Source: an uncultured Bacilli bacterium (lineage in GTDB: Bacteria; Bacillota_I; Bacilli_A; RF39; UBA660). Taken from it: 38,569 nucleotides of DNA. A model generated the notes under the pieces. The model made no database searches. It was not told where the DNA came from and worked only from the letters and a program-made list of their open reading frames with translations. Of the stretch, positions 1-38,569 are shown one piece after another. Position numbers and translations under genes: made by a program. The DNA is taken from positions 1 to 38,569 of the forward strand of contig CALVSW010000012.1 of assembly GCA_944359625.1 (NCBI GenBank), in the 5' to 3' direction. Position 1 is the stretch's first letter. Every line of letters starts with the position of its first letter.

Positions 1-69
1 TAATACTTCGCAGATACCGACGTGTATAGTGGACTTTCACCACCTAGCTATATGCCATGCCCGGCACAC
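1..69 (-). mobile_element. Group II intron, 5' end (partial, runs off the left edge)
   Basis: Read on the minus strand from position 69, the sequence begins GTGTGCCGGGCATGGC and continues to GGTGAAAGTCCAC. GTGYG at the 5' end and a GGTGAAAGTCC block early in domain I are typical of bacterial group II introns. Only about 69 bases of domain I are present; the ribozyme core and any reverse transcriptase would lie left of the window. Just upstream (minus strand) is a hairpin with arms 95-101 and 79-85, then a T-run at 77-72. This terminator-like target is what class C introns choose. The element type is family knowledge; completeness is unknown. Confidence 0.72.
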
Positions 70-97
70 ATAAAAAATAACATATATGATGAAGATA

Positions 98-106
98 TGT
101 TATAAT
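98..106 (+). promoter_or_regulatory. Extended -10 promoter of the 133-747 gene
   Basis: TGT immediately precedes TATAAT at 101-106, an extended -10 element. No good -35 is seen (TAACAT at the right spacing). Predicted transcription starts near 113, downstream of the first in-frame ATG-proximal bases, which favours translation from 133. The intron insertion point is only about 30 bases upstream. Confidence 0.6.
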
Positions 107-132
107 ATGTTCTACAAATGGAGGTTTTATTT

Positions 133-747
133 ATGGGTAATTTAAAAGAACAATATAATCAAATTATATTAAATAGAAAAGGAATTATAGTTAGAATTAA
201 TGAGTTAGCAGAAAATGAAGCAGTAAAAGAATATTTAGATTTATGCAAACAAAGTGATCAATTATTAAGCCAACAAAAACAATTATATACTCAAGTAAAA
301 TTTGAAGAATATTCTTCATGTAATCATATATGGGTTAATACATTACATGAATATGATAGTTGGGAAGGTCGTTCATATGATTATTGTGGGTGTGTAAAGT
401 GTGGTTTAGATAGAAGAGTTCTTCAATTAATGGAAAATTATCATGACCAAGATTGGTTAACAAAAGAGCAACGAATAATGTATAATTTTTTGACAAATAA
501 TCAATCTGATTTTGGAATTAAAATCAATATACTATGTGATTTAGAGTTAGCAAAAGCAATATATGCTAAAATAAAAGAAGCACATCCTAATATCGATGAT
601 GAAACTATAGTAAAATATTTAAAAGTTGCTCTTCATAATATAAGAGATACTAAAGTAAGTGATGAAAGAAAAGTGAATAGAGCTATAAGACTAGCACTTA
701 AACCTAGTTTTAATAAGTGGAAAGCATCAGATGTTAATAGATTTTAA
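133..747 (+). CDS. Unknown protein with a Cys/His zinc-ribbon-like motif
   Basis: A 204-residue soluble protein that I do not recognise. The start is set at 133 rather than 118 because GGAGG at 120-124 stands eight bases before that ATG. The N-terminal 55 residues are charged and helical, possibly a coiled coil. Then come C-N-H and, about 25 residues later, C-x-C-x-x-C-G, a plausible zinc site. The C-terminal half (after QSDFGIKINI) is helical and basic near the end. No signal peptide or membrane helix is seen. It stands alone between the intron and a convergent ABC transporter operon, with its own promoter and terminator. Function unknown. Confidence 0.8.
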   Translation: MGNLKEQYNQIILNRKGIIVRINELAENEAVKEYLDLCKQSDQLLSQQKQLYTQVKFEEYSSCNHIWVNTLHEYDSWEGRSYDYCGCVKCGLDRRVLQLMENYHDQDWLTKEQRIMYNFLTNNQSDFGIKINILCDLELAKAIYAKIKEAHPNIDDETIVKYLKVALHNIRDTKVSDERKVNRAIRLALKPSFNKWKASDVNRF

Positions 748-780
748 AAAAGATGATTTATTGTTTCAAATCATCTTTTT
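747..780. terminator. Bidirectional rho-independent terminator
   Basis: A perfect 13-bp stem, arms 747-759 and 768-780 around an eight-base loop, with T-runs when read in either direction. It overlaps the last bases of the stop codon of the upstream gene. It ends the plus-strand gene and could also stop minus-strand transcription. Confidence 0.85.
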
Positions 781-921
781 TATTATATTAATATTTTCCA
801 TATCTATCATTAGATATTTTAATAATTTTTTCTTTATTAAATAAGTTTTAATTATTTTCTTGCTTAGATTAAGCCATTTACTAACTATAAATAGTTTATA
901 TATTATCAATAATACATTTTT

Positions 922-974
922 AATTGCATCATTATACACAAAATGATGCAATTGACAATATATATGATGCAATT
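922..974. repeat. Three copies of AATTGCATCAT (inverted pair plus one direct copy)
   Basis: AATTGCATCATT at 922-933 and its exact complement AATGATGCAATT at 942-953 form a 12-bp dyad with an eight-base spacer. A third copy, ATGATGCAATT, is at 964-974. The site lies in the 278-base gap between two convergent genes (748-1025), which otherwise holds the terminators at 747-780 and 998-1027 and no convincing gene. It has no adjoining T-run, so it is not a standard terminator. It may be a protein-binding site or a small-RNA structure. Confidence 0.6.
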
Positions 975-997
975 AAATTTATTAATAATACTTATAA

Positions 998-1027
998 ATA
1001 TAAAACTAGAGTTTTTATTCTCTAGTT
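998..1027 (-). terminator. Terminator-like hairpin of the MacB-type ABC operon
   Basis: Minus-strand arms 1027-1020 (AACTAGAG) and 1011-1004 (CTCTAGTT) make a perfect 8-bp stem that begins inside the permease stop codon. The following tract, TTATATTTA, is T-rich but interrupted, so termination may be incomplete. Confidence 0.6.
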
Positions 1028-3641
1028 AAATATTTTCATTTCTAATTGTTTCAATAGTATTTTGTTTATTTATTTTATTCATTGAATACTTCATAATTAT
1101 AAATATTAAGATAAATACTGTAATTACAGCGATTAAAATAGCTATAACTGGCATTTTATAAGGTAAGCCTGAATCTAAAGTTAAATAATGATGTATTAGA
1201 TAAGATAAAATAAGGCCGATTGGAATACCAAATACTAATGATTTAATACCCATAAATATACTTTCTAAACTAATCATTCTACTAAATTCTTTTTTAGTCA
1301 TACCAATAGATTTTAACATAGCAAATTCTTGACGTCTTAATTCCATATTAGTAGTTATTGTATTAAAGATATTAGTAATACCTATTAAAGATATAACTAT
1401 TATAAAACCATATAAGAAAATACCTATTAAAGTAAATAAATTATTCATCATATTAACTGATTCTTCAATATTATTTACAGCATAATCAACACCAGTTAAT
1501 GCTTCATCAATATCATCTTGTAATTTATTAGCATTACTTGAATCATAATAAATATTAATTACTTTAGAACTATATATTTTATTAAATAAGTCATCACTAA
1601 TTAATAAGGCATTATTAACATTTTTTAAACCAAATGGTTTATTTTCTGTTACTTTAAATATTTCAATATTAAAATTAGAATCATCAGTTAAAGTTCCACT
1701 AATCATATCATGATCTTTAAATTTATAAACATGTAAGTATTTACTTTCAAATTTATTATCTTCTTCATTATATCTTGATACACTAGAATAATCTAATAAT
1801 ATAGCTTTATCTTTTATACTATTATAATCTAGTCCAAGAGATTCAATAAACTTCTTATATTGATAATCACCAATACTAATAATACTTATATAACTATTTA
1901 TTGTCGAATTTAAATCTAAATTTATCCAATCAATATATTCTTGATTATAATAAGTATTACTAAATTTTAATTCTGATTCTCTTAAGATTGTATAATTTAA
2001 AATATTATCTAAACTTGTAGTTGCTATTAATTTTTGATATTCTTCTTCATTATAATCGGTTGCTGTTAAAGATAAATTATAATCACTTATATTAAGTTCT
2101 CGCTCGATGCTATCAAAAGCTATGCTCATAAAACTTGTTAGAGCAATAAAGACAGATACGGATACTATTATAGATATAACTGTTGTACGATACTTCTTTT
2201 TATTTCTTTTTAAATTTTTATAAGATATATCCCCACCTACTCCAAATAATTTATTTATAATTTTAGGAGATTTTACTTTTTTAGAATTTATCTTAATAGT
2301 ACTACTATTTCTTATCGAATCAATTGGGGATATCCTAGATGCTTTTTTTGCACTTTTAAATGCTGATGCATAAATTGTTACTATTCCTAAGATAATAGCA
2401 AATATTATAGCAATAAAGGAAAAAGAAAATATTAATTTAATATCAGAAGCCATAAGATCTCCTAGATAATAGTTACTTACGATAATTAAGATATAAGATG
2501 CTAAGATACCTGCTAATATACCTAAAGGAATACCTATAAGTCCTAAGATAGATGCTTCATAAAAAACATTATGTTTTATTTGTTTTTTAGTAGCCCCAAT
2601 ACTTCTTAACATTCCATATTGTTTAATTTTTTCGGTTATAGATATATCAAAACTATTTTTAATACAAAATACGGATGTTACTACTATAATAGCCATAACA
2701 ATACCTACAACTATGCCTAAACCACCAATACCACTACTTTTTATTGGATTAGTTTCTAAATCTATTAAATAGTCATTAATATTTATATCATATTTAGTCT
2801 TTGCTATTTGATCAGTATATTTATTAAATTCTTCTTCACTCATTGATTCTCCAGAATAATATTTAGTAAATAATACTTCATCTACACCAATAATATTTGC
2901 TGTTACTTCATATGCTCTTTTTACACCATCTTTATTATATTTAGCATATATATCTACTATATCACTTAAATTATTTTCATCATAATAAGTTATAAATGTA
3001 TAACCAGGAGCAGTATAACCTTCAATATTAGTAGCCGGTCTTTCAATAATACCTACAACTTTATAAGTTTTAGAAGTAGTATTTACAATTTTTTCACTAG
3101 CTGTTCCATCATCATTAGTATATAAAGGATTAATTTGATTTAATTCGTAACCTTCATTATCTACTCTTGTACCTACATCTAAAGTAATAACATCCCCAAC
3201 ATTTAAAGTAATTCTTCCATTTGTTTTTAAATGCGTTGGTATTAATATTTCATTACTATTTTCTGGTAATCTTCCTTCAACTAACTTTATCGATAAGTTG
3301 TTTAAAGAACTTTTAGTAAATGCTTTTATATAAGCATATGGTTTATACTCATTTTTAGAATCTATTTTAGCATAACCAATATTTTCAACTAAGTTTAATG
3401 TATCAATACTACGATTATTTTTAAAAGTATCTATTTCTTCTTGAGGTACATTATAATAGGCAACATGAAAATCTCCTTTTTCCCTAATTTCAAAATTTAT
3501 TAAAGATTTAATAGCACTATTATACATTGTAGCTACAGCCGTAATTAAAGATACTGATAACATAATACCAATAATAGTAACTATTGTTCTTTTTTTATTT
3601 AATTTTAAATTTTTTATCGTTAATTTATTAAGTAAGCTCAT
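1026..3641 (-). CDS. ABC transporter permease, FtsX/MacB type
   Basis: Inner-membrane permease of 871 residues, the partner of the ATPase encoded two bases upstream. There is an N-terminal membrane helix (about 17-42), a large extracytoplasmic MacB-core-like domain (about 45-290), an FtsX block with three or four helices (about 300-440), a second helix (about 485-510) with another extracytoplasmic region, and a C-terminal FtsX block (about 745-860). The motif around IGATKKQIKHNVFYEA, repeated as IGMTKKEFSRMISLES, is typical of FtsX cores. This double-FtsX design is common in Firmicutes exporters and antimicrobial-peptide resistance transporters (family knowledge). Its substrate cannot be told. 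Its ribosome site GGAGG lies inside the last codons of the ATPase, so the two are translationally linked. Confidence 0.9.
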   Translation of the reverse strand: MSLLNKLTIKNLKLNKKRTIVTIIGIMLSVSLITAVATMYNSAIKSLINFEIREKGDFHVAYYNVPQEEIDTFKNNRSIDTLNLVENIGYAKIDSKNEYKPYAYIKAFTKSSLNNLSIKLVEGRLPENSNEILIPTHLKTNGRITLNVGDVITLDVGTRVDNEGYELNQINPLYTNDDGTASEKIVNTTSKTYKVVGIIERPATNIEGYTAPGYTFITYYDENNLSDIVDIYAKYNKDGVKRAYEVTANIIGVDEVLFTKYYSGESMSEEEFNKYTDQIAKTKYDININDYLIDLETNPIKSSGIGGLGIVVGIVMAIIVVTSVFCIKNSFDISITEKIKQYGMLRSIGATKKQIKHNVFYEASILGLIGIPLGILAGILASYILIIVSNYYLGDLMASDIKLIFSFSFIAIIFAIILGIVTIYASAFKSAKKASRISPIDSIRNSSTIKINSKKVKSPKIINKLFGVGGDISYKNLKRNKKKYRTTVISIIVSVSVFIALTSFMSIAFDSIERELNISDYNLSLTATDYNEEEYQKLIATTSLDNILNYTILRESELKFSNTYYNQEYIDWINLDLNSTINSYISIISIGDYQYKKFIESLGLDYNSIKDKAILLDYSSVSRYNEEDNKFESKYLHVYKFKDHDMISGTLTDDSNFNIEIFKVTENKPFGLKNVNNALLISDDLFNKIYSSKVINIYYDSSNANKLQDDIDEALTGVDYAVNNIEESVNMMNNLFTLIGIFLYGFIIVISLIGITNIFNTITTNMELRRQEFAMLKSIGMTKKEFSRMISLESIFMGIKSLVFGIPIGLILSYLIHHYLTLDSGLPYKMPVIAILIAVITVFILIFIIMKYSMNKINKQNTIETIRNENI

Positions 3642-3643
3642 AG

Positions 3644-4315
3644 TTAATCCTCCGGAACAATTTTTCCATCTTCTATTTTTATTATTCTATCAGCTACTTT
3701 AGCTATTTCCATATTATGCGTAATCATAATAATAGTTTGTTTTAATTCTTTATTAGATTTTTTTAATAAAGCTACTATTTCATCACTTGCTTTAGAATCT
3801 AAATTACCGGTTGGTTCATCAGCTAAGATTATCGTCGGATTAGTAATTAAAGCTCTACCAATACTTGTTCTTTGTTGTTGACCACCAGATAATTCGCTAG
3901 GTAAATGACTTCTTCTATTTTGTAATCCTAATAATTTTAACATATCATTTAAAGTATTATTATCTACTTTACGATTATCTAAAGCAAGCGGTAAAGTAAT
4001 ATTTTCTTCAACATTTAAGATAGGTATTAAATTATAAAATTGATAAATTAAACCTACTTGTCTTCTTCTAAAAATAGCTAATTTATCATCATTAAATTTA
4101 TATATATCTTGACCATCAATATATACTTTACCACTTGTTGGTCTATCGACTCCCCCAATTAAATGTAGAAGTGTAGATTTCCCACTACCAGATGCCCCAA
4201 CAATAGCCACAAATTCGCCTTTTTCGACTGAAAAAGATACATGGTCTAAGGCAACTACTTTAGTAGTATCTTTACCATAAATTTTAGTTAAATTTTCTAC
4301 TTTTAATATTTCCAT
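3644..4315 (-). CDS. ABC transporter ATP-binding protein, MacB/LolD type
   Basis: ATPase of 223 residues that should power the permease just downstream. Walker A is GASGSGKS (about 40-47), the Q-loop region is IYQFYNLIP, the signature is LSGGQQQR, Walker B is IILADEPTGNLDS, and the H-loop is MITHN. The LSGGQQQR plus DEPTGNLDS combination is characteristic of the MacB/LolD/FtsE subfamily. Full length for the family. AAAGAGG stands five bases before the ATG. Direct GTAACTT repeats just upstream of its -10 suggest response-regulator control (inference). Confidence 0.95.
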   Translation of the reverse strand: MEILKVENLTKIYGKDTTKVVALDHVSFSVEKGEFVAIVGASGSGKSTLLHLIGGVDRPTSGKVYIDGQDIYKFNDDKLAIFRRRQVGLIYQFYNLIPILNVEENITLPLALDNRKVDNNTLNDMLKLLGLQNRRSHLPSELSGGQQQRTSIGRALITNPTIILADEPTGNLDSKASDEIVALLKKSNKELKQTIIMITHNMEIAKVADRIIKIEDGKIVPED

Positions 4316-4335
4316 AAAAACCTCTTTCCAATCTC

Positions 4336-4368
4336 ATTATATGAAATCTAAAGTTACTACTAAGTTAC
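4336..4368 (-). promoter_or_regulatory. Promoter of the ABC operon with 11-bp-spaced direct repeats
   Basis: On the minus strand, GTAACTT occurs at 4368-4362 and again at 4357-4351, a period of 11 bases, followed by TATAAT at 4341-4336. The -35 in the expected place is poor (CTTAGT) and is covered by the repeats. Seven-base direct repeats on one helix face at the -35 are the usual layout for OmpR/PhoB-family activators (family knowledge). No such regulator gene is in the window. Confidence 0.55.
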
Positions 4369-4383
4369 ATTTTAAAATAAAAA

Positions 4384-4405
4384 CAAATAAGTTTTTCCTT
4401 ATTTG
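4384..4405 (-). terminator. Terminator after the Ig-like lipoprotein gene
   Basis: Minus-strand arms 4405-4398 (CAAATAAG) and 4391-4384 (CTTATTTG) form an 8-bp stem, followed by TTTTTATTTT. The 5' arm contains the stop codon of the lipoprotein gene (4401-4399). Confidence 0.85.
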
Positions 4406-4812
4406 CTATTATAATCATTTTCTATTGTAAAATAAGTATATAAATAATTATTATCTACTCTTTTAATTAAACGATAATTACCAGGTTCTAAAGAACCATA
4501 ATAATCTTCCCAATTCATATCGAATTCTATAGTATTATTACCATCCACTTTATATCCTTTATCATTAAATACCATGTCATTATTTACTTCTAATTTTTCC
4601 CATTTAGAATCTACTTCTTTTTCAATTTCATACCACTCACTATAAGTATAAGAACTTTCATTAGTATCTTTAATAACTATCGTGGCACTTGTTGGTGTAA
4701 TATCTTTAATATTAATACTAATATTATTTAATGATTGTTGCTCATATGTTTCTTTACCGCATCCTGTTACTAAACATATCATACATATTATAATTAATAA
4801 AAATCTTTTCAT
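4399..4812 (-). CDS. Lipoprotein with a bacterial Ig-like domain (Big_14-like)
   Basis: A 137-residue exported lipoprotein. The signal peptide ends in the lipobox LVTGC, so Cys18 should be lipid-modified and anchor the protein outside the membrane. The rest resembles small bacterial Ig-like domains seen in Firmicutes lipoproteins: SATIVIKDTN near the start, YSEWYEIEKE in the middle, and LEPGNYRLIKRV leading to the last strand YTYFTIEN. The binding partner is unknown. It has its own promoter (4838-4866) and terminator, so it is probably a single-gene unit between the ABC operon and the VanZ gene. Confidence 0.8.
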   Translation of the reverse strand: MKRFLLIIICMICLVTGCGKETYEQQSLNNISINIKDITPTSATIVIKDTNESSYTYSEWYEIEKEVDSKWEKLEVNNDMVFNDKGYKVDGNNTIEFDMNWEDYYGSLEPGNYRLIKRVDNNYLYTYFTIENDYNSK

Positions 4813-4837
4813 GCCAATTACCCTACCTTCTATCTAA

Positions 4838-4866
4838 GTTATAACATAATAACTATAATAATTCAA
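4838..4866 (-). promoter_or_regulatory. Promoter of the lipoprotein gene
   Basis: Minus-strand TTGAAT at 4866-4861 and TATAAC at 4843-4838 with a 17-base spacer. The -35 overlaps the 3' end of the VanZ-RDD gene. Confidence 0.6.
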
Positions 4867-5960
4867 TTATATTTTTTGCCAATAGTACTAATAAACTCTG
4901 TTTTAAAGATATTATCATAATATATTTTTTTATTCTTTAAAATAATTATTATATTTATTAAATAATATATAAATACAATAAATAAAGATAATAAGAAAAT
5001 AATAGTATTAGAATTTATAAAATTAAAATAACTAATGACAATAAAACTTAGTATTAAAATAATAATTGGTATTATAAAATAATACATATAATTAAAAATA
5101 GGACGAAATAAACTTCTTAAAAAAGTTAAGTTAGGATATACTATTTTTACATTTAAAAAGTTACTACCTATTGTTTTACCATGCCAAATATATGGTATTA
5201 TAGCAAAATAAATTATAAATGATATAAGTGGTACATATGCTTTATTTATTATAATTGTAAAAATAGATGTTAGAAAGAAATAGATAAAAGTATCTAAGAA
5301 AAATAATGTAATTCTTCTTAACCCAGATACTATTTTTCCTTCTTCAATAGATGATTTATCAATTTCATCTCTAGTTGGCAAAAAATTATCGACGATACCC
5401 ATAAATAAAAAGCCAATTACTCCACCTAAAGTATTAGTTATTAAGTCATCGACATCAAATAAGCGATAAGCTTTAGGATATATCCAATATAAACCAGTTA
5501 ATTGGGTTAATTCAAAAAATAAAGATATTAAAAAGGTTACTATAAAAGTTTTTAAAAAACTATATTTATAATAATATCTTAAGTACATTCCTAAAGGGAT
5601 AGTCATAATTATATTAAATAACATAGTATAAACACTTGGATGTGTTAAAGTAGGTATAAAAGTATTAAAATTTTTAATATCAAAATTAGTATCTAGTGAT
5701 ATATCACTTATAAATTTAAATGGTTGTAATTGAGGTACGCTATCAGGCATATTTACTACTTCATTAATACTTGGTAATGGCAGTATTACTAGAAAATAAA
5801 TAGTAATCATATATAAGATAAAAGAATAGATAATTAAAACTCTTAATTTATTTATAGAACCATATTTATGATACTGATGAAGAATAAAAGGAATAGTAAA
5901 TAATAATGCTATAAAAGGAAAGATAAAAAAAGCTATTTTAATTACAGATAAATAAGTCAT
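4863..5960 (-). CDS. VanZ-like and RDD-domain membrane protein
   Basis: A polytopic membrane protein of about 365 residues combining two families. The first half is VanZ-like: several helices and the conserved segment FELTQLTGLYWIYPK followed by FDVDDLITNTLGG. The second half is an RDD domain starting at LRRITLFFLDTFIYFF, with KTIGSNFLNVKIV. VanZ proteins are linked to low-level glycopeptide resistance and RDD proteins are largely uncharacterised; the role here is unknown. The ATG at 5960 is preferred because AAAGGA lies 11 bases before it, while it directly abuts the ATG at 5972. Confidence 0.85.
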   Translation of the reverse strand: MTYLSVIKIAFFIFPFIALLFTIPFILHQYHKYGSINKLRVLIIYSFILYMITIYFLVILPLPSINEVVNMPDSVPQLQPFKFISDISLDTNFDIKNFNTFIPTLTHPSVYTMLFNIIMTIPLGMYLRYYYKYSFLKTFIVTFLISLFFELTQLTGLYWIYPKAYRLFDVDDLITNTLGGVIGFLFMGIVDNFLPTRDEIDKSSIEEGKIVSGLRRITLFFLDTFIYFFLTSIFTIIINKAYVPLISFIIYFAIIPYIWHGKTIGSNFLNVKIVYPNLTFLRSLFRPIFNYMYYFIIPIIILILSFIVISYFNFINSNTIIFLLSLFIVFIYYLINIIIILKNKKIYYDNIFKTEFISTIGKKYN

Positions 5961-6027
5961 CCAAACCAACATCCTTTATTTCTTAATTCTATCGCAATAT
6001 TGCTTTTTAAACAATATAAGTAAACTG

Positions 6028-6049
6028 AAAAAATGCTAAAAATAGCATT
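6028..6049 (-). terminator. Terminator after the nitroreductase gene
   Basis: Minus-strand arms 6049-6043 (AATGCTA) and 6038-6032 (TAGCATT) around a four-base loop, followed by a run of six T. The stem starts within the nitroreductase stop codon. Confidence 0.8.
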
Positions 6050-6572
6050 AATTAATTTTATTATAATAAGTAAATTCAGATATATCTTTTCTAATATCAT
6101 GTAACTTACTAGGTTTAGCATCTTCACTAGGATAACCAACAGGTAAAATAGCAATTGGTTCTAAATTACGAGGTATATTATAAACTTCACATAATTTATC
6201 AGGATCAAAAGCTCCAATCCAAGTTGTACCTAGTCCTAAGTTTTGTATTTCTAACATCATATGCGTTGTTACAATACTAGCATCTATTATTCCAAAATCT
6301 TTATTATCATAAGATTCTCTTTTATAAGAAATATCTTTATCATAAAAGATAATCATCATAACAGGAGCATTCCATCCATATTTAGTACATAAACTTAATT
6401 TATCTAATTCTTCTTTTGCAGTTAATACTAATATTTTTTGGGGTTGTAAATTTCTTGCTGTTGGTGCTACCTTAGCAGCTTCTAAAATACTATCTATTTT
6501 TTCTTGTTCTACTTCTTTAGTAGAAAAACTACGACAAGAATATCTTTCTTTAGCTAATTTTAAAAAATCCAT
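6048..6572 (-). CDS. Nitroreductase-family flavoprotein
   Basis: A 174-residue enzyme of the FMN-dependent nitroreductase superfamily, expected to work in the cytoplasm as a dimer using NAD(P)H. The family start is clear: LAKERYSCRSFSTKEV with the RSF motif for FMN phosphate, then APTARNLQPQKILVL. The C-terminal part has GLGTTWIGAFDP and ILPVGYPSEDAKPSK, also typical. The natural substrate cannot be inferred. AAAGGG precedes the ATG. It lies 14 bases downstream of the metallo-hydrolase gene, likely one operon, and ends at its own terminator. Confidence 0.92.
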   Translation of the reverse strand: MDFLKLAKERYSCRSFSTKEVEQEKIDSILEAAKVAPTARNLQPQKILVLTAKEELDKLSLCTKYGWNAPVMMIIFYDKDISYKRESYDNKDFGIIDASIVTTHMMLEIQNLGLGTTWIGAFDPDKLCEVYNIPRNLEPIAILPVGYPSEDAKPSKLHDIRKDISEFTYYNKIN

Positions 6573-6586
6573 ATTATCCCTTTCCT

Positions 6587-7213
6587 TTATTTAATATAAA
6601 TTTTACATTCTATACTATTATTAAGTAATTTACTAAATTTAATACCGTCATCTTTATTACCAACAATAAGTCCATAATGAGTTGGAACTGCTATTTTAGG
6701 TTGTATTTCATTAATTAAACTAGCAGCTTCTTTATAATCCATTGTAAATGTACCTCCAATTGGTACAAAAGCAACATCACAAATAATATTTTTATTTTCT
6801 TCAGTTATATCCGTATCCCCAGCAATATAGTATTTAACATTATTATAATTTATTAAGTATCCTACCCAATTATTTTCTTTCGGATGAAAGTTTTTATTAA
6901 CATTATAAGCAGGTATAGTTTTAAATTTAATATTTAATACTTCATAATCTTTATTAGGTACTACTTCTATAATATTATTAATATTTAATTTAAGTAATTC
7001 TTCTTTTACATCTTCAGGACACACTATTATAGTATTATCTTTAATTACTTTTTTTATATCTAATGGACTATAATGATCATAATGACTATGAGTTATAAAG
7101 ATAATATCTGCGTCATGATACTCCTTATTTATTTTATAAGGATCAAAATAAATAATTATATCTTTACTAAATTTTATACTACTATGAATTAACACTTCTA
7201 TATTATCTAACAT
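6587..7213 (-). CDS. Metallo-beta-lactamase-fold hydrolase
   Basis: A 208-residue cytoplasmic hydrolase of the metallo-beta-lactamase superfamily. The metal motif is HSHYDH (about 41-46) in ITHSHYDHYSPLDIKK; later metal ligands are AGDTD and the His in VPTHYG near the C-terminus. The size and the IAGDTDIT / VPIGGTFTMDYKEA segments resemble UPF0173-like and UlaG-like members. The substrate is unknown. It is the first gene of a two-gene unit with the nitroreductase; AAGGACGG is the ribosome site. Confidence 0.88.
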   Translation of the reverse strand: MLDNIEVLIHSSIKFSKDIIIYFDPYKINKEYHDADIIFITHSHYDHYSPLDIKKVIKDNTIIVCPEDVKEELLKLNINNIIEVVPNKDYEVLNIKFKTIPAYNVNKNFHPKENNWVGYLINYNNVKYYIAGDTDITEENKNIICDVAFVPIGGTFTMDYKEAASLINEIQPKIAVPTHYGLIVGNKDDGIKFSKLLNNSIECKIYIK

Positions 7214-7267
7214 GATTTACCGTCCTTACTAATTTAATAATATAATATATTTTTTATAATAGCAATT

Positions 7268-7291
7268 AAAAAACTTCGTTATGAACGAAGT
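7268..7291 (-). terminator. Terminator after the Cys-rich membrane peptide gene
   Basis: Minus-strand arms 7291-7284 (ACTTCGTT) and 7280-7273 (AACGAAGT) around a three-base loop, followed by a T-run. It lies just past the stop at 7296 and closes the thioredoxin / small membrane protein cluster. Confidence 0.85.
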
Positions 7292-7295
7292 CTAA

Positions 7296-7547
7296 TCAAT
7301 TTTTTTCTAATACTGATTTTGGACAAGTAATTTGGTCGGCACTTTCAGAACCATCTTCTAAAAAGTAATAGCACCTACACGTATCACCTTCACAAGTACA
7401 ATTATGAGCATTAGCACATTTACTAGCAGAATCACACATTGGCTTTATTTGTGGTACTACAATTAAATATATAATAACTTCAATTACCATTAAGCATAGA
7501 ATAATTGGAATAAATTCACTTAAACGGACAACGTTTTTCTTCTTCAT
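7296..7547 (-). CDS. Small membrane-anchored Cys-rich protein
   Basis: An 83-residue protein that I do not recognise. A basic N-terminus (KKKNVVR) precedes one membrane helix (about 13-31), after which about 50 residues should lie outside the cell. That tail has seven cysteines (in MCDSASKC, NCTC and DTCRC, then ITC), dense enough for disulfides or metal binding. The start lies one base after the stop of the 33-residue ORF upstream, with GGTGG as ribosome site inside that ORF, so the two are coupled. The membrane thioredoxin further upstream in the same direction is a plausible redox partner (inference). Confidence 0.75.
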   Translation of the reverse strand: MKKKNVVRLSEFIPIILCLMVIEVIIYLIVVPQIKPMCDSASKCANAHNCTCEGDTCRCYYFLEDGSESADQITCPKSVLEKN

Positions 7548-7548
7548 T

Positions 7549-7650
7549 CTAACACCACCATGGAAAAATACAAGCTAAGATTATAAATTCAATCAATAGT
7601 AGAACAACACTAATAACTATTGCAGTTGTTTTAGAAATTTCCTTTGTCAT
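7549..7650 (-). CDS. 33-residue membrane peptide ending in PWWC
   Basis: A tiny ORF reading MTKEISKTTAIVISVVLLLI and then a hydrophobic run ending CIFPWWC. The pattern is a charged start, one membrane helix (about 9-29) and an aromatic end with a terminal Cys, predicted to emerge outside. Evidence that it is real: its stop is one base from the start of the Cys-rich protein gene and its end carries that gene's ribosome site. Its own ribosome site is weak (AGGA about 11 bases before the ATG). A TATAAT at 7710-7705 could be its -10. Function unknown. Confidence 0.6.
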   Translation of the reverse strand: MTKEISKTTAIVISVVLLLIEFIILACIFPWWC

Positions 7651-7729
7651 AAAACTTTATATCCTATACCTTTCAATATCTCTTCCTATTTTAATATTAC
7701 TATAATTATAATTTTAGTAAATAGTTATT

Positions 7730-7966
7730 TTATTTACTATTTTTCTTATCATTTTCACTTATTTCATATAAAGAAATACCCTTTTTGGTAAAAAGATTTA
7801 AGCCATAGTATATACATATTATTGTCGCAACAACAATCCAAACTATTCCAAAAACTTTATATGTTGGAACAAGATAAAATATTCCTAGTGCAATGGCTAT
7901 TAAACTAAGTACAAAATTTATCCCTGATAAAAATTTACTTGGTTTTAATCTTAAATTTCTTTTCAT
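7730..7966 (-). CDS. Small two-helix membrane protein
   Basis: A 78-residue protein of unknown function. Two membrane helices (about 14-33 and 37-58) are joined by a very short turn, with a basic N-terminus and a charged C-terminal tail. AGGAGG precedes the ATG. It starts 13 bases after the membrane thioredoxin gene, so the two are cotranscribed. It could be a membrane partner of that thioredoxin. Confidence 0.75.
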   Translation of the reverse strand: MKRNLRLKPSKFLSGINFVLSLIAIALGIFYLVPTYKVFGIVWIVVATIICIYYGLNLFTKKGISLYEISENDKKNSK

Positions 7967-7979
7967 ATTTTATTACCTC

Positions 7980-8591
7980 CTAATTACAATCTGTACATAT
8001 ATTTTGTTTTGTATCTTCAAACATTTTAACAAATTTATCTTTTAATCCTTTTAAATCTTCATTTTGCCAATATTCTTCTGGAGTTTCATAATCTTTAGTA
8101 TCCCAAGCTGTTTCATCATCAAATCCTAATATTTCACCATTTCTAACTGCTATTACAGCAGGTACATAAATTCTTTTATTACCTTCATCATCATATTGTA
8201 AATAATCCTTTAATAAATCTACTATCTTTAAATAATTATCTGTATTATTCTTTCTATCTTCAGAAATATTATAATAATATATTTTATCAACATTATTTTC
8301 TTTAGCAGTTTCATTTAAATAATAAACATATTCTTGACACCAAGGACATTCTGGAAAACCTAAGTATACTATACCGGTTCCATGTTCTAAGATATTAATA
8401 ATTCCATCAATATTTCGATAAACAAAAACATTATCATCTGGTACTTTCGTATATTCTAAAGCAAACTTCTCAGCATCTGTTTTAGTATCTACTACAACTT
8501 CTTCTTTATTAAAATACTTATAAACTCCAAATATTATTACCCCTAAAATTACTATTAATATAATACCTAAAATAACTTTTTCTTTTTTCAT
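7980..8591 (-). CDS. Membrane-anchored thioredoxin-like protein (CPWC)
   Basis: A 203-residue thioredoxin-fold protein with one N-terminal membrane helix (about 6-26), so the catalytic domain should face outside. The active site is C-P-W-C in YLGFPECPWCQEYVYYL, and the cis-proline loop is YVPAVIAV. This arrangement fits an extracytoplasmic thiol-disulfide oxidoreductase like the bacteriocin-transport accessory / membrane thioredoxins of Firmicutes. It leads a run of small membrane proteins, two with extracytoplasmic cysteines. The secreted giant proteins in this window are also Cys-rich, so there is a need for such an enzyme. Whether it oxidises or reduces is unknown. Confidence 0.85.
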   Translation of the reverse strand: MKKEKVILGIILIVILGVIIFGVYKYFNKEEVVVDTKTDAEKFALEYTKVPDDNVFVYRNIDGIINILEHGTGIVYLGFPECPWCQEYVYYLNETAKENNVDKIYYYNISEDRKNNTDNYLKIVDLLKDYLQYDDEGNKRIYVPAVIAVRNGEILGFDDETAWDTKDYETPEEYWQNEDLKGLKDKFVKMFEDTKQNICTDCN

Positions 8592-8685
8592 TAAACTTTA
8601 CCTCTTTCTTTACAAAGTTTATAATTTATTTAACAAAAACTCAATAAAGTAAAGGTTGAAATATCTCAACTAGAAGTTAAGTTTA

Positions 8686-8811
8686 TTATTTTTCGTCTTT
8701 TAATCCCTCTTTAATACCTTTAGTAACTTCTTTAGCAATATTACCCGTTGCTTTAGCTATTGTTGGCGAAATTTCTTTGTAATAATTTTTAAATTCATTT
8801 GATATATTCAT
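8686..8811 (-). CDS. 41-residue charged protein overlapping the PHP gene
   Basis: A short ORF reading MNISNEFKNYYKEISPTIAK and ending GLKDEK. It is charged and helical, with no membrane helix. It overlaps the PHP gene by ATGA, the standard signature of translational coupling, which is the main reason to accept it. It has only a weak ribosome site, as expected for a coupled gene. Function unknown. No clear terminator is seen between it and the thioredoxin gene. Confidence 0.6.
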   Translation of the reverse strand: MNISNEFKNYYKEISPTIAKATGNIAKEVTKGIKEGLKDEK

Positions 8812-9686
8812 AAACATTTATTTATCCAATCGGTTACGATAGATTCTTCTATTTTTAAATTACCAGATCCTATACCTAAATTATGATTAGATTTTCTAGT
8901 TCCATGAAAATCACTTCCACCACTTTTAAATAATTTTTTATCATTACAAAGATTTACTAAATAATTAGTTTGGTCTTTGGTAAACATTGTATAAAAACAT
9001 TCTAAACCATCTAAAGAATAATTTTCTATAATATTTATTAACTCATTTACTATGTTATGAGAATAAACAAAGGGATGAGCTAAAAAGGCTAATCCTCCTG
9101 ATTTATGAATCATTACAATTACTTTTTCTAAACTAGGAAATAAAGATGTTTCATCTACATATAATTTACTTTTAGGATTATATACTTCATTACGAGTAAA
9201 ACTATTTTCTAAAGTTATTGATTCCTTTTTTAAAAAATATTTATAATTTTCAGGATATCTTTTTATTTCTTTAAGAAAAGAACCTCTAGAAGATTCTATT
9301 TTAGGATTAAATACTATGTTATTTTCATCAAATATGACACCAATTTTTTTATATTGACTTTTTATTAACTCATATTCTTTTAACTGCTTTTTTTCAAAAG
9401 TTAATACATAATCATTTAAAAATTTTTGCATAATATCTAAATCAAAACCATATCCTAGTACTTCAATTGTTTCTCCCTTATATGTAGTTGTTATTTCAAT
9501 ACCAGAAATGATATTACCAGTAAATAAGCATCTAATATTAGAGTCTTTAAGTTCATAATAAGCACTAATTGTATTATGATCTGTTATCGATAATAAAGTT
9601 AGCTTTTTGCTTTCAGCCTCTTTTAACAATTCTTTTACCGAAAAACTACCATCAGAATAAATTGTATGTGTGTGTATATCTATCAT
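8808..9686 (-). CDS. PHP-domain phosphoesterase
   Basis: A 292-residue metal-dependent phosphoesterase of the PHP family. The N-terminal motif DIHTHTIYSDGS, then ITDHNT, AFLAHPF in the middle and GSDFHGT near the end supply the metal ligands expected of the YciV/RnaseAM-like group, which includes 5'-3' exonucleases and nucleoside-bisphosphate phosphatases. The exact substrate is not decided by sequence. The ATG at 9686 is chosen over 9692 because GGAG is eight bases from it. The gene ends in TGA overlapping the start of the 41-residue ORF. Confidence 0.88.
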   Translation of the reverse strand: MIDIHTHTIYSDGSFSVKELLKEAESKKLTLLSITDHNTISAYYELKDSNIRCLFTGNIISGIEITTTYKGETIEVLGYGFDLDIMQKFLNDYVLTFEKKQLKEYELIKSQYKKIGVIFDENNIVFNPKIESSRGSFLKEIKRYPENYKYFLKKESITLENSFTRNEVYNPKSKLYVDETSLFPSLEKVIVMIHKSGGLAFLAHPFVYSHNIVNELINIIENYSLDGLECFYTMFTKDQTNYLVNLCNDKKLFKSGGSDFHGTRKSNHNLGIGSGNLKIEESIVTDWINKCL

Positions 9687-9750
9687 ATTCATAACTCCTT
9701 TTATTTATAAAATTTCATAATAATCTTTACCTATATTTTCTTTATAATAC

Positions 9751-10932
9751 TTAATATAATTTTAAAACACACACACATTCAACATGATAAGTATTAGGAA
9801 ACATATCTAATGCTACTATTTTATCTATTTTATAATCTTTAAAACTATTTAAATCTCTTGCTAAAGTAATTGGATTACAAGAAACATAGATAACTTGTTC
9901 AGGTAACATTTTATTTATTACTGATATACTTTTATTATCTAAACCACTTCTTGGTGGATCAATAATAATTACTTCTATACTATTTTTAATTTTATCGATA
10001 CAATCTTTTACTTCCCCACACAAATAATAGGTATTATTAATATTATTTATTTTACTATTAATAATAGCATTTTCTACAGCATTTCTTACTATTTCTATTC
10101 CATAGACGTTATTTTCTTCTTTAGCTATATTTAAACCTAGTGTACCTACTCCACAATATAAATCTAATACATTTTTATTTTTTAAAGTATTTTCTTTTAT
10201 AAAATTAAATAAATAAGCTGTAATATCTCGATTAATTTGAAAAAAAGAATTATAACTGACTTTAAAATATAGATTATTTATCTTTTCGATAAAATTATCT
10301 TCACCAAATAAGACTTTACCATTTTGTAAAATACCAACTATTTTTAAATTACTTTTTACGATAGTTAATTTATCATTAGTTATAAAATTGATTAATAATT
10401 CATTATTATAATTACATCTAATTACTACTTCACCATTTATAATATTATAATTATTAATTTCTTTTATAAATTTATTAATTTCCCTATTTGCTATTATACA
10501 ATTATTTATTTCTACTAAATTATTAGTTTTATCTTGATAATATCCTATTTTTCTATCTTTAACATGAATAGTTATTTTATTTCGATAATTAATATTATTA
10601 AAACTAATAATATCTAAATCAATATCAATATTACTAAACTTTTTAAGTATATTTTTTACCTTATTTTTTTTAAATTCTAAACCCATATCATAATTAATAT
10701 TCAATAAAGCACAACCACCACATAAAGTAGAATAAGGACATATTGATTCTATTCTATTAATGGATTTTTTAATATATTTAATTACTTTACCAATATTATA
10801 TTTTTTATATTTTTCTATTACTTCTACATCTACTAAATCACCAATTACAGTATTAGGAACAAAAGTAATAATATTATTAATATAACATATTCCTAAACCT
10901 TGATCATTTAATCTTTCAATTAAAACTTCCAT
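9751..10932 (-). CDS. rlmD: 23S rRNA (uracil-C5)-methyltransferase, RlmD/RumA family
   Basis: A SAM-dependent RNA methyltransferase of about 393 residues. A short TRAM domain at the start is followed by the [4Fe-4S] cluster motif C-x5-C-G-G-C (CPYSTLCGGC), with a fourth Cys in INNCIIA. The methyltransferase core shows DLYCGVGTLGLNIA (SAM), IIDPPRSGLD, the nucleophile in VSCNP and the base Glu in YHVECV. In Firmicutes such proteins modify U747 and/or U1939; the target here is not certain. The start is unclear: ATG at 10932 or GTG at 10941, with no ribosome site for either and a TATAAT only 16-21 bases upstream of the ATG, so the mRNA may be almost leaderless. Confidence 0.88.
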   Translation of the reverse strand: MEVLIERLNDQGLGICYINNIITFVPNTVIGDLVDVEVIEKYKKYNIGKVIKYIKKSINRIESICPYSTLCGGCALLNINYDMGLEFKKNKVKNILKKFSNIDIDLDIISFNNINYRNKITIHVKDRKIGYYQDKTNNLVEINNCIIANREINKFIKEINNYNIINGEVVIRCNYNNELLINFITNDKLTIVKSNLKIVGILQNGKVLFGEDNFIEKINNLYFKVSYNSFFQINRDITAYLFNFIKENTLKNKNVLDLYCGVGTLGLNIAKEENNVYGIEIVRNAVENAIINSKINNINNTYYLCGEVKDCIDKIKNSIEVIIIDPPRSGLDNKSISVINKMLPEQVIYVSCNPITLARDLNSFKDYKIDKIVALDMFPNTYHVECVCVLKLY

Positions 10933-10947
10933 ATTAATCACAAGAAA

Positions 10948-10953
10948 ATTATA
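10948..10953 (-). promoter_or_regulatory. -10 element of rlmD
   Basis: Minus-strand TATAAT at 10953-10948. It places the transcription start near 10941, giving a leader of about nine bases or none. The -35 position overlaps the terminator of the upstream deoD gene and is poor. Confidence 0.5.
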
Positions 10954-10960
10954 CTATAAA

Positions 10961-10989
10961 ACAATAAAAAAAAGAAGATTATATCTTCT
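10961..10989 (-). terminator. Terminator of deoD
   Basis: Minus-strand arms 10989-10983 (AGAAGAT) and 10979-10973 (ATCTTCT) with a three-base loop, then a run of eight T. A second hairpin (arms 11013-11005 and 11000-10992, one mismatch, four-base loop) lies between it and the deoD stop, making a tandem structure. Confidence 0.85.
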
Positions 10990-11022
10990 ACGGCTAGTTA
11001 GTGCTAACAAGCCAAACCCTTT

Positions 11023-11751
11023 TTATTTAATAATTGCATCAAGTGCAAGTGTAATCATATCATTTAAAGATGTTTGTCTATCTTCGATAGATAATACTTC
11101 ATCGCTAAATTTAGAATCAACAGCAGTAGCAATAGCAGCAGCATCACGTTTAAAACTATTAGCAACATGGACTAGAGCAAATGCTTCCATTTCTTCAGCA
11201 ATTGGATGAACGTCACTTGGAATACGATTTAAAACATTATCCATATTAATATATGGTCCAAAAGCATCACATGTTAACATAGTACCAATATGTAACTTCT
11301 TATTTGTTTCTTTAGCAGCTTCAATTATTTTATCGTTTAATGTTTTAGAAGGATACTCCATATTCTTATCATAACTATCATAGTTATATCCAAAATTAGA
11401 TAGAGTATAAACATTTTCAGCTAAAATTAATTCTGGAACTTTAATATCCGGTGTTACAACCCCACATGTTCCAATACGAATAATTCGCTCAACATTAAAA
11501 TAGTAAAACAATTCAAATGCATAAATACTCATACTTGGCATTCCCATACCACTACCCATTACTGTAACTTTTACTCCTTTATATGTTCCAGTATAACCAA
11601 ACATATTACGAACGCTAGTAACTAATTTAGCATCTTCTAAAAAGTTTTCAGCAATATATTTAGCTCTTAAGGGATCTCCTGGCATTAATACGTATTTAGC
11701 AATATCATCCTTATTACATTTTATATGTATAGGTTCTGCTTGTGGTTTCAT
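11023..11751 (-). CDS. deoD: Purine-nucleoside phosphorylase, DeoD type
   Basis: A 242-residue cytoplasmic enzyme that splits purine (deoxy)nucleosides with phosphate into base and (deoxy)ribose-1-phosphate in purine salvage. Family motifs: MPGDPLRAKYIAENFL near the start, GMGMPS in the phosphate/nucleoside site, RIGTCGV, EEMEAF (ribose-binding), and the base-site Asp in TAVDSKFS. The length matches the hexameric DeoD group. AGGAGG lies eight bases before the ATG. It is a single gene with a strong tandem terminator, next to the rlmD and XRE genes. Confidence 0.95.
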   Translation of the reverse strand: MKPQAEPIHIKCNKDDIAKYVLMPGDPLRAKYIAENFLEDAKLVTSVRNMFGYTGTYKGVKVTVMGSGMGMPSMSIYAFELFYYFNVERIIRIGTCGVVTPDIKVPELILAENVYTLSNFGYNYDSYDKNMEYPSKTLNDKIIEAAKETNKKLHIGTMLTCDAFGPYINMDNVLNRIPSDVHPIAEEMEAFALVHVANSFKRDAAAIATAVDSKFSDEVLSIEDRQTSLNDMITLALDAIIK

Positions 11752-11838
11752 TTTATACCTCCTCTATGATTACATTATATAATAAATAATAATTACTAAG
11801 TGTAAAATTGACGAATTAATTTACATTTTTTGTCAAAC

Positions 11839-11862
11839 AAAAAAAGTAAGTCAACCTTACTT
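11839..11862 (-). terminator. Terminator of the XRE regulator gene
   Basis: Minus-strand arms 11862-11856 (AAGTAAG) and 11850-11844 (CTTACTT) with a five-base loop, followed by T-run 11843-11839. Confidence 0.8.
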
Positions 11863-11868
11863 TAAAAT

Positions 11869-12300
11869 TTATTTTTCGTTTAAAGCTAAACAAATATCAA
11901 CAATCAATAATAAAACTGTAATTAGTACAAATATAATAGCACTATATTTTAAAGGTATATTTACTAATAATAAAATAGCTTCAATAACACATAATATTAA
12001 ACATAAACCAATTGCTCCCATTAAATTAATAGTCCAATTTTTACGGCGACGTTTAATAGATTTTTTTAATGTATTCATATATAACTCTTTATTTTTCTTA
12101 GTATCTAATAAATCATTAAAACTCATATCTAAGTAAATAGAAATTAAAGTTAAAACTTCAATTGAGGCAACCTCTTCACCAATAATAATACTATTAACCA
12201 ATGCTAAGTCTATATTACAATCACGAGCTAAATCTTCTTCACTTATACCTAACTCAACCATTCTTTCTTTAATTGCTTTGCCAATTCTTTTATAATTCAT
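11869..12300 (-). CDS. XRE-family HTH protein with two C-terminal membrane helices
   Basis: A 143-residue protein: an N-terminal helix-turn-helix of the XRE (Cro/CI) type (about 5-62; IGKAIKERMVELGISEEDLA, then SIYLDMSFNDLL), a basic linker (SIKRRRKN) and two membrane helices (about 93-113 and 118-140). Membrane-tethered XRE regulators are common in Firmicutes; their signals are mostly unknown. AAGGAGG is a strong ribosome site. It is monocistronic with its own promoter and terminator, and no obvious target is adjacent. Confidence 0.88.
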   Translation of the reverse strand: MNYKRIGKAIKERMVELGISEEDLARDCNIDLALVNSIIIGEEVASIEVLTLISIYLDMSFNDLLDTKKNKELYMNTLKKSIKRRRKNWTINLMGAIGLCLILCVIEAILLLVNIPLKYSAIIFVLITVLLLIVDICLALNEK

Positions 12301-12323
12301 AAAAGCCTCCTTATTATATATAA

Positions 12324-12352
12324 ATAATATAATATTTTTTTCTAAAATTCAA
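12324..12352 (-). promoter_or_regulatory. Promoter of the XRE regulator gene
   Basis: Minus-strand TTGAAT at 12352-12347, a 17-base spacer, then TATTAT at 12329-12324. The predicted leader is about 17 bases and contains the ribosome site. Confidence 0.65.
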
Positions 12353-12373
12353 CAAATATTAACTAAAAAGTAG

Positions 12374-12586
12374 CTATTTCACATCAGATTGCAGATTGAT
12401 TACCGGACGCAAGCCAATGCCGAGGGTCACCCAGTGGCCGGTAGCGACACCAGTCGCGTTCTGACGGAACTCGTAAGCATAAGAGGTGCCAGAGTCGAAA
12501 TTGACCGGCGACATGGACCAATAATTGCCATTTTGGTAGAGATAAGTTAAGCGATTCATATATCCGGTGGCAAAAGAAAATAGCAT
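12374..12586 (-). pseudogene. GC-rich orphan C-terminal cassette (GLRPVINL family; possible DGR variable region)
   Basis: A 70-codon open frame whose codons (GGC, CGC, CCG, GTC, CTG) are unlike all neighbours: about 48% G+C by my count in a strongly AT-rich region. The product contains NYWSMSP, then GTSYAYEF and ends GLRPVINLQSDVK. This is the C-terminal end seen in large variable surface or pilin-like proteins of gut Firmicutes, some of which are diversified by retroelements. The N-terminal portion, a signal peptide and a ribosome site are missing, so it is a fragment or cassette rather than a full gene. It lies in the same frame as dUTPase, four codons past that gene's stop. Its origin as a retroelement target is a hypothesis. 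Confidence 0.6.
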
Positions 12587-12598
12587 AAGCTTTTTATG

Positions 12599-13054
12599 TT
12601 ATTTATCAGTTGATCCAAAACCACCAGTACGAATACCTTCAGCTTTATCATCATCAGTTATTAAAAACTTTTGAAATATTACTTGTCCAATAATATCTCC
12701 TTTTTTAATTTCTAAATCATGGTCAGATACATTCCAATATTGAAAATAAAAATGTCCATCATTATCTACATTTCCATAGTAATCACTATCTATAATACCT
12801 ATTGAATTAGCCATTAATAATCCTTTTTTAGGGCCAGATGAACGATTTACTAACATAAAGTATTCATCTTCCATACAGTAAGCTTTTAACCCAGTAGGAA
12901 TTAATGTTGGTTTAATTCCTGGTTTATAACTAGGAATCACTACATCCTCAGCAGCTGCTATATCATAGCCTGCAGAATGTTTAGTTTTACGTACAGGTAA
13001 AGTAATACCTTTATCTTCATACCCTTTTACTATTTCAAATCCTCTTTTTCTCAT
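12599..13054 (-). CDS. dut: dUTP diphosphatase (trimeric dUTPase)
   Basis: A 151-residue enzyme that hydrolyses dUTP to dUMP, keeping uracil out of DNA and feeding dTMP synthesis. All five dUTPase motifs are present: AGYDIAAA (28-35), RSSGPKKG (71-78), GIIDSDYYGN (86-95, with the catalytic Asp), GDIIGQVIFQKF (119-130) and GGFGST (144-149). Motif 5 is complete, so the active site should close. GGAG precedes the ATG. It is the last gene of the nrdD-nrdG-unknown-dut direction and fits as a deoxynucleotide-pool partner of the anaerobic reductase. Confidence 0.93.
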   Translation of the reverse strand: MRKRGFEIVKGYEDKGITLPVRKTKHSAGYDIAAAEDVVIPSYKPGIKPTLIPTGLKAYCMEDEYFMLVNRSSGPKKGLLMANSIGIIDSDYYGNVDNDGHFYFQYWNVSDHDLEIKKGDIIGQVIFQKFLITDDDKAEGIRTGGFGSTDK

Positions 13055-13086
13055 TTCAAAACTCCATTTCTTTATAACTTTATAAT

Positions 13087-13503
13087 TTATTCTAAGTGAT
13101 ATTTATCTTGCCCATACAAACGATAAGCTCTCGTATATTGTTTTTCTTCTTTTTTCGTAGTTAGTTTATTGTTAATATTATTTAAAGCATCTAATAATCC
13201 ATAACCATATGATGTCATAATATCAAAAAGTATTTCATTTTCACCATATGGTCCTTCACTTCCTTCTTTACCTATGATTGCAGTAAATACATAATCACTA
13301 TATCCACTATAAACTTGTAAAGTATACCCTTCAGTTAATCTTTCTAAAATTTTAGAATATTTTTCTATTAAAAGTTTTTCAGAACCAATTAGTTCCATCG
13401 GATATAATCCTTTATCCGTTTTCTTTAAAAAACCACCACATATATTTTCATTTTTATACTTACAATATAATGTAAATCCTTGTTTTAAAACTTCTTCTAT
13501 CAT
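13087..13503 (-). CDS. Unknown protein in the nrdDG operon
   Basis: A 138-residue protein with no family that I recognise. It has no signal peptide or membrane helix, and mixed alpha/beta content. It starts two bases after the nrdG stop and its ribosome site (GGAG) overlaps the nrdG end, so it belongs to the nrdDG transcript; dut follows 32 bases later. A role linked to deoxynucleotide supply is only suggested by position. Confidence 0.75.
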   Translation of the reverse strand: MIEEVLKQGFTLYCKYKNENICGGFLKKTDKGLYPMELIGSEKLLIEKYSKILERLTEGYTLQVYSGYSDYVFTAIIGKEGSEGPYGENEILFDIMTSYGYGLLDALNNINNKLTTKKEEKQYTRAYRLYGQDKYHLE

Positions 13504-13505
13504 TT

Positions 13506-14009
13506 TTACTCCAAATTATTATCTTCGTATAATATAATCTTATTTTCACTTAAACTTTTTTTAATATCAATTACTCTTTGATTTTTAGAACCACACCATT
13601 TTAATCTTGGATCATGTAATTCTTCTTTAAAAGTACCATCAACTAAGACATCTATATACTTAAAAATATCTTTATTTACAACATTTTCATATAAGAATCC
13701 AGACCATACCCATATACTTTTTTCGGGATATTTTTCTTTAAAACTCTTAGCAAGTTCTATTGTTCCTAATATATTTTTAGGATGAAGTGGTTCACCACCT
13801 AAGATAGATAATCCAACAATATAATCATTACTTCCAACGTCTAAAACTTTATTAATGACTTCATCATTAAATTCTTTACCACCATTAAAATCATGAGTTT
13901 CTGGATTAAAACAGTTTTTACAATTAAAAGTACATCCTTGCATAAAAATAGAAACTCTAACTCCTGGTCCGTTAGAGATATCCATTTTACGGATTTTATT
14001 ATAACGCAT
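13506..14009 (-). CDS. nrdG: Anaerobic ribonucleotide reductase activating protein
   Basis: A 167-residue radical-SAM activase that makes the glycyl radical on NrdD. The cluster motif is C26-T-F-N-C30-K-N-C33 (CxxxCxxC) in FMQGCTFNCKNCFNPE. The SAM-binding segment SILGGEPLHPKN follows. The length is typical. It begins two bases after the nrdD stop with GAGG as ribosome site, so it is translated with its partner. Confidence 0.95.
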   Translation of the reverse strand: MRYNKIRKMDISNGPGVRVSIFMQGCTFNCKNCFNPETHDFNGGKEFNDEVINKVLDVGSNDYIVGLSILGGEPLHPKNILGTIELAKSFKEKYPEKSIWVWSGFLYENVVNKDIFKYIDVLVDGTFKEELHDPRLKWCGSKNQRVIDIKKSLSENKIILYEDNNLE

Positions 14010-14011
14010 TA

Positions 14012-16171
14012 TTAAGCCTCTAAATCTTTGTTATCAATATGCATAACACGTTCTTTTATTTCTTGTGTACGTCCTTTATTCCAGAAATTAGTACCAATAT
14101 AACCACAAGTACGACGAGCTACATTTAATTTATCATGATCTCTATTACCACAATTTGGACAATACCATTCTAAATTATCATCGATTAAAATTTCACCAGT
14201 ATAACCACATTTTTGACAATAATCAGATTTAGTATTCAATTCCGCATACATTATATTATTATAAATGAAGTTAATAACTTCTAAGACAACATCTAAATTA
14301 TTGGTTAAATTAGGAGTTTCAACATAACTGATTGCACCACCAGGACTAAGTTTTTGAAATTCACTTTCTAATTTTAATTTAGTAAATGCATCTATTTCTT
14401 CAAATACAGGTACATGATAAGAATTTGTTATATAATCACGATCAGTAATACCCTTAATAACTCCAAAGCGTGAACGAAGAGTTTTAGCAAACTTATAAGT
14501 TGTTGATTCAATTGGTGTGCCATATACACTATAATCAATATCTTCTAATTCTTTCCATTCCTTACATTTATCATTTAAATGTTGCATTACTTTTAAGCCA
14601 AATTCTTTACCTATTCCATTATCCGTATGACTATGTCCTGTCATAAACTTAACACATTCATATAAGCCAGCATAACCTAAAGAAATAGTAGAATAGCCAT
14701 GATGTAATAATTCATGAATTGACTCACCTTTTTTAAGTCTTGCTAAAGCACCATATTGCCATAATATTGGCGCAACATCACTTGTAACTTTACTTAATCT
14801 TTTATGTCTTATTTGTAAAGCTCTATGACATAATTCTAATCTTTCATCAAAGATTTTCCAGAAAGCATCCATGTCTTTATCAGATGATAAAGCTACATCT
14901 ACTAGGTTAATTGTTACAACACCTTGATTGAAACGTCCATAATATTTAGGTTTTCCTTCACTATCAACATATGGAGTTAAAAATGATCGGCATCCCATAC
15001 ATGGATAACATTGACCATTACCATTCTTATCAATCTTAAGTTGTTTCATAATCTTTTCAGATATATAATCTGGTACCATACGTTTAGCAGTACATTCAGC
15101 AGCTAATTTAGTTAAATAGTAATATTTACCATTAGGATTTATATTATCTTCTTCTAAAACATATAACAATTTAGGAAACGCTGGAGTAATATAAACGCCT
15201 TGTTCATTTTTCATGCCTTGAATTCTTTGTTTTAGAACTTCTTCAATAATCATCGCAAGTTCTTCTTTATACTCTTCTGTTTCTCCCAAATACATACACA
15301 CACTTAGAAATGGTGCTTGACCATTAGTCGTAGTCATTGAATTAATTTGGTATTGAAATGTTTGAACACCATCAATTATTTCTTTTTGTAAATCTTCCTT
15401 AGCATATTTTTCACAATCAGCTTTACTAAATTTCCTATTTTTATATTTTTTTAATAAAACTTCATAGCTAGATCTAACAAAAGGAGCAAGATGTGTAAGT
15501 GTTATCGTACAACCACCATATTGACTAGAATTAACAGCTGTAATTATCTGAGTAGCAATTGTCATAGCCGTTAAGAAACGATGGGGTTTTTCAATCATAA
15601 CACCATTAATATTAGTCCCATTTTGAAGCATATCTTCTAAATTAATTAAATCACAATTATGTAGAGCATTCTGAGCAAAATAATCAGCATCATGGAAATG
15701 AATAATACCATCATCATGAGCTTTTACAATATCTTCAGGTAATAAAAATCTTCTTGTAATATCGGTACTTGTAATACCTGCTAAATAGTCTCTTTGCGTT
15801 GTAACAATTTTAGCATTTTTATTAGAATTTTCAGTATTCCAATATTCTGATTCCCCATCAATTAATTCTTTAATTGCTAAATCAGTAGTATTACTCTTTC
15901 TTACTAATTCTCTTGTATATCTATAAGTAATATACTTTTTAGCAAGTTCATATTTACCAATAGACATTAACTTCATTTCAATAATATCTTGTATATCTTC
16001 AACTAAGATTCTTTTCTTTCCGAGTCTTTCAATATATTTTATAATATTTTTAATCTGTGTAGGCGAAGCTTGTTGTTCTTCTTCTACCTCAGCGTTAGCT
16101 TTCTTTATTGCATTTTCAATTTTTTCAGGGCAATATTCTACAACATGGCCATCTCTTTTAATTACTTTCAT
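14012..16171 (-). CDS. nrdD: Anaerobic ribonucleoside-triphosphate reductase
   Basis: A class III reductase of 719 residues that reduces NTPs to dNTPs without oxygen. It has an N-terminal ATP-cone (about 1-90; VIKRDGHVVEY at the start), the catalytic glycyl-radical barrel (including YQINSMTTTNGQAPF), a C-terminal zinc site built from CQKC and CPNC, and the radical loop RRTCGYIG whose first Gly carries the radical. The start at 16171 is chosen because AAAGAGGTG stands just before it; an ATG at 16192 lies at the predicted transcription start. It heads the operon nrdD-nrdG-unknown-dut, divergent from a Crp/Fnr regulator. Confidence 0.97.
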   Translation of the reverse strand: MKVIKRDGHVVEYCPEKIENAIKKANAEVEEEQQASPTQIKNIIKYIERLGKKRILVEDIQDIIEMKLMSIGKYELAKKYITYRYTRELVRKSNTTDLAIKELIDGESEYWNTENSNKNAKIVTTQRDYLAGITSTDITRRFLLPEDIVKAHDDGIIHFHDADYFAQNALHNCDLINLEDMLQNGTNINGVMIEKPHRFLTAMTIATQIITAVNSSQYGGCTITLTHLAPFVRSSYEVLLKKYKNRKFSKADCEKYAKEDLQKEIIDGVQTFQYQINSMTTTNGQAPFLSVCMYLGETEEYKEELAMIIEEVLKQRIQGMKNEQGVYITPAFPKLLYVLEEDNINPNGKYYYLTKLAAECTAKRMVPDYISEKIMKQLKIDKNGNGQCYPCMGCRSFLTPYVDSEGKPKYYGRFNQGVVTINLVDVALSSDKDMDAFWKIFDERLELCHRALQIRHKRLSKVTSDVAPILWQYGALARLKKGESIHELLHHGYSTISLGYAGLYECVKFMTGHSHTDNGIGKEFGLKVMQHLNDKCKEWKELEDIDYSVYGTPIESTTYKFAKTLRSRFGVIKGITDRDYITNSYHVPVFEEIDAFTKLKLESEFQKLSPGGAISYVETPNLTNNLDVVLEVINFIYNNIMYAELNTKSDYCQKCGYTGEILIDDNLEWYCPNCGNRDHDKLNVARRTCGYIGTNFWNKGRTQEIKERVMHIDNKDLEA

Positions 16172-16198
16172 AAACACCTCTTTACTTTCCACAAGCTA

Positions 16199-16204
16199 AT
16201 CTTA
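16199..16204 (-). promoter_or_regulatory. Extended -10 promoter of nrdD
   Basis: Minus-strand TAAGAT at 16204-16199 preceded by TGA, an extended -10. Predicted start is 16192. The -35 region is poor (CATTGT), as expected for an activator-dependent promoter. The palindrome at 16224-16243 is centred 41.5 bases upstream of that start. Confidence 0.6.
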
Positions 16205-16223
16205 TCACATATTTAAAATATAC

Positions 16224-16243
16224 AATGTTGCAGTTGCAACATT
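16224..16243. promoter_or_regulatory. Crp/Fnr-type operator (perfect palindrome)
   Basis: AATGTTGCAGTTGCAACATT: two exact 9-base arms around GT. It lies between nrdD (minus) and the Crp/Fnr gene (plus). A dyad with a two-base centre matches the form of several Crp/Fnr-family sites (for example PrfA boxes). It is the most likely target of the regulator encoded beside it. It would activate nrdD and, because its right arm contains the TTGCAA -35 of the regulator's own promoter, repress the regulator (inference). Confidence 0.8.
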
Positions 16244-16262
16244 TTAAATATTTTGCTATTAT
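16234..16262 (+). promoter_or_regulatory. Promoter of the Crp/Fnr regulator gene
   Basis: TTGCAA at 16234-16239 and TATTAT at 16257-16262 with a 17-base spacer. The -35 lies within the right half of the palindrome, so operator binding should block it. Confidence 0.6.
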
Positions 16263-16281
16263 TTTTTTTAGAGGTGTAAAT

Positions 16282-16911
16282 ATGATTAACTTATTTAATA
16301 ATATTGGTCAAGGAAATAAAGTGAAATTATTAAAATTATTAGAAGCTAACATCTTTACATATCAAGAAAATGTCTATATAAATAATTTAGTAAAAGATAA
16401 TAACTTTATTGCTATTATTTTAACTGGTGATATCGATATAATTAAAATAAATTATGATGGTCAAGAAACTATAATAGATACTTTAACAAAAGATGAAGTA
16501 TTTGGAAATATTATAACTAATATTAATAGTGAAAATTATGAAATTTTAACTAAATCACGAACAAAATTAATTATTATTGATTATGATACAATTATTAATT
16601 ACGAAGAAACTAAGTATCAATATTATAATGAGTTTATAAAAAATTTATTACTACTTTATAATGAAAAAATTATTGCTAATAATGAAAGAATTAGTATTTT
16701 AAGTGAAAAAACGATTCGTAATCGTTTATTAGAATATTTTAGAATTACATCTTTAAAAAATAATTCTAAAAATATATATGTTCCTAGTACATATATAAAA
16801 TTAGCTGATTATTTAGGAGTCGATCGTAGTGCGATGGCTAGAGAACTAAAATATTTAAAAGAAGAAGGTTTTATAAAAATTCAAAATAAAAAGATAACTT
16901 TATTATATTAG
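16282..16911 (+). CDS. Crp/Fnr-family transcriptional regulator
   Basis: A 209-residue DNA-binding regulator. An N-terminal cyclic-nucleotide-binding-like beta-barrel (about 15-110; GDIDIIKINYDGQETIIDTLTK resembles the Crp roll) joins a dimerisation helix and a C-terminal Crp-type helix-turn-helix (KLADYLGVDRSAMARELKYL). The start at 16282 is set by AGAGGTG at 16270-16276. The protein has no cysteine, so it cannot carry an FNR-type iron-sulphur cluster, and the usual cAMP phosphate-binding residues are not evident. Its signal is therefore unknown. Position and operator point to control of nrdD-nrdG. Its 3' end overlaps the convergent RSH gene by four bases. Confidence 0.9.
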   Translation: MINLFNNIGQGNKVKLLKLLEANIFTYQENVYINNLVKDNNFIAIILTGDIDIIKINYDGQETIIDTLTKDEVFGNIITNINSENYEILTKSRTKLIIIDYDTIINYEETKYQYYNEFIKNLLLLYNEKIIANNERISILSEKTIRNRLLEYFRITSLKNNSKNIYVPSTYIKLADYLGVDRSAMARELKYLKEEGFIKIQNKKITLLY

Positions 16912-18365
16912 TTACCCTTTTTTATCAAACTAAGTGTTCTAGTTCCTAACGATGTAGCAGTCATTTTTTCCCAATTAGTAGTGTTAACTACTTTACTTTC
17001 ATCAAAAGATACACATATAATATCATTATCATTTAAAACTTGTCCATAATTAGACGATAAATTACCATTAATACTTACATTATCAACATGAATAGCTTTA
17101 TCCTTATAAACAGTAAGTAAGTAATCAACAATGGTAGAACCTGATGGTAAATAAATTACATAGCCCTTACTATTGAAAACATGAATATTTTTAGATAAAA
17201 TTTCTTTTCTTACTTGATTTACAAAATCCTGATTAGAAGAAAATAATTGATTAATTCCCTCAACAGAATCATAAAAATTTATTTTATTTGTTAAATCTTC
17301 TTGCATTTTATAACGAGCCATATCTCCCATATAATGCCAATAACTAGGAAGACCATATGTCGATACATAATTCATAAATGTTGTTTTTATTTGAACTTGA
17401 ACAAAGGAATCATTTGGAGCAAATACCGTTGTATGTAGGGCTTGATACATATTAGCTTTAGGATTACATATATAGTCCTTAAATTTTTCATTAAGAGGAT
17501 GATATAACTTATGAACTAAACCTAAAACTAAATAAGAATTTAAATAACAGTTTTGTAACTCTTCTAAACATATTTTTAAAGCAACTAAATCATGTTTGTC
17601 GGTATAATTTCCTAGTTTATTTATTCTTTTATAAATTCCATAAATATTTTTTACTTTACTATATATTGAATAAGAAATATCTTTTTGCTCTAATAAATTA
17701 CCAATGTTAGATTGCATAATATCTAATGTACTTTTACTAGTATCTATGAGTCTATTTCTTTCTTCTTCAGTTTTTAAATAATCATTTGGTTTTAAATATT
17801 TAAAAGCAATATCTTCTAGTTCATATTTTATCTCATAAGCACCAATTATTCTAGCAAGAGGAACATATAAATGCATTGTTTCTAAAGATATCTTTTCTTG
17901 TCTATCAGGAGATTTAAATTCTAAAGTACGCATATTATGTAGTCTATCAGCTAATTTAATAACAATTATACGAATATCTTTAGCCATTCCTAAAATAATT
18001 TTTCGTGTCGTAGCATCATTATCGCTACCAACATTATAAGTAGAATTAGATATTTTAGTAACACCATCAACAAGTTCAGCAACATTTTCATTAAATTCTT
18101 TAGCAATTTCTTCTTTCGTAACATGAGTGTCTTCTAGTGTATCATGTAGTAAGGCAGCACACAAAGTATCACAATCAGCGTGCATTAAAGCAAGTGTATA
18201 ACAAACATTTAATGGATGAATTATATATGGCTCTCCACTTTTACGATATTGATTTTGATGTAAAGTACTAGCCATATCATAAGCTTTTTTTACAGTATAA
18301 ACTATATCCTCATTGTATTCTCTAACAGCACGTAATAAATCATTAATACTTAAATTATTTAACAT
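16908..18365 (-). CDS. RelA/SpoT homologue, hydrolase-competent, synthetase site altered
   Basis: A 485-residue (p)ppGpp enzyme. The HD hydrolase domain is intact: H50, H74-D75, E78-D79 (HDTLED) and D140 (ADRLHN). The synthetase domain is recognisable (DYICNPKANMYQALHTTV) but key residues differ: the Glu of the EVQIRT motif is Gln (VQVQIKT, Q323), the Arg of the RxKxxxS loop is Lys and its Ser is Gly. A TGS domain ends the protein; the ACT and zinc-finger domains of full Rel enzymes are absent. So it probably removes (p)ppGpp, with synthesis weak or lost (inference). AGGAGG is its ribosome site, directly behind a terminator-like hairpin. Confidence 0.88.
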   Translation of the reverse strand: MLNNLSINDLLRAVREYNEDIVYTVKKAYDMASTLHQNQYRKSGEPYIIHPLNVCYTLALMHADCDTLCAALLHDTLEDTHVTKEEIAKEFNENVAELVDGVTKISNSTYNVGSDNDATTRKIILGMAKDIRIIVIKLADRLHNMRTLEFKSPDRQEKISLETMHLYVPLARIIGAYEIKYELEDIAFKYLKPNDYLKTEEERNRLIDTSKSTLDIMQSNIGNLLEQKDISYSIYSKVKNIYGIYKRINKLGNYTDKHDLVALKICLEELQNCYLNSYLVLGLVHKLYHPLNEKFKDYICNPKANMYQALHTTVFAPNDSFVQVQIKTTFMNYVSTYGLPSYWHYMGDMARYKMQEDLTNKINFYDSVEGINQLFSSNQDFVNQVRKEILSKNIHVFNSKGYVIYLPSGSTIVDYLLTVYKDKAIHVDNVSINGNLSSNYGQVLNDNDIICVSFDESKVVNTTNWEKMTATSLGTRTLSLIKKGN

Positions 18366-18385
18366 ATTAAACCTCCTTTAGTAGC

Positions 18386-18406
18386 AAAAAAGACCAATAT
18401 ATGGTC
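18386..18406 (-). terminator. Terminator-like hairpin in the leader of the RSH gene
   Basis: Minus-strand arms 18406-18402 (GACCA) and 18396-18392 (TGGTC), then six T at 18391-18386. The T-run ends eight bases before the AGGAGG of the RSH gene, leaving no room for a promoter, so every RSH transcript must pass it. It either ends the upstream operon with read-through or acts as an attenuator. Confidence 0.65.
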
Positions 18407-18450
18407 AATAAACTACTTACTTAAATCAAAGAACATATGTTAATTCCAGC

Positions 18451-18466
18451 AAGTTATTAATAACTT
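18451..18466. repeat. Perfect 16-bp palindrome AAGTTATTAATAACTT
   Basis: It sits just after the stop of the LOG gene and upstream of the RSH leader hairpin. No T-run follows, so an operator or mRNA-end structure is more likely than a terminator. A second dyad, AACATATGTT, is at 18432-18441. Confidence 0.5.
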
Positions 18467-18475
18467 AGAATATTT

Positions 18476-19009
18476 TTAATAATTTGTCAAGTATTTTAAA
18501 CAACTTTCTATATTATTAGCTATATAAAATAAAGGTTCTTTATTATTTAAGATAAACCCTTCTTTATACATTTTATTAATTATTTTTAATAAATCATCAA
18601 AGAATTTAGTTTCATTATAAATAATTATTGATCCATAATATTCATGATTTCTTTTAGCTTCTAATGCTATAAATAACTCGGTATAAGTTCCAATTCCACC
18701 TGGTAATATAAGTACTACATCACTTAAATTAATAGCATCTTTAGCTCTTTTAATAGCATCATCACTAATTATTTCACAATCACATGCTAATCTATTTAAA
18801 TCATCTTTATAATTTTTAGGACATACCCCATATACTACTCTCTTATGTTTTTTAGCATTGTCATAAGCAATCTTCATAATACCGGTATCATCAGCTCCAA
18901 AAATTAAATCATTATCATATTTAAAGATATTATCTAAAAGATTAGCAGAACTATCTAAATACTTCTTAGGAATTTCATTACGTGCAGAACAACAAACAAA
19001 TATTTTCAT
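18476..19009 (-). CDS. LOG-family Rossmann-fold protein
   Basis: A 177-residue protein of the LOG / TIGR00730 group, often phosphoribohydrolases acting on nucleoside monophosphates such as cytokinin precursors. The family signature is PGGIGTYTELFIALE (PGGxGTxxE), and a conserved FVCCSARN-like start is present. The physiological substrate in bacteria is uncertain. It overlaps the TtcA-like gene by ATGA, so the two are translationally coupled. It is the last gene of the tkt-sirA-yneF-ttcA-LOG run. Confidence 0.85.
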   Translation of the reverse strand: MKIFVCCSARNEIPKKYLDSSANLLDNIFKYDNDLIFGADDTGIMKIAYDNAKKHKRVVYGVCPKNYKDDLNRLACDCEIISDDAIKRAKDAINLSDVVLILPGGIGTYTELFIALEAKRNHEYYGSIIIYNETKFFDDLLKIINKMYKEGFILNNKEPLFYIANNIESCLKYLTNY

Positions 19010-19836
19010 TTAGTCTCCTCATAATCATCTAAAAAAGATTTATGAATTGTACTTTTTACTGTACCTAATACACAATCTAAGTTAATATTACTCATACTCT
19101 TAAAAATATTATGATCAATTTCTTTATTTTTCTTTTTTAATTCTTTAATTAATTCTTTAATTTCTAATCTTTTACTAATTTCTTTATTATCCTTACTTTT
19201 TTTACTAAATTCACAAGCACAATTAATAAAATGTAAGTCATTATGGCGAGCCCAAGCAATTATATCATCTTCTCTAACTAAATATAATGGTCTTATTAAA
19301 TCAATACCAGAATAATTAGTACTATGAAGTTTAGGTAACATTGTCTTTACTTCGGCAGAATAAAAAATAGATAACAAGGTTGTTTCAATGACATCATTAA
19401 AATGATGCCCAAGAGCTATTTTATTACAACCAAGTTCTTTTGCTTTATCATATAAAGAACCTCTACGCATTCTGGCACACATATAACAAGGATTTTTTTC
19501 ATTTAATTTATAAGCAACTTTAAAAATATCAGTTTTAAATATTTCTATTTTTAAATTTAATATATTAGCATTATCTAAGATAATATTTCTAATATCATCA
19601 CTGTACCCAGGATCCATTACTACAAAAAAACATTTAAAATTAATATTTCCATGTCTACTTAATTCTTCTAAACATTTAGCCAATAAAAAAGAATCTTTAC
19701 CACCACTAATACAAACCATAATATTATCATTTTCTTTTACTAATTCATAATCTTTTACCGCTTTAACAAAATTATGCCATATAGGTTTACGATAAGTAGT
19801 AATAATACTTCTTTCAATTAATTTATACTTCTCCAT
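19006..19836 (-). CDS. TtcA-like tRNA thiolation ATPase
   Basis: A 276-residue PP-loop enzyme resembling TtcA, which makes 2-thiocytidine in tRNA. The PP-loop is SGGKDSFLLAK; the cluster cysteines are C-Y-M-C (PCYMCARMRRG) and a later Cys in NCACEF, the pattern of TtcA [4Fe-4S] enzymes. GHHFNDVIETTLLSIFY is the second conserved block. The ATG at 19836 follows GGTGA and is preferred over the GTG at 19848. Because many gut bacteria have several TtcA-like paralogues, the exact tRNA target is not settled. Confidence 0.85.
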   Translation of the reverse strand: MEKYKLIERSIITTYRKPIWHNFVKAVKDYELVKENDNIMVCISGGKDSFLLAKCLEELSRHGNINFKCFFVVMDPGYSDDIRNIILDNANILNLKIEIFKTDIFKVAYKLNEKNPCYMCARMRRGSLYDKAKELGCNKIALGHHFNDVIETTLLSIFYSAEVKTMLPKLHSTNYSGIDLIRPLYLVREDDIIAWARHNDLHFINCACEFSKKSKDNKEISKRLEIKELIKELKKKNKEIDHNIFKSMSNINLDCVLGTVKSTIHKSFLDDYEETK

Positions 19837-19862
19837 AATATTCACCACAAAAATACTATGTA

Positions 19863-20072
19863 TTACATATATTTATTCATTTGACGCATTACTTCTCTAA
19901 CTTGTTTTTGACTTGGTTTACGTCCCATTTGTGACATCATCGCCTCAATCATCTTTTCATTAATTGGGGGATTCTTTTTTAACTCTTTTTGCATCAATTT
20001 TTTAGCAATTAAAAAACCTATTATTAGTCCTATTAATAAACCTAATAATATTAATAAAATATCTCCTATCAT
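19863..20072 (-). CDS. yneF: YneF family (UPF0154) membrane protein
   Basis: A 69-residue protein with one N-terminal membrane helix (about 3-23; GLLIGLIIGFLIAKKLMQ) and a cytoplasmic tail ending in the conserved MMSQMGRKPSQKQVREVMRQ. This tail defines the UPF0154/YneF family of Bacilli and Mollicutes, whose function is unknown. It follows a SirA-like gene and transketolase in the same order as in Bacillus subtilis. AGGAG precedes the ATG. Confidence 0.93.
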   Translation of the reverse strand: MIGDILLILLGLLIGLIIGFLIAKKLMQKELKKNPPINEKMIEAMMSQMGRKPSQKQVREVMRQMNKYM

Positions 20073-20117
20073 AACAACACTCCTTTACATAAAAGTATTT
20101 TACTAAACAATCTATAT

Positions 20118-20531
20118 TTAAGCAACACTTTCTAACCAAAAATAATCTTGGTTTTGAAAATCACAAATAAATAAGTTTTTAATATCTTTTAATACTTTAA
20201 AAAATGTAGGTTTAGCACTAGTAGTTTCTAAAACTAAAAAAGCATTACCAACATTTAATTTAGTTTCTTCATCAGTATAATAATCATTATAAATATGAGT
20301 ATTCATAAATTTAGTATAATGGTCATTTTTATAATATGTAGTAAATAATCTATTATTTAAGTCAATTTTATTAAAGGGTTTAACCATTTGCTCATACATA
20401 TTAATACCATAATTTTGCTCATCTAAATCTAAATAATATATATCTTCAAAGGTTTTAAACAAATTATATGGACTAGAATTAGTTAAATTTTTAAACTCAT
20501 CATTAATACTAAATATATAAAATTTTCTCAT
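20118..20531 (-). CDS. SirA-like protein (YneE family)
   Basis: A 137-residue soluble protein. Sequence resemblance to B. subtilis SirA, the sporulation inhibitor that binds DnaA domain I, is modest by eye: a start of the RKFYIFSINDEF type, a central PFN/L-RL segment, and a late FFKVLKDIKNLFICDF... YFWLE end that parallels FFEVLKKV...FDF...YGWL. The gene order tkt - this gene - yneF is exactly that of B. subtilis tkt-yneE(sirA)-yneF, which carries most of the weight. A role in DnaA control here is inference. GGTGA is its ribosome site. Confidence 0.7.
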   Translation of the reverse strand: MRKFYIFSINDEFKNLTNSSPYNLFKTFEDIYYLDLDEQNYGINMYEQMVKPFNKIDLNNRLFTTYYKNDHYTKFMNTHIYNDYYTDEETKLNVGNAFLVLETTSAKPTFFKVLKDIKNLFICDFQNQDYFWLESVA

Positions 20532-20570
20532 TAATAATCACCTAGTAATATAGTAAATCATAATTAATAA

Positions 20571-22556
20571 TTATTCTGTCGAATTATGTCCTAATAAAGT
20601 TAATACTTGATTCTTTATTAAATCTTTAGTGAAATTCAAATCTGTCATAACTTCTTTTTTAGAACCATTTTTTTGATATTTTCTAACTCCTATTATCATA
20701 TTATAATCTGTATACTTAGTCCAAGAAAGATCACTACTTGCTTCAATAACAATAACCTTCGTATCCTCCGGTAATACTTCTTTTTTATATTCTAATTTTT
20801 CTCTATCAAATAAATCTTGAGATACACAAGAAACTACTCTTAAATATATTCCTTGCTTTTCTAATTCATTAGCAATAATTAAAGAAGTTGTTAATTCACG
20901 ACCACATGTTAAAAGGATACCTTCTAATTTTCCTGCTTCTTTACGAACAATGTAAGCACCTTTAGCTACTTGCATGGCATCAGTTCCTGCTAAAATATGC
21001 GTGATTTCATTTGAGACAACTAAACTACTTGGATGTTTTTCTTTTAAAATATAATCCCATACGCCAATTATCTCATTAATATCTCCTGGACGAAAAACGT
21101 CTAAGCCAACAATACTTCTTAAATTACTTAATTGTTCTAAAGGTTGTTCTTCAAAACCATCATCACTTAAAAAATCATTTGTAAAAATATGAACTACAGG
21201 TAATTTATTTGTTGCTGAACTACGTAAAGCATTTTTCATAAAATCTAAGTATCTTAAATGAGTTGAACTATAAGTTAATAAGCCATAAGTTGCCAAGCCA
21301 TTAACAATATGACCCATAGCATTCTCACGAACACCAAAACGAATATTTTTACCATAATATGTCTTTGGTGTAAAAGCTTCTTCTCTATTTAAATATGTTT
21401 TACAAGAAGATGACATATCAGCAGAACCGCCTAAAAAGAAATTAGTTCTTCCTGCTATAATATTCATCATTTTAGAATTAGATTCTCTTAAATCTTCTTG
21501 ATATGTAGCTTGAATTTTAAAATTACTAGCATTAAAATTGATACCTAAATCTTTACGTTCTAAAAAGTTAATCATCTCTTGAATTTCTTTGACATCTTTT
21601 TTCTTAAAAGCTTTATAATATTCTTGCCATAATTTATATCTTTTAGAACATCTTTTTTTTATTATATTACGGAATTTATCCATAGCTTCTTTTTTTACTT
21701 CAAATTTACCTAAATCATTTTTAAGTATTTTACGAAGATTAGTAATATCATCAGATGATAATGGTCTAGAATGTACTAAGTTTGTTCCTTGATTATATGA
21801 ATCTTTACCAATTAAAGTTCTAACTTCAATAATACTAGGTTTATTAGTAACTCTTTTAGCTCTTTTAATGGCTTTATCAATCATATTAACATTACTACCA
21901 TCTTTAACATAATCTATTTGCCAACCACAAGCATCAAAAATTTTTAAAATATTTTCTTTACCAGATTTATCTAAACGTCCATCTTCCGTAATATTATTAG
22001 AATCATATAATACTATTAAATTACCAAGATTATATAAGCCCGCTATGGCGGCGGCTTCATGGGCTAAACCTTCTTGTAAATCACCATCAGAAACTAAACA
22101 ATAAATATTATGATTAATTAATCTTTGATTTTTAACTTTTAAACCAACTAAAGACTTTAAATATTTTTCAGCCATGGCCATACCAACCGCAGTTGCTAAA
22201 CCACTTCCTAAAGGGCCTCCAGAATAATCTATACCTGGAGTGTCCATCGATACAAATCCAGGTGTTTTAGAATTAAATCGACGATACAATACTAAATCAT
22301 CTAAATTAATATTGTAACCAGCTAAAAATAAAGTCGCATATAAAAGTGCTGAAGCATGAGAAGCTGAAAGTACAAAACGATCACGATTTAACCATTTATC
22401 ATCTTGAGGATTAATATTAAGATGATTAGCAAATAATGTATACATCATTGGCGCAGCATCTAGAGTAATACCTGGATACCCACCACGAGCATTATCAATC
22501 ATGTCAATGCCTAATAACTTGATAGTATTTACAATATTTCTTATATCTTCTTTCAT
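20571..22556 (-). CDS. tkt: Transketolase
   Basis: A 661-residue thiamine-diphosphate enzyme of the pentose phosphate pathway that moves two-carbon units between sugar phosphates. Visible: SASHASALLYATLFLAGY and DTPGIDYSGGPLGSGLA in the N-terminal domain, the ThDP motif GDLQEGLAHEAAAIAG...NN, the central FGVRENAMGHIVNGLA, and TNDFLSDDGFEEQPLEQLS. Full length. The ATG at 22556 is favoured over 22562 because GAGGG directly abuts the first ATG. TATACT at 22587-22582 may be its -10. It leads the run sirA-like, yneF, ttcA-like, LOG. Confidence 0.95.
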   Translation of the reverse strand: MKEDIRNIVNTIKLLGIDMIDNARGGYPGITLDAAPMMYTLFANHLNINPQDDKWLNRDRFVLSASHASALLYATLFLAGYNINLDDLVLYRRFNSKTPGFVSMDTPGIDYSGGPLGSGLATAVGMAMAEKYLKSLVGLKVKNQRLINHNIYCLVSDGDLQEGLAHEAAAIAGLYNLGNLIVLYDSNNITEDGRLDKSGKENILKIFDACGWQIDYVKDGSNVNMIDKAIKRAKRVTNKPSIIEVRTLIGKDSYNQGTNLVHSRPLSSDDITNLRKILKNDLGKFEVKKEAMDKFRNIIKKRCSKRYKLWQEYYKAFKKKDVKEIQEMINFLERKDLGINFNASNFKIQATYQEDLRESNSKMMNIIAGRTNFFLGGSADMSSSCKTYLNREEAFTPKTYYGKNIRFGVRENAMGHIVNGLATYGLLTYSSTHLRYLDFMKNALRSSATNKLPVVHIFTNDFLSDDGFEEQPLEQLSNLRSIVGLDVFRPGDINEIIGVWDYILKEKHPSSLVVSNEITHILAGTDAMQVAKGAYIVRKEAGKLEGILLTCGRELTTSLIIANELEKQGIYLRVVSCVSQDLFDREKLEYKKEVLPEDTKVIVIEASSDLSWTKYTDYNMIIGVRKYQKNGSKKEVMTDLNFTKDLIKNQVLTLLGHNSTE

Positions 22557-22630
22557 TTTCATCCCTCATATTCCTCTTTAAGTATATCAAAAATTAACTT
22601 AATAAAAAAGACTTATTAATATTTTAAGAA

Positions 22631-22661
22631 TAAAAAAAGAACAATATTATTAATTGCTCTT
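22631..22661 (-). terminator. Terminator of the glycosyltransferase gene
   Basis: Minus-strand arms 22661-22653 and 22645-22637 (nine pairs, one mismatch) with a seven-base loop, then seven T. The 5' arm lies within the last codons of the gene, whose stop is at 22652-22650 in the loop. Confidence 0.8.
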
Positions 22662-23798
22662 ATCATCTTTTAATAAAGAAATACATAAATCATAAAGTTT
22701 TTTTATAGCTTCATCATTATGGTTTTTTTGCATTTCTTTTTCCATATTTTTTAAAATACGAGGATTATTAATTATTTCTTTTACAAAATATAATAATCCA
22801 AAAGAAGTTCTAAATCTTTTTCCATAATTATTTTTACTAAAATATTTATAATTAGCTATTTCTTGACCACCAGAAGAATTAATCATTAATATCGGTTTTT
22901 TATAATATAAACACTCAGTAGTTTGAGCTCCACCTGGTTTAGTAATAACAAAATCTGCTAATTGCAATAGTTCAGGAACATTATCAGCATAACCTAGGAT
23001 ACGAATATTATTGGCATTATATTTATTAGCTAAGTCGGATACTCGGGATTTACTTTTTTCGTTACGACCAGCAATAAATATAATATCTAAATTTAAGTTA
23101 TTTTTTATTAGCTTCTTAATATATGGTATAGAGGCCGTCGAACCATTACCACCACCACCAAAAAAGACACATATAAGTTTATTACCAGTTAAATCATATC
23201 TTTTTAAGGTATTGTTACGATTAAATTTTTCTTTTGTTTGAGGGGCAATAGGAATTCCAAAAGGCTTAATCTTTTCTTTAGCAATTCCTCTTTTTACTAA
23301 ACTAGATACTTCTGATTTATCACCAACAATTAAGTAACTATCTGTTTGATAATCATTGCGCCATAACTCATGAGCTTCATAATCTGTTACTACAGTAATT
23401 AATTTTGAATTAGTAATTTTTTTCTTATTATAATAAGTTATTAAACTGCTTCCAAAAAAATGAGTTGCTATCGTTAAATCGGGATTAAAATCTTGAAAAT
23501 ATTTAGTCATAGCTTTATTTTTAAATAAGGTTAAAGAAATATTATCTGCTACTAAACCACTAAGACGATTATCAAAAATTTTATAAACTAAGTTGTGTAA
23601 GGCAGGTATTTTTAGCATTAAATAACCATTAATTTTTTGAGACCACTTTCCTATTACTGGCATAGCAAACTCTAATAAATCAACCGTCTCTATAATTAAT
23701 TCACTATCTTGTTTTTTAAAATAATTTTCTATATATTTAGCAATAGCTTTATGCCCACTACCATATGAAGCATATGGAATTAATATCTTCTTTTTCAT
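22650..23798 (-). CDS. Diacylglycerol glycosyltransferase, MGDG synthase/UgtP-like
   Basis: A 382-residue GT28-type glycosyltransferase that likely adds sugar to diacylglycerol for membrane glycolipids. The N-terminus ILIPYASYGSGHKAIAKYI matches the MGDG-synthase domain. The C-terminal domain has FFGGGGNGSTASIP, GYADNVPELLQLADFVITKPGG and TTECLYYKKPIL, the nucleotide-sugar site. It is membrane-associated, with no membrane helix. Whether it acts once or processively is not visible. TATAAT at 23822-23817 with a TTGCTA-like -35 is its probable promoter, back to back with lexA. Confidence 0.88.
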   Translation of the reverse strand: MKKKILIPYASYGSGHKAIAKYIENYFKKQDSELIIETVDLLEFAMPVIGKWSQKINGYLMLKIPALHNLVYKIFDNRLSGLVADNISLTLFKNKAMTKYFQDFNPDLTIATHFFGSSLITYYNKKKITNSKLITVVTDYEAHELWRNDYQTDSYLIVGDKSEVSSLVKRGIAKEKIKPFGIPIAPQTKEKFNRNNTLKRYDLTGNKLICVFFGGGGNGSTASIPYIKKLIKNNLNLDIIFIAGRNEKSKSRVSDLANKYNANNIRILGYADNVPELLQLADFVITKPGGAQTTECLYYKKPILMINSSGGQEIANYKYFSKNNYGKRFRTSFGLLYFVKEIINNPRILKNMEKEMQKNHNDEAIKKLYDLCISLLKDDKSN

Positions 23799-23852
23799 AT
23801 CTTACATCCTATTATAATTATACACTACTTATTTTAAATTTAGCAACATTTA

Positions 23853-23881
23853 TTGACAAGTACATGTTAATAAGTTATTTT
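23853..23881 (+). promoter_or_regulatory. Promoter of the lexA-like gene
   Basis: TTGACA at 23853-23858, a 17-base spacer, TATTTT at 23876-23881. The spacer contains ACAAGTACATGT, an imperfect dyad where LexA autoregulation would be expected. The predicted leader is only about nine bases and starts with the GGTGA ribosome site. Confidence 0.6.
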
Positions 23882-23896
23882 TATTATGGTGATTAT

Positions 23897-24421
23897 ATGC
23901 AAAGAAAATTAAAAGCAAAAGAAGAAGAAATTTTATCTTTTATAAAAGAATATATTAAGAAAAATAATTTTCCACCAACAGTAAGAGAAATAGGTCAAAA
24001 AGTAAATTTATCTAGTCCTGCAAGTGTTTATGCTCATTTAAAAAAATTAGAAGAATTAAAACTAATTGAGCATACTTCTAAAAAATTTAGAAGTATTAAA
24101 TTAATTAATGAAAAAAAAGATATAAACAAAATACCTTTAATTATTAATTATAAAAAAGATGATTATTTAAATATTAAAGAATATATAACTCTTTCTTTTA
24201 TAAAAGAAGTACATAAATGTTATGCTATTAAAGTAAAAAAAGATATTTATCTATTTAAAAAAGATGATTATTTAATAATTGAGAATGCAAATAGTTATAA
24301 AGAAAAAGATTATATACTATATTTAGAAAATGATAATATTATTCTAAATAAATATAATGATAAAATAAAAAAAGAAGATATTATTGGAAAAGTAATATGT
24401 TCTTTAAAAATTTTTAATTAA
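23897..24421 (+). CDS. lexA: LexA-like repressor lacking the self-cleavage site
   Basis: A 174-residue LexA homologue. The winged-helix DNA-binding domain (1-68) is strongly conserved: FIKEYIKKNNFPPTVREIGQ then SPASVYAHLKKLEELKLIE. The C-terminal S24 domain is recognisable (KIPLI, DDYLIIEN, IIGKVI at the end) but altered. Where LexA has the Ala-Gly bond there is YKKDD; where it has GxSM there is KKDIY (Ser lost, about residue 117); where it has TVKR there is ILNK (Lys aligned with Asn, about 151). So it should bind DNA but not self-cleave. The start at 23897 follows GGTGA. It overlaps the convergent metallopeptidase gene by four bases. Confidence 0.88.
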   Translation: MQRKLKAKEEEILSFIKEYIKKNNFPPTVREIGQKVNLSSPASVYAHLKKLEELKLIEHTSKKFRSIKLINEKKDINKIPLIINYKKDDYLNIKEYITLSFIKEVHKCYAIKVKKDIYLFKKDDYLIIENANSYKEKDYILYLENDNIILNKYNDKIKKEDIIGKVICSLKIFN

Positions 24422-25047
24422 CTATTTAATATTTTTCTAGCTTCTTTATAATTAGGATATCTCTTTTTTACTTCATTCCAAAAATAAATAGAATGATTAG
24501 GTTCTAAAAAATGACATAATTCATGAACTACGACATAATCTATTAAGCTTATGTCTTTTTTTATAAGTTCACTATTTAAAGTAATAGACATACTTTTTTG
24601 ATTATTTACTCCCCATCTTGTTTTCATACTTCTTACTTTCAATTTAAATTTAGGTAAATTAGAAAACAATTTTTGATATTTCTCTATTCTATTACTAAAA
24701 ACACGTAAGCATTCATCTTTATAAAATTTATTAAGCATTGCTTCATTTTTAACTAAAATAATATCATCTTCAATTTTAATATCTTTATAATTATTGTCAT
24801 AAATGACCGTATATTTATTTCCTAAATAATAATGAAACGACTCTTCTTCATCTTTTTTACTTTGTTTTTCATACATTTTAGTTAAAGATTTAATATTATT
24901 TTTTATAATATTTAAAATCTGTTCATTGCTAACTAATTTATTACAAGTTACATATAATTTACCATCTTTTACCCTTATATATAAATTTTTATTATTTTTG
25001 TACTCTACTACTATATCAAGATCTTTATTATTTATGCAGACCTGCAT
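24418..25047 (-). CDS. YgjP-like (M48-type) metallopeptidase
   Basis: A protein of about 209 residues of the YgjP/WSS1-like DUF45 group. The zinc motif HELCH with the third ligand in LEPNHSIYFWNEV lies near the C-terminus, after the conserved MKTRWGVNNQKSMSITLN. Substrates in bacteria are not established. The start overlaps the upstream unknown gene: ATG at 25047 overlaps it by 20 bases, and a GTG at 25068 is possible. The two are therefore translationally linked. Confidence 0.85.
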   Translation of the reverse strand: MQVCINNKDLDIVVEYKNNKNLYIRVKDGKLYVTCNKLVSNEQILNIIKNNIKSLTKMYEKQSKKDEEESFHYYLGNKYTVIYDNNYKDIKIEDDIILVKNEAMLNKFYKDECLRVFSNRIEKYQKLFSNLPKFKLKVRSMKTRWGVNNQKSMSITLNSELIKKDISLIDYVVVHELCHFLEPNHSIYFWNEVKKRYPNYKEARKILNS

Positions 25048-25492
25048 CTTCTTCCAATTCCTTTTCACTTAAAAATCTTTCAAGCATTTCACTAGCGTGT
25101 TCATTAGGTTGTAAGTAAAAATCATTACCTTTTGCTTCGCCATCAACAAGTTCTAAATCACTAATTATTTTTATATTATAATTATCAAATTCTTTAACAA
25201 GTCCTTTTAAGACTTCCATTTGATTTTTATCGTATTCCTTACCCAATAAAATAATTCCTGATAAAATATTATTCTTAGTTGTATTTAAAAAGACTATATT
25301 TTTAGCATAAACAAGAATTGTTCCTAATATTAATGGGGCTACTGTATAATCTAGTGATTTTAGAATAGGCCAATTAGGATATGCTTCTTTTATATAATTT
25401 AATAATGTAATACTGTGGCGAAAGTCATCTAAATTACCCCTAGGAATTATATTGCCAAATTTATCAATTATTATAACTTTACTATCTTTCAT
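25028..25492 (-). CDS. Unknown protein upstream of the YgjP-like peptidase
   Basis: A soluble protein of 154 residues that I do not recognise. The fold looks alpha/beta: short strands such as KVIIIDKFGNIIP and NIKIISDLELVDG alternate with helices, and the C-terminal 25 residues are acidic. The start at 25492 is decided by GGAG seven bases before it and by the promoter, whose -35 covers the upstream in-frame ATG. It overlaps the metallopeptidase gene and is likely expressed with it. Confidence 0.75.
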   Translation of the reverse strand: MKDSKVIIIDKFGNIIPRGNLDDFRHSITLLNYIKEAYPNWPILKSLDYTVAPLILGTILVYAKNIVFLNTTKNNILSGIILLGKEYDKNQMEVLKGLVKEFDNYNIKIISDLELVDGEAKGNDFYLQPNEHASEMLERFLSEKELEEDAGLHK

Positions 25493-25511
25493 AATATTAC
25501 TCCTCATACCC

Positions 25512-25540
25512 ATATTAGCACTTCTAAATATTAGTGTCAA
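25512..25540 (-). promoter_or_regulatory. Promoter of the unknown-peptidase gene pair
   Basis: Minus-strand TTGACA at 25540-25535, a 17-base spacer, TAATAT at 25517-25512; predicted start near 25505. A near-consensus promoter that rules out translation from the in-frame ATG at 25540. Confidence 0.8.
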
Positions 25541-25560
25541 AATTTTTAAAGTAATAACTT

Positions 25561-25588
25561 TAAAAAAAATAAGTTTATAAAAACTTAT
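25561..25588 (-). terminator. Terminator of the natAB-thioredoxin operon
   Basis: Minus-strand arms 25588-25581 (ATAAGTTT) and 25576-25569 (AAACTTAT) with a four-base loop, then seven or eight T. The stem contains the stop codon of the thioredoxin gene (25587-25585). Confidence 0.88.
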
Positions 25589-26136
25589 CTTAAATAATAT
25601 AAATCAAGGAAAGCTTTAATTACTTCTTCACTTGTAGCACCATTAAATGTATGGGTTACTTTACCATTTTCTATTATATAAGTAACTGGGGTTCCCGCAA
25701 AATAAATGTAATCATACATATTACGAATTTCATCATCAGAAAAATCGGTAACATCGATTGAATAAGCTTTTATATCATAACTTTCTAAAGCATTTTTAAA
25801 TAAAGGTTTAAAACTTTCACAAGCATCACAACCAGTTTTATCTAAAAATAAGATACTTCTTTTACTACTTTTAAATAAATCTTTAAAACCATCAAAATCA
25901 AGTTCTGTTATTGTGCCATTAGTATCTGGCAACTTATCAGTATTAACTTCGATATTAGGTGTAGGTTGCTCTAATTTATCTATATATTGAGCACTTGATT
26001 CTACATAATCCATATCAGTTTGTACAACATCTATTGTATCTCCATTATTTTTAAAGAAATAATAAATACCATAACAAACTATTCCTATCATTAAAACACT
26101 TAAAATTATAACTAAAATTGCTTTTTTATTTTTCAT
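25585..26136 (-). CDS. Membrane-anchored thioredoxin-like protein (CDAC)
   Basis: A 183-residue protein with an N-terminal membrane helix (about 6-28), an acidic linker, then a thioredoxin-fold domain (about 78-183). The active site is C-D-A-C (LFLDKTGCDACESFKPLF) and the cis-Pro loop is GTPVTYI. It should act outside the membrane on disulfides. It starts two bases after an ABC-2 permease gene, so it belongs to that operon. It is a second extracytoplasmic thioredoxin in this window, distinct from the CPWC one at 7980-8591. Confidence 0.85.
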   Translation of the reverse strand: MKNKKAILVIILSVLMIGIVCYGIYYFFKNNGDTIDVVQTDMDYVESSAQYIDKLEQPTPNIEVNTDKLPDTNGTITELDFDGFKDLFKSSKRSILFLDKTGCDACESFKPLFKNALESYDIKAYSIDVTDFSDDEIRNMYDYIYFAGTPVTYIIENGKVTHTFNGATSEEVIKAFLDLYYLR

Positions 26137-26138
26137 TA

Positions 26139-27440
26139 TTATTTACCTCGTAAAGATTTAAACATCTTTTTCCATAATCCTGAACTTGAATAATTTAATA
26201 TTCCAACTTTATAAATTCGAATACCGTATTTAAATAATAAATAACAAGTTCCAAGTAATAATATAACACTTATACCTAAATCAAGCAAGGTAGTTTGCAT
26301 TAAAGCATATGTAATTGGAGCAACTAAACAAGATATAAAAGGAATATAACTTACTATTTTTATAAAAATAGATCCTTGAAACATAGAAGCCATTATCCCA
26401 ATATAATATCCAGCCATTAATAAAAACATTAAAGGTGTTTGTAATTGTTGATAATCTTCAATTGAAGTAGTCATCGATGCTAGTATTCCAGCTAATAAGG
26501 CATAAGCAAGAAAGCTAAAAATAAATAAAATAATTAAAAGAGGAATAGCACTTCCAATTTGAGGGAGGATACTACTAAGATTTAATCCTTCTAATAAACC
26601 ATTAACATCATTTAGAATATTAAATGAACCTGTTGTTAAAACTCTTACCGCTCCTCCTAATAATGTATAAACTAAAATTAAGAATGATTGTAATAAAACA
26701 AAACCCGTTGAAGCAACAATTTTAGATAAAAAATGCATTTTAGGAGAAACATTGGAAATAATTATTTCCATACTCTTAGTAGATTTTTCATCGTTTATTT
26801 CTGCTCCTATCATTTGAACTAATAATATTATTAAAATAAAAAAGGGTATTAAAAATATTAACATCATCGAAGCACCAGCTAATTCCCGTGATTCACTATC
26901 TAACTCTTCAGTATTAGTTACTATTTTTTCCATTGAAATTGGTGATAAAATCCTATTTAATTCATTAGCATCTATGCCACTAGTAGCAAGAGCATAGCTC
27001 GATTTAATCTCGGATAAGCTATTACTTATAATTGTTGAGGTAATCGTATCTAATGGTTCATAAGAATATACAGTTGATTTCATATATTCTTCATCATCAT
27101 ATACAATATTAATAACTATATCGGTATTATCTTTATTTAATTTCTTAGTTAAATTTTCAATAGAATCAGTACTATTTTCAACTTCAAATTTAAAACTACC
27201 ATTTAATAACTCATTATTATTATTTAATAAATCATTTAGAGAACTAGCATAACCAGTCTCATCTAAAACATATACTTTTGTAATATCTTCAAAATCCCCA
27301 CCAAAATAACTAATTATTTTATCAATATTTAAAATACCAATCATAAGGATTAATAAAATAATATTAATAATTTTAAACCATTTTGTATCAATCTTCTTTT
27401 TAATACTTTCTTTTATTAAGAACTTAACTTTATTTTTCAT
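26139..27440 (-). CDS. ABC-2 type exporter permease, NatB-like
   Basis: A 433-residue membrane protein: one N-terminal helix (about 22-40), a large extracytoplasmic part (about 45-185), then five or six helices from about 190 to 420, including the conserved MIGAEINDEKSTKSMEIIISNVSPKMHFLSKI that follows the second helix. This is the layout of NatB/ABC-2 permeases. The substrate is unknown; NatAB-like systems move sodium or lipophilic compounds in other species. Its start overlaps the ATPase gene by 11 bases. Confidence 0.88.
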   Translation of the reverse strand: MKNKVKFLIKESIKKKIDTKWFKIINIILLILMIGILNIDKIISYFGGDFEDITKVYVLDETGYASSLNDLLNNNNELLNGSFKFEVENSTDSIENLTKKLNKDNTDIVINIVYDDEEYMKSTVYSYEPLDTITSTIISNSLSEIKSSYALATSGIDANELNRILSPISMEKIVTNTEELDSESRELAGASMMLIFLIPFFILIILLVQMIGAEINDEKSTKSMEIIISNVSPKMHFLSKIVASTGFVLLQSFLILVYTLLGGAVRVLTTGSFNILNDVNGLLEGLNLSSILPQIGSAIPLLIILFIFSFLAYALLAGILASMTTSIEDYQQLQTPLMFLLMAGYYIGIMASMFQGSIFIKIVSYIPFISCLVAPITYALMQTTLLDLGISVILLLGTCYLLFKYGIRIYKVGILNYSSSGLWKKMFKSLRGK

Positions 27441-28326
27441 AAGCTTCCCCTACTTTTTCAATAAATATTTCATTTAATGTAGCCTCTTCAACACAAAATT
27501 TAGTAATATTTTTTTGTTTTGCAACATAACTAAACACTTTAGGAACAACCGTATCATCTTTTACTTTTACGATAATTTCACTATTTTCTTCTACGGCTAA
27601 AACACCATCAATATCTTTCAATTTTTCAATGTCTACATCTCCAACTATATGAATATTTTTTTTACCAAATTGTTTTTTTATTTCATGTAGATTTCCCTGA
27701 AGTACACTTTTACCATGTACTAAAATAAGAAGTTTTTCACAAAATAATTCAACATGTTCCATTCGGTGAGAAGAAAATATTATTGAAGTCCCCTTACTTT
27801 TTAATTCTTTAATAATTGTCATAAATAAATCAACATTTAATGGATCTAAGCCACTAAAAGGCTCATCTAAAATTAATAATTTAGGTTCATTTATTATAGC
27901 TGTAATAAACTGCACTTTTTGTTGGTTTCCTTTACTAAGTTCTTTTATCTTCTTATCTTTATAATCAGTTATTTTTAATCGTTCTAAAAAATAATCTAAT
28001 TTTCTTAAAATATCTTCCTCTTTCATTCCTTTTAATATTCCATAATAAATAACTTGTTCTTTAACTGTTAACTTTAATAATAAACTTCTTTCTTCTGTTA
28101 AAAAGCCTATTTTATCAGTAACACTGTAATCAATTGGTTTACCATCTAAAGTGATAGTACCACTATCCTTTTCTAATAAGCCAATTATCATACGAAAAGT
28201 TGTTGTTTTGCCAGCACCATTGACTCCTAATAAACCAAATATTTCACCATCAGCTACCTCAAAAGATAAATTATCTACTGCTTTTAAAGTACCATAACTT
28301 TTACTTACATTTTCTACTTTTAACAT
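27430..28326 (-). CDS. ABC transporter ATP-binding protein, NatA-like
   Basis: A 298-residue ATPase that pairs with the NatB-like permease. Walker A GVNGAGKTT (about 34-42), signature LSKGNQQK, Walker B LLILDEPFSGLDP, and H-loop SSHRMEH. A C-terminal DUF4162-like extension (about 225-298) is typical of this subfamily. AGGAG precedes the ATG. It heads the operon natA-natB-thioredoxin. Confidence 0.93.
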   Translation of the reverse strand: MLKVENVSKSYGTLKAVDNLSFEVADGEIFGLLGVNGAGKTTTFRMIIGLLEKDSGTITLDGKPIDYSVTDKIGFLTEERSLLLKLTVKEQVIYYGILKGMKEEDILRKLDYFLERLKITDYKDKKIKELSKGNQQKVQFITAIINEPKLLILDEPFSGLDPLNVDLFMTIIKELKSKGTSIIFSSHRMEHVELFCEKLLILVHGKSVLQGNLHEIKKQFGKKNIHIVGDVDIEKLKDIDGVLAVEENSEIIVKVKDDTVVPKVFSYVAKQKNITKFCVEEATLNEIFIEKVGEAYEK

Positions 28327-28375
28327 AATTAATCTCCTAAAATTAATTATACATTAATATTCTATTTTTGCAAAG

Positions 28376-28397
28376 AAAAAAGCGTTTTTAATCGCTT
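28376..28397 (-). terminator. Terminator of giant gene A
   Basis: Minus-strand arms 28397-28393 (AAGCG) and 28384-28380 (CGCTT), then five or six T. The stem starts inside the 3' end of the gene, whose stop is at 28390-28388. Confidence 0.75.
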
Positions 28398-31300
28398 TTA
28401 TCATTATCGGTATTATCATTTACTACTACACAGCCATAACTTTCCAGTTCATTTAAGAACACTGAATCATATTTTTTTAATGTAAAATCATTAAATCCTA
28501 AATCAGATGCTTCTTGCTGAGCATTATATTCTCTAATTCTAGCAGCACATGTTGGATCTAATATTAAGCTATATTCTGGTTCTTCAGAATAAATACTTTC
28601 TCCTTTTTCCTCTATTTCGGAGATAACTGTATCTATTTCTAAACCATCAGATGTAGCACCAATCCAATTGAACCCACGGCTTTCATCATCATTAGGGAAT
28701 AAATTATTAAGAGATACAACTTTTGAAAAGAATTCTAGTTTATTATCAATACTACTAGCATTATTAACATAGTTATTTCCAGAACTAATTCCACCTGATG
28801 GCGAACCTCCTACACTTGATGAAAAACTTCCATCAATTACACCTGTACCACTACAGCAGAAATTCTTTCCACATGCAGCATTATATTGATCAATCGTATT
28901 TTGGGAAATAACCATTTTTCCTAAGGCCTCAACATAACTACAACAATTATCATTTAATAACTGAGTTATACAATCATCTAAAGTAGCATCATTACTACAG
29001 GTTTGACTAGAATATATTGATTGGCAATTAGCACCTTCATTTGGCGTATTACCGCCATCCTCTTCTTCTCCTGTTTCCGTTTCCTCAGTTGGTGGTGTTG
29101 TTGGATCATCCTCACAATTTGGATCATCTACAGCACAAACACTATAATCGCATAAATAATCATTTTTCTCATATCCAGTTATAGAACCAATCGCACTATT
29201 GATAAAGTTATCGACTATTCCTATACCAGTAGATACTTCAATAGTTGGCAATATAGAAACATATCCACTAGATCCTAGTACACGCCCATACTGGGTTTCA
29301 TTTGGAAAATACTGACCTACATTTTCAAAAGTTAATTTATATAAATAATCCCCTGGTCGTGTTGTTAACTTTATCGGATATACTAATCCATCTGTATCAA
29401 TTAACTCACTATCTTCCGTCATTGGAGTTAATGATACTATTCCTTTATCTGGAGTAGTGAAAAACGAATATTTCGGCTTATAATAAATAAATGCTTTATT
29501 AGAGAATATTCTTATTGCTTCTTGTAAAAACAAACTAAATACGGTTTCTAAATTAACGCCACCAGTTAATCCAACACCAGGATATCCATACATAGCTATG
29601 CTTGCTAAACGCCGGATGTAAAAGTAAAAATCATCAGGATTCAAATTAACGTACGATTTATCAGATATAACACCTAAATCAAATAATGAAACAGCTGTTG
29701 AAATTATATTTGCTGAATTAGATATTTCTACATCTTTTTTTTCAATACCAAAAATTGATGATTCAACACCAGAAATTATTGATGATACTAAACCATCCAA
29801 AAGACTATTTCCAGTAGATGGTGCGTTAATACCAGGTTTGCATTCAGTATACATATTATCTACTTCAGTCATTTCATTACAATATAAATTGTAGCTAAAT
29901 GGATATTCTGGTTCATTATCAATTTCTAATTGTGTATCATTAAGAATCATATTTATATATTCTTGTTCATCATAGTCAAAATCTAATTCAACTTGATATT
30001 CATAGTTTTTTCCACTATTCCATCTTGTACAATCTTTAATATAATCAGTTTTTTCAATTAATAAATCCCTTGTATCATTATAATTTTTAGCATTAGATAT
30101 AACGGATGCAACCACTTTAGCAATTCCTAGTGCTAGTTGAATATTTTTTGCTTGTTCTGGAGGAATATTTGACCCGTGACATGTAAATACGGCTGTACAT
30201 TTTACAGTTTCAGCTGCGCCACCGCCAGTAATTATTGTAGCAATAACTCCTCCTACACTTACAGCTGCTTTTACAGTTTCTAAATAAGGTTGATCTCCGC
30301 TAGGAATTGTGCCTGAATCTAAATCTAAAAATTGATTTATAATGCTTTCAAATAAATTTGGATTCTCTTCGCCTTCTATTTTTCCAATAAAACTTGCATT
30401 GTTTGATGAATTTCCTGTTTTTTTCTCTTCAGATTTAACAATATTTGCTGCAATTACATCTTTTTCTTCTTCATCTTGATACTCAAATTCATATTGCTCA
30501 TATTCAAAATCATAATTATATTCAGCAACATAACCATATGGACGTTTTGATGATGGGGGAAGTGCTAAGCAGACTCCTTGTGCAATGTTTGCTGTTGCAG
30601 AAATTACATCCATGCTATCACATCCTGGTGGTACAACCCTAACATTATTTTTATATTTTTGAACATTTTCTGGTGTCAATAACCATTTTAACATTCCTAT
30701 ATAATAATAATATCTATTTAGATAAGTTAACATATTATTTTTTAAAATTGTTGCGTCTTCGATATATTGATCTACTAATATTTCACTAGTTACACAAGAT
30801 TTTTGGGTTGCTACTCCTGCTATAGTATGGGTATACCCATCTAAGTTAACAGGAATATATCTTCCTTGACTGAAATCTCCTAATCCTCCAGGTAAACGGA
30901 AAGCAAAATCTTCTTTACAAGCTATCTTACAATAATCATTTTCAACGACATTATAATCATTACCAGCTGGATCTTGTTTATCAATAACACAATTATCCCA
31001 GTCAACTGCCATTGTATTAAGATTAACTCCTTCAACAATATAATTAGTATTAGAAGTTGGTAGGCAAAGAAATGACTGAAATGTAAAACATTTTGCTTCT
31101 TCACCACAAGTCTCAGAAGTAGGGCTTTCTGCCTCAGCTCCTAAACGAACTTTACCTTGTTTATTAAATATTAAAAATCTTTGATAATTATTTGCATCGT
31201 TAGCATTAGTAGCATGTACAATAAAAACATTAGAAATCGAGTAATCATCAGAATATTCGCCAGATACTTCAACTTTTATTTCACATATATTTTCATCAAA

Positions 31301-32998
31301 ATTATCATTAGATTTTATAGTAATTGTATTAGTCTTTTCACCATTAGAATTTTCCCAATTATTCAATCCTTCAACGGTAAACATTTCAGAGATATCTTGA
31401 CCAGCAGCATTTTTAATAACTACTTTTAAATTACTAATGTTTGATGTATCTTCAATATTACTAGCAGTAATAATAAACTTAATACCATCTTTTATTTCGT
31501 CGCCTTCACCTTTTTCAATTGAAAGTTTGGCTGATAAACTCTCTATATAATCTTTGTTAGTACTTGTTGCCTTTTCGACTACTTGATTATATATTTCGGC
31601 TGCTTTAGCAGGTGTAATACTTCCATTTAAGTATGCATTCAAATTAGAAGAATGATTTCCGGTTAAAAAGCCACCAGAATCTGTACTATAATTTTTAACT
31701 AAAAATCTAGCTACTTGAGTTGAAATAAACAAACCTTCATCAGTCTTATTTTTTATGTAATAATCAGTATATAAATAATATATTGCACGTCCAAATATTG
31801 TATCTAAGGCAAGTTCCGATTCAATTGTGTAATCTATATTATTTGGATTATCTCTAGCTGGATCTATACAAAATGCATCATATTCAGTTTCTTGATCATC
31901 TTCACATGCTGCTTTAGCAGTGTAAGCAATTAAATAATTCCCTGCTGGATGCTTATAACCTCCCCAATTATAATTAGTTGGATCATAAGAAGATGATAAT
32001 AACCTATTATTAGGCCTACGCATATCTATTTTTAAATTTTTACATACGCCACTTGCGGCATCGCCTTCAGCCATACTTCCATTATTTGCTGTACCACAAT
32101 TATCATCTATATCACAAACTTGAAAACTTCCAGCTGTACTACCAGCTGATGCGACTTGAAAATGCCACCATTCAGAAACAAGCGTTTCAAAACCAACACT
32201 TGTCATAATTGAACTTAAAGTATTGGCATTATCATTGTTATGATCTAATGTAGCACGCCAACTCAACTCGTGAATTGCAGATTGCATAGTTAATTCTTGA
32301 CCACCTTGTGTCAATGTTAGGTCTAACGCTACACCTAAATTATGTTTAGAAACGCCACGAGATAAAAAATAGCTTACACTCCATTTTTTTCCATTTGGAT
32401 CATTTAACATATCGTTCTTTACTGCTTGATTACTGTTAAGATACGCATTTAAAGTAGTATAAGTTTTTTGAGTAACTTCACTTGGACGATAAGCATCATA
32501 TATCTTTAACCCGTATCCTTTAGCAGCGGCAGCTAAAGCAGCAGTTTTAAATTTTTGGGCAACTGGATATAATAATGGTACTAAACTTGATGATTTATAA
32601 TATTTATTTCCAGTTATTCCAGGAATTGATTGACCATTTATTTTATAAATATTACCGCTACCATTTGTTATATTATAACTAACATTACCTACACCAGTTA
32701 AATAATCTGGTAAATTTACCAAACAAACGTTAGCATCAATATATCCCTCTTGTTCGTTAAAGTAAATAGCAAATTTACCATTAACAGGTTCTTTTTTTGC
32801 TGCAAATGCTTGACCATAAGTTGCTTCAATTGTTCCTAATGAATTACCTGATGCATCAGTAACGTCCACGTTAGTAATTGGCCATACTCGCATACTATAT
32901 TCGCTTGGAATTCCTTCAAATGCTTTTACACTATCGAATATGCATAGGGTAAAAAAGATTGTAAATATTAAAATAATTTTAATTATATTTTGTTTCAC
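28388..32998 (-). CDS. Giant secreted protein A: SH3-like, M15 peptidase, thioester-like domain
   Basis: About 1,536 residues with a signal peptide. The start is GTG at 32998, eight bases after GGAG. In order: an SH3-like segment (about 30-95); an M15 VanX/VanY-type peptidase (about 105-290) with all zinc/catalytic residues (Arg in DAYRP, H and D in KHNLGVALDL, E and H in EWWH); a thioester-domain-like region (about 320-460) with FCIDP and STQVARF 51 residues apart; an Ig-like stretch; then a long Cys-rich body shared with protein B. No LPXTG or C-terminal membrane helix, so surface retention is unexplained. The M15 part predicts peptidoglycan stem-peptide cleavage; the thioester part predicts covalent binding to a target (both inference). 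Confidence 0.8.
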   Translation of the reverse strand: MKQNIIKIILIFTIFFTLCIFDSVKAFEGIPSEYSMRVWPITNVDVTDASGNSLGTIEATYGQAFAAKKEPVNGKFAIYFNEQEGYIDANVCLVNLPDYLTGVGNVSYNITNGSGNIYKINGQSIPGITGNKYYKSSSLVPLLYPVAQKFKTAALAAAAKGYGLKIYDAYRPSEVTQKTYTTLNAYLNSNQAVKNDMLNDPNGKKWSVSYFLSRGVSKHNLGVALDLTLTQGGQELTMQSAIHELSWRATLDHNNDNANTLSSIMTSVGFETLVSEWWHFQVASAGSTAGSFQVCDIDDNCGTANNGSMAEGDAASGVCKNLKIDMRRPNNRLLSSSYDPTNYNWGGYKHPAGNYLIAYTAKAACEDDQETEYDAFCIDPARDNPNNIDYTIESELALDTIFGRAIYYLYTDYYIKNKTDEGLFISTQVARFLVKNYSTDSGGFLTGNHSSNLNAYLNGSITPAKAAEIYNQVVEKATSTNKDYIESLSAKLSIEKGEGDEIKDGIKFIITASNIEDTSNISNLKVVIKNAAGQDISEMFTVEGLNNWENSNGEKTNTITIKSNDNFDENICEIKVEVSGEYSDDYSISNVFIVHATNANDANNYQRFLIFNKQGKVRLGAEAESPTSETCGEEAKCFTFQSFLCLPTSNTNYIVEGVNLNTMAVDWDNCVIDKQDPAGNDYNVVENDYCKIACKEDFAFRLPGGLGDFSQGRYIPVNLDGYTHTIAGVATQKSCVTSEILVDQYIEDATILKNNMLTYLNRYYYYIGMLKWLLTPENVQKYKNNVRVVPPGCDSMDVISATANIAQGVCLALPPSSKRPYGYVAEYNYDFEYEQYEFEYQDEEEKDVIAANIVKSEEKKTGNSSNNASFIGKIEGEENPNLFESIINQFLDLDSGTIPSGDQPYLETVKAAVSVGGVIATIITGGGAAETVKCTAVFTCHGSNIPPEQAKNIQLALGIAKVVASVISNAKNYNDTRDLLIEKTDYIKDCTRWNSGKNYEYQVELDFDYDEQEYINMILNDTQLEIDNEPEYPFSYNLYCNEMTEVDNMYTECKPGINAPSTGNSLLDGLVSSIISGVESSIFGIEKKDVEISNSANIISTAVSLFDLGVISDKSYVNLNPDDFYFYIRRLASIAMYGYPGVGLTGGVNLETVFSLFLQEAIRIFSNKAFIYYKPKYSFFTTPDKGIVSLTPMTEDSELIDTDGLVYPIKLTTRPGDYLYKLTFENVGQYFPNETQYGRVLGSSGYVSILPTIEVSTGIGIVDNFINSAIGSITGYEKNDYLCDYSVCAVDDPNCEDDPTTPPTEETETGEEEDGGNTPNEGANCQSIYSSQTCSNDATLDDCITQLLNDNCCSYVEALGKMVISQNTIDQYNAACGKNFCCSGTGVIDGSFSSSVGGSPSGGISSGNNYVNNASSIDNKLEFFSKVVSLNNLFPNDDESRGFNWIGATSDGLEIDTVISEIEEKGESIYSEEPEYSLILDPTCAARIREYNAQQEASDLGFNDFTLKKYDSVFLNELESYGCVVVNDNTDNDKSD
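28409..29541. repeat. Near-identical segment 1, copy in gene A (partner 33133-34265)
   Basis: Offset 4,724 bases from the copy in gene B. Reading both copies in parallel I find one difference inside the block (28444 C versus 33168 T), with another at the boundary (29542). The flanking coding sequence is clearly diverged. This points to recent gene conversion. Confidence 0.85.
30756..31027. repeat. Identical 272-bp segment 2, copy in gene A (partner 35510-35781)
   Basis: I find no difference between the copies over 272 bases (offset 4,754), while sequence on both sides differs at many sites. It encodes the region from the TQKSCVTSEILVDQYIEDAT block back to DWDNCVIDKQDP. Confidence 0.85.
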
Positions 32999-33045
32999 TA
33001 AAACCACTCCAACTTCCAGTCAATAGTCTTTCTACTTTCATAATA

Positions 33046-33074
33046 ATTTTAACATTATAATTTTAAATCTACAA
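33046..33074 (-). promoter_or_regulatory. Promoter of giant gene A
   Basis: Minus-strand TTGTAG at 33074-33069, a 17-base spacer ending in TGT, then TAAAAT at 33051-33046: an extended -10. It nearly repeats the promoter at 38371-38399, including ATTTCTTGTA upstream and AAAATTATT downstream. Confidence 0.7.
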
Positions 33075-33082
33075 GAAATATT

Positions 33083-33115
33083 AAAAAATCTTATCATTTT
33101 AAGATAAGATTTTTT
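33083..33115. terminator. Bidirectional terminator between giant genes A and B
   Basis: A perfect 13-bp stem, arms 33083-33095 and 33103-33115 with a seven-base loop, A/T-runs on both sides. It ends the operon that includes gene B, just before the promoter of gene A. Confidence 0.9.
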
Positions 33116-33120
33116 TATAT

Positions 33121-36100
33121 TTAATTATTATCAGTATTATCATTTACTACTACACAGCCATAACTTTTCAGTTCATTTAAGAACACTGAATCATATTTTT
33201 TTAATGTAAAATCATTAAATCCTAAATCAGATGCTTCTTGCTGAGCATTATATTCTCTAATTCTAGCAGCACATGTTGGATCTAATATTAAGCTATATTC
33301 TGGTTCTTCAGAATAAATACTTTCTCCTTTTTCCTCTATTTCGGAGATAACTGTATCTATTTCTAAACCATCAGATGTAGCACCAATCCAATTGAACCCA
33401 CGGCTTTCATCATCATTAGGGAATAAATTATTAAGAGATACAACTTTTGAAAAGAATTCTAGTTTATTATCAATACTACTAGCATTATTAACATAGTTAT
33501 TTCCAGAACTAATTCCACCTGATGGCGAACCTCCTACACTTGATGAAAAACTTCCATCAATTACACCTGTACCACTACAGCAGAAATTCTTTCCACATGC
33601 AGCATTATATTGATCAATCGTATTTTGGGAAATAACCATTTTTCCTAAGGCCTCAACATAACTACAACAATTATCATTTAATAACTGAGTTATACAATCA
33701 TCTAAAGTAGCATCATTACTACAGGTTTGACTAGAATATATTGATTGGCAATTAGCACCTTCATTTGGCGTATTACCGCCATCCTCTTCTTCTCCTGTTT
33801 CCGTTTCCTCAGTTGGTGGTGTTGTTGGATCATCCTCACAATTTGGATCATCTACAGCACAAACACTATAATCGCATAAATAATCATTTTTCTCATATCC
33901 AGTTATAGAACCAATCGCACTATTGATAAAGTTATCGACTATTCCTATACCAGTAGATACTTCAATAGTTGGCAATATAGAAACATATCCACTAGATCCT
34001 AGTACACGCCCATACTGGGTTTCATTTGGAAAATACTGACCTACATTTTCAAAAGTTAATTTATATAAATAATCCCCTGGTCGTGTTGTTAACTTTATCG
34101 GATATACTAATCCATCTGTATCAATTAACTCACTATCTTCCGTCATTGGAGTTAATGATACTATTCCTTTATCTGGAGTAGTGAAAAACGAATATTTCGG
34201 CTTATAATAAATAAATGCTTTATTAGAGAATATTCTTATTGCTTCTTGTAAAAACAAACTAAATATGGTTTCTAAATTAACGCCACCAGTTAATGGCACT
34301 CCTGTGTATCCATACATGGCAATACTTGCTAAACGCCGGATGTAGAAATAGAAATCATCTAAATTCAAGCTAACATACGAGTAATCATTTAAAATTCCGA
34401 GATTTAACGAGCCTAAATTTATGTTACTGAAATCTAATAATGATAAGCCTGCCGATATTATATCTATTTCATTAGGTACTTGAACATCCTTTTTATCTAT
34501 ACCAAAAACACTAGATTCTACTCCTGATATTATTGATGATACTAATCCATCTAAAAGACTATTACCTGTTGATGGTGCGTTAATACCAGGTTTACATTTA
34601 GTGTACATATTATCAACTTCAGTCATTTCATTACAATATAAATTATAACTAAATGGATACTCTGGTTCATTATCAATTTCTAATTGTGTATCATTAAGAA
34701 TCATATTTATATATTCTTGCTCATCATAATCAAAATCTAATTCAACTTGATATTCATAGTTTTTACCACTATTCCATCTTGTACAATCTTTGATATACCC
34801 GGTTTTTTCAACTAATGTTTCCCTAGTTTCATTATATTTTTGAGCAATTTCATAAGCTTTTTTTAATATACGGCCGAGGCCAACTAACCACTGAAGGTTC
34901 TTGACAGCATCATTAGGTTCAACTATTGACCCATGCCAAGTATAAATCATAAAGCATTTACCACCTGCGGCAGCTCCTTCAGTAAGAAGAACAACTAAAG
35001 GGCCCCATGTTCCCTCAGTTAAAGGTGGCATATTCGGAATTGTTAATTCATTTGATGGTACAGTAGCAGATTCATATTTAATATCTGTAAAATCAATATC
35101 TTCAGGCTTATTACCAGATTGACCACTTTTTGTATCTTCAGCTTTAATAACTTTAGCTTTAACAATGTCTAATTCCTCCCCATCTTCTGGTTCTTCAAAA
35201 ACATAGTAATCATAATCAAATTTATAATCGTACCTCTCTAAAAAATCGTGAACGTAGTCCGGTTTGGATGGTAGCTCTGTTAGACAAATTGCTTCAGCTG
35301 CTAAGGTTTCAATTGTAGAAATTAATCCTCTAAATTCAGATGGAAAGAAATCCCATGAAGATACATCTAATACTGGTGTAGCATATGCTGGTTTAACTTG
35401 AACATTATTTACGTATTCATCACGATTTTCAATTAAATATTTTGCTGCGCCAACATAATAATAAAACATATTTAAATAATTTAACATTTCCTTTTTTAAA
35501 TTAGTGGCATCTTCGATATATTGATCTACTAATATTTCACTAGTTACACAAGATTTTTGGGTTGCTACTCCTGCTATAGTATGGGTATACCCATCTAAGT
35601 TAACAGGAATATATCTTCCTTGACTGAAATCTCCTAATCCTCCAGGTAAACGGAAAGCAAAATCTTCTTTACAAGCTATCTTACAATAATCATTTTCAAC
35701 GACATTATAATCATTACCAGCTGGATCTTGTTTATCAATAACACAATTATCCCAGTCAACTGCCATTGTATTAAGATTAACACCTTCAATGATATAATTA
35801 GTATTAGAAGTTGGTAGGCAAAGGAATGACTGAAATGTAAAGCATTTTGCTTCTTCTTCTTGACCACATTCTGGATAAGCAGGAGTTTCTGCCTCAGCCC
35901 CTAATCTTACTTCACCTTGTTTATTAAATATTAAAAATCTTTGAAAATTAGCAGCATCATTCGCACTAGCGGCTTGAACAATAAATATATTAGAAATAGA
36001 ATAATCATCAGAATAATCTGCTGATACTTGTAACTTTATATTACATATTGCTTCATCATAAGTATCATTCGCTCTAACGGTTATAGTTGCTACACTATTA

Positions 36101-36888
36101 CCATCTGATGTTTGCCAATTATTTTGGCCACTAATCGTAAACATGCTAGATATATCTTGTCCAGCACCATTGACAACCGTGTATGAGATATTTTTTAAAT
36201 TAGATGGTTCAGTAACGTTATTCGCCGTTAAAGTAAACTCTATTCCTTCTCTAACATCTCCAGCACTATCTTCACCACCAGCTACTTCTAAATCTAATGT
36301 TGCTGTCATTCCTAAAATATCTTCTTCTGTGGTAGACATTGCTTTTGCTTCTACTTGATTAAATACTGCAGCTGCTTTTGATGGGGTAATTGAACTATTC
36401 ATATATGCTGTCAAACTGCTTTTATGACTACCATCTAGAAAACCAATGTATTTTTTTACTAAAAATCTCGAAACTTGAGTAGAAATAAATAAGCCTTCAT
36501 CTGTTTTATTATGTAAATAATAATCTGTATATAAATAATAAATGGCACGTCCAAATACTGTACTTAAATCAAGCTCTTCTGATATTTTAAAAGTCTCACC
36601 ATGGGGGTTATCTCTAGCTGGGTCTATACAAAAAGCATCATAAGTTGTGCTTTTATCATCTTGGCATGCAGCTTTAGCAGTATATGCAATTAAATAATAA
36701 CTTCCATTATGACTATATCCAGCCCATCTATAATTAGCACTATCGTAAGTAGCAGAATATAATTGATAGTTTCCTCTTAAATTAATACTTACATATTCAC
36801 AAACACCCTCAACAGCAAAAACATGATTAGAAGAAATAAAGCAAAATACAAATAACAATATTATAAAAATTTTATTCTTCTTTGACAT
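33121..36888 (-). CDS. Giant secreted protein B: thioester-like domain, paralogue of A
   Basis: A 1,255-residue secreted protein: signal peptide (ending near NHVFA), then directly the thioester-like region with FCIDP (Cys87) and STQVSRF (Gln138), again 51 residues apart, an Ig-like stretch, and the same Cys-rich body and C-terminus as protein A (…NELKSYGCVVVNDN). It lacks the SH3-like and M15 parts of A. A low-complexity linker (PTTPPTEETETGEEE) separates a final Cys-rich module. No wall-anchor motif is seen. Its start overlaps the upstream membrane protein gene by 17 bases, so the two are cotranslated. Function as a surface adhesin is inference. Confidence 0.8.
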   Translation of the reverse strand: MSKKNKIFIILLFVFCFISSNHVFAVEGVCEYVSINLRGNYQLYSATYDSANYRWAGYSHNGSYYLIAYTAKAACQDDKSTTYDAFCIDPARDNPHGETFKISEELDLSTVFGRAIYYLYTDYYLHNKTDEGLFISTQVSRFLVKKYIGFLDGSHKSSLTAYMNSSITPSKAAAVFNQVEAKAMSTTEEDILGMTATLDLEVAGGEDSAGDVREGIEFTLTANNVTEPSNLKNISYTVVNGAGQDISSMFTISGQNNWQTSDGNSVATITVRANDTYDEAICNIKLQVSADYSDDYSISNIFIVQAASANDAANFQRFLIFNKQGEVRLGAEAETPAYPECGQEEEAKCFTFQSFLCLPTSNTNYIIEGVNLNTMAVDWDNCVIDKQDPAGNDYNVVENDYCKIACKEDFAFRLPGGLGDFSQGRYIPVNLDGYTHTIAGVATQKSCVTSEILVDQYIEDATNLKKEMLNYLNMFYYYVGAAKYLIENRDEYVNNVQVKPAYATPVLDVSSWDFFPSEFRGLISTIETLAAEAICLTELPSKPDYVHDFLERYDYKFDYDYYVFEEPEDGEELDIVKAKVIKAEDTKSGQSGNKPEDIDFTDIKYESATVPSNELTIPNMPPLTEGTWGPLVVLLTEGAAAGGKCFMIYTWHGSIVEPNDAVKNLQWLVGLGRILKKAYEIAQKYNETRETLVEKTGYIKDCTRWNSGKNYEYQVELDFDYDEQEYINMILNDTQLEIDNEPEYPFSYNLYCNEMTEVDNMYTKCKPGINAPSTGNSLLDGLVSSIISGVESSVFGIDKKDVQVPNEIDIISAGLSLLDFSNINLGSLNLGILNDYSYVSLNLDDFYFYIRRLASIAMYGYTGVPLTGGVNLETIFSLFLQEAIRIFSNKAFIYYKPKYSFFTTPDKGIVSLTPMTEDSELIDTDGLVYPIKLTTRPGDYLYKLTFENVGQYFPNETQYGRVLGSSGYVSILPTIEVSTGIGIVDNFINSAIGSITGYEKNDYLCDYSVCAVDDPNCEDDPTTPPTEETETGEEEDGGNTPNEGANCQSIYSSQTCSNDATLDDCITQLLNDNCCSYVEALGKMVISQNTIDQYNAACGKNFCCSGTGVIDGSFSSSVGGSPSGGISSGNNYVNNASSIDNKLEFFSKVVSLNNLFPNDDESRGFNWIGATSDGLEIDTVISEIEEKGESIYSEEPEYSLILDPTCAARIREYNAQQEASDLGFNDFTLKKYDSVFLNELKSYGCVVVNDNTDNN
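33133..34265. repeat. Near-identical segment 1, copy in gene B
   Basis: Partner of 28409-29541 in gene A; see that entry. It encodes the last about 375 residues of both proteins. Confidence 0.85.
35510..35781. repeat. Identical segment 2, copy in gene B
   Basis: Partner of 30756-31027 in gene A; no differences seen in 272 bases. Confidence 0.85.
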
Positions 36889-37594
36889 CTTTTTTCTTAC
36901 TCCTTAATTCCATTTTGTCTTCCCCTTTTTGTTTCCAAATCTTAAATCCAACTATAAAGATAATTATTACAACAATTATTATTATTATTGAAACATAATA
37001 ATTTTTAAAAAAATCCAATATCTTATCAAAAAAATTTTTATCATTATTATTGATACCATCTTCTCGCTTAGCATAGGCATTAATACCAGCTAAAAATTCA
37101 CTTTCTGTAATTTCATCTAAAAATACAAATTTATTACAATAATAATAATCTGGATGCTCTAAACATTGAGGATAAGAACTATAAGGATTTAATCTAGGAA
37201 TTGTTACATGTAGGGTTCTTATTGGATCCTTATCGCATGCTGGTTCCACAGCTAATATATCAATACTATATTCTCTTATTTCATCAGTTAAACCAGTATC
37301 AATAGTGATAACATTATCTTCATTCGAATGAAAAGTTCCTAAATCTTCTACTTCTACATATAAATCACTAGTAATGTTATAAATATTAATTCTACCATAC
37401 CAATAAGACAAAGTTACGGTTTCTCCGAAACCTTCATCATAATATTCCTTAGTCTGTTCATATGTTTGATATTCCGACGTAACTAACCCTGCTAAATTGT
37501 TCAATCTAGCTTGTTCAGCATAATCACATTCAGCAAAAACTTTAGAACATCCTAATAAAAAGAAAGAAACTAAAAATATACAAATCTTTTTCAT
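36872..37594 (-). CDS. Bitopic membrane protein of the giant-protein operon
   Basis: A 240-residue protein that I do not recognise. It has a signal peptide (with FFLLGCSKVFAECDY, so a signal-peptidase I site after VFA is likelier than a lipobox), a beta-rich extracytoplasmic domain with several Cys, and one C-terminal membrane helix (about 195-217) followed by a strongly basic cytoplasmic tail. AGAGG precedes the ATG. It lies 15 bases after the pilin-like gene and overlaps giant gene B. It could hold or hand on the giant protein at the membrane (inference). Confidence 0.75.
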   Translation of the reverse strand: MKKICIFLVSFFLLGCSKVFAECDYAEQARLNNLAGLVTSEYQTYEQTKEYYDEGFGETVTLSYWYGRINIYNITSDLYVEVEDLGTFHSNEDNVITIDTGLTDEIREYSIDILAVEPACDKDPIRTLHVTIPRLNPYSSYPQCLEHPDYYYCNKFVFLDEITESEFLAGINAYAKREDGINNNDKNFFDKILDFFKNYYVSIIIIIVVIIIFIVGFKIWKQKGEDKMELRSKKKDVKEE

Positions 37595-37609
37595 TTAAAC
37601 ACCTCTTTT

Positions 37610-38341
37610 TTAAGAACATGAAGATGTATTTGTAATAATATAAGCCTGGTTATTTTCAATAGCATGACTTAAAACAGAATTGCTTAACATATAATTCCTT
37701 AAATCATTCATATCATTATAACTACTACCTACAATCCCTGGAAATTGACTTACCATTGCTTGTCTAAAATTCATTTCTCCATCTTTATATTGCAATAGAT
37801 AATCTAGGCCATTAGAAGTAAGATAGTCATCATTTAACGTCTTAATATATGTTTTAAAACTTTCATTAAAGTGAATACAGCATATTGATTCCGTAGTTGT
37901 AGATGGCTGATTATTATTGCCCGTTCCACCACCACTAACACCACCAATTAAAATAACATCTAATTTATTAACAAGATCAAAAGAGTTGTTAGCAGTATTA
38001 GCAACATTTACCGAATTACTACTACTAGATATTTTTACACTTACCTTTGGAGGCAACTCATATATATCATAAAACTCTATATTAAATTTTTTTGAAATAG
38101 TAGTAGATTCAGCATAACGTCGTATAAAATTTTCTAAAAATTTATCTTCATTAATTTTAATATCACCATATAATCTGTAATACGAATAATCTAAAGCATC
38201 AACCATTGCCGATTGTGCTACTTCTTTAAGCATATAATAATCCTGTGTTGTTCCTGATGTAACACTATTAATTAACATCATTACTCCTATTATAAAAATA
38301 CCTAACAAAATTAACCAATAAGTCCAATAAGTTGCTTTCAC
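37610..38341 (-). CDS. Pilin/TadE-like membrane protein (DUF5411-like)
   Basis: A 243-residue protein starting at GTG (38341) behind AGAGGAGG. One N-terminal hydrophobic helix (about 6-28, no classic signal cleavage) is followed by a helical stretch (QDYYMLKEVAQSAMVDALDYSYYRLYGDIKI) and an extracytoplasmic domain with IYELPPKVSVKIS. This design resembles TadE-type pseudopilins and the DUF5411 proteins that I recall from related gut Firmicutes. It is the first gene of the operon with the bitopic protein and giant B, which suggests a shared surface assembly or secretion role (inference). Confidence 0.7.
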   Translation of the reverse strand: MKATYWTYWLILLGIFIIGVMMLINSVTSGTTQDYYMLKEVAQSAMVDALDYSYYRLYGDIKINEDKFLENFIRRYAESTTISKKFNIEFYDIYELPPKVSVKISSSSNSVNVANTANNSFDLVNKLDVILIGGVSGGGTGNNNQPSTTTESICCIHFNESFKTYIKTLNDDYLTSNGLDYLLQYKDGEMNFRQAMVSQFPGIVGSSYNDMNDLRNYMLSNSVLSHAIENNQAYIITNTSSCS

Positions 38342-38370
38342 TAATTATTACCTCCTCTATCTTCAAAATA

Positions 38371-38399
38371 ATTTTATCATTTTAAGTATGAATATACAA
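38371..38399 (-). promoter_or_regulatory. Promoter of the pilin-like / giant B operon
   Basis: Minus-strand TTGTAT at 38399-38394, a 17-base spacer ending in TGA, then TAAAAT at 38376-38371: the same extended -10 design as the promoter of gene A. Confidence 0.7.
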
Positions 38400-38405
38400 G
38401 AAATA

Positions 38406-38435
38406 ATAACAAAAAAAGAGGTAAAATTACCTCTT
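38406..38435 (-). terminator. Terminator upstream of the pilin-like operon
   Basis: Minus-strand arms 38435-38428 (AAGAGGTA) and 38423-38416 (TACCTCTT) with a four-base loop, then seven T. It should end a minus-strand gene lying to the right. Confidence 0.8.
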
Positions 38436-38569
38436 AATACATATCTTGACAATTAGGTTCTTAAACATTAAGGAGTGATGGAAAAATCCATGACTCCTTT
38501 TGAATACAAAAAAATAGACATCAACAACTATCCCTGGTAAAATTAATTTGGAATAAAAAAGGTAGTTGA
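38427..38569 (-). CDS. C-terminal end of an unknown minus-strand gene (partial)
   Basis: One minus-strand frame stays open from the right edge for 46 codons (ending KNLIVKICIKR) and stops at 38429-38427 inside the terminator stem, the same stop-in-hairpin layout seen after many genes here. The tail is hydrophobic then basic; no family recognised. A competing plus-strand reading (20 codons from 38478, MEKSMTPFEYKKIDINNYPW) exists and is listed under findings. Confidence 0.4.
   Translation of the reverse strand, partial: NYLFYSKLILPGIVVDVYFFVFKRSHGFFHHSLMFKNLIVKICIKR

Follow-up and report, generated by a model that had tools for sequence, protein, structure and literature searches.

Adhesins with a thioester domain (TED) have been described chiefly from Gram-positive bacteria, including many pathogens, in which sortase anchors them, and SfbI and other TEDs bind amines covalently through the thioester. 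M15 peptidases of the VanX/DdpX type act on the D-amino-acid peptides of peptidoglycan and not on proteins; the substrate of VanX is the free dipeptide only. The bond-forming residues of TEDs have been defined as the Cys of a [YFL]C-phi-zeta motif and the Gln of a phi-Q-zeta-phi-phi motif, the Gln of the TQXX-phi-W motif not being essential for the bond (Miller et al., PMC6194298). In Class II TEDs a beta-sandwich lies between the head and the Gln, and the Cys-Gln spacing is 171–204 residues in three solved structures (PMC6194298). A thioester adhesin at a pilus tip has been discussed for streptococcal Cpa (PMC8092201).

The stretch of DNA analysed here, referred to as the window, is one whole contig of 38,569 nucleotides from an uncultured Bacilli bacterium. 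It encodes a large secreted protein, protein A, in which an M15 peptidase is joined to what looks like a Class II TED.

Protein A, protein B and the Tad-like pilus operon

Protein A and its paralogue, protein B, are the final genes of a Tad-like pilus operon. The following features of the window were assigned:

28388..33007, minus strand: protein A (1,539 residues) with signal peptide, SH3-like segment, M15 peptidase, TED and Cys-rich C-terminal region
32918..33007, minus strand: signal peptide of A, residues 1-30, a hydrophobic N-terminus
33121..36888, minus strand: protein B (1,255 residues) with signal peptide, TED (Cys87, Gln316) and the same C-terminal region, no M15
28454..29533, minus strand: block of 1,080 bases in A whose DNA is 100% identical to 33178-34257 in B, by recent gene conversion or duplication
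33083..33116, minus strand: AT-rich hairpin (AAAAAATCTTATC / GATAAGATTTTTT) followed by a T-run between B and A, terminator-like, read from the sequence
36872..37594, minus strand: partner protein with signal peptide and a transmembrane helix at the C-terminus; relatives keep its gene directly upstream of that for the large protein
37610..38341, minus strand: DUF5411 pilin-like protein (PF17424, E = 2.1e-50)

Translation of A starts from a GTG at 33007 or from the in-frame GTG at 32998. An earlier note on this DNA had described a single secreted protein that combines an M15 peptidase with a thioester-like domain, an observation that holds, although the interval it gave (31560-32998) covers just the N-terminal third of the ORF; domain searches and alignments recovered the SH3-like segment, the complete M15 active site and the FCIDP and TQVA motifs that it had listed. 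LPXTG is absent from the whole sequence of A, Pfam gave no match to CnaB/isopeptide or ester stalk domains, and neither an anchor nor a signal for pilus assembly was identified in the protein. Beyond the signal peptide its sole hydrophobic stretch is a borderline one near residue 914. The large proteins are rich in cysteine, with 35 and 30 Cys. An extracytoplasmic thioredoxin-like protein, which may serve their oxidative folding, is encoded at 25585-26136 of the window; L038 and L044 have one next to the operon as well.

In two congeners the first half of the locus runs from the partner through the large TED protein, a DUF5411 pilin, two CpaB-like proteins and the TadA ATPase to two membrane proteins in TadB/TadC position, and the second half comprises a second DUF5411 pilin and a second partner. 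The locus ends with the orthologue of B in G002; the contig of G001 stops inside the second partner. In the genome studied here the first half is found on another contig, which ends about 100 bases past the gene in TadC position; since the second pilin opens the window, the two contigs almost certainly abut. The TadA orthologue of this genome lies on the abutting contig; that of a relative matches TIGR03819 (E = 4.7e-28) and VirB11, and matches of the ATPase to T2SSE were obtained as well. CpaB/RcpC-like proteins match PF16976 below the cut-off, with E values from 6.5e-4 to 1.4e-5, and the proteins in TadB/TadC position have the right order and size without a family-model match. Of 291 genomes sampled from the bacterial family, 235 encode a DUF5411 protein. 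Genes for a PBP transpeptidase and an MraY-type transferase adjoin the locus. On the abutting contig the first paralogue (L034 11962-16605) has a collagen-like stretch of GSTGNTGST type preceding its TED, so the position in front of the TED is variable. A classical TED plus SpaA adhesin with a neighbouring sortase gene is encoded at another place in this genome (L003 4000-5736 and 5726-6181); both adhesin types thus coexist.

Protein B was correctly described before as keeping the thioester part only, since it has the TED and the shared C-terminal region and lacks an M15 match in Pfam. The TEDs of A and B are about 70% identical, as against 100% DNA identity in the 1,080-base block near the 3' end, and this mosaic suggests gene conversion. 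Because the hairpin with its T-run separates the two genes, A may be transcribed separately and may have its own promoter; the hairpin is absent from a terminator scan demanding three G-C pairs. In G002 an ABC transporter gene follows directly after B and A is missing, and neither of the two congeners has an M15 domain. From these comparisons, the best interpretation is that B was copied in tandem and that the copy, A, carries an SH3-M15 head.

Protein A was found in one metagenome-assembled genome. No second M15-TED fusion was detected among 291 genomes of the family and 392 of the phylum, and a literature search of open-licence papers returned no paper describing such a fusion. When contigs were scanned for relatives, genome contigs yielded one congener only and viral contigs none. 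The identical block shared by A and B can mislead assemblers, and a single occurrence might in principle come from two neighbouring genes or two strains that were wrongly joined. The junction between M15 and TED, however, is one open frame whose sequence is unique, the nearest near-identical block being about 1 kb away, and the TED copy of A differs from that of B by about 30%. An assembly artefact is hence a very unlikely source of the fusion.

The putative Class II-like thioester domain

Four features define the putative TED of protein A:

31133..32050, minus strand: Class II-like thioester domain, about residues 320-625, from homologue alignment, Pfam, profile-profile comparison and the literature definition
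31868..31870, minus strand: Cys380 (FCIDP), thioester Cys candidate, an invariant column in 26 sequences
31181..31183, minus strand: Gln609 (YQRFL), thioester Gln candidate, the other invariant column, fitting phi-Q-zeta-phi-phi
31715..31720, minus strand: Thr430-Gln431 (TQVARF), equivalent of TQXX-phi-W and not the bond-forming Gln, by the role of the motif in the literature; kept only in this genus

When all Pfam families were compared, the top matches of the region were the two TED families, both weak, with best E values of 0.0016 and 0.0042. TED_2 gave E = 0.045 in full-length A and 0.005 in the isolated segment, and TED gave 0.0016 in one homologue, all below the cut-off; that of PF08341 or PF20610 was not reached (17.2 bits against 27 for TED_2). 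Profile-profile comparison with hhalign aligned the region of A with 27 independent PF08341 TEDs from the class at 92.6% probability, Cys on Cys, and eleven unrelated control alignments all stayed below 1%. With all 26 relatives the probability was 80%, and 62% after removal of the six close ones; the only control that scored in the 26-relative comparison (bigM) overlaps the same stretch of those proteins. A search of PDB sequences with the TED profiles returned no TED.

The 26 aligned relatives, which are 12–62% identical to A, share exactly two invariant columns, Cys380 and Gln609, an invariance that is partly circular given that the sequences were chosen partly by their Cys/Gln motifs. Arg434, beside the TQ, is nearly invariant in the same alignment, and since it played no part in the selection its conservation counts as independent. 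The sequence around Cys380 (FCID) fits [YFL]C-phi-zeta, and one congener has ICID. The spacing between Cys380 and Gln609 is 229 residues, longer than the 171–204 of the solved domains. The assignment as a TED, already proposed in the earlier note, rests on the weak but best Pfam matches, the profile-profile score and the two residues invariant in 26 divergent relatives; its features resemble those of Class II, and Cys380 and Gln609 would form its thioester.

The Cys had already been recognised in FCIDP, and it is kept throughout; the Gln had been sought in TQVA, and there the assignment changes. Six close homologues, drawn from three species, all have Cys380 and Gln431, and several other residues are likewise invariant in them. 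Across the rest of the genus the motif reads TQVSR[FY], and in distant members both the Gln and the Trp of TQXX-phi-W are lost. Gln431 was rejected as bond partner on the published motif definition (PMC6194298) and on its restriction to the genus. Gln609, retained along with the Cys beyond the genus, is the candidate instead, and it falls outside both the interval 31560-32998 and residues 320-460, the region that had been suggested for a structural check.

Two structure predictions, built with three sequences, reached pLDDT values of 54 and 69. The first, low-confidence model (segment of A) had as its first PDB match 6fwy, a Class II TED of E. faecium (E = 6.4e-4, TM 0.2). The second and better model (segment of B) matched Ig folds only, with no TED among the top 50, and structure was therefore not counted in support of a TED. 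The predicted all-beta, Ig-like region sits where the Class II beta-sandwich insert belongs, and the head was poorly modelled. A sceptical reading takes the region for an Ig-stalked binding domain that makes no thioester, and the M15 fusion for a recent neutral shuffle in one lineage. The better model, the Pfam scores below the cut-off and the occurrence of the fusion in a single genome agree with it. Set against this are the Cys and Gln as sole invariant columns in 26 sequences, partly chosen by motif, the nearly invariant Arg, which lay outside the selection, and a complete M15 active site, and we regard the sceptical reading as improbable.

Across the family, a Cys...Gln pair was found in 34 of the 65 large proteins tested that are encoded beside a DUF5411 pilin gene, compared with 5.8 expected from shuffles; the count rests on simple motifs, several negatives retain a TED-like Cys, and a few positives (G012, G033, G118, G264) may be due to chance. 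About half of the large Tad-linked proteins are without the pair, and several of these (among L046, L195, L196, L202, L203, L205) have another head with 'RITVVDENGN'-like sequence. Many large Tad-linked proteins carry GP[SA][WYM][KR] at or near their end (L038 3525-7034, L041 11664-16016, L127 9797-13006, L139, L180, L186, L207). This motif, possibly an assembly or anchoring signal, is absent from A and B.

The SH3-M15 module and its recurrence at the pilus locus

The N-terminal module of A comprises the following features:

32714..32890, minus strand: SH3-like segment, about residues 40-98, by alignment with SH3_3-positive relatives
32141..32620, minus strand: M15 peptidase domain, residues 130-289 (PF01427, E = 1.2e-14)
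32321..32344, minus strand: zinc ligands His222 and Asp229 (HNLGVALD), invariant in 19 aligned M15 domains
32162..32173, minus strand: Glu279 (catalytic) and His282 (zinc ligand) in EWWH, both conserved across the M15 alignment

The best PDB match of the peptidase domain is VanX (1r44, E = 2.8e-9). By alignment, Arg174 (YDAYRP) corresponds to the upstream Arg of the M15 active site, so that the set of HxxxxxxD, ExxH and upstream Arg is complete, and the domain is a candidate enzyme for cleaving D-Ala-containing peptides. Given the substrates of this enzyme type, the idea that the peptidase serves self-processing during surface assembly found no support. Pfam detects no SH3 domain in A itself; in relatives that match PF08239 (SH3_3), with E values of 7.6e-13 and 1.4e-6, the SH3 domain and linker align with residues from about 40 to 130 of A.

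M15 domains above the cut-off were found in 25 of the 291 family genomes and in 4 of the 392 of the phylum sample, where no other long ORF with M15 was seen. In 8 of the 25 family genomes the M15 domain is encoded within the Tad-like operon, which makes up about 1–2% of the genome. Seven genomes from six genera have SH3-M15 fused to DUF5411 pilins, and the eighth has it on another pilin-like protein; L134 encodes two DUF5411-M15 fusion pilins in tandem (26-1723 and 1748-3337). This setting, a Tad-like operon with recurrent SH3-M15 on pilin-like subunits, emerged from comparison of the loci and had been overlooked when the pairing was first proposed.

In the tree the M15 domain of A clusters with stand-alone SH3-M15 proteins (support 95/92), apart from the pilin-fused copies. 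A pilin-fused copy as its source was rejected on this tree, and the module probably reached the pilus locus in at least two separate recruitments. The stand-alone SH3-M15 genes in L043, L130, L132 and L135 lie near a conserved gene set that, judged by eye only, resembles wall-modification genes of the MBOAT/DltD type. In many relatives (among them L039 11895-16000; L046 3-2366; L047; L049) the Tad-like genes are followed by small membrane proteins of TrbC/VirB2 size and by a large membrane protein with a weak match to T4SS_pilin and a mycoplasma ICE transmembrane family, and a hybrid of Tad and T4SS is possible there.

Proposed function and comparison with known systems

Since relatives of both parts recur at the pilus locus, the pairing of M15 and TED is probably functional. 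In the explanation that we prefer, and to which we give about an even chance, A is a pilus-linked adhesin of the covalent type that carries a peptidoglycan-trimming module for local wall remodelling. Protein A would be an accessory surface protein of the Tad-like machine; its Class II-like TED (Cys380-Gln609) would capture a target covalently by reaction with an amine, and the N-terminal SH3-M15 would shorten stem peptides of peptidoglycan at places where the machine meets or passes through a wall. The wall that is cut would most simply be the cell's own, attachment being the task of the TED. Remodelling of the own wall is favoured because the same module is found on pilin-like subunits, which assemble at the envelope of the producer, and because peptidoglycan genes are present. 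Counting against this explanation are the occurrence of A in one genome, congeners that lack M15, TED scores below the cut-off, the long spacing of 229 residues, a better structural model with Ig folds only, TadB/TadC proteins unmatched by family models and the missing anchor in A.

The main rival is attack on, or mating with, a neighbour: the TED would capture another bacterium covalently and the M15 domain would open its wall. Peptidoglycan hydrolases are candidate adhesins in lactococcal conjugation (PMC11067333), and TED adhesins take part in Gram-positive conjugation (PMC8092201). The M15 domain of A is N-terminal to the TED, usually the distal end in TED adhesins, and the T4SS-like genes after the Tad genes of relatives would fit as well. 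However, the window showed no recognisable gene for immunity or DNA processing, and the pilin-fused M15 domains of relatives would sit near the membrane and wall of the producer itself; we consider this rival to have a real but clearly minor chance. A role in nutrition, in which the adhesin would tether wall fragments or neighbours while M15 frees D-Ala or muropeptides for uptake, would suit the prediction that bacteria of RF39, the order in which this genome is placed, lack some steps of peptidoglycan precursor synthesis and need muropeptides (PMC10868615). It leaves the placement of the module on pilin-like subunits unexplained, and we think it rather improbable.

Compared with the wall-remodelling adhesin proposed here, the D-Ala-D-Ala dipeptidases and carboxypeptidases VanX and DdpX share all catalytic and zinc-binding residues of the M15 domain, whereas in A this domain is part of a secreted protein with SH3-like and TED domains. 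Class II TED adhesins (BaTIE, SaTIE, EfmTIE86 and the conjugation adhesin TIE-pLS20) likewise have a [YFL]C-phi-zeta Cys near the start of the domain and a phi-Q-zeta-phi-phi Gln past an all-beta stretch, and are secreted, large and multidomain. A differs from them in its N-terminal M15, in having no LPXTG and no detected CnaB/isopeptide stalk, and in its Tad-like operon in place of a sortase locus; in the group around A, a helix with a conserved Arg replaces TQXX-phi-W and the Cys-Gln spacing is longer. With Tad/Flp pilus loci the operon shares a TadA-type ATPase, CpaB/RcpC-like proteins, several pilin-like proteins and two proteins in TadB/TadC position. It departs from them in the DUF5411 pilin, the very large secreted TED-headed protein and the TadB/TadC proteins unmatched by family models; to our knowledge, no secretin is expected in a Gram-positive Tad locus.

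All parts of A belong to known families. A literature search of open-licence papers turned up neither their combination nor the link to a Tad locus nor the divergent TED group. We suggest, with somewhat less than even confidence, that in this small-genome family of uncultured Bacilli a Tad-like machine presents slipknot thioester adhesins, which would make up a divergent group of TEDs that has gone unrecognised and in which a conserved Arg replaces TQXX-phi-W, and repeatedly arms its subunits with SH3-M15, here on the covalent adhesin itself. If this is true, a Tad-linked TED group in a large uncultured lineage brings covalent adhesion to a further kind of surface machine, and the repeated fusion of SH3-M15 to machine subunits is a specific and testable claim on how pili pass or act on a Gram-positive wall. 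Streptococcal Cpa offers a further parallel, a thioester adhesin linked to a pilus as the gene setting suggests for A; unlike A, Cpa belongs to a sortase-built pilus, has a Class I TED and is free of a peptidase.
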